DNA of 60,473 nucleotides from Elusimicrobiota bacterium (GTDB lineage: Bacteria > Elusimicrobiota > Elusimicrobia > 2-02-FULL-39-32). The position numbers were made by a program, and so were the translations under genes. The stretch spans positions 1 to 60,473 of the forward strand of contig JAKFYJ010000020.1 in assembly GCA_021730935.1 (NCBI GenBank). The letters run 5' to 3'. The notes beneath the pieces were generated by a model. It was not told where the DNA came from. It ran no database searches and saw nothing but the letters and a program-made list of their open reading frames with translations. Positions 1 through 60,473 of this stretch are shown here, one piece after another. Every line of letters starts with the position of its first letter. The stretch's first letter is position 1.

Positions 1-3000
1 TTGAGGGAGAGACGATGGTGAGGGAGGGAGGAAGAGTGTCCGGGACATTGTTGTTGATGATGACGGGGACGGTGGCGAACTTGATGTTGCCGCTGGTGTC
101 GGTGGCGCGGATATAGATGGTGACGGGACCGTTGGGAGCGCCTGCGGCGTTGCCGATGAGGAACCAGGAAGTGGTTCCGTTCATTTTGAAATAAGTGGTG
201 GCGCCGGTGCGGATTTCGACTTTGGCGACGGCCACATTATCTGCGGCGGTTCCGGAGAGGGTGAAGGTCCCGGAGATCACAGAGCCGCTTGAAGGAGATT
301 GAATGAAGACCGTGGGCGGCGTGGTGTCTGGCGCGGGAGGAGCGGTGTCGGTGGCAATCACAAAACTGCTCACGGCCAGAGCGAAATTCCCGGATGCATC
401 CGTTGCCCGGGCTGTGAACGTGTATGTTCCCACGCTCAGCACAGAAGCGTCGAACACGAAAGACCAGTTTGTTGTGCCGGAGGCCAGCTGGGAGGTTCCC
501 GATGGCAGAACCACTTCCACTTTGTCTACGGCGATATCGTCAAATGCCGTGCCGCGAAGGATGACTGTCCCTTGAATCGCCGCGCCATTGGCGGGAGACG
601 TGATGGCCACCAAAGGCGGTGTGGTGTCGGGAGCGGAGGGCCGTGTGAGGAATGTGAAGTCTCCGGAAGTGGCCGTGTTGCCGGAGGGATCCTGTGAAGT
701 GACGCGGTAATGATAAAGCGTATTGGGGGTGAGGAAGGCCAATCCCACAACATGGCCAACACCATAATAAGCATGGGAACTGGAATTGCCATAGGCGGTG
801 GTGGTCCCATAATCCACCTGACCGTTGGCGGGTTCGTCCGTGTTCCATTCCACCTGCGCGAAATTGGAATTGCGGAAGGTGACCCCGACTGAAGACAAGG
901 CGGGCGGCGTCACGTCCGGAGGAGCGGAGAAGAGCTGGACGGCCGCGCGGGTGGAGGCGCCGTTTAAGTCATAGGCCGTGGCTTCGATCAGGTGCGATCC
1001 ATTAAAGGTGCTGGAGCTGGCCCAGTGGAATGTGAACGGAAAGAATGTGTCCGTTGATTTCACAACGCCGTCCACGGAAAAGACCACTCTCTGGGTGCCG
1101 ATGGGGCCATCCACCGTGGCCTGAACATTGACGGGGTTCGCAACCGTGGTTCCGGGCAAGGGGGAAGCGATGCGGATGCCGAAAGGATTGCCCGTGCGAT
1201 AAATTTCATCCACGGCGATAGTGGACGGGACATTTAAGTCATAACCCAAGGGGTTGCTTTCCGTGACGGGAGCTAAGTAGGCCCGAAGGCGGTTGGCGTT
1301 TAAATCGCTGCCGCCGGAAGTCACCCATGTCCCATCGCCTTGGAGGGGTGTGATGGGATTGTTGAATGTCGGTTTTGGATACCATTGGCCGAAAGCATAA
1401 ATATAAAAGCGAACCTGGTATTCCAAGGGGTTCACATTGGCGGATATTCCGGAAGCTGAACCTTGCGCGCCGAACGGCTGTGCTGATGTGATTTGGATGA
1501 AAGGAGCACCCGGAGAAGCGTTTGATATTTGAACAATCGTCCGGGTGGAGGCGCCGTTGAGATCATAAGCCGCGGCTTCCCAAGTGTGCAGGCCCACCGG
1601 CGCGGCCGTGCTGTTCCATGAATATTGATAGGGATAAGTTGAATCCGTTGACACCACAACTCCGTCCAGCTTGAACACAACTTTCCGAGTCCCAACCGGA
1701 CCTTCCACCACCGCTTCCACATTGATCACACCCTGAATGCTGGTCCCTTGCGTGAGGGGCGGATTGAACTTGATGCTCCATGGGTTCGGCGTGCGGTAAA
1801 TTTCGTCCATCGCCACGGCTTCGGGAATATTCAATCCATTGTAACCATTGGCTCCGGAGGGAGGGACAACGGTGTTCGGGATTAAATAGGCTCTCAGCCA
1901 TGTTGCATTCATGTCGCTGCCGTTGGCCGTGGTCCAGGTGCCGTCGTTGCGGATATCTGTGATGAGATTGGCATAGGAGGGTTTGGGATACCACTGGCCG
2001 AAAGCATAAATATAAAATGCCACGGTGTAGCTGGAAGGACTCACATGGAGAGCGATCCCGTTGGCATTGCCTCGAACGCCATAGGGCGTCGAAGTGGTGA
2101 TTTCGATATAGGGCGTTCCGGGGCCGCCTGGAATCGTGGTGGAGACGGGCAGGGAGGTCCAGTTGTCCGCCATGGTTTGGCCGTCGAAAACGGGCTGCAT
2201 GCCGGGTTTCAGGACGGCGTTTTTGTCCCACACTCCCCAGCAGGCTTCCTGAGGGTTTTGTGCGGTCGCTTTCCAGGATTCATCAAACGCGTCGAAATAA
2301 AACGCGTTGACGTTTTTCGCTTTCGCCCAGGATTGAAAATTCAGGAAATAGAAATTGGCGTTGGCGAGGTTGGGCACGGCGTTGCCGAGGGTGTTTCCGC
2401 AGGTGGGCCAGCCGGACTCCGAAACATAAACGGGTTTTCCGCCTGAAGCGCTGACCAGAGCATTGTACTGCTGGTTGAGATAATAAAGGGAAACATTGAC
2501 GTCTTTGCCTTCCCAGTAAGGATAGAAGTTGGGCATGATGATATCGCAGGCCGCCATGACGGCGGGATTGTTTTGGAGCGAAGAATATACATCCGCGGTG
2601 GTGATGGGCAGGTTGGGGACGGCGGAGCGCACTTGCTGGATATAGCTGATGAGCTGGTTGGCCGTGAGGTCGCCCCGCAGAAGGACTTCGCTTCCGACGA
2701 TGAGCATGTCGGCTTCTCCGCGCTGGGCTGCGGCGATCAAGTTTTGGATGTTGGTCTGGTTGGCCTGAAGGCCGGCGGGGGTGCTTTCATTGCCGAGCCA
2801 GGCGCCGAGGGCGGCTTTCAAGCCCAGCTTGTGGGCGATCTCTCCCGTTTTCTCAAGACCGTCCACGGTGCTGAACGAACGGACCCATTGCGTATAAGGC
2901 GCAACGGCGGTCATGCGCGCTTCGATCTGAGCGGAGCTGATCTGGGTGCGGAAATTTGGATTTTGTCCGTCCATGTAAGGGCTGAAGTCCAGGCCGTGCA

Positions 3001-5173
3001 TTTGATAGGCTGCCGGGGGCGCGTCATTTCGGACCGACATTTCACGGATGGAATATCCGAAAATGGTGCCGCGCTCTGTGCCGTAAAATCTCAGGAAACG
3101 GGCGCTGACCTGTGGAAAGAAAATGGATTCCAGACCGCCCTTCCCGTTGAGCGTGGAATAGACATCGGTCCAGACAATGCCGTCGTTTGAGGTTTGAAGT
3201 TTATAAGATTTTCCAAAGGCCGTTTCCCATTGGATGATGATATGGTTGAAAGTTTTGGGAGAGCCGTAATCAATGAGAAGCCACTGCGGATCCGAGAATG
3301 CGGAGCTCCAGCGCGTGGCTGAATTTCCATCGAAGGCGTATCTGGGGAAAAAATTATTGTCCTGGATGGAGGAGGCCTGTATCAGAGGGGAAGACGCATA
3401 GGCGACGAAATTGGCTTTCGCCAGGCCGGGGTTCACATAGGGATTGGCCATGAATGTGTTTTGAACCAGGCCGGTGCGGTAATTTTCGATCGCGAGGAGG
3501 ATGGGGCCGTTGTCGATGCCGATGGCGTTTTGAGCGATAAAATTGTTCTGCACATTGAAGCTGTCCGTGAACCCGTGGCGTCCCCAGATGTGGTGCTTAT
3601 ACTGGTAAAACATATATTTCGCGGCGCTGATGGATTCCTGCGGGGTGAATTGAATGGAGGTGATGGCGGCTGTGGGGCCCACCGTTCCGTCGTGCGCGCC
3701 TGCGGGGGGAGCGCCATAGACGGTGTATCCGCCCGGGCCGTAAAACGCGGAGAGGCCCCAGCGGTTGTTTTCATAACGGCCCTGAGGGTCCAGGAGGCAG
3801 GAGTCGCGATTGTGAAGGGTGGCGTAAATCGTGTTGTCGGTGTAATTGGCGAACTCGTCGTGTTTGTTTCGGAGGTCATAATAAAGGTGATGGTATTGAT
3901 GCGTGAAGAGCGGCGGTTCATAGATGAAATGGTATCCCAGCAAATCCTGCCAGTCCCGCGTCATGCCGTACCAGGGCGTGTCGGGGATGGAATGGGTGGG
4001 AGAACCGAACGCCAGCAGGTCCATGAAAACCGTTTCGCTATAGCGGTTCCACCAGCCTTCCACAAACCCGCCGCCTTCGGGGCCGGAGTTGGCAATGACA
4101 TTGGGTTCCGGAGTCCAGGCCATATTCATATATAAAGGATCGTTGCCTCGGCCCAGCCACCAGTCCCACTCCATGCGTTCATAAAGCTGTTGAGCCTTGG
4201 CGGCCACTTCGGGATAGGTTGCGCGGAAATATTCGCCCGCCTGCAAAGCGCCCATGATGAAGAGAGCGGAGTCCACCGTCGATATTTCAGAATTTCCATG
4301 CCTCTCGCCGGTGTTGACGTTCAAAAAGTGATACCAGAACCCGTGGATGTTGGGCGTGCCGTTGTCGAAAAAGTTGAGCGTGGCCATCACGCGGTTTCTG
4401 GCTTCGAGCGCGGTGATCCAGCCGCGGCTTGCGGCCACGGTGATGGCGGAGAGGCCATATCCTGTGGCGGCGATGCTGCCGAACGTGCTCGAGCCGATGC
4501 TCCAGCTGTCTTCATTGTCCTTGACGATGCCCGTGGCGGGGTTGGTCTCGTTCCAGAAATACCAGAACATTTTTCTCTCGATGAAATTCAGGAACGCGTC
4601 GTCCGTCACGTTCACAGGTTTGATTTCGATGCCGGAGATGAAAGCGTTGTCCGCATAAACATGAGGGAACGTGATGTCGAGCGCTTCCTTGTCCACGGTG
4701 GGGAAGAACGTGTGGATGTCCGCCGCATTTTTTCCCACCTCGACAAAAACATCGTGGCGGTCCAGAACTTTGACGCCGTTGATGGCCACATCAAACACGC
4801 GCTTTCCCGCGCTGGGCCAAAAGGTTTCCGCGAACATGAGTTTGACCTGATAAAGTCCGTTGGGGACTTCAATGTGATAGGACATGTTCTCGTTGCCGAA
4901 GCGATGGGTTTTGAAGACATCGAGATTTGTTCCCGTCACCGTCCAGGTAGATTCCGACGGGGTCCCGTTATAAAATCCCCAGCGATAATTTGAAAGATAG
5001 GATTCGTCTTTGACCCACCAGTTGCCGCTGGGATCGGTGTAATCAAACGTCTCAGCGCCGCAGTTCAAGCGCCAAACTTCTTCATTGGAGGGAGACGATT
5101 TTGAGAGGGCCGCGAACGATGGAACAGCCGCGATGAGGAGAAGAGCGGAACAGGCAAAAAATTTGAGCTTCAT
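1..5173 (-). CDS. Exported multidomain glycoside hydrolase (malectin, glycoamylase-like, discoidin, GH17), C-terminus beyond the window
   Basis: An uninterrupted minus-strand frame runs from ATG at 5173 past the left edge (at least 1724 aa). It starts with a signal peptide (MKLKFFACSALLLIAAVPSF). In order I read a malectin-like carbohydrate-binding domain (about 32-187), a glycoamylase-like/GH144-type domain (about 195-580, beginning IERKMFWYFW), an F5/8 type C (discoidin/CBM32) domain (about 590-712) and a GH17-like TIM barrel (about 722-970). The GH17 domain has a candidate acid/base Glu829 in IVGSEVL and nucleophile Glu919 in the family motif VSESGWP. The remainder is two copies of a module of about 200 aa containing FYIYAFGQWYPKP (609-bp period, 1387 and 1996), then FN3- and Ig-like repeats. 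The start lies 2 bp after the stop of the PorV-like gene, so the two are surely co-transcribed. Beta-glucan degradation or remodelling at the cell surface is inferred from the families. Whether a sorting-like C-terminus follows cannot be seen. Confidence 0.85.
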   Translation of the reverse strand, partial: MKLKFFACSALLLIAAVPSFAALSKSSPSNEEVWRLNCGAETFDYTDPSGNWWVKDESYLSNYRWGFYNGTPSESTWTVTGTNLDVFKTHRFGNENMSYHIEVPNGLYQVKLMFAETFWPSAGKRVFDVAINGVKVLDRHDVFVEVGKNAADIHTFFPTVDKEALDITFPHVYADNAFISGIEIKPVNVTDDAFLNFIERKMFWYFWNETNPATGIVKDNEDSWSIGSSTFGSIAATGYGLSAITVAASRGWITALEARNRVMATLNFFDNGTPNIHGFWYHFLNVNTGERHGNSEISTVDSALFIMGALQAGEYFRATYPEVAAKAQQLYERMEWDWWLGRGNDPLYMNMAWTPEPNVIANSGPEGGGFVEGWWNRYSETVFMDLLAFGSPTHSIPDTPWYGMTRDWQDLLGYHFIYEPPLFTHQYHHLYYDLRNKHDEFANYTDNTIYATLHNRDSCLLDPQGRYENNRWGLSAFYGPGGYTVYGAPPAGAHDGTVGPTAAITSIQFTPQESISAAKYMFYQYKHHIWGRHGFTDSFNVQNNFIAQNAIGIDNGPILLAIENYRTGLVQNTFMANPYVNPGLAKANFVAYASSPLIQASSIQDNNFFPRYAFDGNSATRWSSAFSDPQWLLIDYGSPKTFNHIIIQWETAFGKSYKLQTSNDGIVWTDVYSTLNGKGGLESIFFPQVSARFLRFYGTERGTIFGYSIREMSVRNDAPPAAYQMHGLDFSPYMDGQNPNFRTQISSAQIEARMTAVAPYTQWVRSFSTVDGLEKTGEIAHKLGLKAALGAWLGNESTPAGLQANQTNIQNLIAAAQRGEADMLIVGSEVLLRGDLTANQLISYIQQVRSAVPNLPITTADVYSSLQNNPAVMAACDIIMPNFYPYWEGKDVNVSLYYLNQQYNALVSASGGKPVYVSESGWPTCGNTLGNAVPNLANANFYFLNFQSWAKAKNVNAFYFDAFDESWKATAQNPQEACWGVWDKNAVLKPGMQPVFDGQTMADNWTSLPVSTTIPGGPGTPYIEITTSTPYGVRGNANGIALHVSPSSYTVAFYIYAFGQWYPKPSYANLITDIRNDGTWTTANGSDMNATWLRAYLIPNTVVPPSGANGYNGLNIPEAVAMDEIYRTPNPWSIKFNPPLTQGTSIQGVINVEAVVEGPVGTRKVVFKLDGVVVSTDSTYPYQYSWNSTAAPVGLHTWEAAAYDLNGASTRTIVQISNASPGAPFIQITSAQPFGAQGSASGISANVNPLEYQVRFYIYAFGQWYPKPTFNNPITPLQGDGTWVTSGGSDLNANRLRAYLAPVTESNPLGYDLNVPSTIAVDEIYRTGNPFGIRIASPLPGTTVANPVNVQATVDGPIGTQRVVFSVDGVVKSTDTFFPFTFHWASSSTFNGSHLIEATAYDLNGASTRAAVQLFSAPPDVTPPALSSVGVTFRNSNFAQVEWNTDEPANGQVDYGTTTAYGNSSSHAYYGVGHVVGLAFLTPNTLYHYRVTSQDPSGNTATSGDFTFLTRPSAPDTTPPLVAITSPANGAAIQGTVILRGTAFDDIAVDKVEVVLPSGTSQLASGTTNWSFVFDASVLSVGTYTFTARATDASGNFALAVSSFVIATDTAPPAPDTTPPTVFIQSPSSGSVISGTFTLSGTAADNVAVAKVEIRTGATTYFKMNGTTSWFLIGNAAGAPNGPVTIYIRATDTSGNIKFATVPVIINNNVPDTLPPSLTIVSPS

Positions 5174-5175
5174 GA

Positions 5176-6108
5176 TTATCTCCCTCCGAATTTATAGGAA
5201 AAGCTGATGTGGTGAGTGCCGCCGAGCTCTCCCATGGGGAGGAAAGCATAATCGAGAGCGGCCCTGGAGGCGAGTTTCAAGCCCAATCCCATCGCCATGC
5301 CGGAAAATGCGTCGAGACTTGATGAACCACCGCTGACTTTGTTCCTGGCGAACTGGGAAGTGTATCCGGAACGGACGGAAGCGAAGTTGGAAATGTCGAG
5401 CTGACCGCCGAAAGCGAGAGAAGTCTTTTGGTCTTTCATGCCGTATTTGAGGTCCGAAGTGAAAGTGATGAAAGAGATTTTGTGGGAGGCTCCCAGGGCC
5501 ATGGTGGCTGGGAGCTGGACAGATTCGTTTTCATATTTTAAAGAAGGGCCAAGATTAAAAACGCCTGCGGCAAGTTTTGTTTTGGGAGAGAGGGAATAAG
5601 CGCCTGAAAAATCGAGAGCCATGCCTGAAGCTTTGGCGGTGTCGATTCCGGACTGGATGAACTTGGCTGAAAGACCTAAAGAGAATTGATCATTGAGGGA
5701 GTGTCCATAAGAAAGAGAGACGGAGTTGTCGGAAGCGGAGAAATCCTGAGTTTGGGTTCCGTTTTCATCTCTGCCTTGCAGGGTGCCTTTGGAGAAACGG
5801 CCGTAAGAAACGCCGATAGCTGATTTATGGGAGGAGAAAGGATGAGCGAAGGAGAAATAGGAATAGGAGAAGTCTGAGACGAACCTGGAATAATAGGCGA
5901 AGGCCTGAGAGGAATCGAGGCGAGAGAGGAGGGCTGGGTTCCAATAAGTTGCGGAAGCGTCGTTGGCATTGGCCATGAGAGCGCCGCCCATGGCTTGCGC
6001 GCGGGCTCCGACGCCGAGACTAAGAAACGGAACGCCTGTATTTTGCGCGAATGAAAGGGATGAAGAAAGGATGAAGGCCATCAGCAGGACGACGGATTTT
6101 CTGGACAT
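5176..6108 (-). CDS. PorV/UPF0164-type outer-membrane beta-barrel protein (copy B)
   Basis: A 310-aa protein with a signal peptide (MSRKSVVLLMAFILSSSLSF) and the family signature LGVGARAQAMGGA followed by DASATYWNPALL near the N-terminus. Alternating amphipathic strands run to a terminal SYKFGG, as expected for a beta-barrel. PorV in Bacteroidetes is the type IX secretion shuttle that passes cargo with a conserved C-terminal domain to the attachment machinery; that role here is an inference. The gene heads a two-gene operon with the glycoside hydrolase 2 bp downstream. It is closely similar throughout to the barrel at 12191-13135, so the two are paralogues. A purine-rich AGAGGGGG precedes the ATG. 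Its promoter carries the 11-bp phased repeats. Confidence 0.85.
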   Translation of the reverse strand: MSRKSVVLLMAFILSSSLSFAQNTGVPFLSLGVGARAQAMGGALMANANDASATYWNPALLSRLDSSQAFAYYSRFVSDFSYSYFSFAHPFSSHKSAIGVSYGRFSKGTLQGRDENGTQTQDFSASDNSVSLSYGHSLNDQFSLGLSAKFIQSGIDTAKASGMALDFSGAYSLSPKTKLAAGVFNLGPSLKYENESVQLPATMALGASHKISFITFTSDLKYGMKDQKTSLAFGGQLDISNFASVRSGYTSQFARNKVSGGSSSLDAFSGMAMGLGLKLASRAALDYAFLPMGELGGTHHISFSYKFGGR

Positions 6109-6143
6109 TTATTGGTGCCCCCTCTTGATTTTTGTGTATTTCC

Positions 6144-6188
6144 ATTATGGCACAGATGATTCATCTAAATTGTAAACTTTTTGTAACA
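6144..6188 (-). promoter_or_regulatory. Promoter with 11-bp phased repeats for the PorV copy B operon
   Basis: On the minus strand TTGTTACAAA and AGTTTACAA cores are spaced 11 bp (plus-strand starts 6170 and 6181). A GCCATAAT -10 element lies at 6144-6149. The same repeat occurs upstream of five other transcription units in this window, which argues for a shared OmpR/PhoB-type activator site. No -35 hexamer is evident. Confidence 0.55.
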
Positions 6189-6208
6189 ATTTTGGGTGGG
6201 GGCGGAAT

Positions 6209-6250
6209 GAAAAAGCCATCGGTTCCGGACGAAGAACCGATGGCTTTTTT
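6209..6250 (-). terminator. Intrinsic terminator of the subtilase gene
   Basis: An 11-bp perfect stem (gccatcggttc at 6215-6225 with its complement at 6234-6244) is flanked by A5 on the left and T6 on the right, so it can work in both directions. On the minus strand it follows the subtilase stop by 15 nt. Confidence 0.85.
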
Positions 6251-6265
6251 ATGTTGGGGGGAAGT

Positions 6266-9200
6266 TTATTTGACGATGGCGAACTTGCCTTTGACGCGGA
6301 TGGTTTCGCCGTCTTTTTGGGCGACAGCGGTATAAAGATATACGCCGCTGGGCAAGTTGCTCACCTTACATTCATAAGCATACTGGTTGTTGATGATGCT
6401 CACCTGGTTGAGGGTCGCTTCCTGGATTTTGTCGCCGGCTTCGTTATAGATGCGGAGGTCCACTTGATCGGCGAGGCCCAGGACAAGGCGGATTTTGGGG
6501 TCGCCGTGCGCGGGGTTGGGATAGGCGAAGGATTGGTGAAGAGTGAATGTTTCGTCGATGCGCGCCTCCTCACCTTGATCGCCATCAAGGTCATATAGTC
6601 CGGAGAGAGTCTGAGTCAGAAAAGCCGGCGCGGCGATTGGACCCGTGGAATTCTCAATCGATAATGAAGAATCATCAAACCAGACCGTTCCATAGGAGTT
6701 ATAAAGCTGAAGCCTAAATTTTGCCGCAGATGCATTTTGTGGAGGTGAAAAAATTCCGCGCAACATTGTCCAGTCCGCTGTCCCAACAAGGTTTCCTGCA
6801 ACAATATCGGTGCGTAATATGCCCTGGGTCCCATCCATCCAATCCAAAAGGACGCGCGCGCCCTGGCCGCCTGCGCCTGCGGTGACATTTGCAAGCCGAA
6901 CCCAAACTTCTGCGGCATATGCTGATCCGGGTTGGAATCCCGCAGAGGAGGATATGACAGGATTGTTTTCTATGGTGGAAGTTCCCGGGCTTTTGCGGGT
7001 GAGTTTTATGGATTGAAACCCGCTGTGTGAAACTCCGGTGTCAAATGACCCTGCCGCAGGCATGGACCATGGGCCTGCTGATTCAAAGCTTGAGCTGAAA
7101 ATAAATGTGTTAATGACAAAAACAGAAACCGACGCGGTGCTGACATTCCCGCCGGTGTCTGTGACGCGGACAACAATTTTATGAGTTCCATCGGAAGTTT
7201 GGGTTGTATCTCCGGAAACAGACCAGTTTTTTGTCCCTTTCAATTTCACGAGGGTCCCGTCTTCGAGCACAAGTTCAACCTTGGCGATCCCTCGAGCGTC
7301 GGCGGCAGTTCCGGAGATAAGGATCGTGCCTCTCACAGCGGATCCGTCAGGCGGACTCAGAATGGCAAGCGTGGGGGGATCAGTGTCGGCAGAGGGCGAG
7401 ATGATGATATTGATTTTGGCGACGGTAGAATTTCCGATCGTGTCCGTGGCTTTAATGAAGATCTCATGGGGTCCGCTGGGGTTTGCCCCTGTGTCACCGG
7501 TTAATGACCAATTTGTGGTTCCGTTGGCGAGCACATAGGGGCCGCTGTCAATTTTAATTTCTATTTTTGAAACAGCATGGTTGTCAGCGGAGGTTCCCGA
7601 AATGGCGGCCATGCCGGACAGCGTTGCTCCTTCAGGCGGGGACTGGATAAAAATCGAAGGGGGGATGGCATCATTGTGATCAATGAAATATTGCGCGGAA
7701 ACGGAAGAAGAATTGCTTTTGTTGTCGGTTGCCCGGACAGTCACGAGATGAGGGCCGTCGGAAATAAAATCGGTGTTTCCTGTCAGGGACCAGTTCGTGG
7801 TTCCGTCGGCGAGCACATAGGGGCCGCTGTCGACTCTAATTTCGACTTTGAGGACATTTTGATTGTCCTCAGCCGTGCCTGAGATAGTGATGATGCCTGA
7901 GAGGATAGAATCTTTTATCGGCGTTGATATGAAGATCTCTGGGGGGGTATCAAGCGATTTGTTTAATGTGACGGCGATGACATGCTCGGCCCTGCCGACA
8001 ACCGGGTCCGGACCTAAAAGCGTGATGTAATGCGTTCCGTCCGCATAATTGCTGGTGTCCCAGGTGGTGGTGGCTATTCCATTGCCGAAATATGAACCAT
8101 AGAGCACGCCATCGATGAAAAACAAGGACCCGAGTGTATGCGGATAAATGATATTCACCTTCTGACTGTTCAATATTGCGCCGTCCTGAGGTGAGGTGAT
8201 TTTCACTGAATACAGCGTCGGAGGCGCATTTTGGTCGACGATGAACGTAATGTTCTCCTGATTAACCAACTTTTCATTGGAGTCATATAGCAGCGCTTTA
8301 AGTTTGTGAGGGCCTGTCGATATCTGAGTTGTGTCCCAACGGTAAAGATTTGAACCACCTCCGTCCACAAACAAAACACCGTCGATATAAAGTTCCGTGG
8401 ATATCCCGTGAGGGTGGTATCCTGTAGCGGTCTGAGCGAAGTACAGTCCTTTTATTTTGTCCCCATGATGAGGCACCTGAATTAGACCAGGAGTTTCAGG
8501 GGGTGAAGGATTGGTGAATTTAAAATCATTTGAAATCGTCAGGTTGCCGGCCGCATCTTTGGATATCAATCGATAATGGTAGGTTATTCCGGCAGACAGC
8601 CCCGTTATGGTTTCCGAATGGGATAATGAAAGAAACGGGTTCAGAGGCGATGAATTTCCATAGGAAGTGGTGAGTCCATATTCAACCCTGGCATCCGCAG
8701 GTTTGTCCGTGAACCAACTAATCTCTGCTGAATCAATCCTGCTTCTGATTGTGACGGTCGAAATGACGGGAGCGGTGGTGTCTGTGGAAGGAACGACTGA
8801 AAAAATCAGATCATCGTGGTCGTTCATGTGTCCTGGAGCGCAAGGGCTCGGGTTTGCCGGAGATACGAATCTGTATACGCCGCGAACGGCCTGTAAATTA
8901 GGTCCAGCTTGAACCAGATAATCCGTTTCAAGCAACTGGGTTCCTGTCGCTGGGGGCGTCAATGTGTTGACATAGGTCCAAACCGGGTTTTGGGCATCAC
9001 TGGCATAGTATATGTCCACAAAGTCCAGCGTCGTGCTGAAGGCCCAAATGGTGGCTTGAACTCTTATTGTTCTTCCCTTCACCAAAGAGCCGCCATCGGG
9101 AGCAAAAACTTGTAAACGGTCCAGAGAACCATATACATGATAATACCCATCTGTTCCGTCAGGACAGGAATCGTGGATCGTGTTGGGCTGGTTCGGTTCA

Positions 9201-11143
9201 GCTCCTCCCGGACTGGAGGCCATCCCGTTCAATAGATTGCCGCTGTCGCAAACGGCTCCGGGCATCGGGCAGGCGGGAGCTTTTAAAACGGGGTCATAGG
9301 CGGATGCCGGAGGAGCGTTGACCCATTGTCCGTTGGACGAAGTCGGGAATGAAAATAATCCCGCGCCGTTTGACGCTTTGACTGTGAAATAATATGTGGT
9401 TCCGTGATAAAGGGGAAGTCTTGCCTGGGTCGTGGAAACTGAGGGGCCGTTATTCGTCCATTCCAGGATATCGGTTGAATTTGGAGAGGTTCCAATGGCA
9501 TACCAATAGCTCGAGATTCCCGACTCCGGGTCTGATGATTGCGGCCAGTTGGCTGAAAGTCTGAAGCTGTTGTTTGTGGCAGAAATGTCGGCTCCGGTCC
9601 CGTCGTTGACCGCTGAAATGTTCGCGGGAGGAGTCATGTCGAGAGTGTTGAGGGTGAGGGCTTTGAATGCGTTGATTCTCCCATATCCCGCATAGATGTC
9701 GAATCCCGGAGCTCCCAAATCATCGGCCGACTGTCTGAGGGCTGATCTGATGTCGCTCGGGCTATAGTTGGGATGGTTGGAAAGAAGGAGGGCCGCGAGA
9801 GCGGAGACATGCGGCGTCGCCATGGACGTTCCGTTTAAACGAGCATAATTTGTTCCGATCACAGGGCCCAAAGCGGTTCCGTTCGCCTTTAATGACAGAA
9901 TGTCGACGCCGGGCGCCGCGACATCTATTTTGTTTCCGAAATTGGAAAAGTATGCTTTTTGATCGTTCGGGTCAAAGGCGGCAACCGTGATCACATTTGT
10001 CAATCCGGCTGGATAAAATTGCTGGGCGTTCACATTGCTGTTTCCAGCCGCGGCGACCACAACGCATCCGAGAGAGTTCGCATAATTGACCGCATCTTCA
10101 ATGATCGCCGAATAGCCCAACCCTCCCCAGCTCAGATTGATGACATCAGCGCCGTTGTCCGCCGCATAGTGAAGCGCATTGGCCAGGTCAGAAAAGAACC
10201 CCGACCCGCCGTCACTCACGCCTTTGACGGCCATGACTTTACTGTTGAAAGCTAAACCGATGACTCCGAGGTTGTTGTTCCCTGTTGCCGCGATCGTCCC
10301 TGAAACGTGAGTCCCATGTCCGTTGCCGTCTGCGGGGTCGTTGTCAGCCGTCTTTCCGGAAACACATGTGCCCCAAAAATCACTTTCAGCGCAGGTCGTA
10401 AAATCATATCCATAAACATCATCGACAAATCCGTTGCCGTCGTCATCGATGCCGTTGCCGGAAATTTCTCCAGGGTTATGCCACATGTTGTCTTTGATGT
10501 CGGGGTGATTATAATCAATTCCCGTGTCCACAACAGCCACCACAATTCCGTTGCCGGTTGTTAAGTCCCAGGCAGGTCCCGCCTGAACCTTTTTTAATCC
10601 CCACAGGTCGCCATAGGCCTGCCCCCAGCTTTTGGAAGAATTGTAATAAGGGTCATTGGGCGTCATCTGGACTGTCACGATCCCGTCTTGCTCGGCATAT
10701 TCCACATTCGGGTCATTCTTGAAATCATTCAAGGCCGCCTGTTCATCTGTCCCCGAATCCAGGTCCAGGACATAGACATCGGAGAGTTCCGGGGTTTGAA
10801 CATTGCTCTCAATTCTTCGGCTTCTGTTTTTGAATCTCGCTTTCACTTCATTTGTGAGCTCAGCTTCGCTTTTGTTTCGGATGTTTTTCTCGAGCCTCTT
10901 AAAAACCCTTTCTGATTTTGTGATTTTATGCGTGGAGTGGAGCCGGTTCATGGCTTTGGCGGAATTCTTTTTGTATTTGACGATAATCCGCCCTTGGGCA
11001 TGCGGAGACTTTGATTGCACGGGTGGGTTGTCGATAACCATGGCTTGGGTGAATGAAAAAGCAAGACTGAAGATTGAAGTGAGAGCTGGAAACGTTATTT
11101 TTTTTAGGGGCAGTTGCCGTTGTTTTGAGATATTTAGATTCAT
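6266..11143 (-). CDS. Exported subtilisin-like serine protease (S8) with Ig/FN3 modules and sorting-like C-terminal domain
   Basis: A 1625-aa protein. An export signal (about 1-35) is followed by an inhibitor-I9-like propeptide (about 50-160, ending NVEYAEQDGIVTVQ) and a complete S8 catalytic domain. The triad is Asp206 in VAVVDTGID, His276 in GNGHGTHV and Ser440 in GTSMATPH, with oxyanion Asn368 in AAGNSN. About 900 residues of FN3-like and Ig-like modules follow; the Ig modules share the framework ISGTA..N..V.KVEI.. with the 11280 protein. A carbohydrate-binding-like sandwich comes next. The last 85 aa (from FAYPNPAHGD to GKFAIVK) are nearly identical to the end of the 11280 protein and resemble T9SS type A/FlgD-like sorting domains. 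The gene is monocistronic with its own promoter and terminator. Its likely role is a surface or secreted protease handled by the PorV-like system (inference). Confidence 0.93.
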   Translation of the reverse strand: MNLNISKQRQLPLKKITFPALTSIFSLAFSFTQAMVIDNPPVQSKSPHAQGRIIVKYKKNSAKAMNRLHSTHKITKSERVFKRLEKNIRNKSEAELTNEVKARFKNRSRRIESNVQTPELSDVYVLDLDSGTDEQAALNDFKNDPNVEYAEQDGIVTVQMTPNDPYYNSSKSWGQAYGDLWGLKKVQAGPAWDLTTGNGIVVAVVDTGIDYNHPDIKDNMWHNPGEISGNGIDDDGNGFVDDVYGYDFTTCAESDFWGTCVSGKTADNDPADGNGHGTHVSGTIAATGNNNLGVIGLAFNSKVMAVKGVSDGGSGFFSDLANALHYAADNGADVINLSWGGLGYSAIIEDAVNYANSLGCVVVAAAGNSNVNAQQFYPAGLTNVITVAAFDPNDQKAYFSNFGNKIDVAAPGVDILSLKANGTALGPVIGTNYARLNGTSMATPHVSALAALLLSNHPNYSPSDIRSALRQSADDLGAPGFDIYAGYGRINAFKALTLNTLDMTPPANISAVNDGTGADISATNNSFRLSANWPQSSDPESGISSYWYAIGTSPNSTDILEWTNNGPSVSTTQARLPLYHGTTYYFTVKASNGAGLFSFPTSSNGQWVNAPPASAYDPVLKAPACPMPGAVCDSGNLLNGMASSPGGAEPNQPNTIHDSCPDGTDGYYHVYGSLDRLQVFAPDGGSLVKGRTIRVQATIWAFSTTLDFVDIYYASDAQNPVWTYVNTLTPPATGTQLLETDYLVQAGPNLQAVRGVYRFVSPANPSPCAPGHMNDHDDLIFSVVPSTDTTAPVISTVTIRSRIDSAEISWFTDKPADARVEYGLTTSYGNSSPLNPFLSLSHSETITGLSAGITYHYRLISKDAAGNLTISNDFKFTNPSPPETPGLIQVPHHGDKIKGLYFAQTATGYHPHGISTELYIDGVLFVDGGGSNLYRWDTTQISTGPHKLKALLYDSNEKLVNQENITFIVDQNAPPTLYSVKITSPQDGAILNSQKVNIIYPHTLGSLFFIDGVLYGSYFGNGIATTTWDTSNYADGTHYITLLGPDPVVGRAEHVIAVTLNKSLDTPPEIFISTPIKDSILSGIITISGTAEDNQNVLKVEIRVDSGPYVLADGTTNWSLTGNTDFISDGPHLVTVRATDNKSNSSSVSAQYFIDHNDAIPPSIFIQSPPEGATLSGMAAISGTSADNHAVSKIEIKIDSGPYVLANGTTNWSLTGDTGANPSGPHEIFIKATDTIGNSTVAKINIIISPSADTDPPTLAILSPPDGSAVRGTILISGTAADARGIAKVELVLEDGTLVKLKGTKNWSVSGDTTQTSDGTHKIVVRVTDTGGNVSTASVSVFVINTFIFSSSFESAGPWSMPAAGSFDTGVSHSGFQSIKLTRKSPGTSTIENNPVISSSAGFQPGSAYAAEVWVRLANVTAGAGGQGARVLLDWMDGTQGILRTDIVAGNLVGTADWTMLRGIFSPPQNASAAKFRLQLYNSYGTVWFDDSSLSIENSTGPIAAPAFLTQTLSGLYDLDGDQGEEARIDETFTLHQSFAYPNPAHGDPKIRLVLGLADQVDLRIYNEAGDKIQEATLNQVSIINNQYAYECKVSNLPSGVYLYTAVAQKDGETIRVKGKFAIVK

Positions 11144-11145
11144 GC

Positions 11146-11204
11146 TTTATATATACCACACCAATTACAAACATTTCCTAAACTTTTTGTAACATTTTTG
11201 TAAA
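11146..11204 (-). promoter_or_regulatory. Promoter with four phased repeats for the subtilase gene
   Basis: Four copies related to TTGTAAAC on the plus strand start at 11165, 11176, 11187 and 11198, exactly 11 bp apart; the two gene-distal copies match best. A TATATA -10 lies at about 11148-11155. This would place the transcript start at or within a few bases of the ATG, so the message may be leaderless; no Shine-Dalgarno sequence is visible. Confidence 0.55.
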
Positions 11205-11216
11205 TCTTTTTGGGCA

Positions 11217-11262
11217 TAAAAAAACCGGGTCCCCGAGGGAAATTCCTCGAGAACCCGGTTTG
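11217..11262 (-). terminator. Intrinsic terminator of the PorV copy A operon
   Basis: A GC-rich hairpin (aaaccgggt at 11222-11230 with acccggttt at 11253-11261, inner stem cgagg/cctcg) is followed on the minus strand by a run of U. It ends the two-gene operon 13135-11280. Confidence 0.85.
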
Positions 11263-11279
11263 GTGTTTCGGGGTATGGG

Positions 11280-12188
11280 TTATTTTACGACGGCGAATTT
11301 TCCTTTGGTCCGGATGATTTCTCCGTTTTTTGTGGCGGCGGCGGTATACAGATAAACGCCGCTTGGGAGGCCGCTCACCTTGTATTCATAAGCATATTGA
11401 TTATTGATGACGCTCACCTGATTGAGCGTTGCTTCCTGGACTTTCTCTCCGATCTCGTTATAGATGCGGAGGTCCACCGTGTCGGCAAGGCCGAGGATGA
11501 GGCAGATCTTCGCGTCTCCTCGCGAGGGATTGGGATAGGCGAAGCTTTCTTTCAGGCCGAAGATTTCGCTTTCTTCAGAAGCCTTGGGAAAAGGAACGCC
11601 GGAAGTGATCCCTGTTCCTGAAGAGTTCGTGACTGTTCCGCTGGAAGTTGAGGGGATCGAGACAGTCCCGCTCGAACCGACGACAGAACCGCTGGAGATG
11701 ATGATAGTTCCGCTGGAAGTTGAGGGAATGGTGACAGTCCCGCTCGAACCGACGACAGAACCGCTGGAGATGATGATGGTTCCGCTGGAAGTTGAAGGGA
11801 TTGTGACAGTCCCGCTGGACGAGGACGGAGGATTTGTTCCGGTGGAATTGTTCACGGTGACAACGATCCAGGCGACTCTCGCGTTTCCGCTGGTGTCCAC
11901 GGCTCTGGCAACCACGCCATGCTGGGCGTTGGTGAGAGTGCTCGTGTTCAGGCCGAATGTCCAGTTTAGGGTTCCGGACGCGATCTTCGTGAAGTTGACG
12001 CCGTCGATGGCGATTTCCACTCTTGCGATTGCTGTGTCGTCCTTCGCCGTGCCGGAAACCGTGACGAATCCAGAGACGACAGATCCTGACGACGGCGAAG
12101 TGATGGCGATGGTGGGCGGAGTGGTGTCCGCTCTGCCTGCGGCTGTCAGGAGTCCCGTGAGAAGGATTGAAGCGATGAATGTTTTCAT
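11280..12188 (-). CDS. Exported Ig-like protein with Ser/Thr-rich repeats and sorting-like C-terminal domain
   Basis: A 302-aa protein. The signal peptide is MKTFIASILLTGLLTAAGRA. An Ig-like module (about 24-115) is of the type repeated in the neighbouring subtilase. A Ser/Thr/Gly-rich linker (about 120-195) is built from 24-residue repeats (SSGTVTIPSTSSGTIIISSG). The final 87 aa run from FAYPNPSRGD to GKFAVVK. This C-terminus is almost the same as that of the subtilase, while the upstream parts differ, so it behaves as a portable module; YPNP is typical of T9SS-type A and FlgD-like domains. The gene starts 2 bp after the stop of the PorV-like gene. It may be a minimal surface-anchored cargo or adhesin; no catalytic domain is visible. 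Confidence 0.85.
   Translation of the reverse strand: MKTFIASILLTGLLTAAGRADTTPPTIAITSPSSGSVVSGFVTVSGTAKDDTAIARVEIAIDGVNFTKIASGTLNWTFGLNTSTLTNAQHGVVARAVDTSGNARVAWIVVTVNNSTGTNPPSSSSGTVTIPSTSSGTIIISSGSVVGSSGTVTIPSTSSGTIIISSGSVVGSSGTVSIPSTSSGTVTNSSGTGITSGVPFPKASEESEIFGLKESFAYPNPSRGDAKICLILGLADTVDLRIYNEIGEKVQEATLNQVSVINNQYAYEYKVSGLPSGVYLYTAAATKNGEIIRTKGKFAVVK
11636..11851. repeat. Three 72-bp tandem repeats inside the 11280 gene
   Basis: Units begin at 11636, 11708 and 11780 (ttccgctggaagttga). They encode the 24-residue Ser/Thr-rich repeats; the third copy diverges at its end. Near identity at DNA level suggests recent slippage or recombination and possible length variation between strains. Confidence 0.9.
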
Positions 12189-12190
12189 GA

Positions 12191-13135
12191 TTATTGACCT
12201 CCGAATTTATAAGAGAAGCTGATGTGGTGCGTGCCGCCGAGGTCTCCCATGGGAAGGAACGCATAGTCCAGGTTGGCGCGCGAACTGACTTTCATTCCGA
12301 GTCCCATGGCCATTCCGGAGAGCTCGCCGAAGTTGTTGGGATCGCCGGAGGTTTTGTGATTCACAAGCTGGGACGTGTATCCCGAGCGGACCGAGACGGC
12401 ACCGGCAATGTCGAGCTGGCCTCCGAACGCGAGCGATGTTTTCTGGTCCCTCAGTCCGAATTTGAGGTCAGAGGTGAGGGTCAGGAAAGAGACCTTGTGA
12501 GAAGCGCCAAGAGCCATGGTGGCAGGGAGCTGGACCGATTCGCTTGCATATTTGAGCGAAGGTCCAAGGTTAAACACGCCCGCGGCGAGTTTGGTTTTCG
12601 GAGACAGGGAATAAGCCCCCGAAAAATCGAACGCCATGCCCGAGGCCTTTGAGGTCTCGATGCCGGATTTCACGAACTTGCCCGAAAGTCCCAGGGAGAG
12701 TTTGTCGTTCAGGTTTCTTCCATAGGAAAGGGCCATCACGTCGTCCGCGGCTGAGAAGCTTTGGGTCTGGGCTCCGTTCTCGTCTCTGCCTTCGAACTCG
12801 CCCTTGCTGAAATGCCCATACGAGAATCCGAAGGCGGCTTTATGGGATTTCCAGGGTTTGGCGAAGGCGAAATACGAATAGGTGAAGTCCGAGACGAACT
12901 TGCTGTAATAAGAGAAGGCCTGAGCGGAGTCCAGTCTTGCCAGGAGCGCCGGGTTTGAATGGGCGGCTGAAGCGTCCTGAGACACAGCCATCACGGCGCC
13001 TCCCATGGCTTGCGCCCGGGCTCCGACTCCCAGATTAAGAAAGGGAAGTCCCGGCGCCTGGCAGAGGGCGGCGCTCCGGAACATCAGGCACACGACGGCA
13101 GACATCGCGGCTTTTGCGAGTATTTTGCGTTTCAT
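12191..13135 (-). CDS. PorV/UPF0164-type outer-membrane beta-barrel protein (copy A)
   Basis: A 314-aa protein paralogous to 5176-6108, with LGVGARAQAMGGA and DASAAHSNPALL after the signal peptide (MKRKILAKAAMSAVV). I chose ATG 13135 over an upstream in-frame start at 13174 because it is preceded by a strong AGGAGG and begins a normal signal peptide. The strand pattern and the C-terminal SFSYKFGG match outer-membrane barrels. It is first in a two-gene operon with the sorting-domain protein at 11280-12188, the same order as copy B with its glycoside hydrolase. By analogy with PorV it may shuttle or anchor the downstream cargo (inference). Confidence 0.85.
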   Translation of the reverse strand: MKRKILAKAAMSAVVCLMFRSAALCQAPGLPFLNLGVGARAQAMGGAVMAVSQDASAAHSNPALLARLDSAQAFSYYSKFVSDFTYSYFAFAKPWKSHKAAFGFSYGHFSKGEFEGRDENGAQTQSFSAADDVMALSYGRNLNDKLSLGLSGKFVKSGIETSKASGMAFDFSGAYSLSPKTKLAAGVFNLGPSLKYASESVQLPATMALGASHKVSFLTLTSDLKFGLRDQKTSLAFGGQLDIAGAVSVRSGYTSQLVNHKTSGDPNNFGELSGMAMGLGMKVSSRANLDYAFLPMGDLGGTHHISFSYKFGGQ

Positions 13136-13180
13136 TTTAAGGTTCCTCCTTACTGCTGCTTGCGTTCTTGTCATGGTTTA

Positions 13181-13236
13181 ATTATGGCAGGAGGACCCTT
13201 GCAAAGTCCTTGCAGGGATGTAAAAGATTTGTAAAT
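13181..13236 (-). promoter_or_regulatory. Promoter with paired phased repeats for the PorV copy A operon
   Basis: Read on the minus strand, two TTTACA motifs 11 bp apart are followed by two GCAAGG motifs 11 bp apart, then a GCCATAAT -10 at 13181-13186 after a 12-nt gap. The second pair (CAAGGACTTTGCAAGG) aligns with the 14766 promoter (TAAGGCCTTTGTAAGG), with the same 12-nt gap to its -10. Confidence 0.55.
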
Positions 13237-13287
13237 GAGCGCGTGTTTTTTGTCACGCACTAAAGTCACATCAAGGTTGAGGGGGGA

Positions 13288-13986
13288 TTAATTTCTTTCG
13301 GGGTTTCGGGAAGTGATCTGGTATCCCACTCCGTGGATGTTCTGGATGGAAGCGGCGGCGCGGTGCCCGAGCTTTTCGCGGAGGTGAGCGATATAATTCT
13401 GAACGGCGCTGTCGTCGGTGCTGATGGGATCGTCCCAGAGGTGGTTCTTGATGTCTTTGAGGCCCACCACGGTTTCTTTGCGGGAGAGGAGGAGCCAGAG
13501 GAGCTTGAACTCTTTGGGGCGGAGATGCACGGGCTTGCCGTTCACCTTGACGCTGTGCGCCGTCACATTGAGTTCTATGTTTTTATATGAAATCATTTCG
13601 GACCTCAGGCCGATGGGAGAATGTTTCATGAGGGATTGGGCGCGGAGGATCACTTCCTGAAGGTCAAAGGGTTTGGTGAGATAATCCGAGACGCCGTTTT
13701 GGAACGCGCAGAGTTTGTTGGACTGCTCTGAAAAAACCGTGACCATCATGATGGGGATCTCGGCGGTGGCGGAATTGCTTTTGAGATAACGCGAGATGTC
13801 GATGCCGGAGAGTCCGGGGAGGTCCCAGTCCAGGATGACCAGGTTCGGAACTTTTTCCTTGATCAGGTTCAGGCCTTCGGCTCCGTCGGACGCCGCGATC
13901 ACTTCATACCCCGCGCTCTTGAGGCTCAGTTCCAGGACCTTCAGGATGTTGCGGTCGTCCTCGATGATCACGACTTGTTTTTTCAT
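13288..13986 (-). CDS. OmpR/PhoB-family response regulator
   Basis: A 232-aa protein. It has a receiver domain (1-120) with acidic pocket Glu9/Asp10/Asp11, phosphoacceptor Asp53 in ILDWDLPG and the conserved Lys in DYLTKPFD, then a C-terminal winged helix (about 135-228, RPKEFKLLWLL and GVGYQI). It closely resembles the 14068-14766 regulator, so the two come from a local duplication. No kinase is adjacent; candidate partners lie at 32.4-39.3 kb. Its own upstream region carries the 11-bp phased repeats, which suggests autoregulation. OmpR-family winged helices normally bind such direct repeats as tandem dimers. Confidence 0.95.
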   Translation of the reverse strand: MKKQVVIIEDDRNILKVLELSLKSAGYEVIAASDGAEGLNLIKEKVPNLVILDWDLPGLSGIDISRYLKSNSATAEIPIMMVTVFSEQSNKLCAFQNGVSDYLTKPFDLQEVILRAQSLMKHSPIGLRSEMISYKNIELNVTAHSVKVNGKPVHLRPKEFKLLWLLLSRKETVVGLKDIKNHLWDDPISTDDSAVQNYIAHLREKLGHRAAASIQNIHGVGYQITSRNPERN

Positions 13987-13989
13987 GGT

Positions 13990-14051
13990 GATACAACCAT
14001 AACAGAAACGCCATAAACTTTTCTTAAACTTTTTGTAAACTTTTTGTAAAT
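13990..14051 (-). promoter_or_regulatory. Phased repeats upstream of the 13986 response regulator
   Basis: Four TAAAC-cored repeats start at 14011, 14022, 14033 and 14044 on the plus strand, each exactly 11 bp apart. On the minus strand they read as consecutive TTTACAAAAAG-like units. The -10 is uncertain (TTATGG at 13997-14002 or TGTATC at 13990-13995). Confidence 0.5.
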
Positions 14052-14067
14052 CTTTTTTAAGGGGTGT

Positions 14068-14766
14068 TTAGTTGCGGGACATCTCGCCGGGAGCGATGAC
14101 ATAGCCCTGGCGGTGGACGTTCTGAATCAAAGGTCCGATTTTGGGTCCGAGCTTTTCGCGGAGGCGGGCGATATAACACTGGACGGCTCCGTCGGTGGAA
14201 TCCAGAGGATCGTCCCAAAGAGAGCTTTTGATGTTTTTGAGGCTGACCACGGAGCCCTGATGAGAGAGGAGAAGCCAGAGGAGCTTGAACTCTTTGGGGC
14301 GCAGTTTTATGTTTTTGCCGCTCACTTTCACCTGATGGGCGGGCAGATTGATTTCGATGTTCTTGAACGCGATGATGCTGGACTCCGTCCGGGCGTCCGA
14401 GTGGCTGGTGAGGGCGTTGGCGCGGAGGACGACTTCCTGGGGGTCGAAGGGTTTGGTGAGATAATCCGAGACGCCGTTTTGGAACGCGCAGAGCTTGTTG
14501 GATTGCTGGGCATAAACCGTGATCATCATGACGGGGATTCGGGCTGTGGCGGGAACGCTTTTGAGATACCGCGAAATTTCGATGCCGGAGAGTCCGGGGA
14601 GGTTCCAGTCCAGGATGACGAGGTCGGGAGAGAGCTCCTTGACCAGGTTGACGCCTTCCTCGCCGTCGTTGGCGGCTTCCACATGATATCCCGCGCCCTT
14701 CAGGCAATACGACAGCACTTTAAGGATATCCGAGTCGTCTTCGATAATCACCACGCTCTTCTTCAT
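14068..14766 (-). CDS. OmpR/PhoB-family response regulator
   Basis: A 232-aa paralogue of the preceding regulator. The receiver has Glu9/Asp10/Asp11, Asp53 in ILDWNLPG and Lys in DYLTKPFD; the winged-helix domain contains RPKEFKLLWLL and RQGYVI. It has its own promoter with phased repeats, and about 80 bp containing more repeats separate it from the next regulator. With 13288 and 14867 it forms a block of three related winged-helix proteins without a local kinase. It is a candidate activator of the PorV/cargo and giant-protein promoters (inference from shared sites). Confidence 0.95.
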   Translation of the reverse strand: MKKSVVIIEDDSDILKVLSYCLKGAGYHVEAANDGEEGVNLVKELSPDLVILDWNLPGLSGIEISRYLKSVPATARIPVMMITVYAQQSNKLCAFQNGVSDYLTKPFDPQEVVLRANALTSHSDARTESSIIAFKNIEINLPAHQVKVSGKNIKLRPKEFKLLWLLLSHQGSVVSLKNIKSSLWDDPLDSTDGAVQCYIARLREKLGPKIGPLIQNVHRQGYVIAPGEMSRN

Positions 14767-14772
14767 GATTTA

Positions 14773-14827
14773 ATTATGCATGAAGAGCCCTTACAAAGGC
14801 CTTACAAACTTGTAAAGTTTATGTAAA
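14773..14827 (-). promoter_or_regulatory. Promoter with paired phased repeats for the 14766 response regulator
   Basis: On the plus strand TTACAAA occurs at 14791 and 14802, and TTGTAAA/ATGTAAA at 14810 and 14821, each pair 11 bp apart. The minus-strand -10 GCATAAT lies at 14773-14778, 12 nt from the nearest repeat. The organisation matches the 13135 operon promoter. Confidence 0.55.
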
Positions 14828-14866
14828 CAGAGGTGTGTTTTTTGTCACAGGGAGCGTATCCTGGAT

Positions 14867-15217
14867 TTAGCCGCGTTTATGACGGAACCCGATGCCTGGG
14901 ACCTCTTCTATAAAAGATCCGGCATAGGAACCCAGCTTCTCGCGGACGCGGTCCACATAGGACAGGATGAACTCGTCTGAAACGGAGCCGTCCTGGCCCC
15001 AGAGCCTGTCCCGAATGTCTTTCAGGCGCACGATCGCGCCGCGATATTCCATCAGGACCCACAGGAGCTGAAATTCCTTGAAGGCCAGATGAACATTCTT
15101 GTCATAAACATGAACGGTGTGGTTCACGCGGTTGATTTCGATGCAGTCGTATTCGAAGGATTCCGGCTGGGGATGATCACCGCCGAAAAGCTTCGAGAGT
15201 GTCTTGGCGTTAGCCAT
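14867..15217 (-). CDS. Stand-alone winged-helix (OmpR-type) DNA-binding protein without receiver
   Basis: A 116-aa protein. Residues about 22-114 align with the DNA-binding domain of the two neighbouring regulators (FKEFQLLWVLMEYRGAIV, LKDIRDRLWG, YVDRVREKLG, GIGFRHKRG), but the receiver is absent. Only about 20 unrelated residues precede the domain, and an AGGAGG-type site lies upstream of the ATG, so this is a complete short gene rather than an obvious recent truncation. It could act as a phosphorylation-independent regulator or competitor at sites of its paralogues (inference). Confidence 0.85.
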   Translation of the reverse strand: MANAKTLSKLFGGDHPQPESFEYDCIEINRVNHTVHVYDKNVHLAFKEFQLLWVLMEYRGAIVRLKDIRDRLWGQDGSVSDEFILSYVDRVREKLGSYAGSFIEEVPGIGFRHKRG

Positions 15218-15281
15218 AAACAGTCCTCCTCTCTAGCATTCAACTTCACCTCGGCGATGATGTGAAATGATGTAATACTAC

Positions 15282-15395
15282 TGTGTGCAATTATTGTGCC
15301 AAACGATTAAATGGGTTTTATGACGGTAAACGGACTATTTATGCACCAACATATCCACAGGTTGTGGACAACTATCCACAATTAATCCACAGACT
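15282..15395. other. Candidate chromosomal replication origin (DnaA-box cluster)
   Basis: Four 9-mers, each one mismatch from TTATCCACA, lie within 41 bp: ATATCCACA at 15351-15359, TTGTCCACA on the minus strand at 15363-15371, CTATCCACA at 15372-15380 and TAATCCACA at 15383-15391. AT-rich DNA lies just left (15282-15350). The cluster sits near mnmE and mnmG, genes commonly next to bacterial oriC, and within about 1 kb of a switch from all-minus to plus-strand genes. dnaA, rnpA and parAB are not in the window. GC skew was not computed. Confidence 0.6.
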
Positions 15396-15666
15396 TTTTT
15401 CGCTTCTTTTTGGCAGGTTTTTTTTGCGGGGTGCATTCAATGGCCTGGATCAGGCTGATGTGCAGGGTTTGGGGAGGCTCGCAACATTCCATGGCGTGGC
15501 AAAGATCGATGGTTTTTTTGAGGGTATGGAAAAACTGACGATAAAACTCGGCTTCGATGGCCGCGAACCTGCGGTTGCATTCCTGATCAAAGGTTTTGAA
15601 GTCTTTGTCGCATTCGCATTCCATGAACTCGTCCATCATTTTCCAAAGCAAGTCGAATTCGTTCAT
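15382..15666 (-). CDS. Small Cys-rich protein coupled to the ECF sigma factor
   Basis: A 94-aa protein I do not recognise. It is acidic and helical at the N-terminus, has seven cysteines (17, 19, 30, 56, 61, 62, 78) and ends in a basic tail (KKPAKKKRKK). The start overlaps the sigma factor stop by 4 bp (ATGA), so translation is coupled. Position suggests an anti-sigma or accessory factor. A CHAMECC segment loosely recalls the HxxxC..C of zinc anti-sigma factors, but no convincing match or membrane segment is seen. The last codons overlap the DnaA-box cluster. Confidence 0.7.
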   Translation of the reverse strand: MNEFDLLWKMMDEFMECECDKDFKTFDQECNRRFAAIEAEFYRQFFHTLKKTIDLCHAMECCEPPQTLHISLIQAIECTPQKKPAKKKRKKSVD

Positions 15667-16241
15667 GATTTTTTAAAGTACTCCGATAATTTTTGCCTCA
15701 AAAATAACCTTGCTCGGTGAAGGCGCGTTTTGACTGAGGGGAGAGATAATTTAAGGATCTTCCCGATCTCCTGGTTGGGAAGGCCCTGCACATCGCTGAG
15801 GACCACCACCGTCCGATACATTTCCGGCAATTCCTGAATGGCTTTGTTGAGCCGTTCCTTGATTTCCTTGTTTTCCAGGCTCGCGAGAGGGTTTTCAGAC
15901 CAGTCGCCCGCGAAATCCCGCTTCATCTCTTCTCCGTCGACGATCACGGGCACGTCCAGGGAAACGGTTGAAACCCTTTTCTTGCGCCGCTTCATGAGAA
16001 CGGTGTTGACGGCGATGCGATAGAGCCAGGTGGAGAACGAAGAATTTCCTTTGAACCCGCGCAGGTTCCTCCAGGCAGAGATGAAGGTTTCCTGGAAGAA
16101 GTCCGCAGTTTCCGTCTCATTTCCCGTCATGGACAGGAGAAGATTGTAAATCTTGGGCTCTTCTTTTTTAATGAGCTCTTCAAAGGCCTTCGGATCGCCG
16201 GCCTTTGACCGTTCCAATAATTGAGTTTCCAAGGGATCCAT
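15663..16241 (-). CDS. ECF-type RNA polymerase sigma factor
   Basis: A 192-aa protein with sigma70 region 2 (about 20-90, including DFFQETFISAWRNLRGFKG and FSTWLYRIAVNTVLMKRR) and region 4 (about 130-188, LPEMYRTVVVLSDVQGLPNQEIGKIL, then the helix-turn-helix SVKTRLHRARLFLRQKL). The length is normal for ECF/RpoE-type factors. It is divergent from mnmE with 57 bp between the start codons and co-translated with the small Cys-rich protein. Target promoters cannot be told from the sequence. Confidence 0.95.
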   Translation of the reverse strand: MDPLETQLLERSKAGDPKAFEELIKKEEPKIYNLLLSMTGNETETADFFQETFISAWRNLRGFKGNSSFSTWLYRIAVNTVLMKRRKKRVSTVSLDVPVIVDGEEMKRDFAGDWSENPLASLENKEIKERLNKAIQELPEMYRTVVVLSDVQGLPNQEIGKILKLSLPSVKTRLHRARLFLRQKLSEYFKKS

Positions 16242-16254
16242 CGTTTAGATGCGG

Positions 16255-16298
16255 TTGTTACACATAGGTTTCAGAGTAGTATAATAATAAAACCTCAC
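16255..16298 (+). promoter_or_regulatory. Probable mnmE promoter
   Basis: A perfect TATAAT at 16280-16285 lies 13 bp upstream of the mnmE ATG, with TTGTTA or TTACAC as a possible -35. The leader would be only about 7 nt and has no Shine-Dalgarno sequence. This arrangement recurs at other starts in the window. Confidence 0.55.
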
Positions 16299-17702
16299 AT
16301 GAATCCATCTTTCGTTGCTGAAGACACGATCGCGGCCATCGCCACTCCGAAAGGGGAGGGCGCCATCGGGCTCATCCGCCTCTCGGGCGAGAAGGCGATT
16401 TCGATTGCGGATTCCATCATCCGTCTGTCCAACGGCAGGAGTTTGTCGACGCTGGATTCCTGGCGCATGGCTCTTGGGGAACTTCACACCAAGGGGCAGA
16501 GCGTGGATGAAGTTTTGGCTTCCGTCTTTCGCAATCCCCATTCCTTCACGGGGGAAGATATGGTGGAGATTTCCTGCCACGGGGCGCCGGTGATTTTGAA
16601 ACAGATCCTGGAAGGGCTCGTCAGCATGGGGGCCCGGCTGGCGGAGCGGGGCGAGTTTTCTTATCGGGCTTATCTGAACGGGAAAATGGATCTTCTTCAG
16701 GCGGAAGCCATTGCGGAGCTGATTTCAGCCAAAACGGAAGCGTCGTCTCACGCGGCCCTCGCGAATTTGAACGGGAAACTTTCGGCGGAGCTGAAGAAAG
16801 TTCGGGAAAATCTTCTGGAGGCGAGCGCGTCTTTGGAAGTGGCCATGGACCATTCGGATGATCCGACGGTGGGAACGGCGCTCACGCTGGAACAGATCGG
16901 CAAAAACATCGGCCTGCAGGCGGAATCCATAGAAAAGCTGGTGGAGAGTTATCAATACGGCCGTCTGCTTCGGGACGGGATCAAGATCGCGATCGTGGGA
17001 AAACCGAACGCCGGGAAATCTTCGCTTTTGAACTGCATTTTGGGGAGCGAGCGCGCCATCGTTTCCGCTCTGCCCGGAACCACTCGGGACACCATTGAGG
17101 AAGGCTTTGACCTTTTCGGGATCCCGGCCATCCTCGTGGACACGGCGGGACTCCGGGACCACACGCTGGACCCGATTGAGAAGATCGGGATTGAACGGAC
17201 GAAGCGGGCGCTTGAGAGAGCGGACGCGGCGATCGTGATGGTGGACGGGAGCACGGCTCTGGCGGCGGAAGATTTCCGCCTGGCGAAACTGATTGAGGGA
17301 AAACCCGCCGTGATCGCGCTCAGCAAGGAAGATTTGCCTCAGAAAGTGGATTCGGCAAAAATGGATTCCGCCTTTCCCGGGATCAAGAGAGTTTCGATTT
17401 CCGTCATCAGGAACCACGGCATCGCCGAGCTGTTGAAAGCGCTTTATGCCCAGGTGGCGTCCTCAAAAAACGGGGACAGGCGGGACGCTCTGGTCCTCAC
17501 TTCCGTGAGACACAAAGATTGCCTCGAATCCGCCGGCCGGCACCTGCGCGCTTCCCAGGAACTGATCCGGCAGGAGAGCGGCGAGGAATGCGTGGCTCTG
17601 GAAATCCGCGATGCCCTGGACAGGATCGGGGAACTGGCGGGCGAAACGGCCGCGGAAGATATCCTCAACAAAATTTTCTCCGGTTTCTGCGTCGGCAAAT
17701 GA
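16299..17702 (+). CDS. mnmE: tRNA modification GTPase MnmE (TrmE)
   Basis: A 467-aa protein of normal family length. With MnmG it installs the (carboxymethyl)aminomethyl group on wobble uridine 34 of certain tRNAs. The N-terminal folate-binding domain (1-118) starts DTIAAIATPKGEGAIGLIRLSG. The helical domain contains a G domain with P-loop GKPNAGKS (234-241), switch I TTRDT (261-265) and DTAG (281-284). The C-terminal CVGK carries the catalytic Cys464. The guanine-specificity motif reads SKED instead of NKxD. I chose ATG 16299 over the longer frame from 16221 because homology begins there and a TATAAT lies just upstream. Its partner mnmG is 2.6 kb downstream on the same strand. Confidence 0.97.
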   Translation: MNPSFVAEDTIAAIATPKGEGAIGLIRLSGEKAISIADSIIRLSNGRSLSTLDSWRMALGELHTKGQSVDEVLASVFRNPHSFTGEDMVEISCHGAPVILKQILEGLVSMGARLAERGEFSYRAYLNGKMDLLQAEAIAELISAKTEASSHAALANLNGKLSAELKKVRENLLEASASLEVAMDHSDDPTVGTALTLEQIGKNIGLQAESIEKLVESYQYGRLLRDGIKIAIVGKPNAGKSSLLNCILGSERAIVSALPGTTRDTIEEGFDLFGIPAILVDTAGLRDHTLDPIEKIGIERTKRALERADAAIVMVDGSTALAAEDFRLAKLIEGKPAVIALSKEDLPQKVDSAKMDSAFPGIKRVSISVIRNHGIAELLKALYAQVASSKNGDRRDALVLTSVRHKDCLESAGRHLRASQELIRQESGEECVALEIRDALDRIGELAGETAAEDILNKIFSGFCVGK

Positions 17703-17706
17703 GCTC

Positions 17707-18579
17707 ATGAGGCCCCCTCACCGCCACGATCACGCCGAAGTCCGCCATTCCAAGCGCGCCCTCAAGCTTGCCCTGGCCGCCACCGGCGCCATTTTGATCG
17801 TTGAAGTTCTGGGGGGGCTCTGGACCAATTCCCTGGCCCTCCTCTCGGATTCTCTGCACGTGTTCATGGACCTTTTGAGTTTCGCCCTCACCTATCTCGC
17901 TCTCGCGCTATCGGAAAAACCCATTTCGGATTCACGAACCTTCGGCCTTCACCGTCTCGAAGTTTTTGCCGCCGTCATCAACGGCCTCACGGTTTTTCTG
18001 ATCGGGCTCGTGATCCTCGCCAGCGCTTTTTATCGGATCAGCCGCCCCCAGGAGATCCTGACGGGGCCCATGCTGATCATCGCGGCGGCGGGGCTTCTGG
18101 TGAACCTGTTCGTGATCTGGAAACTGGAACCGCATCAGGGACATGACGTGAATGTGAGAGGCGCTTTCCTTCACGCTCTGGGAGACGCCCTGGCGAGCGT
18201 GGCGGTGGTCCTTGGGGGGCTGGTGATTTTTTTCACGGGATACACCGCGGCGGACGCGATCGCGGCCATGCTGGTTTCCGTCGCTATTTTTTTCGGAGTC
18301 TTCGGGCTTTTCCGGGATTCCGTGCAGATCCTTCTGGAAGGCGCGCCCAAGGGGATGGAGAAAAACAAGCTCGTTTCCGCGATCGAGGAAATATCGGGCC
18401 CCGGCTCGGTGAGCGACCTGCACGTCTGGAGCCTGTGCTCCCACATTCACTCGCTTTCAGTGCACGTTCAGCTTCCGGAGAACCATCGAAATAAACAGGA
18501 CGAAATTTTGGATCAGATCAACTTGAGTCTTGAAAAAAAATTTAATATTGTGCATACAACGGTGCAGATTGAATTTTAA
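17707..18579 (+). CDS. Cation diffusion facilitator (zinc-type) exporter
   Basis: A 290-aa inner-membrane protein with six predicted membrane segments, a His-containing N-terminal stretch (HRHDHAEV) and a C-terminal cytoplasmic domain (from about 205). Both halves of the transport site are present as HxxxD, in TM2 (SDSLHVFMD) and TM5 (HALGDALASV), as in CzcD/ZnT zinc carriers, so Zn2+ (possibly also Co2+/Cd2+) efflux is likely. The start is 4 bp after the mnmE stop, so co-transcription is expected. The longer frame beginning inside mnmE (17611) was rejected because homology starts at MRPPHRHDH. Confidence 0.95.
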   Translation: MRPPHRHDHAEVRHSKRALKLALAATGAILIVEVLGGLWTNSLALLSDSLHVFMDLLSFALTYLALALSEKPISDSRTFGLHRLEVFAAVINGLTVFLIGLVILASAFYRISRPQEILTGPMLIIAAAGLLVNLFVIWKLEPHQGHDVNVRGAFLHALGDALASVAVVLGGLVIFFTGYTAADAIAAMLVSVAIFFGVFGLFRDSVQILLEGAPKGMEKNKLVSAIEEISGPGSVSDLHVWSLCSHIHSLSVHVQLPENHRNKQDEILDQINLSLEKKFNIVHTTVQIEF

Positions 18580-18598
18580 AGGGGAGGAACTTTGAGTC

Positions 18599-19069
18599 AT
18601 GGCTAAAAAGAAGAAAGCGAAGAAAAAAACTGTGGTCAAGAAAAAGCGTCCGGCTCCGAAACCAAAAAAGAAAGCGGCGCCCAGGAAAGCAAAAAAGAAA
18701 TCCGCGAAAGCCGTAAAAAAATCCCCTAAAAAAGCGTCTTCCCCCAAATCAAAATCTTCCCAGCCCAAGAAAACCGTCGCCCTGGCCCCCCTCGCTCCCA
18801 AAGCGCCTCCGGCCATCCCCGGCGAAAAGTTCATCGGCGAAGTGGAGGATTATTACGGGAAAATTTCTGTCGTGGCGCTCACGCTCAAAGATTCCCTCGC
18901 CGTCGGAGACTCCATCCACATCCTCGGGCACACCACCGATTATGTCCAGACCGTGGACTCGATGCAGATCAACCATGACCCCGTGAAGGCCGCCAAGAAG
19001 GGCGACGGCGTCGGCATCAAGGCCGCAGACAAATCCCGCAAGGGAGACAACGTTTATAGGATTGGATAG
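18599..19069 (+). CDS. Lys-rich tail fused to an EF-Tu domain-2-like protein
   Basis: A 156-aa protein. Residues 1-75 are almost only Lys, Ala, Pro, Ser and Val (MAKKKKAKKKTVVKK at the start), resembling histone H1-like tails. Residues 76-156 (FIGEVEDYYGKISVVALTL, LAVGDSIHILGHTTDY, VKAAKKGDGVGIK) match the short translation-elongation-factor-like beta-barrel family related to domain 2 of EF-Tu. A good GGAGG site precedes the ATG. The tail suggests nucleic-acid or ribosome binding; the function is unknown. Its stop overlaps the TTG start of the transporter gene by 8 bp. Confidence 0.85.
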   Translation: MAKKKKAKKKTVVKKKRPAPKPKKKAAPRKAKKKSAKAVKKSPKKASSPKSKSSQPKKTVALAPLAPKAPPAIPGEKFIGEVEDYYGKISVVALTLKDSLAVGDSIHILGHTTDYVQTVDSMQINHDPVKAAKKGDGVGIKAADKSRKGDNVYRIG

Positions 19070-20327
19070 CCGCAACCGCGCTGTCCTCTCCTGGGCGCTC
19101 TATGATTTCGCGAACTCCGCTTTCGCGACCACCATCCTCTCGGTTGTTTTCAATGTATATTTCGTAACCGTCATCTGCGCGGGGGGCGTGCCGATGTTCG
19201 GGCATCTCCTCACCGGCGAAACCCTGTGGGGCCTTGCCGCTTCCGTCTCCATGTTGGTCACTTTCCTCATCACGCCTGTTCTGGGCGCGATCGCTGACCA
19301 CTCTTCCAAGAAAAAATTCCTGACGGGTTTCTGGTGCCTGGGCTGGATATTTTCGGGGCTCCTTTATTTTTGCGCCGAAGGCGATTGGCTCATGGCTTCC
19401 CTTTTTTTTATCCTCGCCAACACGGGGTTCACTTCCGGCAACACCTTCTATAACGCGTTCCTGAACGACATTTCGGACGCTTCCACCGTGGGCCGCATCT
19501 CCGGGTTCGGCTGGGCCGTGGGATATCTCGGCGGCGGACTTCTTCTCGCCATAAACCTGATGATGATCCAGCATCCGGCTTGGTTCCACCTCTCGGCGGA
19601 AAATCATGTCCCCGTCCGCGCGGCGTTCGCTTCCGTCGGAGCCTGGTGGTTCGTGTTCGCGATTCCCCTGTTCCTGTGGGTGAAAGAAAAGCCCGCCGCT
19701 TCAGCCATAACGCAGAAATTTAACTTTATAGAAGGGTGCAGGAGCGTGTTCAAAACATTCCATGAAATCCGGAAATACCGCGAAGTCTTTATTTTCCTGA
19801 TCGCCTTCCTGGTTTATAACGACGGCATCGAGACAGTGATCCTGACCGCTTCCATCTTCGGCGTGAAAGAGCTCGGGTTTTCCCAGGCCGACATGATCCG
19901 ATGTTTTCTCATGATTCAGGCCGTGGCCTTCTTCGGAGCGCTCTTGTTCGGAAGCCTCGCGGACAAAGTCGGGCACAAGCGGTCCATCAGCGCGACTCTC
20001 TGGATCTATATCGGCGTCTGCATTTGGGCTTATTTCATGAAAACCCGCGCGGAGTTCTGGATTTTGGGCGCGGTTGTGGGACTGATTTTGGGGGGAAGCC
20101 AGGCCGCGAGCCGTTCTCTCCTTGTTTTGCTCAATCCTCCGGAAAAAAACACGGAGTTTTTCGGTTTCTTCGCGCTCACAGGCAAACTCTCCACCGTCTT
20201 CGGCCCCCTCTTCTTCGCCCTCATGTCCCAACTCTTCAGCATCCGCGCCGCCGTCGGAGGACTGTCGATGTTCTTTGTGTTGGGGCTCATAATTTTGTAT
20301 TTTGTAAGGGAACCTGAAATAGCTTAA
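19062..20327 (+). CDS. UMF1/Atg22-like major facilitator transporter
   Basis: A 421-aa integral membrane protein with about 12 hydrophobic segments. The N-terminal signature of the UMF1 family is clear ([18 protein letters not shown], then a loop [14 protein letters not shown], and YNAFLNDIS). The homologues are MFS-type permeases of uncertain substrate related to the fungal vacuolar amino-acid effluxer Atg22. The gene starts with TTG at 19062, overlapping the previous gene by 8 bp; no in-frame ATG occurs before the first membrane segment. It lies 5 bp upstream of mnmG. Confidence 0.92.
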
Positions 20328-20332
20328 TCCAT

Positions 20333-22111
20333 ATGATTTCCTACACTAAATCTTACGATGTGATTGTGATCGGGGCGGGGCACGCCGGGGTTGAGGCTTC
20401 TCTTGCGGCCGCCCGCATGGGGATGAAAACGCTTTTGCTCACCATGAACCTGGATTCCGTGGGGCAGATGTCCTGCAACCCTTCCATCGGGGGCCTGGCG
20501 AAAGGGCAAGTGGTCCGAGAAGTGGACGCGCTCGGCGGAGAGATGGCCAAAAACACGGACAAGAGCGGACTTCAGTTCAGGATGCTCAACCTGTCCAAGG
20601 GCCCCGCGGTGCAGTCGCCCCGCGCTCAGTGCGACAAAAAACTTTATCAGTTCACGATCAAGCACACCGTCGAGCGGCAGGCCAATTTGGATCTCAAACA
20701 GGGGGAAGTTTCCCGTTTTGTCGTTGAAGAAGACGGCGGCGGAAAATGCGTTGCCGGAATCGTGACGAAGGCCGGCGTCGAATATTTGGCGCCGTCCGTG
20801 ATTGTGACGACAGGGACTTTTCTGAAGGGCCTTCTGCATTACGGCATGAACCATTATCCCGGCGGGCGTTCGGGAGATTCTCCGGCCGAAACCCTTTCAG
20901 ACCACCTCCGCGCCTTGGGTTTTGAAGTGGGGCGCATGAAGACCGGCACGCCCATGAGGATCAATTCCAAAACCATCGATTATTCCAAATGCATTATCCA
21001 GCCCGGCGATGAGCCGCCGCAGCCCTTTTCCCATTTCACTGAAAAAATATCCCAGAGCCAGATGCCCTGCTGGCTGACTTATACCAACGAGCTCACGCGC
21101 CGGATCATTCAGGAAAATTTGGACCGCTCCCCTCTTTACGCGGGCAAGATTCAGTCGATCGGGCCGAGGTATTGTCCGAGCATCGAAGATAAAGTGGTGA
21201 AGTTTCCTCACCATGGGCGGCATCAGGTTTTTCTGGAACCCGAAGGATATTCGACGGAAGAAGTATATGTGAACGGCCTTTCCACCAGTCTGCCCGAAGA
21301 CGTTCAGTGGCAGATCGTGAGGACTGTCCCCGGCCTTGAAGAGGCGGAGATCATGCGACCCGGATACGCCGTCGAATACGATTTTTGTCCGCCCACGCAG
21401 TGTCAGCCCACTCTGGAAACCAAGCTCGTTCAAGGATTATATTTCGCGGGACAGATCAACGGCACGACGGGTTATGAAGAAGCGGCCGGACAGGGCCTTG
21501 TGGCCGGGATCAACGCGGCTTTAAAAATAAAAAAAGAGCCCCCGTTCATTTTGCGGCGGGACGAGGCCTATATCGGCGTCATGATCGACGATCTCGTCAC
21601 CAAAGGCGTGGACGAACCGTATCGCCTTTTCACCTCGCGGGCCGAGCACCGCCTCTATCTTCGGAGCGACAACGCGGATCTGCGCCTCATGGATCATTCC
21701 CATAAATTCGGATTGATTTCCGACGATCTGCACGAAAAATTTTGCGATTACCGCAATGCCGTTTCTGTCGGGGACGCCCCCCGTGGCGACCCTCCAACTG
21801 CGGATTTATCCCCCTGGTCTGATGAAAAAATCCAAAATGAAATCCGGATCCAGAAAAAATACAAAGGATATCTGGCCCGGCAATCCCAGATCATCAATAA
21901 ATTTAAAAAATCCGAAACCCGCGAAATTTCGCCGGACTTTGATTATGATTCCATCCCCGGTCTCCTGAACGAGTCCCGTCAAAAATTCAAAAAAGTCCGT
22001 CCCCTCACCCTCGGCCAGGCATCTCGCATTCCCGGAGTGACTCCATCCTGCATCGGGGTCTTGTCGGTCTATCTTGAACGGCATATCCGCGGCAAAAAAA
22101 TTGCGATATAA
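20333..22111 (+). CDS. mnmG: tRNA uridine 5-carboxymethylaminomethyl modification enzyme MnmG (GidA)
   Basis: A 592-aa FAD protein, slightly shorter than the usual 620-630. It has the dinucleotide-binding motif [11 protein letters not shown] (about 11-21), the family motif [12 protein letters not shown] (about 47-58), [21 protein letters not shown] and the C-terminal helical domain ending [18 protein letters not shown]. It forms the MnmE-MnmG complex that modifies wobble U34. It shares a transcription unit with mnmE, the CDF exporter, the Lys-rich protein and the UMF1 transporter. The 3' end overlaps the next gene. Confidence 0.97.
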
Positions 22112-23435
22112 ATTATTAGCGGCCGCTCTCGTGATTTTTGCGGGGAGCTCTTTTCTTCAGGCCCAGGAATCTTCTGACCTCGCCCCGGTCCGGAATCCCG
22201 AATGGGTCAAATCTTCCAGCATTTATCAGGTGTATCTCAGGGATTTTTCCGTCGAGGGTAAATTTTCGAACCTGGAGAACGACCTTCTGCGTCTCAAGAA
22301 CCTCGGCGTCAGTTGCGTCCTGCTTCTTCCCATCCACCCTTCCGGAACCGCTGTTTCAGGCGAGCTGGCCCATCCGTTCCATGTCAAAGATTTTTCCGCG
22401 GTCAGCCTTGAATACGGCACCAAGGACGGGTTCAAGAGTTTGACGGAGCAGGTGCATTATAACGAAATGAAAATCATATTGTCCTGGGTGGTGGACCGCG
22501 CGAGCTCGGAGACTCCGCTCCTCAAAGATCATCCGGACTGGTTCGTGATCAAAAGCACGCAGAATTTGCCCGCCTTGATCCGGTTTGATTATGCTTCCAA
22601 AGAAGCCCGCAATTATATGAAGGACCAGCTTGTTTTCTGGCTGAGGGAATATGCTTTGGACGGGTTTCATCTGATCGGGGCCGAAAATGTCCCGGAGGAT
22701 TATCTGTTTGAGCTCAAACGCGCTTTGTCGTTGGTGAAACCGTCCTGCGTCGTCATCGGCAAAACGAAATCTTCCGGCGTTCAGCTTTATGAGGACGAAA
22801 ATTTTTATACGGCTGTTGCAGGGGCCGTTTCCGGCAAAGAGCCTGCGTCCGGATTGGAGTCCATTCTTAATGAGGACGCGCGCCAAGGTTCCTCCTGGCC
22901 CTGGCCGCTCCGCTCCATTGAACATTTTGATGCGGCTCGATCTTCAGTTTCCTTTGGAAACGCGTTCGCTCCCGCGGCGGTCCTGGAATTTTGCCTGGAC
23001 GGTGTCCCTCTCGTGAACGCAGGGCAGGAAATTTTGGAATCCAGACAGAATTCGCCCGTCAAAAAGAACGCCATTGACTGGGTTTCGGGGCTCAGGCATA
23101 ACGCGGAGACGCGAAAATTTTATAAGAAACTGATTTCTTTCAGGAGCAAACACCCTTCGCTTTCCCGCGGACAAAAATTTTTCATGCCTTCCGGCAATGC
23201 CCCCTCCGTGTTCGCCTTTGCCGCTTCATACCGCGAAGATGTCGTGATGGCGGCGGTCAATTTTTCCGGATCCTCCGTTTCAGCGTCTGTTCAGGTGCCC
23301 GATATCTTCCTCTCAAACGGGGGCAAACTTAAACTGCGGAGCGTTTTTGAAGCGGGGGAACTCGTTCAGACGGACGGCGCGCAGGTGAATGTCAATCTTC
23401 CCGCGTGGGGATATGAGATTTGGCATCTTGAATAA
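22074..23435 (+). CDS. Exported GH13 (alpha-amylase) family protein with ablated active site
   Basis: A 453-aa protein with a signal peptide ([16 protein letters not shown]) and the GH13 barrel fold: [11 protein letters not shown] at 49-59, [14 protein letters not shown], and the DHPDWF and LDGF regions. The conserved catalytic positions are changed (numbering from 22074). Region I DxVxNH reads SWVVDR (137-142). Region II GFRxD reads GFHLI, so the nucleophile Asp is Ile201 and Arg is His199. Region III GE reads GK, so the acid/base Glu is Lys230. Region IV NHD reads HFD. It is therefore probably not a hydrolase; a carbohydrate-binding or scaffold role is inferred. TTG 22074 overlaps mnmG by 38 nt; TTG 22101 is an equally good start with a cleaner signal peptide. 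The 3' end converges with and overlaps the next minus-strand gene by 44 bp. Confidence 0.85.
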
Positions 23436-24495
23436 AATAGGGGTCTCTCACATAGACGCCGAGCTGTCCATTTTTGTCCAGGTGCCCGAAGGGGATGACC
23501 AGAACCGGAACGCCTTTCCTGCAGATCCTCGAATAAAGAATCCGAAATAATCTTTTCCTGAAAGGCATCAGCCCTTTCAGCTCTTCCTTGAGGTTGTTGA
23601 CCGCCTCGCTTATCTTTTCCTGCGGGATGCCCCAATTTTTAAGATGTTCTGTCAGCTCATTTTCCTGATTCCGGTCCATGATCCCAGTCACGCTGGCGGA
23701 TTTTTCTCCTTTTGAGAGGAGCCGGACCATAAAAATTTCAAAGTCCCTGCGGTGTTCGGACCTCTGCCCGATGGGGACGAGGCGGAAAATGTCTCTCGCG
23801 AATTCGCGGATGCCGTAAAGCACGCGGGAATTGTGGATCACGCCGCCCGGAAGAGCCAGCCAGACGGTCTCCCGCTTGTTGAGGGCATTTACGATCCTGA
23901 AGATGGTCTTGGAATAATGGCTCGGGAACAAGAGGTGTTCCACGAGGGAAGGTTTGGTCCCCGGCATGCGGTTGATGCCGATGTGGCCCTGGTTGATGAT
24001 GCCCTGATAAATGCCTTTGACGGGGAGCGAGAGAGTGTCGAGGGCGAAATCGTCCAGGGCCTGCACGATCCTGAACCTTGCAGACGGCGCAAGCGCTTTG
24101 CTGATGTTGACGCCCTGCACGACCATCTGGCCCAAGAGGTGCGCCTGTTCGGGCGTGGTTTCCGGGTGAGTGGTGACGAAGAGGAGGGCGGGTTTTGCGG
24201 GGGAATCCCGGTGCATGCGTTTGGCTTTCTCTATGTTTTGACGGCTTGTTCCGTCGAAAACGAAATTTTCATTTTTGGATTCCAGGGCCGCGAATTTTTT
24301 GCAGAGGAAGTTTGCCGGAGCCGCAGGAAGGACATGGATGAGGGCCAGGCCCAGGAAATTTCCAAGAGCGGTCCAGAACAGTTCGGCGGTTTGGGTCAGG
24401 AAGGATTGGGAGCGGAGGGGTTTGCCGTAAAGCCGCGCGTCAAGGTCGACCGCGATGGAGAGGAGGTCGCGCTGAAATTTCTCGCCGAGACTCAA
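23392..24495 (-). CDS. Conserved-looking protein of unknown function
   Basis: A 367-aa protein I do not recognise. It has a hydrophobic segment near the N-terminus (about 40-65, FWTALGNFLGLALIHVLPAAPANFL), then a soluble region containing FVTTHPETTPEQAHLLGQMV and FPSHYSKTIFRIVNAL, LALPGGVIHNSRVL, and a final [24 protein letters not shown]. The start is taken as TTG 24495, overlapping the stop of the HD-GYP gene as TTGA; the longer frame to 24597 lies inside that gene and was rejected. It is the last gene of the long minus-strand operon. The extreme C-terminus overlaps the convergent GH13-like gene. Confidence 0.7.
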   Translation of the reverse strand: MSLGEKFQRDLLSIAVDLDARLYGKPLRSQSFLTQTAELFWTALGNFLGLALIHVLPAAPANFLCKKFAALESKNENFVFDGTSRQNIEKAKRMHRDSPAKPALLFVTTHPETTPEQAHLLGQMVVQGVNISKALAPSARFRIVQALDDFALDTLSLPVKGIYQGIINQGHIGINRMPGTKPSLVEHLLFPSHYSKTIFRIVNALNKRETVWLALPGGVIHNSRVLYGIREFARDIFRLVPIGQRSEHRRDFEIFMVRLLSKGEKSASVTGIMDRNQENELTEHLKNWGIPQEKISEAVNNLKEELKGLMPFRKRLFRILYSRICRKGVPVLVIPFGHLDKNGQLGVYVRDPYFIQDAKSHIPTRED

Positions 24496-25520
24496 GCGCC
24501 CGGCATGGCTTTGACGTGGATTCTGCGCGCGACCATGGTGTTGAAATCTTCGGACCGGACGAACTGTTCCCACGTGCGCAAAATGTCGCCGTCCCACCAG
24601 CCCTTTTTCACTTCCTCATACATGACGCTGAAAGTTTTGTCCACCGACCAGGCGTCTTTATAGGACCGGCGGGTGGTGAGGGCGTCATAAATGTCGGCGA
24701 TGGTGACGATGCGGACCAGGACAGGGATTTCGTCGCGTTTCAGGCCGTCCGGATATCCCGAACCGTCGAGCTTTTCATGGTGGTGGCGGATCAAAGGGAT
24801 CGCGTCTTTGGCGGAACGGAGTCTTTCGCAGATGGTGCATCCCATCACGGGGTGTGTTTTCATGATCCCGAACTCTTCTTTCGTGAGAGCGCCCGGCTTG
24901 AGGAGGATCGTGTCCGGAATGGCCATTTTCCCGATGTCGTGGAGGACGCCGCCCTTGTCCAGAATCTCAAGTTCCGCTTCGCTCCGCTTCAGCAATTTCC
25001 CGAGCAGGACGGAATATCTCGAGACGCGGTCCGCGTGGCCCATGGTATAAGAATCTTTCGCTTCGATGATGCGGGCGAGGGTGAAGACGATGCTCTCCGT
25101 GTCGTCCAGCTGGTCGTTCAGGGCTTTGACGCGGAGCAGGGCCTTGATGCGGGTGAGGAGTTCCACGGGACGATAAGGTTTGGTGAGATAATCGTCCACT
25201 CCGGCTTCGAGGCCCTCAAGTTTGGCGCCCAGTTCCGAGAGCGCGGTGAGCATCACGATCGGGACCATGCGGGTGTTTTTGTGGGCTTTCAGCTGACGGG
25301 CGACTTCGTATCCGTTTTCGCCGGGCATGTCCACATCGAGGAGGATGAGGTCAGGGAAATGTTTGATGGCGGTTTCGATGGCGTCGATGCCGTTGTTGGC
25401 GGAGAGGCACTCGTATCCGTTGTCTTTTAAGAGCTGGGTGAGGATTTCAGACTGGGTCTGATCATCGTCTGCGACGAGGATTTTGCGGGCCTTGTTGTTG
25501 GAATTATAAAGGTCGATCAT
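24492..25520 (-). CDS. Response regulator with HD-GYP phosphodiesterase domain
   Basis: A 342-aa cytosolic protein. The receiver (about 12-130) has Asp18-Asp20, phosphoacceptor Asp62 in ILLDVDMPG and Lys in DYLTKPYR. The HD-GYP domain (about 140-340) has HDIGK (194-198), the HHHEKLDGSGYP stretch (about 246-257) and an intact GYP motif. HD-GYP proteins hydrolyse cyclic di-GMP, so this is probably a phospho-controlled c-di-GMP phosphodiesterase. The ATG overlaps the folD stop as ATGA; a longer in-frame extension inside folD was rejected. C-di-GMP turnover fits the surface theme of the window. Confidence 0.95.
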   Translation of the reverse strand: MIDLYNSNNKARKILVADDDQTQSEILTQLLKDNGYECLSANNGIDAIETAIKHFPDLILLDVDMPGENGYEVARQLKAHKNTRMVPIVMLTALSELGAKLEGLEAGVDDYLTKPYRPVELLTRIKALLRVKALNDQLDDTESIVFTLARIIEAKDSYTMGHADRVSRYSVLLGKLLKRSEAELEILDKGGVLHDIGKMAIPDTILLKPGALTKEEFGIMKTHPVMGCTICERLRSAKDAIPLIRHHHEKLDGSGYPDGLKRDEIPVLVRIVTIADIYDALTTRRSYKDAWSVDKTFSVMYEEVKKGWWDGDILRTWEQFVRSEDFNTMVARRIHVKAMPGA

Positions 25521-26407
25521 CCGCGCGCGTTGTGGGACTTTTTGGCGAGTGCGACGGTGTTCCTCAAAAGCATGGCGATGGTCATGGGGCCCACGCCGCC
25601 CGGCACAGGGGTGATCCATCCGGCTTTGGCGGAAGCGGAATCGAAATCCACGTCGCCGAAGATTTTGCCTTCCGCGCTCCGGTTGATGCCCACATCGATG
25701 ACGACGGCGCCTTCCTTGATCCAGGAACCTTCAACCATTTTGGCCCGGCCCACGGCGGCGACCAGGACGTCCGCTTCTCTGCAGACTGCGGGCAGATTTT
25801 GCGTTTTGGAGTGCGCGATCGTGACGGTGCAGTGGCTGGCAAGCAAAAGAGCGGCCACGGGTTTTCCGACGATGAGGGAACGCCCCACCACCACGGCGTT
25901 TTTTCCCGCAAGCGAAACGCCTGTCTTTTCAATCAGCACCATGCATCCCAGCGGCGTGCAGGGGATGGGAATGCCGAGCGCGTTGATCTCCTTCATGTCC
26001 TTGGCCGAGATCAGGCGGCCCAGGTTCGTGGGATGAAATCCGTCCGCGTCTTTGTTGGGGTCGACTGCGGTCAAAATTTTCTCGGAATCAATTTGAGAGG
26101 GAAGCGGAAGCTGGACCAGGATGCCGTGCACTTTGGGGTCGCGGTTGAGTTCCTGAACTTTCTGAAAAACCGTTTCCGTGTCCGCGTCTTTGGGGAGCGT
26201 GTGGTTGAAAGAAACAATGCCCGCTTCCTGGCAGGCCTTGTGTTTGGATCCGACATAAATTTTGGAGGCGGGATCTTCTCCGACCAGGAGCGTGGCGAGG
26301 CCCGGAACGAGGCCGGAACTCTTCAGGCGTTCCACTTCCGTCTTGATTTCCGCGCGGACTTCCGCCGAAACTTTTTTTCCGTCGATGATATGGGCCGTTG
26401 CGTTCAT
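25517..26407 (-). CDS. folD: Bifunctional methylene-THF dehydrogenase / methenyl-THF cyclohydrolase FolD
   Basis: A 296-aa protein of normal length. It interconverts 5,10-methylene-, methenyl- and 10-formyl-tetrahydrofolate with NADP+. Visible signatures are the N-terminal substrate motif YVGSKHKACQEAGI with catalytic Lys, VQLPLP, GFHPTNLG, the nucleotide-binding VVVGRSLIVGKPVA and the terminal PVPGGVGPMTIAMLL. It lies 6 bp after the metF-tldD fusion, whose MetF half uses its product 5,10-methylene-THF, and overlaps the HD-GYP regulator by 4 bp. Confidence 0.97.
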   Translation of the reverse strand: MNATAHIIDGKKVSAEVRAEIKTEVERLKSSGLVPGLATLLVGEDPASKIYVGSKHKACQEAGIVSFNHTLPKDADTETVFQKVQELNRDPKVHGILVQLPLPSQIDSEKILTAVDPNKDADGFHPTNLGRLISAKDMKEINALGIPIPCTPLGCMVLIEKTGVSLAGKNAVVVGRSLIVGKPVAALLLASHCTVTIAHSKTQNLPAVCREADVLVAAVGRAKMVEGSWIKEGAVVIDVGINRSAEGKIFGDVDFDSASAKAGWITPVPGGVGPMTIAMLLRNTVALAKKSHNARG

Positions 26408-26413
26408 TCTGTT

Positions 26414-28942
26414 TTATTTCTCCTCAAAGGGCGGCGGGGGCAGGATGGGGGGCCGCTGTTTGTCTTCGCGGACTCTCTGGAGCTCGATTTCCTGAACGAG
26501 CGACCAGGGAGCGATCGTGGAAACGGGAACGGTGCCTGACTCTGCTCCGCAAAAAGCGTTCAAAACCTTGTTTTCAGTTCCGGTGGCGATGATCTTGTTG
26601 ATCGTGATGAGCGGGGTCCCCACCACTTCCAGTCCCCGGACCCGCGTTTCAGTTCCGGTCTTCGCGTCCACGATGATGACTTCTTCGGGAGTGCCTCTGA
26701 AGGCCTGATATCTTCCCCGGCCCGTGAAGGTGTCTCCCGACCGCGTCCGCTTGACGATCATGCCGAAGGGTTTGCCCTGCCTCACGCATTCTTCCAACAG
26801 CATTTTTTTCAGATCCGCCTCAGCCGCTGATTTCGATGATTTTACAAAAAGATTGGACATCCTTCCAATCGGGTCCCGTCCGAACTGGGCGCGTCCGTGG
26901 CCGTTGGATTTGTTGAACCCCGACACGGGCCGCCTGGAGAGGAGGAAATTTTTGAGCACGCCGTTTTCGATGAGCGTGACTTTCTGCGCCCGAACCCCTT
27001 CGTCGTCGACGGCGTAATGCCCATTCAGTGAGATCCCTTCGGCGGACGCGGCGGTGGGATCGTCCGTGACGGTGAGGTGGGGAGGGACAATCCCTTTGCC
27101 GATCTGCCCTTTGAAAGTCTGGCCTTCCTCTTCGTTCCTCTGGCGTTCTCCCTCGAGGCGGTGACCGATGGCTTCATGAAAAAGCACGCCGGTGGATTCC
27201 GGGTCCAGCAGGGCGGGGCCCGTGAAAGGGTTGGAGACCTTCGCTTTCTTGAGAGACAGAAGGGTCCCGGCCATCTCGTCCAGCGTGGCGCTCAGAACCT
27301 CTTTGGAGGGCAGGCGCTCTTTGGTGTCGATGGAAAATGTCCGCGTCAGGTTCAGGTTCATTCCGTCCTCGGCCTGGCCGGTGATCCAGAGATAGATGAA
27401 AAAAGGGTTTCCGGCTCCGGGAGAAAGAATTTTGGAGCCTTCCGTGTTTATTAAATATCTTTTTTTATGGCTGACCCGGAGCGTGATCCCGCCGTCCTGA
27501 ACCTCGGGATATTTTTTGAGCGCGAGGGTGGCGGATTTGAGGGTTTCGGCATATCCTTTGACGCCGTCATCGCCGGGAATAGGCTCGGAAGAATAGAGCA
27601 CCTTTTTTTCTATGGAGAAGTCGTCGAGTTTTTCCTTGTCCGCTTCGGATATTTTTTTGCCCTGTTTCTGAAGATAATCCTTGATCGCCTGTTTATAGGC
27701 CGCATCCGTCAGGAGCCAGAGGCGGTGGCGGATATCGTCGGGAGAATCCTCGATCGTGACCGCGTCGGAATATCCTCGGTCCTCGTCGGCGCCGCTGTCT
27801 GCTTCATAATTTCCATAACGCACCCGGACCTGCGCGTATCTTGACCGCGTGGTCTGGTCCTGAGTGAGGGTTCCATAACGGGCGGCCATCGTTGTCTCGC
27901 GGGTGTCGAGGACTTCATAACTCAAAAAATAGGGCGCGGAAAATTTTTCGAATTTCAGGCGGTCTTTCGATCTCGCCATTTCGCGTTCCATCGCGCCGAA
28001 GATGACGCCGTCCGGGGCTCCCGCCCAAGCCAGCGTTCCGGCGAAGGACAGAAGGAGGAATGCGGCGAAAATTTTGGAATATTTTTTGAGGCTCTCAATG
28101 ACCGCCCGGGTGGACTTGGATTTGTTGAGCGTATAAAAGTGGATCCCGGGAACGCCGTGTTCCAGGAGTTCCTTGCATTGTTCCGCGGCGACGCGCGCGC
28201 CATAATTCTGCACGGCATCGGGGTCTTCTCCCAAAAAAGTCAGCTCTTCCTGGACCTTGGGGGGGATCTTGGCGCCGCACATCTGGGTGAACCTCACGAT
28301 CTGGCTGGCGTTCGTGATCGGCATGATGCCCGTAATGATGGGGACGCTCACTCCCTTCTCTTTCATTTTGTCCTGAAACGCGAAGAACGCCCGGTTGTCG
28401 AAGAAAAGCTGGGAGACGATCATGTCTCCGCCGGCTTTCACTTTTTCCGCGAGGCGGTCCCAGTCCGCTTCCTTGTTGAGCGCTTCCACATGGCCTTCGG
28501 GATATCCTGCGACCGCGACGCAGAAATCATAATTTTCCTTGATGAACCGGACCAGTTCCACCGCGTGCTTGAACCCGTCGGGATGGGGCTGGAACTCTCC
28601 GGACCCTTTGGGCGGGTCTCCGCGCAGGGCGATGACGTTTTTGATGCCGGAATCTTTGAACTCGTCAAGGATTTCCCGGAGTTCCGCTTTGGAATGCCCC
28701 ACGCAGGTGAGGTGCGCCATGGCTTCAATGCCGAGCTCTTTTTTTATTCTCTTGACGATCCCGATGGTTTTGCCCCGGGTGCTGCCGCCGGCGCCATAGG
28801 TCACGGAGACATATCCCGGGTTCAGGCTTTTCAGTTCACGCACCGTCTCAAAAAGCTGTTCCATCCCTTCGTCCGTTTTCGGGGGGAAAAACTCACAGGA
28901 AAAAATCGGCTTTTTATTTTTTAAAAGTTCAGTGATCTTCAT
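26414..28942 (-). CDS. In-frame fusion of methylenetetrahydrofolate reductase (MetF) and an exported-type TldD protease-like protein
   Basis: A single 842-aa frame with no stop. Residues 1-285 are a complete MetF: CEFFPPK, VTYGAGGST, LRGDPPKG, QLFFDN and the normal ending GIHFYTLNKSKST. Residues 282-307 look like a signal peptide (ESLKKYSKIFAAFLLLSF, then AGTLAWA). Residues 308-842 are TldD/PmbA-like, with the metallopeptidase motif HEAIGH (589-594), GRDPIGRMSNL and a terminal EIEL region. MetF is cytosolic, whereas the second half seems designed for export, so a normal bifunctional enzyme is unlikely. Ile282 is encoded by ATT at 28097-28099, exactly where an independent exported TldD would begin; internal initiation there is possible. 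The 5' end overlaps the lipid kinase by 4 bp. Confidence 0.88.
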   Translation of the reverse strand: MKITELLKNKKPIFSCEFFPPKTDEGMEQLFETVRELKSLNPGYVSVTYGAGGSTRGKTIGIVKRIKKELGIEAMAHLTCVGHSKAELREILDEFKDSGIKNVIALRGDPPKGSGEFQPHPDGFKHAVELVRFIKENYDFCVAVAGYPEGHVEALNKEADWDRLAEKVKAGGDMIVSQLFFDNRAFFAFQDKMKEKGVSVPIITGIMPITNASQIVRFTQMCGAKIPPKVQEELTFLGEDPDAVQNYGARVAAEQCKELLEHGVPGIHFYTLNKSKSTRAVIESLKKYSKIFAAFLLLSFAGTLAWAGAPDGVIFGAMEREMARSKDRLKFEKFSAPYFLSYEVLDTRETTMAARYGTLTQDQTTRSRYAQVRVRYGNYEADSGADEDRGYSDAVTIEDSPDDIRHRLWLLTDAAYKQAIKDYLQKQGKKISEADKEKLDDFSIEKKVLYSSEPIPGDDGVKGYAETLKSATLALKKYPEVQDGGITLRVSHKKRYLINTEGSKILSPGAGNPFFIYLWITGQAEDGMNLNLTRTFSIDTKERLPSKEVLSATLDEMAGTLLSLKKAKVSNPFTGPALLDPESTGVLFHEAIGHRLEGERQRNEEEGQTFKGQIGKGIVPPHLTVTDDPTAASAEGISLNGHYAVDDEGVRAQKVTLIENGVLKNFLLSRRPVSGFNKSNGHGRAQFGRDPIGRMSNLFVKSSKSAAEADLKKMLLEECVRQGKPFGMIVKRTRSGDTFTGRGRYQAFRGTPEEVIIVDAKTGTETRVRGLEVVGTPLITINKIIATGTENKVLNAFCGAESGTVPVSTIAPWSLVQEIELQRVREDKQRPPILPPPPFEEK

Positions 28943-29805
28943 TTATAAGACAAAAATCGGCAATGGGCCGCAATTTCAAACGTGGCTTCTCTCACATTTG
29001 CCAGGTTTTCCCTGAACTCTCCGTCGATCGCGATCGAAACGGGCGCTTCCGTGTCCAGCTTCAGTTTTTTGGCGCTCACCTTGAGGATGCGTTTGGAAAA
29101 TTTTGACAGATGCATCGGGACGCGCGCTTTTCCGAAGATGAACCTCAGGGCCAGGTTTAATTTCATCATTTTTTTAACGAAAAAGAAATCCAAAACATCG
29201 TCAGTCGGGCTGGACGCTTTGGAAAACCGCATGCCGCCGCTGAAAAACGGGGCGTTGGCGCAGAGCATCATATAAAATTTGTCCCGCAGCACGCCTTTTT
29301 CCCACTCTGCTTTCACTCCGACGGGAACCATTTTTTTTACGATCTCAAGCCCGCTTTTGCGCTCCTCCGGCGCATAGCGTTTGCCGAAACCGGCGTTGTT
29401 GATGAAGAAATGATCGTTGACGCGGGCGATGTTGATGGTTTTCGCGGAACTTTTCGTGACGGTTTTGAGGACTTTTGAAATCCTCCTCGGATAAAGTCCC
29501 TGGGATCTGGCGAAATCGTTGCAAGTTCCGAAAGGGATCAGACCCAGGATGACTTTGTGGAGGGCGTTCCGGATGATCAAAGCGTTCACGGTCCGGTTCA
29601 GGGTGCCGTCTCCGCCGGCCACGATGATCCGCTCGAACCCGCCGTCCAAAATGCGCTCCACATGGCTTTCAAGAGAGTTGGGGACAGAGCGGTCCACGAG
29701 GAAAATTTCCCGTTCGGCGGGAACGAACTTCTGAATCCTTGAAACCAACAGCGGAAGCTTTTTTCTCCGGTGCGGCGCGGGGTTGCAGAGGAATGCGATT
29801 TTCAT
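28939..29805 (-). CDS. Diacylglycerol kinase-family lipid kinase
   Basis: A 288-aa protein of the DAGK/YegS/BmrU family. The ATP-site motif GGDGTLN is at 64-70, the following [14 protein letters not shown] matches the conserved PxGTxNDFAR, and later [10 protein letters not shown] and SIAIDGE lie at the expected positions. It likely phosphorylates a lipid (diacylglycerol or a related substrate) at the inner membrane; the substrate cannot be told. The start overlaps yjbQ by 4 bp and the stop overlaps the metF-tldD start by 4 bp, so translation is coupled along the operon. Confidence 0.93.
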
Positions 29806-30215
29806 TCGCCGATGATTTTGACCAGGACCCGCTTTCTCCTCTGCCCGTCGAACTCGCCGTAAAAAATCTGCTGCCAGGGCCCGAAATCGATTTTGCCGGC
29901 CGTGATGGGGACCGTGACTTGGTGATGGGTCAGGAGAGATTTAAGATGCGCGTCGCCGTTGGTTTCTCCGGTGCGGTGGTGGCGATAGTTGGGGCCTTCG
30001 GGCGCGAGTTTCTGGAGCCACTCTTCGATGTCCTGGAGGAGCCCGGACTCATCGTCGTTCACCCAGACGCCGGCGGTGATGTGCATGGCGCTCACCAACG
30101 CCAGGCCTTCCCGGATGCCGGACTTCTTGAGGGCGGATTCCACCTGCGGCGTGATGTTGATGAACTCCACTTTCTTTTTCGTTTCAAACCAAAAATATTC
30201 CGTGTGAGATTTCAT
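29802..30215 (-). CDS. yjbQ: YjbQ/UPF0047 family protein
   Basis: A 137-aa protein of typical length for the family. Signatures are [49 protein letters not shown] and the terminal [26 protein letters not shown]. The conserved His/Asn/Glu set that forms the trimer pocket is present. The cellular role is poorly defined; weak thiamine-phosphate synthase activity has been reported for members. It overlaps both neighbours by 4 bp. Confidence 0.93.
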
Positions 30216-30964
30216 GAGTGCAGTTCGGCCAAAATCACGGAGTTATAGATGCAGAGTTCGCAGGCGGGGTTGGAGTCCGGCAAAGATTCCTGCATCAGGC
30301 AGTCATAGGCCTCATGGACCGCGTCTCCCACCCAGGAATCGTCGCCTTCGTAAGGAATAAGTTTGATGTCGAACTCCAGTTTTCCGTTGAAATTGGGCCG
30401 GTCGGTGCGTCCGTTGCAATAAAAAAAATAGGCCGTGTCGCTGACGTTGAATTTATTTTTTCGGAAAAGCCACTGATAAATCTCGACCTGCCGCTTATAG
30501 GCTTCTTTCCATTTGTCGTCGAGCGTGATCTCTTTTTCAGTGACGGTCGCTTTATAGTCCACGATGACCAGCTCTTCTTTCTCGTTGATCCAAAGATCGT
30601 CGATGCCGCCCGTGAACGTGAGGTTCGTGTCCGGGTCTGTGTAGGTGATCCCGCCTCGGAGAGCGTCCCGCCACTCGTCCAGTTTGGGGTGAGCGAAGGG
30701 TTTCGCTTTCACGCCCTGCGCTTCAACCAGCGGGTGGGGCAGCCCTTTCGCGCGATAGAAATCAAATTCTTTTTTCAGGAGCGTGTCCACGGCGGAGTTG
30801 AGCGTATAGGGCGCGGGCTGGGGCGGTGAAATCCCCAATTTGCGGTCCACATAAAAACAGCGGGGACATTTCAGGAACTGGTCGATCTTGGACCGGCTGA
30901 GCCGAAAAGGTTTGCCGGGCTCATAAAGATTCCTGGAGCGCTTCGCCGTGTAATATCCCGCCAT
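30212..30964 (-). CDS. PD-(D/E)XK nuclease superfamily (RecB/Cas4-like) protein
   Basis: A 250-aa protein. The N-terminal [20 protein letters not shown] is the usual start of RecB-type nuclease domains. The catalytic core shows GGIDDLWIN followed by LVIVDYKAT (Asp...Asp-x-Lys), then the helix [12 protein letters not shown] with the conserved QxxxY pattern. Cysteines near both ends (KCPRC and CELCIY) could bind an Fe-S cluster as in Cas4/AddB, but only two Cys occur at each end. No cas genes or CRISPR array are nearby, so a DNA-repair or unknown nuclease role is more likely. It begins 2 bp after the TPR gene. Confidence 0.85.
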
Positions 30965-30966
30965 GG

Positions 30967-31674
30967 TCAGGGATAGATCACGTTATAGAGCTTGATGGCG
31001 AGATTCTCGTCGAGCTTTTTGAGGATTTGGTGCTCTTCCAGCGCCTGGGATTCGCGGTCCAGCATGACATAGGCCGCGCCGAGGTTATAGTGGGCGTTGG
31101 CGAAGTCCGGTTTCAGGCTCACCGCTTTTTGATAGGCTTCGAGCGCGTCTTCGGCTTTGTTCAAGTTGGCATAGCACATTCCCAGTCCGTTATAGGCCTC
31201 GGCATAATCCGGATTTTTCTCAAGGGCGTTTTTATAACACTTGATCGCGTCTTTGTGCCGGAGCATGTTGTCGTAGGTGACGCCGAGGTCATAATACGCA
31301 AGGGCGAAATCCGGTTTGGACTTGATGGCTTTCTCAAAGGAGCTGATGGCGTCGAGGTTTTGGCCGAGCCGGCGATAGGCCAGGCCCAACAGATGCTGGG
31401 CGACCGCGTGTTTGGGCCGGATGGAAATTACCTTGCGGTAATATTCCGTCGCGTCCGCCGGGCGTTTGAGTTTGTCGAGGTTTTGAGCGATGCTGAAAAT
31501 GGCTTCCAGGAATTCGGGGCGCTGGGCGAGAGCCTTGGCATAAGACTGGTTTGCAAGGTCGGGCCGCTTCTGGCGCTCAAAGGCCTGTCCCTCGGCATAG
31601 TAATCGTCGGCAGGGTCCGCCCGGAGCGGCCCGGAAAAAAGGAGCAGGAAGAGGATCGCGGCCGAAAATTTAAT
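30967..31674 (-). CDS. Exported TPR protein with apparent ATT start codon
   Basis: An open frame of 235 codons. The only conventional start (TTG 31389) would remove the first 95 residues. Extending upstream, the frame stays open and begins with a signal peptide (KFSAAILFLLLFSGPLRA) directly after ATT at 31672-31674, which overlaps the MsrA stop in CATTAAA. No ATG, GTG or TTG occurs between, so ATT is the best-supported start. About five tetratricopeptide repeats follow from residue 25 to the end (for example ALAYYDLGVTYDNMLRHKDA). It probably acts in the periplasm in protein-protein contacts. The next gene starts 2 bp downstream. Confidence 0.8.
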   Translation of the reverse strand: MKFSAAILFLLLFSGPLRADPADDYYAEGQAFERQKRPDLANQSYAKALAQRPEFLEAIFSIAQNLDKLKRPADATEYYRKVISIRPKHAVAQHLLGLAYRRLGQNLDAISSFEKAIKSKPDFALAYYDLGVTYDNMLRHKDAIKCYKNALEKNPDYAEAYNGLGMCYANLNKAEDALEAYQKAVSLKPDFANAHYNLGAAYVMLDRESQALEEHQILKKLDENLAIKLYNVIYP

Positions 31675-32308
31675 GATCGGATTTGCCCCAGATTTTTTCC
31701 AGGAACTGGTCGCGTCCGCAGTTGAAGCGGTAAAACTTATATCGCACGGGATTTTTTTTGTAATACGCCTGGTGATAATCTTCCGCGGGCCAAAATTCCG
31801 CCGCCGCGATCACGGGCGTGACCAGTTTTTTTGAGCCGAACTTCCCGGATTTTTCGAGAGCGGTTTTGGACGCTTCCGCCTGTTTCTTTTGTTCGTCCCC
31901 GTGATAAAAAATAGCGGAGCGATAGGACTCGCCCTTGTCGCAGAATTGGCCGTCGGGGTCTGTGGGGTCGATCTGCCGCCAGAAGACTTCCAGAATTTGG
32001 GGGTAAGAAATGACTGCGGGATCAAACGTGATCTGGATGGATTCCATGTGGCCGGTCGTCTCCGAGCAGACTTCTTCATAAGTGGGGTTTTTCCTGGAGC
32101 CTCCGGTGTATCCCACCACCGTCGAGATCACGCCTTTTGTCCTGTCGAACGGCGTCTGCATGCACCAGAAACATCCGCCCGCGAATGTCGCGATTTCCGT
32201 TTTGGGTTTTTGAGTGGGGGTCATGGGTTTCTCCGCGGTGAATGATAGAGTCTGGGCAAGGAGGAAGGTTGAGACGGCAAATGCCAGCCTTTTTTTGAAA
32301 TGTTTCAT
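31670..32308 (-). CDS. msrA: Exported peptide methionine sulfoxide reductase MsrA
   Basis: A 212-aa protein. A signal peptide (FKKRLAFAVSTFLLAQTLSF) precedes a complete MsrA domain (about 38-205). The active site is GCFWC with Cys46 catalytic and Cys49; GYTGG, NPTYEEVCSETTGHMES and the C-terminal FNCGRDQF (resolving Cys) are present. It reduces methionine-S-sulfoxide in proteins; the signal peptide points to repair in the periplasm or on exported proteins. It is first in the nine-gene minus-strand operon. A TACAAT at 32318-32323 (minus) may be its -10, giving a very short leader. Confidence 0.95.
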   Translation of the reverse strand: MKHFKKRLAFAVSTFLLAQTLSFTAEKPMTPTQKPKTEIATFAGGCFWCMQTPFDRTKGVISTVVGYTGGSRKNPTYEEVCSETTGHMESIQITFDPAVISYPQILEVFWRQIDPTDPDGQFCDKGESYRSAIFYHGDEQKKQAEASKTALEKSGKFGSKKLVTPVIAAAEFWPAEDYHQAYYKKNPVRYKFYRFNCGRDQFLEKIWGKSDH

Positions 32309-32437
32309 CTCGAAAGCATTGTATCAAATAATGCAAAATATTTTATTTTTATGCTTGTTGAATTTTGGTTGTTCTGCAATAATCAATTTTGTCGGCAGAA
32401 CCATGCCGCCTGAGCTTGCGGCGGAGCGGGAGGGCCT

Positions 32438-33943
32438 TTGCAGAGAGAACCGGACTTTTCCAAAAAACGCATCCTCATCACCGACGACGACGATGAGATG
32501 CAGCACTATACCAAAACGGTACTGGAGTCGGAAGGGTTTTCCACTCTGCTGGCGTCAAACGGCGCCGACGGGGTGACCCTGGCGAAAGCCGAAATGCCCG
32601 ATCTCATTGTCATGGACGCGGAAATGCCGGTCATGGGCGGCTTTGAGGCGATCGAGAAACTGCGCGCGGATCCCAAGTGCCGCATGATCCCCGTCATTTT
32701 GGTCACGGGATTGAAACAGACGGCGGACAGGATTCGGGGCATCAAGGCCGGCTGCGACAATTATCTTTCCAAGCCTTATGATCCGAGCGAACTTTTGGCC
32801 CAGATCAAGACGCTCCTCACCATGAGTTATTATCGCGCGCTCGTGGATGAGAAGGAAAAATTTGATTATGTGATGAACCACATGAACTCCGGCATCGTCG
32901 TGCTGGACCCCGTGATGCGCCTGTCCCAGATCAACCAGAAAGCCCGCGAACTGCTTGGACTTCAAACGCCTGAGACAAAGGACCTTGACGTTCTTCGGCA
33001 TGTCCAGGAGCATTTTCAGGTTCTTTATGGCGGGACGCTTTCCGAGGACCTTAAAATGAAAACCGTGTCGTTCGACCTTGAGAGGCCGGAATCCGAAAAG
33101 TTTCAGCGGCTTTCCCTCTCGGTCTCCTCCAGCGCCATCCGGCTCCCGACGGGAGAACTCAACAGCGTGGTGATGATGGTCCAGGACGTCACCGAACAGA
33201 GGAAAAACGATTTCCTGAAACTGACCTTCATGGATTTTGTGTCGCACAAACTGCTCACGCCGCTCACCTCCATCGACGCCTGCCTCACGTTCATTCAGGA
33301 GGGGAACACCGGCGAGGAATTCATGGGCATCTGCGTGAAGGAATTCAACGAACTCAAGAACAGGATCCAGAGCATCCTGTCCTTCTGCAAAGCGCTCCGC
33401 GGAGACACGAGCCTGCCGATCGACAAAATCGTTTTTTCCGAATATCTCTCCGGACAGGTTGGATCGTTCCCGCAAACCAAAAGCGGCAAAAAAATTGAGT
33501 ATGAAATCATGTGTCCCGACAAAGCCCTGCACATTTTTATCGAGGGAAAATATTTTGACCTGGTCCTCAGGAATTTGGTCGACAACGGGATCGAACACAA
33601 TGATCAGCCGTTCGTCAAAATCCGGATTGAAGTCAAACCCGCGGAAACCGGCGCTGAAATTCGGATCTCGGACAACGGGCGGGGGATCCCTCCGGAAGAA
33701 TATGACCGGGTGTTCGAAAATTTTTATCAGATCGACAAATGGTCCACCGGCAACCTCAAGGGCGTGGGCCTGGGCCTCTCCATCGTCAAGCACATCGTGG
33801 AGCGGCACGGCGGGTCCATCCGCATTGAGTCCAGCCTCGGCAAAGGGACCTGCGTCATCCTGAACCTGGCCTTCAATCCCAGGCATCCAGCCCGCAACAT
33901 GCCGTTTTCGGGGGTAAACGTCGAGGATGAGCGCATGAAATAA
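32438..33943 (+). CDS. Hybrid sensor: receiver, PAS and histidine kinase
   Basis: A 501-aa soluble protein with an N-terminal receiver (about 10-125; phosphoacceptor Asp60 in IVMDAEMPVMGG, Lys112 in YLSKPYD), a PAS-like domain (about 140-255, FDYVMNHMNSGIVVLD) and a HisKA/HATPase kinase core (260-490). The H-box is FVSHKLLTPL (His270). The ATP site shows NLVDNGIEHN, DNGRGIPPE and GVGLGLSIV. There is no membrane segment, so it senses cytosolic or partner signals. The start is TTG 32438, with GGGAGGG a few bases upstream. It heads the plus-strand signalling/envelope operon and is followed 1 bp later by the barrel-LysM gene. Confidence 0.93.
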   Translation: MQREPDFSKKRILITDDDDEMQHYTKTVLESEGFSTLLASNGADGVTLAKAEMPDLIVMDAEMPVMGGFEAIEKLRADPKCRMIPVILVTGLKQTADRIRGIKAGCDNYLSKPYDPSELLAQIKTLLTMSYYRALVDEKEKFDYVMNHMNSGIVVLDPVMRLSQINQKARELLGLQTPETKDLDVLRHVQEHFQVLYGGTLSEDLKMKTVSFDLERPESEKFQRLSLSVSSSAIRLPTGELNSVVMMVQDVTEQRKNDFLKLTFMDFVSHKLLTPLTSIDACLTFIQEGNTGEEFMGICVKEFNELKNRIQSILSFCKALRGDTSLPIDKIVFSEYLSGQVGSFPQTKSGKKIEYEIMCPDKALHIFIEGKYFDLVLRNLVDNGIEHNDQPFVKIRIEVKPAETGAEIRISDNGRGIPPEEYDRVFENFYQIDKWSTGNLKGVGLGLSIVKHIVERHGGSIRIESSLGKGTCVILNLAFNPRHPARNMPFSGVNVEDERMK

Positions 33944-33944
33944 A

Positions 33945-35318
33945 ATGACTCGCAACAGACGTCTCCGCCATCTCTTCATTTGGCTTATCACCGGGGGCGG
34001 CATTTTATTTTTCGGTGTCTTGACGGCGCATGCCGATTTCGAAGACCTGGGATTTGGAGCGAGGCCCATGGGAATGGGACGCGCTTTCGTCGGACTCTCC
34101 GATGATTCCCGCGCAATTTTTTATAACCCCGCCGGATTGACCCATCTTAAACGAACTGAACTGACCGGAGATTATGCCCGCCTCTATGCGAAGCCGGGCG
34201 AAACGGCCGCGGCGTCTTCCGGACTCTTTTCCATGGCTGTTCCCCTGTCCCCCTATAAAACCCGGCAGGGACGAAACCTGGGAACGTCCGGGCTGGCCGT
34301 GGCGAGTTTTTCGCTGGACGGCGGGCCCTCGGAAAACATCGTCTGGCTGAGTTATGGAAACACCCTCCTGGAGCGGCTTTCGTGCGGGATGAATCTGAAG
34401 GTCCTGACCCAGAGTGATGCGCTTGACGCAGCGACGAGAGCGGACCGGATCTTCAGCCGAACCGGAGACCGCGGCGGAACCGCTTATGGCGCGGACCTGG
34501 GGTTTCTTTATAACCTTTTTCCCCGGACCTTTGTCGGCCTTGCCGTCTCGGATGTCGCTTTGAATTCTTCCGCCTCAGACAAACTCCCCGCGGCGCTCAA
34601 AACAGGGCTGGCTTTTCGTCAAAAAAAACTTAACACGGACGCTGATTTAATCCTTCGGGACGGCGAATATAAATTGAACGCCGGCGGAGAGCATTGGTAT
34701 TGGGATCGGACTTTCGCGGTTCGTCTGGGAGGGGGATACGGATCAAACGGCTATAAAAATATCGCGGCGGGTTTTTCCGTCAATTGGATCCACATGGTGA
34801 TTGAATACGCGCTGGTTTATCCTGTCTCGCGGGCCCAGGACGTTTTCGGCGATCACAGGATCTCGCTGGTGTATCGGTTCGGGAAAACGCCTCCTCCGGA
34901 AATCGAGACGGGGAGCGTTGAATATTATTATGAAAAAGTTATGAAAGAGGCGGAAATCCTGCGTTCGCGGCTGGAAAAAGCGGAGAACGACCGCGCCCGT
35001 TTGGAAAGGGCCCTGATCGACGAGGCCACTTCCCGCGCCCAGGACAAGCAGAACGCGGCGAGACAAGGGTCCGGACCCGAGTCCACTCGTCAAGTCCAGT
35101 CCTCCGCGCCCCGCAAGGCTCATGAAATTCAAAAGCCGAAGGAGCAGAAGCCGCCTGTCCGGCCCAAAACATATACGGTGGAAGAAGGAGACACTTTGAG
35201 TTTGATCGCCGACAAAATTTATCAGGAACCCGCCCGCTGGAAAGAAATCTATCAGGCCAACAAAGGCAAAGTCGACCGCGGCAGGATCGAGGCGGGAACG
35301 GTTTTGAACATCCCCTAA
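33945..35318 (+). CDS. PorV-like outer-membrane barrel fused to coiled coil and LysM domain
   Basis: A 457-aa exported protein. The signal segment (about 10-31) is followed by the PorV/UPF0164-type signature LGFGARPMGMGRAFVGL and FYNPAGLTHL, then barrel strands to HRISLVYRFG (about 315). A charged coiled coil (about 325-365), a Pro/Lys/Gln-rich linker and a C-terminal LysM domain (about 408-457, YTVEEGDTLSLIADKIY) complete it. LysM binds peptidoglycan, so the protein probably anchors an outer-membrane barrel to the wall. Its operon partners are histidine kinases, which suggests envelope sensing (inference). It is a third, divergent member of the barrel family in this window. Confidence 0.88.
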   Translation: MTRNRRLRHLFIWLITGGGILFFGVLTAHADFEDLGFGARPMGMGRAFVGLSDDSRAIFYNPAGLTHLKRTELTGDYARLYAKPGETAAASSGLFSMAVPLSPYKTRQGRNLGTSGLAVASFSLDGGPSENIVWLSYGNTLLERLSCGMNLKVLTQSDALDAATRADRIFSRTGDRGGTAYGADLGFLYNLFPRTFVGLAVSDVALNSSASDKLPAALKTGLAFRQKKLNTDADLILRDGEYKLNAGGEHWYWDRTFAVRLGGGYGSNGYKNIAAGFSVNWIHMVIEYALVYPVSRAQDVFGDHRISLVYRFGKTPPPEIETGSVEYYYEKVMKEAEILRSRLEKAENDRARLERALIDEATSRAQDKQNAARQGSGPESTRQVQSSAPRKAHEIQKPKEQKPPVRPKTYTVEEGDTLSLIADKIYQEPARWKEIYQANKGKVDRGRIEAGTVLNIP

Positions 35319-35332
35319 GGAGGAACTTTCAC

Positions 35333-36736
35333 ATGGACGAATGGGAAGAGGTGCGGAAACAAATCCGAATTCTGGAAGAGACGGGAGGATCACCGGACCC
35401 CCTCTCCGAAGTGAGCCGGCTTTCCGTCGCGGATTATTGGAAACGCAAATTCGACGACAGCAAGCGGCAGTGGGAAGAGGAGCTTGCCAGGCGGGACCGC
35501 GACAAGGTCAAGCTTCGGGAAGGATACCGCGAGGAGGAAAAAATCGTTTTCGAGCTGGGCGCCCGCCTCCGCGAGATGGAGAACCGGATCGAGTGGGAAC
35601 GGCTCCTGTGGGAAGAAAAATACAAGGTCAAGGCCGCAGAGGCGGATTTTGACCGGAAGAAGAACGAGGCGGAACTTCGCATCAAAGCGGCCCAGCAGGA
35701 AAATGACATCCTGAAAAAGCGTCTGAGCGAGGTTTCTGAATCGCTTCAGTCGGAACAGCTCAGGCGCCAAAAAATCGAGAGCGATAAATATCGGTTTGAG
35801 GAAGCGTATAAATCCCTTGAGGCGAAAATGCGGGAATCGGGTTCCGAAGACCGCGTGAAAGTCCAGTTCCTCGAAAGGGAACGGGATTCCCTGCAGAGGA
35901 GGATCGATGCCCTTCAGATTGAGCTGGCTCAGGCCCATTCCGTGCCCCTGGCGATGATGCCGATGCTGAGCCTTCAGGGCAATGCGGCCGCCGCGGAAAT
36001 TGAAAAGCTCAGGAAACAGGTTCAGGCGCACGAAAAGGAGGCGGAATTCTTTGCGGTCCGCGAAAAAGACCGGCTTCAGGCCGTTGAGGATATCGCCAAA
36101 GGGTTCGCGCACAAGGTCCGCAATTATCTCAGCATCATCGGAGGCACGATCCAGCTTTGTCTTGACGGGGATCCGAAGGAGAAGGAACTCAAGGATCAGC
36201 TGGTTTTGATCGATGCCAACGCTCAGGAGATGTTTAAAACCGTTGAAGAACTTTTGACTTTCACTCAAGTTCCGGCATTAAATCTTGAAAAGGTTTCGGC
36301 CGCGGATCTTCTGGAAATCGGTTTGGGCGCTTCGGCGGAGGCGGTGAAAAATGCGGGGGCGTCCGTGGAAAAAGAGATCCCGGATTCCCTGCCTCCTCTG
36401 AATGCCGATTCAGCCATGATTAAAGAAGCGATCCGGCAGATCATGGACAACGCGGCGGAAGCGTCTTCTTCCGGCCAAAAAATTCATGTGTCCGCCAGGC
36501 AGGATCCGGACAGCGGGCTCGTCCATTTCATCTTCGCGGATCAAGGCAAAGGCGTGGATGAAAGCCTGATCCCCAAACTTTTTAAGCCCTATTTCACAGG
36601 GAAGAAAGGGAAAAAAGGTCTGGGTTTGTTTATGGCCAGGCGCGCGGCGGACCTCCATCACGGGACCGTGAAGTTTGAGAGCGTGAAAGGTTCCGGGAGC
36701 CGCGTGACGCTCTCTCTTCCTGCGGCGAAGGCATAA
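35333..36736 (+). CDS. Coiled-coil histidine kinase (paralogue 1)
   Basis: A 467-aa cytosolic protein with a strong AGGAGG before the ATG. Residues 1-250 are almost entirely coiled coil with no PAS, GAF or membrane segment. They begin with a motif shared with 37909-39270 (MDEWE...YWKRKFDD...W). The kinase core follows: H-box GFAHKVRNYLSIIGG (His260), N-box IRQIMDNAAEA, G1 DQGKGVDES and G2 GKKGLGLFMAR. The H-box is of the NtrB/AHExRN type. The sensory input must come through the coiled coil or a partner; the neighbouring barrel-LysM and receiver-propeller proteins are candidates. The cognate response regulator is not known. Confidence 0.9.
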   Translation: MDEWEEVRKQIRILEETGGSPDPLSEVSRLSVADYWKRKFDDSKRQWEEELARRDRDKVKLREGYREEEKIVFELGARLREMENRIEWERLLWEEKYKVKAAEADFDRKKNEAELRIKAAQQENDILKKRLSEVSESLQSEQLRRQKIESDKYRFEEAYKSLEAKMRESGSEDRVKVQFLERERDSLQRRIDALQIELAQAHSVPLAMMPMLSLQGNAAAAEIEKLRKQVQAHEKEAEFFAVREKDRLQAVEDIAKGFAHKVRNYLSIIGGTIQLCLDGDPKEKELKDQLVLIDANAQEMFKTVEELLTFTQVPALNLEKVSAADLLEIGLGASAEAVKNAGASVEKEIPDSLPPLNADSAMIKEAIRQIMDNAAEASSSGQKIHVSARQDPDSGLVHFIFADQGKGVDESLIPKLFKPYFTGKKGKKGLGLFMARRAADLHHGTVKFESVKGSGSRVTLSLPAAKA

Positions 36737-36741
36737 ACGCC

Positions 36742-37875
36742 ATGTCCAACCTGATCGTTGCGGATCCTGACAAAACCATCCGCAAAACCATCCTTGAAGT
36801 TTTGAAACCGTTCAAGCACAGAGTGTTTGAAGCGGAGGACGGCGAACAGGTGCTGAAATTCATGAAAGAAAAGAAAATTCATGCCCTGCTTTTCGACTCG
36901 GAACTTCCGTCGAAAGGCGGGCTCGACTTGATCCCCGAGGTGAAGAAGATCGCGGCGCGAACGTCGGTGGTCGCCATGGTGGGGTTGGGAGACGATGCCG
37001 GCGGTTTGATGTCCAAAGGCGCCCTGTCCACCCTCACAAAGCCGTTCAGCATTCAGCGCCTCCGGGAAGCGGTTTCGCACGCGGTGGATCATTCCCTGCG
37101 CGCTCAGGCTTCTCCGAAACCCTGGAAAAAAATGATCCTCGCTTCCGCCGCTTGCGCGTTCCTCTTTGCCGGAGCGGGCGCGGGATATCGCGTTTGGAAA
37201 CTCGCGCGGGCGCCGATAAAATTATATTCCATCCCCTATGACAACCTTTCGGGCCTTGCCTCCGACGGAAAATTTTTGTGGACCTGTGACTGGTTCAGCC
37301 AGGCGGTTTATCGCCACAGCCCGGACGCCGTCTTGTCGCTCAGACGGACTTATGCCAAGGACGATCTTCATCCGAGCGCCGTCGCTTGGGACGGAAAAAA
37401 CCTCTGGGTCTATGCCGCGTGGGAAAATAAACTGGTGAAATGCAAAACCGACGATCTTCTCTCCGTCGAGCAGACCTATGAAGCTCCGGAAGTCCAGCCC
37501 TATGCCATGAGCTTTGACGGAAAAGATTTTTGGTATTGCGATCAGAAGAAAAGCGAGATGGGCCGTTTCGTTCCCGAGGGCGCTGGCCTCAAAATCATCG
37601 AGACGATTCCCACCCCTGGGAAAAAACCCGTGGGCGTTTTCAAAACAGCCGAATTTTTGTGGACCGCCGACGGACAGAGCGGCTTGATCTATAAGCATTC
37701 TCTGGCGAAAGGATATCCGGAGCTGGAAGCTTATGGTCTGCCGCAGGAAATGCAGAGCGAAAAAATCACCTGCTTTGGGTCCGACGGCGAAGTTTTTTGG
37801 GCGGGTTCGGACGCGTCTCACAAAGTGGTCCAGTTCAGAAAAAATAATTTAAAGCTCGCGGCGTCAAGCGATTGA
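36742..37875 (+). CDS. Receiver domain linked through a membrane helix to a beta-propeller-like domain
   Basis: A 377-aa protein. Residues 1-118 are a receiver with Asp8/Asp10, phosphoacceptor Asp52 in LLFDSELPSKGG and Lys100 in STLTKPF. Residues 131-148 form one membrane helix (MILASAACAFLFAGAGAG). Residues 160-377 contain repeats of about 45 aa with the pattern D.K.LW..D....VY (for example SDGKFLWTCDWFSQAVYRHS and WDGKNLWVYAAWENKLVKC), resembling YncE/NHL-like propellers. With positive residues before the helix, the receiver should be cytosolic and the propeller periplasmic. A phosphorylated receiver controlling an extracytoplasmic domain is unusual. It sits between the two paralogous coiled-coil kinases. 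Confidence 0.85.
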   Translation: MSNLIVADPDKTIRKTILEVLKPFKHRVFEAEDGEQVLKFMKEKKIHALLFDSELPSKGGLDLIPEVKKIAARTSVVAMVGLGDDAGGLMSKGALSTLTKPFSIQRLREAVSHAVDHSLRAQASPKPWKKMILASAACAFLFAGAGAGYRVWKLARAPIKLYSIPYDNLSGLASDGKFLWTCDWFSQAVYRHSPDAVLSLRRTYAKDDLHPSAVAWDGKNLWVYAAWENKLVKCKTDDLLSVEQTYEAPEVQPYAMSFDGKDFWYCDQKKSEMGRFVPEGAGLKIIETIPTPGKKPVGVFKTAEFLWTADGQSGLIYKHSLAKGYPELEAYGLPQEMQSEKITCFGSDGEVFWAGSDASHKVVQFRKNNLKLAASSD

Positions 37876-37908
37876 TATAAAATACAGGCATGAGAGAGGT
37901 GACCGGCC

Positions 37909-39270
37909 ATGGATGAATGGGAAAGTTTAAGGCTGAAGATCAAGGAACTGGAAACGAATTTCCTTCGGGGTTCGGCGCCCGCCGGCATTTCGACGCAAGA
38001 GGTTCCGGGAGCCGAATATTGGAAAAAGAAATTTGACGAGGAACGCCTGACCTGGCAGAAGGCGCTCGAAGAAAAAGACCGGGAACAGTCCATCCTCCAG
38101 GAGCGCTATGTCAAAGACGAAGAGGGCGTTTCTCTCCTGATCCAAAAGATCGGGCACCTCGAGAAAAAACTCGATTCCGAACGGGCTTTGTGGGAGGAGA
38201 AAAGCCGGGTCCGGCTCCTGGAATCGGAGCTTTCGGCGGTCAAGAACGAATGGGAAGACCGGGCGTCTCAGCTGTTGAGGCAGAACAAGGCATTGCAGGA
38301 CAAGCTGGAAAAGTCTCCGGAACAGGCGCTCGAGGAAGAAAAAGTCCTCAATGGGCTGAAAGCGGAAAAACTCAAGGCCGAGCAGGCCGCAAAAGCTCTT
38401 GAAGATCAGATTCATCAGCTCAAACAGTCCTCTGAATCCGCCGCGCAGAAACTGGCCGCAGAAAAAAAATCTCTTGAAGAAACCCTGGCCATCGCCGACA
38501 AGGAAAGGGCCCAGACGAAAGCCCGGATCCAGGCGCTTGAGGCGGAGTCCGGGACCCTCCGGAAAGCCCGGGACCTCGCGATGGACCGCATGAAACAGAG
38601 GGAAAAAGAGCGCCTGCAGGAGTTTGAGGATCTCGTCCAGGGATTTTCCCACAGGATCAAAAATTATGCCGGCATCATGACCGGAACTTTCGGGGAAACC
38701 GCGGCCGCGGGCGACGAGGCTGAAAAGCAGAAATTCGAAGCCCTGTTTCGGGAAAACGCCAAAGAGCTTTCCAGCCTCACGTATGAGTTTTTGAAATTCT
38801 CCCAGGTTCCCTCCGTGGTCGAGCAGGACCTGGACCTCAACTTGCTCGCGGCCCGCGCCCTTGCCGCGCAGAACGGCGCTCTGGAATCGAAAAAGATCAT
38901 CGTGAAAAAGGAATTCAGCGTGGATCTTCCCAAGATCAGGGGAGACGAAGCTCTGGTTGTTTCGGTTTTTGAAGAAATCATCTCAAACGCCGCCGATGCC
39001 ATGGAACCGGGGAAAACTCTTTTTATGTCGATCTCTGTCCGGGCGGAGGAACGCCTCGCGGTTGCGTCCGTCAAAGACGAAGGTCCAGGGATCTCTCCGG
39101 TCCTTCTCGAAAAAATATTCCGGCCATTTTATACGACGCGCAAAGGCCGCCGGGGACTGGGCCTTTCGAGGGCCAGGCGGAACATGGACCTGAACAGCGG
39201 GTCCATCCGCGTTTCCAGCATTGAGGGGCGCGGGACCACGGTCACGCTTGAATTTCCCCTGGCTCTTTAA
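37909..39270 (+). CDS. Coiled-coil histidine kinase (paralogue 2)
   Basis: A 453-aa cytosolic protein built like 35333-36736. The N-terminal MDEWESLR...YWKKKFDEERLTW motif is shared, a long Glu/Lys/Ala coiled coil runs to about 240, then the H-box GFSHRIKNYAGIMTG (His248), N-box EEIISNAADAM, G1 DEGPGISPV and G2 RRGLGLSRAR. GAGAGGTGA precedes the ATG. The two kinases could hetero-oligomerise through their coiled coils and act on the receiver-propeller protein between them (inference). Confidence 0.9.
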   Translation: MDEWESLRLKIKELETNFLRGSAPAGISTQEVPGAEYWKKKFDEERLTWQKALEEKDREQSILQERYVKDEEGVSLLIQKIGHLEKKLDSERALWEEKSRVRLLESELSAVKNEWEDRASQLLRQNKALQDKLEKSPEQALEEEKVLNGLKAEKLKAEQAAKALEDQIHQLKQSSESAAQKLAAEKKSLEETLAIADKERAQTKARIQALEAESGTLRKARDLAMDRMKQREKERLQEFEDLVQGFSHRIKNYAGIMTGTFGETAAAGDEAEKQKFEALFRENAKELSSLTYEFLKFSQVPSVVEQDLDLNLLAARALAAQNGALESKKIIVKKEFSVDLPKIRGDEALVVSVFEEIISNAADAMEPGKTLFMSISVRAEERLAVASVKDEGPGISPVLLEKIFRPFYTTRKGRRGLGLSRARRNMDLNSGSIRVSSIEGRGTTVTLEFPLAL

Positions 39271-39279
39271 TCGCGGGCA

Positions 39280-40338
39280 TTGAGAGATTTTCGAGTCCCC
39301 ATTGCTTTGTGGGTGTCCGTTTTTCTCTGCGCGCCCCTGTGCGCCGCGCCAAAACCTCTCTCCAAAGCGGACATCACCCGGCTCGCTTCCAAAGCGTCGC
39401 TCGGAAGCTCTTCGGCCCTCAAGGCCCTGATCCGCGAACGCCAGCGCCTGCTGGATCTGAAAGATGAATCTCCGTCGCTCGGCCTCCTCACCCGAGTCCT
39501 GAAACAACTTTCTCCGTCGAAAGGCTTGTCCGTGAAAATCAAGCCGCCCAAACGGATTGAGGCTCCTGAACCCGAAAACCTCCCGCTCAAAGCCGTGTCC
39601 GAAATCGGGCGGACGGAGCATGTCTGTTTTTTGGAGGCAGACAGGTTTGTTTTTGAGGGACAGAAAAAATCTTTGGCGGACGCTGATTGGAGTCCCGCGG
39701 GGGAGAGCATGGAGATGTTTGTCCTCTCTGTGAAACGGCGAGGGCAAAACGGCTTCGAAGCCGAAACATTTTCCCGGATCCTCTCATCGTCCCAACGGAC
39801 CGTCATGAGCCAAAGTCTCCAGACCTGGAACATCCTTCCCTCCGGCGTCTGGATAAAAAAAGGCGCGGACTCATTCTTGGTGTCCAGCTTGTCCGAAACG
39901 GTTCAAACCCCGATGGGAACGTTTCAGGATTGCCTTCAGGTGTCCGGCTTCATGGAAAAATATTATTTCGACAAGAAAACCGGGCCCGTTGCCATGGAAA
40001 TTTTTGACCGCCGCTGGGAACTGAGCGGAAGAACAGGATCCTGGACCGTCGATGAAGTCCTCACGAAAGGAGACCGAAAAGCGCTCACCGCGGCTGTCCG
40101 AGACAGGGCGGAGTTTTATGGAGGCGTGCTTGAAGAGACGGTTTCCCTTCAGCCCGTCCGCACCTATTGGGCGGCTCCTTCAGCGGGAACCTCCGGTCTT
40201 CCTCCCCTTGTGGTGAGGAGCCGTTCCCTGATCCGTCTCCTGAACCGGCGCAAAGAGAAACTTCCCGAAGTGAACCTTGTTGAGGATTATTGGGTCCGTC
40301 AGGAGGCCGAGGGAGGCGCCCTGTGGTTTCCCAGATGA
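39280..40338 (+). CDS. Exported protein of unknown function
   Basis: A 352-aa protein, TTG start, with a signal peptide (PIALWVSVFLCAPLCA). I recognise no family. It has a helical Ala/Leu/Ser-rich N-terminal part (about 25-90), a Pro/Lys segment (IKPPKRIEAPEP) and a mixed beta-rich region (about 105-270) with FEGQKKSLADADW, TPMGTFQDCLQVSGFMEKYYFDKKTG and WTVDEVL. That last stretch recalls lipoprotein-like sandwich folds, but this is weak. It ends in an ATGA overlap with the next gene, so the two are co-translated. Confidence 0.75.
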   Translation: MRDFRVPIALWVSVFLCAPLCAAPKPLSKADITRLASKASLGSSSALKALIRERQRLLDLKDESPSLGLLTRVLKQLSPSKGLSVKIKPPKRIEAPEPENLPLKAVSEIGRTEHVCFLEADRFVFEGQKKSLADADWSPAGESMEMFVLSVKRRGQNGFEAETFSRILSSSQRTVMSQSLQTWNILPSGVWIKKGADSFLVSSLSETVQTPMGTFQDCLQVSGFMEKYYFDKKTGPVAMEIFDRRWELSGRTGSWTVDEVLTKGDRKALTAAVRDRAEFYGGVLEETVSLQPVRTYWAAPSAGTSGLPPLVVRSRSLIRLLNRRKEKLPEVNLVEDYWVRQEAEGGALWFPR

Positions 40339-41591
40339 ATTCGGCTCTGGTTTTTCTCATGCTTCTGGCCCTGCAGGGCGCAAGTTTCGGCGCTCAAATT
40401 TCCAGTCACTCTGTCCTGATGTCCAGAACCGCGCAGTCTCAATTTTATTGGAACAATTTTGCGGAGGGGGACGCGGCGGTTTTGGATGTGACCGACGAAA
40501 CCTTTGAAAAAACCGCTGATTTTTTTTATCAGAACCGTTCAGACATCCGCGGCTTTTTTGATCAGGTTTTCATAGAGGAAAATGTTTTGGATCCCGGCGC
40601 GGGACATGACGCTTTATTGTCCTCATTGATATGGCCCGATTTTGCGAGGGCCATGAGTTTGGGGGCGGGAATTAAATCCAGTTCAGGGTTCAAAGAATCC
40701 TCTTCGGTTTCCCTCACCCCCAATCTGAAGACTTTCAGGCAATTGCAGTCTGAGGGGGGAAAGCCCGCCAACCTCATCCTTTCCGTCGATAGGAATCATC
40801 TTGCAAAAGCAGTCGCCGTGCGGTGGGCCGCGCCGATCCTGAACGCTCTCCAGGCTTCGGGATATGAAGTCCGGATCACTTTCGACCAGATCCTTCCCGG
40901 CCAACAGCTCTATTATTTTATGTCCGAGGAAAGCGCCATGCGCTCAGAAACCTTTCGGGCGCTCATCAAACTGCTCGAATCCTCCCAAAACGGTTCAGGG
41001 CCTCTCGTGATGGTTCATCCGCTTGAGGAGATGCGCAATTCCGGCCGTTGGAAAAAGGTGCGCCGTCTTTTTGGAATTCCGTCCAGCGAGACAGGCTGGC
41101 TCAAAAATCCTCCCGAGACCGCTCAGTGTTTCGGCAAGGATATTTTTTGGGGGGACCGCGGCCTGAAAAACAAGTTCGGAATCACTCGGGTCCGTGAACG
41201 CCGCGTCAAGGATGAAGGCGGAAACACGGCGCTTTCCGTCGTGCGCGAGTCTGAGTCCCTTTCGCTCCTTCTCGTGTCGGGGAATTGCCTTCTGGTGAAC
41301 GGGAATTATCTGGACTTTGAATCCGCCCATGTTTTTTCCCGCCTGATGGGTTCTCCCGTGATCTCGGTGTCAGACGCTCTGGTCGCCGCCAGACGGGACA
41401 AAATCGCCGCCCTGGCTTTGTCGGAGACGGCGATAAAGTTCAGGCTTGGGAATGGGTCAAACGCCGGGGCGTGGCGGGAAGTCCGATTCAGCGCGGAGGG
41501 AAAGCAGATTGAAGATAATCCCCTGTCAAATCAGTCCGAATTCGAAATTCGCCTCAAACCCAACGAACTTGTTATTCTGACCAAACCATAA
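40335..41591 (+). CDS. Exported protein of unknown function
   Basis: A 418-aa protein. I chose ATG 40335 (ATGA overlap with the upstream stop) because it opens a signal peptide (MNSALVFLMLLALQGASF); a longer frame from 40290 lies in the previous gene. The mature part has no family I can name. It includes a segment NLILSVDRNHLAKAVAVRWA, a region with VRITFDQILPGQQLYYFMSEES that looks like alternating beta/alpha elements, and a beta-rich C-terminus ending FEIRLKPNELVILTKP. That pattern resembles a barrel plus beta-sandwich glycosidase, but no catalytic motif was found. It is the last gene of the signalling/envelope operon and is followed by a terminator. Confidence 0.78.
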   Translation: MNSALVFLMLLALQGASFGAQISSHSVLMSRTAQSQFYWNNFAEGDAAVLDVTDETFEKTADFFYQNRSDIRGFFDQVFIEENVLDPGAGHDALLSSLIWPDFARAMSLGAGIKSSSGFKESSSVSLTPNLKTFRQLQSEGGKPANLILSVDRNHLAKAVAVRWAAPILNALQASGYEVRITFDQILPGQQLYYFMSEESAMRSETFRALIKLLESSQNGSGPLVMVHPLEEMRNSGRWKKVRRLFGIPSSETGWLKNPPETAQCFGKDIFWGDRGLKNKFGITRVRERRVKDEGGNTALSVVRESESLSLLLVSGNCLLVNGNYLDFESAHVFSRLMGSPVISVSDALVAARRDKIAALALSETAIKFRLGNGSNAGAWREVRFSAEGKQIEDNPLSNQSEFEIRLKPNELVILTKP

Positions 41592-41595
41592 CATA

Positions 41596-41634
41596 AAAAA
41601 ATCGCTCCGACGCGATATCGGAACGATTTTTTTA
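41596..41634. terminator. Bidirectional intrinsic terminator between the envelope operon and the tRNA
   Basis: Stem aatcgctccga (41601-41611) pairs with tcggaacgatt (41619-41629) with one mismatch, flanked by A-rich DNA on the left and T6 on the right. It can end the plus-strand operon and the minus-strand tRNA transcript. Confidence 0.8.
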
Positions 41635-41635
41635 T

Positions 41636-41968
41636 TGCGGGGGTAGGATTTGAACCTACGACCTTTGGGTTATGCGTACCACTTCAGCTTCCGCTGCTCC
41701 TCGTTTGAGGATTTGTGGTCTGGACTTTCTCTTCACCTTTGAACGGCTCTTGCCGTCGGTAAGGTGTCTGCCATTAAGTCTCTACACCTTCCCGCCGTTT
41801 TATCGGCGGACTTGGCTCGGGATTACCCCGCCAGGGGCTTCCCCGAATTTGACAGAAGTTCGTGCAAAAGTTTCCTTCTGCACAGCCCATTGCAGAATCA
41901 GTAAAGGCGTGTGCATCTGATTCTGCGGAATTGAGCCCAACGAGCTACCGGACTGCTCCACCCCGCGG
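41636..41968 (-). tRNA. Initiator tRNA-fMet(CAU) split by a group I intron
   Basis: The 5' exon is 41968-41935 and the 3' exon 41675-41636. Joined they give acceptor CGCGGGG/CCCCGCA plus A73, D-arm GAGC/GCTC, anticodon arm TTGGG-CTCATAA-CCCAA and T-arm GTAGG-TTCAAAT-CCTAC. The C1-A72 mismatch and the three consecutive G-C pairs in the anticodon stem mark an initiator tRNA. CCA is not encoded. The interruption lies between U33 and C34. Confidence 0.93.
41676..41934 (-). other. Group I intron (IC3-like) in tRNA-fMet, 259 nt
   Basis: The upstream exon ends in U and the intron ends in G, as group I splicing requires. In order on the minus strand the conserved core is P (AATTCGGGGAAGCC, 41850-41837), Q (AATCCCGAGCCAAG, 41825-41812), R (AGAGACTTAATGGCAG, 41784-41769) and S (AAGAGAAAGTCC, 41734-41723). 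R and S pair ACTT with AAGT as P7, a covariant of the ACTC/GAGT common in tRNA-Leu introns. A 10-bp P2-like hairpin spans 41927-41893 and a GAAA-capped hairpin 41886-41863. No endonuclease ORF is present. P1 was not resolved by eye. Confidence 0.9.
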
Positions 41969-42102
41969 ATCAATCATAGGATATCCCCGCCTTGAAGTCA
42001 AATCGCGCCGTATGTATAGCGTGGACCGAATAAAAATAACCCCGCTCCCTCCCCAAAACTAAAACTCCAAAATCTCAAATATAACCCGTTTATTCACTGT
42101 TT

Positions 42103-42175
42103 TGTGACAGGAATGTTACAAAATTGTTACAAAATTTATACGCATTCGTTACACAAAACCAGCTATATATAAGGA
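42103..42175 (+). promoter_or_regulatory. Promoter with five phased repeats for the giant surface protein gene
   Basis: TGTGACA (42103), TGTTACA (42114), TGTTACA (42125), a weak copy (42136) and CGTTACA (42147) are each 11 bp apart. TATATA at 42164-42169 forms the -10 after a 10-nt gap. Relative to the gene, the repeats have the same orientation as those of the minus-strand promoters. Confidence 0.6.
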
Positions 42176-42195
42176 ACAAAATTCCCGACAAAAAA

Positions 42196-45100
42196 ATGCG
42201 ATCGAAATATAATATTTTCCGCGCGGAATCGGCTTGCAAGAAATTTTTTCTTGCGGGCCTTTTGGTGTTTTTCGGGGCGCTGATTTTGCCTCAAAAATCT
42301 CAGGCCGCGGCGATCGGCGGACTCGCAAACATCGGCGTCACAAATTCTTCTGCGAGCTTCAAGTGGACGAACCAGGCCGGCAAACAATATGTCGAAATGA
42401 TTACCTCGGCCGCGGCGACGGCGGTCGCGGCAAGCACGGGGATGAGCGCGGTGGATCAAAACACGACATACTATGCCACCCTTCTCCCCAACACGTCTTA
42501 TACTTTCCGAATCAAGGTCCACCTCGACGCCGAATCATCCTATGTGAGCCTCACCACCTGCACGGCGGCCAGCATGCCTTCCGGAAGCACGGTCACTCTC
42601 GTGGCGCCTTCAAGTTTCACGATGACCTGGGATCCGAAGGGAAATTCTCTCAACCCTCCCACGAGTTATCAGATCCAGATTTCCACTTCTTCCCAGGATT
42701 TCATTTCCAGGTCGTCTTCCATCACGTTTCTCATCACGCTCACCACCACGACGCTGATCCCGAACACCACCTATTTCATCCGGGGCCAGGCATTCAATCA
42801 CATCGGAATCTCTTCGCCCTCATCCCCTCAAAACTGGGTTCCAAGCATTTCCACCTGCACCCTCCCCGCCCTGGCGATTTCCTCCGTCACTTTTGTTTCG
42901 TCAAACTCCATCACCATGACCATCTCTTCCGGCTCGAACAGGAATGGAGGAAATTATAACGTCCAAATTTCCACGGACGCCAATTTCGGAGATTCGTTTC
43001 CCAATGCCTTTGTTTTCAGTTCGACCGGACTTCTCAATTCCGCCGCGACGACTTATGGCAACCTGCTCATCAGCACGACTTATTTTATCCGCGTCCGGAC
43101 CCTGTGGAACGGAGCGCCCAGATCAAACCTTGAATATAACGCCTCGGGTTATGTTTTGCTCTCGACTGCAACGCAACCCCTCCTTCCCACTGTCAGCGTT
43201 TCCGTGGGCGTTGGAAGCTTCACTGTCACAGTCGCCACGAGCCCCAATAACGGTTCCCTGCCGTATCAAATTTTTTATACGACCAGCTCAAATTTTGTCA
43301 CGCCTGTCACCTCTGTCACCCTTCCGTCGAATCAGATGGGCGTTCTTCAGGGGTATGCTGGGCTCGCCCCCAACACGACGTATTTCATCCGCGTCGCCGC
43401 TCTTTGGAACAGCGGCGGGGCCAACCTCCTCCTGGGCGCTTCTGCTTATACAAACATCATTGCCACCTGCACCTGGCCGTCCGTGGCTCATTCCTCGATC
43501 ACGGTCATCTCCACCAACTCCATCACGATGGTGATCTCTTCCGGGTCCAACACTGGCGGGAACTACAACGTTCAGATTTCCACGGACAGCGGATTCGGCT
43601 CCATCCTCCCGAACGCATCCGTGTTTTCCGCGACGGGGACTTTGTCTTCTGCCGCAACGACCTATGGCAACCTCCTCTTGGGCGCGTCGTATTATGTGAA
43701 AGTGAGGACCCTTTGGAGCGGGCAGCAGCAGAACCTTGCCGTCAACACTTCGGATTATGTTTATACTGCGACCGGGACCTTGCCCGTGTTGCCGTTCTTC
43801 CTGATGGACAATGTCGGACGCGATAGTTTCACCGTGACCGCTTCAACCGGGCTCAACAACAACGCGATGCCTTTTGAAATATCTTATTCCTCGACCTCGA
43901 ATTTTGTGAGTTTCGTCACCACCGTCACTCTCCCTCCGGCTCAGCTGGGCGTCGCTCAGCTGGTTTCCGGACTCAGGCCCAACACCACCTATTTCGCTCG
44001 AGCCAGAACGCTCTGGAACAGCGGCGGGGCCAACCTCCTCCTGGGCGCTTCAGGATACACCAACATCTTGTCCACCTGCACCTGGCCGTCTGTGGCTCAT
44101 TCTTCGATCACGGTCATCTCCACCAACTCCATCACGATGGTGATCTCTTCCGGGTCCAACACTGGCGGGAACTATAACGTTCAGATTTCCACGGACAGCG
44201 GATTCGGCTCCATCCTCCCGAACGCATCCGTGTTTTCCGCGACGGGAACTTTGTCTTCAGATGCCACGACTTATGGCAACCTCCTCTTGGGCGCGTCGTA
44301 TTATGTGAAAGTGAGGACCCTTTGGAGCGGGCAGCAGCAGAACCTCGCCGTCAACACTTCGGATTATGTCTATGCCTCCACTTCCACAAAACCCGTGCTT
44401 CCCAGTTTTCGGCTCATCGGCGTGGACATCGGGAGCTTCACGGTGCTTGTCGATTCCGGAGTCAACAATAACCCGATGCCGTTTGAACTTTCTCTTTCCA
44501 CTTCCTCCAACTTCAGGACTCCCGTCACCACAGGCGTTTATGACGCCGCGTTCAACGGCGTCCCAACCAGCACGGCAGGCCTTACTCCCAACACGACCTT
44601 TTTCATCCGCGCCCGTTCTTTCTGGAACAGCGGCGGACTGAATTTACAGCTTGGCGCTTCAGGTTATATCACCCTCTCCACCTGCACGCTCCCGGCGCTG
44701 TCGATTTCCTCCATCACTCTTGTTTCTTCCAACTCCGTGACGCTCCAAATCAGTTCCGGAGCCAACGCCTCAGGCGGGGGGAGGTTCAGCATCCGCATCT
44801 CCACTGACGCGAATTTCGGCGCGTCCCTCGCCAATGCCAAAGTGTTTTCATCCACGGGAATTCTGTCCGCGGCTGTCACCACATATGGGAACCTGCTCAC
44901 GGGGGCGAGTTATTATGTGCAGGTTCGGACTTTGTGGAACGGACAGCGCCAGGGCCTTGATCAAAATGCCTCGGGATATGTCCTGCTCTCGAGCGCGACG
45001 CTCCCCGTTCTGCCGGTCATTACGCTCTCTTCGTCCACGGCGGCCAGCCTCACGGCCGTGGTCAGCACGGGTTCCAACAACGATAATTTCCCCTACGAAA

Positions 45101-48100
45101 TTTCCGTTTCCTCAACCCCCAATTTTTCATCGAACGTCACCACCAGCACTTTTGCATCCGCTGATCTGGGAATCAGTTTCAGTTCCGCCGGACTGCTCCC
45201 CTCCACCTCCTATTTCATCCGCGCCCGCGCCCTTTGGAACAGCGCCGGTTCCAACCTCCTCCTAAACGCTTCCGGTTATGCTTCCGTTGTCATGAATTAT
45301 ATTTCCGCCCCATCCCCCGGGATTGTGAGCTATACGGTCTTCGGAGGGACCAGCGTCGCCGTCACTCTCTCGTCCAACACGCTTGCGGCCGGATCGACCC
45401 TGAGCATTTCGACCGGGGCTTTCCAAGCGAGCAATTCATCTTCCGGAATCCTTGGGGACAGCCTGGTGACTCTGACCATCGTAAACATCGACTCTTATAC
45501 CTCGTGTCCGCTTTATGCGCGCGCGATCAATTCAGACGGCTATGTGAGCTCATCAACCTTCATCGCCACCCTCGGGTTCGGTTCCACCGGCACGGTCGTC
45601 AGCATGAGGACCGGAAACTGGAGCGATGCCGGCACATGGAGGGGCGGCGTTGTTCCTGACAGATCCAACCCCGTCCTCATCCTTGCAGGCCACACGGTCA
45701 CCCTGGACCAGGACGCGACCGCTGGCAACGACATCTCGACCACGGCCGTGAAAATTTATGGAACCCTCACCTGGGGCGCTCCTCCGGGATGGGATTACAC
45801 CTTGACCTCGCGCGGATCGGTGGAGGTGATGAGCGGGGGTTCGCTCCTCATGGGAACGCCTTCGGTTCCAATCCCTTTCAACCGGACCGCCATGCTTATC
45901 CTGAACTCCACTTCCACGGCGAACGCTTATGGCCTGACGATTAACGATGGAGGGACCTTGACCGCCCAGGGAGGAGCCATGAAATATACCTCTCGGCTCT
46001 CCGCCACCGTTTCCCCGGGAGCCAGTGTCGTGAGCGTCGCCAATCCCCAGGACATCGAGGACTGGAAAGCGGGCGACTCCATCACGATTTCTTATTATGA
46101 CAACGACGTTTCCTTCATGCACACCACGGAAAAAGTTTCCATCTCAGCCGTTTCGGGAGCCCAAATCACACTCAGTGCTTCGCTCTCGTATATCCATAAC
46201 TCCTCAGCCATGGTTTCAAACCTCACCCGCAATGTCGTGATCAAAGGCGCGGACACGACGAACAAAGCCTATATCTTGAACCTGAACAGGACTGCGGCGA
46301 ATTTTGACCTGGATTATGTGCAAATCTCATACATGGGAAAAGCCATGACGAACCAGTGGGGCGTGACCTTCAGCTCCGGCGCCGCAGGGAGCCTCGACTA
46401 TTGCTCGATCCACGAAGGATACGCTGGCCTATTCCTGCAGAACTCATCGACGAACACCTTTTCGAATAACCTGATTTATTCGCACTCGAGCCCATTTTTC
46501 GGCGGCATCTATTCCATTGCGTCCTCGTCGAACTCCTTCATCTCAAATCAGCTCTATGCCAATGTCAACCAAGGGATTTATCTCAGAAATTCCACAGGGA
46601 ACATCCTGACCTCCAACCTTGCTTATGCAAACCGGGCCAGCGGGAGAGCCGGGATTTATCTTCAGTCGAGCAACAATAATATCCTGACCGCCAATCAATG
46701 TTCCGTGAACTATCACGGGATTTATCTTAACGCGAGCGACAAAAACACCCTCGCCTATAATCAGGCGAATTACAACGACTCTGGAACGGAGCTCAGCGAA
46801 GGCATCCACCTGGAACAATCCAGCCAGAACACGCTCAGATACAACAAAGCCCGGAACAACGTCGCTGCGGACCTGATGCTGAACAACTCCAGACGAAATA
46901 CGGTCGTCGGACAAGACAGCTCGATTTGGCTCTATCAGTCCGACAACAACACGCTCACCTCCAACACTTATTACATCCTGCTGGACTACTCCAACCGAAA
47001 CATCCTCGCCGACAACGATTTTCACGACGTCTCCAATATCGGGGGGGTCACTCTTGTCGCGGGGATCACCCTGAGGGATTCAAACAGCAACACGCTCCTC
47101 TCGAACCGGTCGTATAGCAACTTATACGGCGTCCAATTCCAGAACTCCTTGGACAATGCGGTCGTGGATTCTTCCCTGGGATACGACGCGAATGGAACTC
47201 GTCTGGCAAACACGACCGGGGACATATATTTTTATAACCCCGGAACTCAATCCGCCGTTTTCAAAAACAGTAAATTCAACGCTCCGACTTCGGCCGGACT
47301 TAATCGGGACGCGAACAGCCTTGTCTCGTATAAACACAACCAAACGCCGGGACTCACGCAAATCTGGGGAAATTATCGCGCCTTCGGATCCACGGTTTCA
47401 CTTGAGTATGCGAACCAGATTTATGCGTCCACCGCCACGATCCCAAAACTCATGCGCGGGGAGGGCCATGTCATCAATGTTGTTGTGACGGCGGACGCTT
47501 TTGCGGTGAGCCAGATCATCACCCTTGAATACCGCGGCGGCACATGGCATGTCGACGGCTCTTCCTCGGGCGCGGATCTGGTGACGCCTTTCACCGGAAG
47601 TTTCTCGGGCGGCGTGCCCGCCTCCGACTCACAGTTCACGATGGACTTCACCCCGAGCGGAACCCCCGCAGAAGGGGACACACTGGATTTCGCCCTGATC
47701 GCCGCTTCCAAGGACGCGGCCGTTCAGAAAAAACTGCTCTTCGGCGGCTCGGCCTCAGCATGGAACAACGGCCATTCGCGCCTGATTCTGAGCAGTTCCA
47801 GCACTTTCAAGGCGATCGGAACTCCGTCTTATCCCACCCTGATTGACTGGATCGACTCAGGCAACACTTATTACACGCTGATCGCCTCCGGCTCATTCGT
47901 GCAGATGCGGGATTTTTATGTCGCCCACATCGACACGGACGGACTGAAATTCGTGACGAGCCCCTCAACCCTTTCCATGAACAATGGCGTGTTTGATTTT
48001 GCGGAATCCGCCGGGTCCACCGGGACATTGATCCAGCTCTCGAGCGTCGCCACATCCGTGACCTGCGACGGCATCCTCTTCAAAGACAGCGCGGCCAATA

Positions 48101-51100
48101 AATCAACCCCTTTCAATGTCCGCGCAGAAGGTTTTCCTGCGGGTTCGCCGACGCTGAATTGGACCTTCACAAACTGGGGCGGAACTCGGGGAGGCGAAAC
48201 ATACAATTATGACTTGTTGGATCTCATTCATTGGACCTCGGACAGCTCTGCGCCCGGAAGCGTCACATCTCTCACCGCCCTCACCGATGCCTCCGACAAA
48301 GCCCAGATCTTGTGGGTGAGCCCGGGAGATGACGGGGATTCAGGGATCCTCGTCAACGGCAGTCAATTCGCGATTCAATTTTCCAGCTGGACGAATGATG
48401 ATCAGATTTCATGGTCCACCGCGAACGCGCAGGTCATCATTTCCACCCAAGATATCTCCGGCGGAACAACGCAGGGATACGCGGCGGAAGGGATGCTGGG
48501 GAACCGGGTTTATTATTTCAGGATCTGGACCCAGGACCCGGAAGGGAACTGGTCCTCGGGGCTTTCCGTCGGCGCCACAGCATATGTGAAAGATACGGAC
48601 GCTCCGGGAGCTGTCACGAGTTTGAGCGTTTCCACAGCGGGGGCCGGAGGGACCGCAATGCTGAATTGGACCGCTCCAGGAGACAACGGATATGTCGGTT
48701 CTCTGACGAGCGCCACGTTCGTCATCCAATATTCCACGAACGCCGCAGGAAACTTTTCCGGCGTGTGGTCAGCATCTGACGCTCAGACGCTCATCTCGAC
48801 ATCCGGCATCTCTCCGGCGGCGAATATATCCTGGCTGTTCACGGGACTGACGCCGAGGAGCACCTATTATTTCCGCGTCTGGACTTTGGATGAAGCGGGA
48901 TATTACAGCGCCGTTTCCGCCGGAGCAACGGGATATGTCCCCGGTTCCGGACTCATCACCTCAGCGGGGCCGGGGCCTTCGAACTGGAGCGACCCCGCGT
49001 CCTGGACGGGCGGCCTCGTTCCCAACAGCGGGGACCAGGTCGAAATTCTCTCCGGCCACACGATTATTTTAAACCGAAGCGCGGTGATCGGCGACGACAT
49101 CTCGACCACTGCTCTCAAAATATCCGGGACCCTCGCATGGGACACCGCTTCCAACATTCAGCTGACGGTGCGCGGAAGCGTGGAACTGATGGATGGAGGT
49201 TCCCTCACCCTGGGGACCGCGGGGTCTCCGATCCCCTCAAATCGGACCGCAACCTTGCTCCTCAATTCAACCTCTTCAGTGAACCTCTATGGGCTCACCG
49301 TCAATGACGGAAGTTCGCTCATTGCCCAGGGCGCGGTCAAAGACTCTGCTTCATCCCTTGCCGCCGACGCGTTCGTCGGTGACGCTTTCATTACGGTGAG
49401 TGCGGCAAACGAAATTGAAGGGTGGATCGCAGGAGACGACATCACCATCGGAAAAGCAGGCACCACGGGTTCCACAGAAAAGCGCTCCATCGCCAGCGTC
49501 TCGGGGACCCAAATATTCCTGAGCAGCGCTCTGACCTTCGTTCACGATTCGTCCGCCGCGGTCTGCAACCTCACGCGCAATGTCCAGATCAAAGGCGCCA
49601 GCGCGGTGAACGCCGGATACATCCTGAACCTCAACCGGACGCGGGCCAACTTTGATCTGGACTATGTTCAAATTTCGTATATGGGAAAAGCGGCGACGGA
49701 TAAATGGGGCGTGACTTTCAGTTCCAGCGCGGCAGGGACGATTAATTATTCATCCATCCATGAAGGCTATGCCGGACTGTATCTGCAGAACGCCTCTTCC
49801 AGCGGCTTCACCAACAACCTGATCTACAATCACAGCAACGGCATTTTCGGCGGAGTTTATCTGAACCTGAGCTCTTCCAACACCTTCACAGCCAACCACA
49901 GCTACGGCAACGCATACCACGGTTTTTCGCTTAACAACTCCGGCGACAATGTCTTCACTTCCAACCTCGCTTACGGCAACATAAAGTACGGGTTCAACCT
50001 CGGCTCCAGCAACACCCTCGCCTCCAACAGCGTTTTTTCCAACGCGGACTATGGGATTAATGTCACGGGGAGAAATAATCTTTTAACTTCCAATCTGGTT
50101 TATAACAATGGAGGCTCCAGCTATGGAGGAATCCTCCTCGGCGGGAGTTATAACATACTTCAATCGAATCAGATTTATTTAAACGGCACATATGGAATTT
50201 CTGTTTCCGCCTCAAATAATACGTTTGTGTCTAACCGTATCTATAGAAATGTGTATCAGGGCATCGACGGGACCTCCGTCAACAACAACACCCTGACTGC
50301 GAATGTCGTCTACAACAACGGTCAGGGCGGGATCACGTTCTTGGGCGGCAGCGGGCACCTGATCACTTCAAACCGGATATACGATAACCCCTTGTACGGA
50401 CTTCGGGTGGGCAACAATAACACGCTGACCTCCAATCAAATATATTCCAACAGCCCCGGAATCAACTGCGGAACCAACAACGCTCTGATCGACTGCCGCT
50501 TGGGATACGACGAAAACGGCAACAGCAAACCAAACACCACGGCCGAAATTTATACCAGCGCGTCAATCATCTCCATCACTCTCAAAAACTCCAGGGTCAA
50601 CCCTTCTTCAGGGTTCGATAAAACCGGATTAAACAGGAACGCAAACTATGTGCTGTCTCTCGGACACAACCAGACTCCGGGGCTTGTTCAGCTCTGGGGC
50701 GATTACAGGACTTTCGGGTCCACGTTTTCACTCGAGTATGCGAGCCAGATTTATGCCTCCACAGCCACGATCCCCAGAATCATGCGCGGCACCGGCCATG
50801 TCATCAACTCGGTTGTGACCGATGACGCCTTCGCCGAGTCCCAGCTGATCACGGTCCAATACCGCAACGGCAAGTGGCACATTGACGGTTCTTCGTCCGG
50901 CGCTGACATGGTGACGGCTTTCTCAGGAAGCTTCTCAGGCGGCGTGCCTGCGGCCAATTCCCAGTTTACAATGGATTTCACTCCGAGCGGTTCTCCGGCT
51001 GAGTGGGACACTCTGGACTTCGCTCTCGCCGCGGCCGCAAAGGACGCCAACACCCAGAAAAAATTGCTCTTCGGCGCCTCGGCTTCCTCATGGAACAACG

Positions 51101-54100
51101 GACACACGCGCCTGACATTGACCAGTTCTGGGACATTCAAAGCCGTCGGAACTCCCGCTCTCCCCACTCAGATCGACTGGCTTTCCTCAGGCGACACTTA
51201 TTATTCTTTCGTCGCCTCCGGAGCCCTCGTGCAGATGCAGGATTTCTATATGGCCCACATCGACACGGACGGGCTCAAATTCATCACCAACCCCTCCACC
51301 CTCTCCATGTCCAACGGAGTGTTTGATTACGCTGAAAAAGCCGGGTCCACCAACACCTTGATCCAGCTTTCCAGCGTCACCACAACCATGAGCATCAGTT
51401 CCGTTTCATTTTTGGACAGCAATTCAATCCCATCCAATCCGTCCAACGTCCGCGCCGAAGGCTTTCCGTCAGGATCTCCAACCCTGAACTGGACCTTTGA
51501 CAACTGGGGCGGAACCCGAGGGGGAGAAAATTATAATTATGATTTAACCGACAAAATTCACTGGGGAGTTTCCGACAGTTCCGCTCCGGCCTCTGTCACG
51601 AGCCTCACTGCTCTGGTCGGCCCCGGAGAAAACACCCTTGAACTCCGCTGGGTTTCTCCGGGAGACGATTTCCTGTCTGGAAATTTCAACGGCAATTTCA
51701 TCATTGAATACAGCACATGGCCTGTTTCCTGGTCCGTGGACACTTCCGGGGATTACGCTGAGAATAAGCACATCTTCATCGCCACCAATTCCGTTCCTCT
51801 GAGCAATCAGGGGAAGGCGATCACCGGACTCATCGCGGACACCGCTTATTTCTTCAGTCTTTGGAGCCAGGACGACACCGGGCTTTATTCTGATATCTCC
51901 AATGGAGCCACTCAGCAGGCGCCTTCCGATATTTTTGCCCCGTCCGCGATCAGTGATCTGATTGCGAGTGCCAACGTTTTCGAAGGAAGAATCGAGCTTG
52001 CCTGGACCTCGCCCGGAGACGATGCGTCCACCGGCACCCTGAACAGCGGGGTGTTCAGGATAAAATATGCGACATCTTCCATTCCAAACTTTGACGCGCC
52101 TCCGCCTTTCACCGGGACCGTGGATCTCTCCACCAGCGTCAGCGCCGGAACGCTTCAGGGATGCCTGGTGACGGGGCTCAATCCCGGAACCACCTATTTC
52201 TTTGCCGTTAAAACGCGGGACGACAATGGGAACTGGAGTTCCTGGTCCGTGGGAGGAAACGTCAACCGCCTCTCAAGCGCCTCTGTCTCAGACCTCACGC
52301 CCAAAAAACCCACCGGAATTTCCATCAGCTCGGTTTACGCTTCGAGCCTGACCCTTTCGTGGACCGATGCGGTTCCCCCGGCCTATGTCAACGACCTTGA
52401 TGCTTATTGGATTTTCCGCGCGACCTATTCATTTAATTCCAAATCCGATCCTTATGTCGTGCACATCGCGACAGCCGTCTATGGGACTGCGGCCTCCACT
52501 GTGAGCGCGGGTTTGAGCGCGGCCGCAACTTATTTTTACAGGATATCGACTCGAGACAAAGGCGATCAGGGCAACGGGCTTTACAGCACGGTCTTGGAAA
52601 GCGGTCTGACCGACGCTCTCAGCACAAGGACATTCGGGACAGAACTCCTGAATTACACATCCGTGGGGAGCGGAAACTGGATGGACCCTTCTGTTTGGGT
52701 GAACGGCGTTGTCCCAGGGCGCGGCCATGTGGTCAGGATCGCCAATGGGATCGTTGTGACTGCCACTTCGCCCGTGATCGTGGCATCCATCACCGTGTCC
52801 GGTGAATTGGATTTTGACGGGACAAATCAGGCCGCGGGCCTCACCATCGAAAACGGCGGCAAACTCATCAACAACGGCACGGTCAAAGTTCTCAACTCCG
52901 CCAACAGCGTGACCGTGCAGGGAGAGGCTGGAGGCGGAGTTGTTTTTTCCGGAACCCCCATCAATCTGAACGGCAGGAAGCTTTATCTTTCGAGGATCAA
53001 TCATGGTCCCGCCCTGACCCTCGCGAGCGGTGAAACCTTTGAGCTTTCGGGTCCGGCCACTTTCTATTCCCTCACAGCCCAATCCGGCAGTGCCTTCATC
53101 CAGGGAACGAATAACGCTCTCGTGATCACCGGCAACGCGGACCTTGCGGCGGGGACCTTCACCAAAGACGCGGGCACGGGAAAACTTAAATTTGCCGGGG
53201 ACCTCACCCTGACTTCAAACGATCAGGATCTCGGCAATGTGATCATCGGAAACAGTCCTGACACGATCACTCTCGGAAGCGATCTGACGGCCGCAAGCCT
53301 CACGGTGAATGCGGGCGATGTCTATAACACCAAGGGCTATGAAGTCACTCTCTCGGGAGACCTCGTGGTGATCGGCTCAGGCACCGTTGACGCCACGGAC
53401 ACGGCTCCTGCGAATGAAGGAGACGGCACGATCTTCTCCGTCGGAGGCAACTGGGTGATGGAATCCTCCACGGTGTTTACGGCTCACACTTCCAGCGTCA
53501 TCTTCAATGGTTCTTCCGCCCAGATCGTGAACATGCGCGGCAAGACTTTCAATATTTTGATCGCGTCCAACACTTCTGCCGCAGGCATCACCTTCAGCTC
53601 CACCTGGTCCGCAACCAAACTGGAGATGGCCGGACTCGCCGCTTCCGCGACCCTATATTTCCAGGGTGATTCCACATTCTCCGTTACAGGTTCCTTAAAT
53701 ATTGCGGGTTCATCAGGAAGATATGCCGTGCTCCGATCCACAAACTCCGGCGCCGCGTGGGGACTCAACCTGCAGAACGGAGCCGCGCAGACACTTGCTT
53801 ATGTCGATGTGAAAGATTCCAATGCCGGCTCCGGAACCCAGATCAATGCGTCGGACGGAACCTCGCTCAGCCGAGGCAACAACACGAATTGGAATTTCGG
53901 ATCCATAAGATACTGGGTGGCTTCAGCGCCGGGGAACTGGAGCGTGGACACGAACTGGTCAACCACCTCGGGCGGGGCAGGTGGAGCGGGAGCGCCCGGA
54001 GCGGGACAGCAGGCCATCTTTGATCCCAACGGGATCGGCGCCTGCAAACTTGACATGGATGTGATGGTCTCCACAATTTCGATCAGCACTTCCGCTCGGG

Positions 54101-57100
54101 GCGGATATCCCGGGTCCGTGGACACTTCGAGTTTCAGCGTGACGATGACCAGCTTCACGCTCCATTTCGGAACTTTTTATGCCCGCAACTCGACGATCAC
54201 CATCAATGGAGCCCTCTCCATGAGCAGCGGAACTTTCAACGCGAATGCCGCTTCCATAACGGTGAACCAGAATTTCCTCATGAGCAACGGCGTGTTTATT
54301 GGAGGGTCTTCCACCATGTCCGTCGTCGGCAACCTCACTCAAAATAACGGGGCTTATGTCATGGGCGGTTCCACCCTCACGGTTTTCGGCAACTTCACCA
54401 ACGGTTCCAGCGTGGATGCCGCAAAATATTCAGGAGGGAGCGGAACCCTCTTCCTGGCGGGAACTTCGAAAGTGTTGGCCGTGGATTGGTGCTTTGTCGG
54501 CGGGCCTTATTACAACAATGTCACGGTCCTGGGAAGTTATACGAATAATGGGTCCAACACTGACGCCTGTTTCTCCGGCGTGCTGAACGTCGTTGGAACC
54601 TTGAGCTTAAACGGATTGAGCCGGACCTCGGTCTTTAATACCACCATCACTGTTTCCGGGATTCTCGACGGGACGGGTCAACTGCAGTTGTGGGACGACG
54701 TCATGATGGGCACAGGCGGAACAATAAACCTCCCGATCGAATATTATCTGGACTACCAGGCGCCCGCAAGTTTCGGGCAAAAAATGCCGGCCCGGACATA
54801 CGGCGGAATCGTGACCGTAAAGGGCGGCGGGGCCACGGGCTCTCCCAAAGTCATCCTGCAGACCGGGAACCACACTTATAACGGCGGCCTGATAATCTAT
54901 GGAAACGGCGGCGCGTTCACGCTTGACGCGAACTCGTTCAATCCCAATGTCGTCATTTCCACCTTCCATTTTGCGCCTGAACTCGTCACTCTGAACGCAG
55001 GGTCAGGGAACTGGACCGTTCTCAACAACCTTTTCATTTCTTCGTCCACATTTAACGCGAACAGTTCCTCCATCTCCGTTGCTGGAAACGTCAACATCAG
55101 TTCCAGCGCCAAGTTCAACGCAGGCACCAGCACAGTGGCTTTCACAGGGAGCGGGACCCAGATGGTGCGCCTCTCCACAAACACTTTTGCTTATCTTTCT
55201 GTCACCAACACTTCGGCCGGCGGCGTGCGTTTCACGGAAAGCTTTTCAGCTTCAACCTTTTCCGCTTTGACAGCGGGAACCACCCTGCAATTTGCCACAG
55301 GAAACTCCAGCGTCACTGTCACAGGGCGCCTCGCCCTCGGCCCAACTTCCGGAACAAAAGTGGGTGTCCGGAGCATCTCTGACGGATCCCAATGGAAACT
55401 CAACCTGCAGGCCGGAGCCACACAGCAAGTCCGCAATGTGGACGCCAAGGATTCTGACGCCTCCAGCGGAGCGCAGATCATCGCCAACGACGGAAGCTCT
55501 CTCAGTTCAGGCAACAACACCAACTGGGATTTCGGGAGCCCCACGAATGTCACGGCTTCTGCGGTCACAATCTCTTCCATCACCGTGACCTGGAGCGCGG
55601 CCCCGGGCGCGAGCGGTGGTTACACCCTGGACGCCGCAACGGACAGCGCATTTGCTGGAACGCTCGTCACCACCACCACCGTCAGCAACGCGCTCCTTTC
55701 TCTTTCGTTCGGCGTCCTTTCTCCTCTCAACCCCAACACCTCTTATTATATCCGCGCAGGCGCCGTCTCAGGCTCGGCGACGTCTTATGCGAACTCGATT
55801 TCAACGGCCACTCTTCCCGCTCTTCCGACCCTCTCTCTTGTGTCGGTGGATTTCGACAACATCGTCGTTTCTGTCGGCAAGGGGTCCGCGAGCAACAATT
55901 TCCCGTTTGAGGTTTCATTTTCGTCGTATATCGATTTCTCTTCCGCCGTTTCGACAGCGACGCTTCCCGCAACCTCCATGGGCCTCTCAGTGAGCACTTC
56001 CGGCCTCGCCGCCAACACTTCCTATTATATCCGCGCCCGCGCTTTGTGGAATTCCGCCGGAACCAACCTGCTTTTCAATGCCTCGGGCTATACTCCCGTG
56101 ATGATTGCAACCACCACTTCCGTGACATTCATTTCCTCTCCCACGAATGTGACTGTTTTCGCCGTCGCTTCGGATTCCTTCTCCGTGAACTGGACCCTGA
56201 ACCCGGGGAACTCATATCGAATGCTCATCTCTTCAGTCTCAACCTTTTTGCCCCTCAAATCCATCGGGACAGGCGCTCTTGATCAAAACACCACCAGCTA
56301 TTCCGGGCTCTACGCGAACACGACCTATTATTTCGCGGTCAAGGTCTCAACCAATTCTGACCTCTATTATGCCCTGCCCGTCTCAACTGTCACTCCTCAT
56401 TCCTCGCCCCTTTATCGCGCCGTCACCCTTGACCACACGCAGGTGGCCAACACGGATCAGACCAATTTCCCCGTGGTGGTCAAAGGCACATTCTCTTATC
56501 TTGCGAGTGTCCCCAACGGCGGGAAAGTCCAGAACACCAGCGGATACGACATCGGGTTTTATTCCGATGACTCTCTCACCCAGAAACTCAGTTGGGAAAC
56601 AGAAACCTATGTTTCCACCAGCGGCTATGCGTGCTATTGGGTGAAGATCCCGAACCTCTCCCACACCGTGGACACCGTCATTTATATGGGCTATGGCGAT
56701 TCCAGAATTTCCACGGACCAGTCCAGCGCCACTGCCGTGTGGGACAGCAACTTTGTTGGCGTGTGGCATTTCACGAACGGGTTCACTCTCGGGGCGACGG
56801 ATTCCACTTCCAAAGGCAACGCGGGAAGCGTCACCAATGTGACTGCCGCTGTGGGTCTCGTCGGAGGCGCGGGGAGTTATGCCGCAGGAAATTCCAACAT
56901 AGATGTCGGCTCAGCGTCATCCCTGGACAATATTTCAAGCGGAACCATCACGGCATGGATCAATCCTGCCTCTGTGACTGGAAACAAATTTATCTATTCC
57001 AAATGGGCGGGGACAAACGATTTTCTCTTTACGCTCGGAGACTCAGCCGCCGGAGACATCCGTTTCGGCTATAACCGAACAGGCGGATCAGGCAACCTCA

Positions 57101-60100
57101 ATGTCCTGAGCGCGGGATCCTTCGTCACCGTCTCAACCTGGCAATATGTCGCAACCGTTTGGGACGCGGCGGGAGTGAACGGAACTCAGAAACTATACAG
57201 AGGCTATTCAGGCACACTCTCAGAGCCCACCTATTCCGCCCAACAGGTGGGGTCCGGAACTCATGATGACGGTTCAGTCAATGGGATCATCGGGAACAGG
57301 ACGGGTCTCGCGGCGCCGTTCAGCGGCGTCATTGAAGAACTGAGGATTTCCAACATCATCCGCTCTTCAGACTGGCTCACCACCGAATACAACAACTTGC
57401 GGGACGGGTCCACATTCCTCTCAACCGGAACGGAAACTCTTGCGGTCAGCAGCACCTATTATTGGGTGGCTTCCGCCCCGGGCAACTGGAGTTCCGCATC
57501 AAATTGGTCGGCAACCTCTGGGGGAACCGGCGGAGCTGGAGTTCCGGGCGCGGGCCACATCGCGATTTTTGATGCCGGCGGATCGGGCGCGTGCAAAATT
57601 GACAGCGACATCACAATCTCCACCCTCACCCTCAGCACTTCAACCGGCAGAGGTTTTTCAGGTTCCGTGGACGCGTCCACCAACACCATCACACTTTCAA
57701 GCTTCACCGTAAACTTCGGGACTTTCTATGCCCGCACATCCACCATCGTCGTGACGGGTCCTCTCACAATCAGCAGTGGAACTTTCAACGCGAATGGATC
57801 TTCGATTACTTTAAAAGGAAATTCAGGAAACTTCACCATGAACGACGGAATCTTCAATTCCGGAAGCTCCACCCTGACGCTCAGCGGCAACCTCACGATC
57901 AATGTCCCCGTGGGGCCCTGGAACAGCGGCACGGGAACGATCAACATGACCGGCGCAAGCAAATCCATCACCCGCCTCAACGCCTCAACAACGAGCCCGT
58001 GTTATTTCAACAACTTCAATATTTATGGGACCGCCACTCTTTCCAGCAACGATGCCTGCTTCAGCGGCCAAATGAATATCCCGGGAACCCTCACGATCAC
58101 TGGGGTTGGATTATACGCCATCCCCGGATCAACCCTTGCGCTCACGGGAACCATCAACCAAGCGGCTTTCAGCAAAGTGATTATCAACAGAGGCGTCACC
58201 CTCGGGACCGCCGGAAGCATGAACATCATCACGAAATTTTGGCTGGACGACAACACAACAATAATTCCGGCAAGATCATATGGCGGATCGGGAGTTGAAA
58301 TCTCGAATGTGAACGGAAATTCGGGCATCCAGGCCGTGATGGCCGCTGGCACCCATGCATATGGCTCCGCGCTGACAGTCACCGACAACGGAGTGAGCGG
58401 AAGCCTCACTTTGGACGCCGCCACCAACAACCCCAGTGTGTCCGTGAGCCAACTGACCATCAACCCGTCTCTGCCCTTCACCTTCAACGCCGGTTCCAGC
58501 CAGTGGAGAATCACCAGCATGGTCCTTTCTTCCGGAACCTTCAATGCTCAAAGCTCTTCTTTCAGCGTTGGATCGATTTTCACCAGCACCGGATCCGCCC
58601 AGTTCAACGCGGGGACCAGCACCTTCACATTCAACGGCACAGGAGGCCAGACCATCCGCGCTTCCACCAACACCTTTGCTTATCTTTCCGTCACGAACAC
58701 CTCTGCTCTCGGCGTCAAATTTCTGGAGAGCGTGACCGCCGCAACATTCACGGCTCTCACGCCCGGATCCACAATCCAGTTCGCAACCGGCAACTCCAGC
58801 GTGACAGTCACGGGCCGCTTGTCCCTCGGCTTCTTGTCAGGAACCAAAGTGGGGCTCCGGAGCGCGAGCGAAGGCACAAGGTGGAAGATTGCCCTGGTCT
58901 CGGGCGCAACCCAGCAAGTCCGCAATGTCGATGTCAAAGATTCCGACGCCTCATTGGGCCAAACCATTTATGCCGACAGCAACTCCATCAATTCCGGCAA
59001 CAACCTGAACTGGGCTTTCGGCCCGCCGCAGTTCTCCAGCGTGACCGCCGTCACCCTTTCCTCCATCACCGTCACCTGGAGCACCGCCTCCGCCTCCAAC
59101 CCCGACGGATACACTCTGGATGCCTCCACCGACAGCGCCTTTGCGCCGCAAAACATCGTGTTTACTTCTTCAACATTTAACAGCGTCCTCTCCACTTTGT
59201 CCATCTCCTCTCTGAGCGCGGGCGAAGTCTATTATCTCCGCGCCGGCGCCATCTATGGTTCCGTCACGAGTTATGCCTCAACCATCTCCACGGCAATCGT
59301 CGCAACGCCTCACCCCTTCTGGGCAAAGAGCAAAAACACCGGCCTCTGGAGCAACCCCAACACCTGGGTGGACGGCTTTGTGCCCACCAACATCTCTTCC
59401 GTCACAATCGTGAGCGGCCACACAGTCACCGTCGACATTTCTTCCGCCGTGGCCAGCACCACCAGCGTGAGCGGCATCTTGTATTACAGCCGCTCCGTGA
59501 ACAACGCCATCCTCACTCTCTCCAGCGGCGATATCACCATCAACTCTGGAGGGACGTTAGACATGGGAACATCGGGGGATTCCATTCCGTCGGGCACCAC
59601 AGCGCAACTGATTTTGGCTTTGGGCAACAAGGCGGGGCATTATGGGTTGATTGTGAGCAACGGCGGAATATTTACAACTTATGGCGCGGCGAAAAATCCT
59701 TCAACGACGGGATATAAACAAGGTGGCGGAAACATCACACCCTCAGATCAGAGCATCACGGTTGCAGATGCGACAGGATGGCAGAATGGCGACCTCGTGA
59801 CGATTGATACAGAAGCGGTTTATATCAGCGGGCTCGCGGGGAACAATTTCAACATCACTCCCGTGGCCCGCGTACACTTCTCCACATCGCCCATCCGCAT
59901 CAACAACCTGACTCGCAACGTTCTTGTGCGTTCATCTGGAACCAATACAGGAACAAACACTGCCTATATTCTGAACCAGAGCCAAACCCTTGCCAACTTC
60001 AACCTCAACTACGGCGAATTCGCTTATCTTGGAGCCATCGCTTCGCAGAAATATGGAATATACTTTGATTCAGCGCGCGGTTCAATTTCCAGTTCCACGG

Positions 60101-60473
60101 TGCGTAACGGCTATATCGGGATTTGGCTCGTATCCTCCTCCAACAACACCCTGAGCGCGAACAACGTCTATTCGAATGACTACGGGATTTTACTCAATTC
60201 CTCCTCTAACAACACCCTGAGCGCGAACAACGTCTATTCGATTAATGGCAACTACGGGATTTCTCTCCTGGACTCCTCCAACAACACCCTGAGCGCGAAC
60301 AACGCCTATTCGAATGACACCGGGATTTATCTCAATTCCTCCTCCAACAACAACACCCTGAGCGCGAACAACGCCTATTTGAATGGCAACGGGATTTATC
60401 TCCAGGACTCCTCCAACAACACCCTGAGCGCGAACAACGCCTATTCGAATGACACCGGGATTTATCTCAATTC
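42196..60473 (+). CDS. Giant exported repeat protein (FN3, G8-like, beta-helix, DUF2341, LamG), C-terminus beyond the window
   Basis: ATG 42196 opens a frame of at least 6,093 codons with no stop before the right edge. A signal peptide (about 1-38, FFLAGLLVFFGALILP) is followed by FN3-like repeats (to about residue 1130). Two large modules come next (45.6-48.2 and 49.0-51.6 kb), each with a G8-like GxWSDxxTW..G.VP..GHT segment, a NosD-type right-handed beta-helix rich in SNN.L..N and a beta-rich tail. FN3 pairs and a third G8-like segment (52.65 kb) follow. Two related cell-surface modules start APGNWS (53.9 and 57.45 kb), with DUF2341 (56.4-56.75 kb) and a LamG-like domain (56.76-57.44 kb) between them. 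A fourth G8-like/beta-helix unit (59.3 kb onward) ends the window. It is probably a surface or secreted adhesin or polysaccharide-binding protein; no catalytic motif was recognised. Confidence 0.93.
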   Translation, partial: MRSKYNIFRAESACKKFFLAGLLVFFGALILPQKSQAAAIGGLANIGVTNSSASFKWTNQAGKQYVEMITSAAATAVAASTGMSAVDQNTTYYATLLPNTSYTFRIKVHLDAESSYVSLTTCTAASMPSGSTVTLVAPSSFTMTWDPKGNSLNPPTSYQIQISTSSQDFISRSSSITFLITLTTTTLIPNTTYFIRGQAFNHIGISSPSSPQNWVPSISTCTLPALAISSVTFVSSNSITMTISSGSNRNGGNYNVQISTDANFGDSFPNAFVFSSTGLLNSAATTYGNLLISTTYFIRVRTLWNGAPRSNLEYNASGYVLLSTATQPLLPTVSVSVGVGSFTVTVATSPNNGSLPYQIFYTTSSNFVTPVTSVTLPSNQMGVLQGYAGLAPNTTYFIRVAALWNSGGANLLLGASAYTNIIATCTWPSVAHSSITVISTNSITMVISSGSNTGGNYNVQISTDSGFGSILPNASVFSATGTLSSAATTYGNLLLGASYYVKVRTLWSGQQQNLAVNTSDYVYTATGTLPVLPFFLMDNVGRDSFTVTASTGLNNNAMPFEISYSSTSNFVSFVTTVTLPPAQLGVAQLVSGLRPNTTYFARARTLWNSGGANLLLGASGYTNILSTCTWPSVAHSSITVISTNSITMVISSGSNTGGNYNVQISTDSGFGSILPNASVFSATGTLSSDATTYGNLLLGASYYVKVRTLWSGQQQNLAVNTSDYVYASTSTKPVLPSFRLIGVDIGSFTVLVDSGVNNNPMPFELSLSTSSNFRTPVTTGVYDAAFNGVPTSTAGLTPNTTFFIRARSFWNSGGLNLQLGASGYITLSTCTLPALSISSITLVSSNSVTLQISSGANASGGGRFSIRISTDANFGASLANAKVFSSTGILSAAVTTYGNLLTGASYYVQVRTLWNGQRQGLDQNASGYVLLSSATLPVLPVITLSSSTAASLTAVVSTGSNNDNFPYEISVSSTPNFSSNVTTSTFASADLGISFSSAGLLPSTSYFIRARALWNSAGSNLLLNASGYASVVMNYISAPSPGIVSYTVFGGTSVAVTLSSNTLAAGSTLSISTGAFQASNSSSGILGDSLVTLTIVNIDSYTSCPLYARAINSDGYVSSSTFIATLGFGSTGTVVSMRTGNWSDAGTWRGGVVPDRSNPVLILAGHTVTLDQDATAGNDISTTAVKIYGTLTWGAPPGWDYTLTSRGSVEVMSGGSLLMGTPSVPIPFNRTAMLILNSTSTANAYGLTINDGGTLTAQGGAMKYTSRLSATVSPGASVVSVANPQDIEDWKAGDSITISYYDNDVSFMHTTEKVSISAVSGAQITLSASLSYIHNSSAMVSNLTRNVVIKGADTTNKAYILNLNRTAANFDLDYVQISYMGKAMTNQWGVTFSSGAAGSLDYCSIHEGYAGLFLQNSSTNTFSNNLIYSHSSPFFGGIYSIASSSNSFISNQLYANVNQGIYLRNSTGNILTSNLAYANRASGRAGIYLQSSNNNILTANQCSVNYHGIYLNASDKNTLAYNQANYNDSGTELSEGIHLEQSSQNTLRYNKARNNVAADLMLNNSRRNTVVGQDSSIWLYQSDNNTLTSNTYYILLDYSNRNILADNDFHDVSNIGGVTLVAGITLRDSNSNTLLSNRSYSNLYGVQFQNSLDNAVVDSSLGYDANGTRLANTTGDIYFYNPGTQSAVFKNSKFNAPTSAGLNRDANSLVSYKHNQTPGLTQIWGNYRAFGSTVSLEYANQIYASTATIPKLMRGEGHVINVVVTADAFAVSQIITLEYRGGTWHVDGSSSGADLVTPFTGSFSGGVPASDSQFTMDFTPSGTPAEGDTLDFALIAASKDAAVQKKLLFGGSASAWNNGHSRLILSSSSTFKAIGTPSYPTLIDWIDSGNTYYTLIASGSFVQMRDFYVAHIDTDGLKFVTSPSTLSMNNGVFDFAESAGSTGTLIQLSSVATSVTCDGILFKDSAANKSTPFNVRAEGFPAGSPTLNWTFTNWGGTRGGETYNYDLLDLIHWTSDSSAPGSVTSLTALTDASDKAQILWVSPGDDGDSGILVNGSQFAIQFSSWTNDDQISWSTANAQVIISTQDISGGTTQGYAAEGMLGNRVYYFRIWTQDPEGNWSSGLSVGATAYVKDTDAPGAVTSLSVSTAGAGGTAMLNWTAPGDNGYVGSLTSATFVIQYSTNAAGNFSGVWSASDAQTLISTSGISPAANISWLFTGLTPRSTYYFRVWTLDEAGYYSAVSAGATGYVPGSGLITSAGPGPSNWSDPASWTGGLVPNSGDQVEILSGHTIILNRSAVIGDDISTTALKISGTLAWDTASNIQLTVRGSVELMDGGSLTLGTAGSPIPSNRTATLLLNSTSSVNLYGLTVNDGSSLIAQGAVKDSASSLAADAFVGDAFITVSAANEIEGWIAGDDITIGKAGTTGSTEKRSIASVSGTQIFLSSALTFVHDSSAAVCNLTRNVQIKGASAVNAGYILNLNRTRANFDLDYVQISYMGKAATDKWGVTFSSSAAGTINYSSIHEGYAGLYLQNASSSGFTNNLIYNHSNGIFGGVYLNLSSSNTFTANHSYGNAYHGFSLNNSGDNVFTSNLAYGNIKYGFNLGSSNTLASNSVFSNADYGINVTGRNNLLTSNLVYNNGGSSYGGILLGGSYNILQSNQIYLNGTYGISVSASNNTFVSNRIYRNVYQGIDGTSVNNNTLTANVVYNNGQGGITFLGGSGHLITSNRIYDNPLYGLRVGNNNTLTSNQIYSNSPGINCGTNNALIDCRLGYDENGNSKPNTTAEIYTSASIISITLKNSRVNPSSGFDKTGLNRNANYVLSLGHNQTPGLVQLWGDYRTFGSTFSLEYASQIYASTATIPRIMRGTGHVINSVVTDDAFAESQLITVQYRNGKWHIDGSSSGADMVTAFSGSFSGGVPAANSQFTMDFTPSGSPAEWDTLDFALAAAAKDANTQKKLLFGASASSWNNGHTRLTLTSSGTFKAVGTPALPTQIDWLSSGDTYYSFVASGALVQMQDFYMAHIDTDGLKFITNPSTLSMSNGVFDYAEKAGSTNTLIQLSSVTTTMSISSVSFLDSNSIPSNPSNVRAEGFPSGSPTLNWTFDNWGGTRGGENYNYDLTDKIHWGVSDSSAPASVTSLTALVGPGENTLELRWVSPGDDFLSGNFNGNFIIEYSTWPVSWSVDTSGDYAENKHIFIATNSVPLSNQGKAITGLIADTAYFFSLWSQDDTGLYSDISNGATQQAPSDIFAPSAISDLIASANVFEGRIELAWTSPGDDASTGTLNSGVFRIKYATSSIPNFDAPPPFTGTVDLSTSVSAGTLQGCLVTGLNPGTTYFFAVKTRDDNGNWSSWSVGGNVNRLSSASVSDLTPKKPTGISISSVYASSLTLSWTDAVPPAYVNDLDAYWIFRATYSFNSKSDPYVVHIATAVYGTAASTVSAGLSAAATYFYRISTRDKGDQGNGLYSTVLESGLTDALSTRTFGTELLNYTSVGSGNWMDPSVWVNGVVPGRGHVVRIANGIVVTATSPVIVASITVSGELDFDGTNQAAGLTIENGGKLINNGTVKVLNSANSVTVQGEAGGGVVFSGTPINLNGRKLYLSRINHGPALTLASGETFELSGPATFYSLTAQSGSAFIQGTNNALVITGNADLAAGTFTKDAGTGKLKFAGDLTLTSNDQDLGNVIIGNSPDTITLGSDLTAASLTVNAGDVYNTKGYEVTLSGDLVVIGSGTVDATDTAPANEGDGTIFSVGGNWVMESSTVFTAHTSSVIFNGSSAQIVNMRGKTFNILIASNTSAAGITFSSTWSATKLEMAGLAASATLYFQGDSTFSVTGSLNIAGSSGRYAVLRSTNSGAAWGLNLQNGAAQTLAYVDVKDSNAGSGTQINASDGTSLSRGNNTNWNFGSIRYWVASAPGNWSVDTNWSTTSGGAGGAGAPGAGQQAIFDPNGIGACKLDMDVMVSTISISTSARGGYPGSVDTSSFSVTMTSFTLHFGTFYARNSTITINGALSMSSGTFNANAASITVNQNFLMSNGVFIGGSSTMSVVGNLTQNNGAYVMGGSTLTVFGNFTNGSSVDAAKYSGGSGTLFLAGTSKVLAVDWCFVGGPYYNNVTVLGSYTNNGSNTDACFSGVLNVVGTLSLNGLSRTSVFNTTITVSGILDGTGQLQLWDDVMMGTGGTINLPIEYYLDYQAPASFGQKMPARTYGGIVTVKGGGATGSPKVILQTGNHTYNGGLIIYGNGGAFTLDANSFNPNVVISTFHFAPELVTLNAGSGNWTVLNNLFISSSTFNANSSSISVAGNVNISSSAKFNAGTSTVAFTGSGTQMVRLSTNTFAYLSVTNTSAGGVRFTESFSASTFSALTAGTTLQFATGNSSVTVTGRLALGPTSGTKVGVRSISDGSQWKLNLQAGATQQVRNVDAKDSDASSGAQIIANDGSSLSSGNNTNWDFGSPTNVTASAVTISSITVTWSAAPGASGGYTLDAATDSAFAGTLVTTTTVSNALLSLSFGVLSPLNPNTSYYIRAGAVSGSATSYANSISTATLPALPTLSLVSVDFDNIVVSVGKGSASNNFPFEVSFSSYIDFSSAVSTATLPATSMGLSVSTSGLAANTSYYIRARALWNSAGTNLLFNASGYTPVMIATTTSVTFISSPTNVTVFAVASDSFSVNWTLNPGNSYRMLISSVSTFLPLKSIGTGALDQNTTSYSGLYANTTYYFAVKVSTNSDLYYALPVSTVTPHSSPLYRAVTLDHTQVANTDQTNFPVVVKGTFSYLASVPNGGKVQNTSGYDIGFYSDDSLTQKLSWETETYVSTSGYACYWVKIPNLSHTVDTVIYMGYGDSRISTDQSSATAVWDSNFVGVWHFTNGFTLGATDSTSKGNAGSVTNVTAAVGLVGGAGSYAAGNSNIDVGSASSLDNISSGTITAWINPASVTGNKFIYSKWAGTNDFLFTLGDSAAGDIRFGYNRTGGSGNLNVLSAGSFVTVSTWQYVATVWDAAGVNGTQKLYRGYSGTLSEPTYSAQQVGSGTHDDGSVNGIIGNRTGLAAPFSGVIEELRISNIIRSSDWLTTEYNNLRDGSTFLSTGTETLAVSSTYYWVASAPGNWSSASNWSATSGGTGGAGVPGAGHIAIFDAGGSGACKIDSDITISTLTLSTSTGRGFSGSVDASTNTITLSSFTVNFGTFYARTSTIVVTGPLTISSGTFNANGSSITLKGNSGNFTMNDGIFNSGSSTLTLSGNLTINVPVGPWNSGTGTINMTGASKSITRLNASTTSPCYFNNFNIYGTATLSSNDACFSGQMNIPGTLTITGVGLYAIPGSTLALTGTINQAAFSKVIINRGVTLGTAGSMNIITKFWLDDNTTIIPARSYGGSGVEISNVNGNSGIQAVMAAGTHAYGSALTVTDNGVSGSLTLDAATNNPSVSVSQLTINPSLPFTFNAGSSQWRITSMVLSSGTFNAQSSSFSVGSIFTSTGSAQFNAGTSTFTFNGTGGQTIRASTNTFAYLSVTNTSALGVKFLESVTAATFTALTPGSTIQFATGNSSVTVTGRLSLGFLSGTKVGLRSASEGTRWKIALVSGATQQVRNVDVKDSDASLGQTIYADSNSINSGNNLNWAFGPPQFSSVTAVTLSSITVTWSTASASNPDGYTLDASTDSAFAPQNIVFTSSTFNSVLSTLSISSLSAGEVYYLRAGAIYGSVTSYASTISTAIVATPHPFWAKSKNTGLWSNPNTWVDGFVPTNISSVTIVSGHTVTVDISSAVASTTSVSGILYYSRSVNNAILTLSSGDITINSGGTLDMGTSGDSIPSGTTAQLILALGNKAGHYGLIVSNGGIFTTYGAAKNPSTTGYKQGGGNITPSDQSITVADATGWQNGDLVTIDTEAVYISGLAGNNFNITPVARVHFSTSPIRINNLTRNVLVRSSGTNTGTNTAYILNQSQTLANFNLNYGEFAYLGAIASQKYGIYFDSARGSISSSTVRNGYIGIWLVSSSNNTLSANNVYSNDYGILLNSSSNNTLSANNVYSINGNYGISLLDSSNNTLSANNAYSNDTGIYLNSSSNNNTLSANNAYLNGNGIYLQDSSNNTLSANNAYSNDTGIYLN
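43400..44379. repeat. Near-identical 609-bp tandem duplication in the giant gene
   Basis: The segment from about 43400 to 43770 recurs 609 bp later at about 44009 to 44379 with few differences (for example agcggcggggccaacctcct at 43411 and 44020). It encodes paired FN3-like repeats of about 203 aa. The high DNA identity compared with neighbouring repeats implies recent duplication. Confidence 0.85.
45590..51570. repeat. Two copies of a 2.6-kb G8-like/beta-helix module
   Basis: The first copy spans about 45590-48240 and the second about 48950-51570, offset by about 3.3-3.4 kb. Both contain NDISTTA, LTRNVVIKGA or LTRNVQIKGA, FDLDYVQISYMGKA, LEYANQIYAS or LEYASQIYAS, HIDTDGLKF and NWGGTRGGE in the same order. 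The beta-helix stretch differs most between copies. Confidence 0.8.
53890..59300. repeat. Two copies of a surface module beginning YWVASAPGNWS
   Basis: Copies begin at about 53905 and 57460. Each continues with GGxGGAGxPGAG, FGTFYAR and SSGTFNANA or SSGTFNANG, later NTFAYLSVTNTSA, and ends in a related FN3 domain (about 55545 and 59030). The offset is about 3.5 kb; DUF2341 and LamG are inserted only after the first copy. Confidence 0.75.
60130..60473. repeat. Tandem 66-72 bp beta-helix repeats running off the right edge
   Basis: The core aacaacaccctgagcgcgaa starts at 60142, 60208, 60280, 60349 and 60415. Each unit encodes 22-24 residues of the form SSNNTLSANNAYSND.GIYL, one turn of a right-handed beta-helix. 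Units are nearly identical in DNA, unlike the older helices upstream. Confidence 0.9.

Follow-up and report, generated by a model that had tools for sequence, protein, structure and literature searches.

A group I intron in the likely sole initiator tRNA gene of an Elusimicrobiota genome, with counterparts at that bond across some 18 bacterial phyla

A group I intron of 259 nt splits the initiator tRNA gene, tRNA-fMet(CAU), of an Elusimicrobiota genome within its anticodon loop, at the bond joining U33 to C34. The gene lies at 41967-41635 on the minus strand of the window (the whole stretch of 60,473 nucleotides analysed here), and at least 104 tRNA-fMet genes from about 18 phyla carry an intron at the same bond, as confirmed by a homologue covariance model, R1. 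We are highly confident that the intron in the window is a self-splicing one that was formerly mobile with a PD-(D/E)XK endonuclease and now lacks it. The type of intron is already known, and the more interesting part is its broad spread together with the endonucleases that lie displaced from it.

An earlier note, made from the letters of the sequence, had placed a group I intron at the U33/C34 bond of an initiator tRNA and suggested an intron-aware tRNA search, a covariance model and a search for a second intact tRNA-fMet. ARAGORN in intron mode calls tRNA-Met(cat) with a score of 294 and a 259-nt intron at 34-35, with the same borders as those given below; without intron mode it calls no tRNA in the window. 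ARAGORN folds the spliced sequence into a normal initiator cloverleaf with the features of bacterial initiator tRNAs, namely a C1 x A72 mismatch, three G-C pairs (G29-31/C39-41) at the base of the anticodon loop and a CAU anticodon. Initiator identity and intron position are thus as proposed, and the coordinates given at the time, which named no strand, were off by no more than one base. Since a promoter, ending five bases upstream, precedes the tRNA and a terminator-like hairpin follows it, the gene looks like its own transcription unit. Its parts and those of the intron are as follows.

41973..42001, minus strand: sigma-70-like promoter, TTGACT-N17-TATGAT, 10 of 12 consensus matches (0.6 expected by chance)
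41934..41967, minus strand: 5' exon of tRNA-fMet(CAU), nucleotides 1-33, end TTGGGCT (U33), from ARAGORN intron mode and the sequence
41675..41933, minus strand: group I intron, 259 nt, at U33/C34, start CAATTCC, end GGTACG, from RF00028 and R1
41635..41674, minus strand: 3' exon of tRNA-fMet, C34 to A73, CCA not encoded
41593..41635, minus strand: strong intrinsic-terminator-like hairpin and T run, directly 3' of the tRNA
41932..41937, minus strand: P1 5' strand, exon GGCU and intron CA, with splice-site U33 in a U.G pair with the internal guide sequence
41892..41926, minus strand: P1 extension hairpin, 10 bp, in whose loop the relatives' endonuclease ORF sits
41800..41916, minus strand: putative endonuclease ORF remnant of I-Ssp6803I type, 38 codons (MHTPLLILQWAVQKETFARTSVKFGEAPGGVIPSQVRR*), overlapping the ribozyme core
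41884..41889, minus strand: P1 3' strand and internal guide sequence, UGGGCU
41862..41883, minus strand: P2 hairpin, GAAA loop
41767..41856, minus strand: P3 (41856-41850 with 41773-41767), enclosing P4, P5, P6 and P6a
41846-41841/41822-41817, minus strand: P4
41838-41834/41829-41825, minus strand: P5
41816-41814/41788-41786, minus strand: P6
41810-41804/41797-41791, minus strand: P6a
41723..41780, minus strand: P7, the guanosine-binding helix (41780-41776 GACUU with 41727-41723 AAGUC), enclosing P8 and pseudoknotted with P3
41766-41761/41739-41734, minus strand: P8, for which an extension is also drawn
41719-41715/41682-41678, minus strand: P9.0 (P9 region 41678..41719)
41711-41707/41702-41698, minus strand: P9
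41696-41693/41688-41685, minus strand: P9.1
41675, minus strand: intron-terminal G

Rfam family RF00028 matches the intron significantly, at 64.9 bits (E 3.2e-14, model positions 1-253, gathering threshold 50), and nothing else in the window was matched in an Rfam scan. Model R1, whose training set includes the window sequence, gives it 277 bits. From P1 to P9.1, including the extensions of P1 and P8, only standard pairs occur in the window, and the precursor folds at -138.5 kcal/mol against -103.5 for shuffles (z = -6.9). Across 10 homologues from different phyla 91.8% of cells are paired, compared with 83.0% in shuffles; across 99 homologues, in an alignment that was fitted to a covariance model and leans towards it, the figure is 91.4%, while shuffling gives 76.2% and sliding 32-45%; 65 of the 80 pairs show changes in both partners, and none of 500 shuffles is as high on any measure. 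The covariation of P7 claimed in the earlier note holds as well: GACUU/AAGUC changes on both sides across about 98 homologues, and P7 is paired in 100% of the homologue cells with letters (fifth pair U-A 59, G-C 28, A-U 7, C-G 4), a pairing that is not fitted since P7 was left out of the covariance model used for the alignment. Of 97 homologues, 84 have U.G as the splice-site pair in P1 and 11 have C-G. In the window, the guide sequence and the A preceding it offer an AUG able to pair with the CAU anticodon as P10; as a general feature this pairing was dropped, AUG not being universal among homologues.

These features describe a well-formed group I intron, for which guanosine-dependent self-splicing is predicted from the sequence. 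The precursor would be transcribed from its own promoter and the intron would fold, with P1 pairing U33, the last base of the exon, to a G of the guide sequence. Guanosine supplied from outside and bound in the P7 helix would then cut after U33, which in turn would attack after the terminal G, joining U33 to C34 and restoring the CAU anticodon loop. An insertion in the anticodon loop could also be expected of a protein-spliced intron of the archaeal BHB type or of some other element outside group I. Such an origin is hardly conceivable here given the full and covarying group I core; the exon-terminal U and the intron-terminal G, both already in the earlier note, argue against it too, as does the U.G pair at the 5' splice site.

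Whether translation initiation would hang on this reaction depends on the number of initiator tRNA genes. The genome is a metagenome-assembled genome (MAG) of 96 contigs, 95.46% complete with 2.74% contamination, in which the Rfam tRNA model finds 73 tRNA-like matches. In this assembly, from which about 4.5% may be missing, the search for a second intact tRNA-fMet by BLAST with the spliced sequence returned the gene's own two exons and short weak matches, with no second initiator; the mismatch typical of initiators is absent from two further CAU tRNAs, which do not match the gene. The window gene is therefore likely the sole initiator tRNA gene, although in an assembly of this completeness that is not proven, and because no other was found, initiation probably depends on splicing of the intron. 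Alternatively, the locus could be a silent pseudogene with a degenerate intron while an intact initiator lies in the unassembled part of the genome. The fragmented, incomplete assembly leaves room for this, yet both exons and all core helices are intact and a promoter and terminator flank the gene, which, with the BLAST result and the unlike CAU tRNAs, makes it very unlikely. Still less likely is a contig from another phylum binned into the genome. The contamination estimate and the occurrence of the same intron in many phyla would allow it; against it, the intron is far from the ends of its 60-kb contig and its nearest relatives are introns from the same GTDB family, and a congener, G032, has a tRNA sequence 97% identical to the spliced one, with 36 nt of alignable 5' flank.

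Relatives within Elusimicrobiota point to how a self-splicing intron without an endonuclease may have come about in the window genome. G034 and G036, of the same GTDB family, have 664-nt introns at the same bond, and G030, from another family of the same class, has one of 643 nt, all with an ORF in the P1 loop. The G034 protein matches PDB 2OST (I-Ssp6803I) at E 1e-58 as well as PF11645 (PDDEXK_5), and the G036 and G030 proteins match that of G034. Compared with its 664-nt relatives, the window intron lacks 405 nt (135 codons). It retains a start codon and 38 open codons that, across 30 aa, share 76.7% identity with the C-terminal end of the relatives' ORF, a part that likewise overlaps the ribozyme core, and its P1-extension stem is the counterpart of the stem at the base of their ORF loop, with compensating differences (GCAGAAUCAG/CUGAUUCUGC versus GCGAAAUUAG/CUAAUUUCGC). 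There is no intact I-Ssp6803I-type endonuclease in the window intron and no other copy of the family in the genome. We thus infer that the window intron is what remains of an endonuclease-bearing mobile intron after a 135-codon loss; the in-frame remnant and the endonuclease-bearing close relatives indicate an ORF that was lost rather than never present. In an intron tree with few strongly supported branches, it groups with the two introns of the same family (SH-aLRT 95).

Uninterrupted tRNA-fMet genes occur in congeners of both the window genome (G032) and G034 (G035). G034 and G035 form a precise filled and empty pair, the intron being an exact insertion after GGGCT, with flanks 93.7% identical over 839 bp and 89.5% identical over 475 bp on either side. 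The search for uninterrupted genes by BLAST with the spliced tRNA covered 41 genomes; a pattern for the intact tRNA found 7 of 341 and is too strict for a phylum-wide frequency. In the simplest history, the intron would have been acquired together with the endonuclease, would then have spread or been lost within the family, and in the window lineage would have shed the endonuclease. The intron would have come to the site with an I-Ssp6803I-type PD-(D/E)XK endonuclease in its P1 loop, the 135-codon loss would have left it immobile, and it may now be kept only because precise loss is rare. With members that have intron and endonuclease, intron without endonuclease, and no intron, this Elusimicrobiota family offers a natural series for studying gain and loss in an essential gene.

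Other features were seen in these and related genomes. G030 has three interrupted tRNA-fMet-like loci (L219, L230, L231): that of 643 nt with the PD-(D/E)XK ORF, a second of 981 nt in which a different long insert follows the 5' strand of P7, and a third measuring about 240 nt. In other Elusimicrobiota relatives (L223, L228, L229, L233), group I introns (RF00028, 67-94 bits) lie in genes for tRNA-Leu(UAA), tRNA-Thr(UGU) and probably tRNA-Asn(GUU). In the window genome, at least 27 tRNA genes are packed into 3.5 kb (G000:C75; L033 1973-5424) alongside genes for an HNH endonuclease and an RtcB-type tRNA ligase; the array resembles those of mobile elements or phages and contains no initiator tRNA. 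At G000:C41:3485-3553 (L038), the first 45 nt of the C33 elongator tRNA-Met are repeated exactly and the rest is absent, which looks like the attachment-site remnant of an integrated element. The window itself encodes, at 5176-13174 on the minus strand, PorV-like proteins together with a subtilase that bears a Por_Secre_tail, a combination that suggests type IX secretion in this genome.

Beyond Elusimicrobiota, genome contigs were scanned for the 3' half of tRNA-fMet preceded by the intron-terminal G instead of U, which gave at least 114 stretches. R1, built from ten of the matched sequences or their near relatives, confirms the at least 104 genes, a few of them only partly covered where the contig stretch ends. 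Among the matches listed, Cyanobacteriota account for 28 loci, Bacteroidota for 24, Nitrospirota for 12, Chloroflexota for 10, Rhodothermota for 6 and Omnitrophota for 4, with one to three in each remaining phylum; phyla were assigned by record title, and mis-binning of MAGs is possible, though hardly for over a hundred records. The earlier note had rightly judged the host not to be cyanobacterial, as its assignment to Elusimicrobiota confirms, but its picture of a rare and mainly cyanobacterial intron does not survive this count. The assignment was made through G036, an Elusimicrobia genome of the same GTDB family; a search for SSU rRNA in the window genome gave no gene, and MnmG, whose best match among named genomes was 62% (Nitrospirae), did not tell the phylum. 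Carriage by phages or plasmids is not supported: the pattern found no introned tRNA-fMet in viral contigs, plasmids gave no intron endonuclease, and phage records yielded 31-37% endonuclease matches in three records only. Six acidobacterial loci (L073, L092, L094, L103, L160, L172) have variant tRNA-fMet introns that match R1 weakly (76-98 bits); in L073 and L172, where the 5' exon was located, the intron start CATAACC repeats the start of the 3' exon, leaving the splice bond ambiguous.

The literature names Synechocystis and Gloeobacter for the tRNA-fMet intron (PMC8450103, PMC1995217), and 36 genomes are said to seem without fMet or Ile2 tRNA because of introns (PMC8450103). No paper on such a multi-phylum spread was found within the open-licence literature. 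In many lineages remote from cyanobacteria, an essential step, the production of initiator tRNA, appears to rely on a ribozyme, and the genes concerned escape standard tRNA finders, as this one does with default ARAGORN.

At 19 loci among the matches listed (18 of usable length), all from Cyanobacteriota and Bacteroidota, the intron is ORF-less and an endonuclease gene of the family found elsewhere in the P1 loop follows the tRNA in the same orientation. I-Ssp6803I-type genes take this position in L063, L067, L075, L093, L119, L124, L151, L153 and L165 (Cyanobacteriota) and in L101, L102, L106, L125, L126, L133, L138 and L152 (Bacteroidota). They start 62-150 nt after C34 (269 in one truncated copy), about 20-110 nt downstream of the tRNA end, and a terminator-like hairpin separates the two in the four loci read by eye. 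A protein tree has four weakly supported changes between the inside and downstream placements, and the latter possibly had more than one origin. Perhaps, with chances about even, tRNA-fMet introns and the PD-(D/E)XK endonuclease belong to a single mobile system spanning the bacteria, in three states, with the endonuclease in the P1 loop (many phyla, the window's relatives among them), free-standing downstream, or lost (the window). The downstream state would then represent collaborative homing at a chromosomal tRNA gene, a process which to our knowledge has so far been described for phage introns. The arrangement resembles that of those introns; the term itself is found in PMC3984707 and others.

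The closest known system is the cyanobacterial tRNA-fMet group I intron, reportedly described in Synechocystis, Dermocarpa and Scytonema by Biniszkiewicz et al. in 1994; its endonuclease I-Ssp6803I is said to go back to Bonocora and Shub in 2001. Gloeobacter also carries such an intron. The window shares both gene and U33/C34 bond with the loci from cyanobacteria (28 going by record title, among the matches listed), and the same covariance model fits, full-length loci not used to build R1 scoring about 190-238 bits. The Synechocystis intron has 655 nt and a 150-aa ORF (PMC1995217), and the introns of the window's relatives are alike in length (643-664 nt) with an endonuclease of the same family. 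The window intron differs in its Elusimicrobiota host and in having a 38-codon remnant in place of an endonuclease, and no other intron compared shares more than about 78% identity with its core. A second group I intron of the same genome, in the 23S rRNA gene (G000:C35:2015-2336; L001 1491-1812), lies between ...GGTCGCCT and CCTAAATGG, which we take to be about E. coli position 2262. It also belongs to RF00028 (76 bits) but differs in gene and sequence, and R1 does not match it at a cut-off of E 0.01. The group I introns of tRNA-Leu(UAA) in cyanobacteria and plastids, tRNA-Ile(CAU) in Azoarcus and tRNA-Arg are likewise small and placed in the anticodon loop, whereas the window intron occupies another tRNA and another bond.
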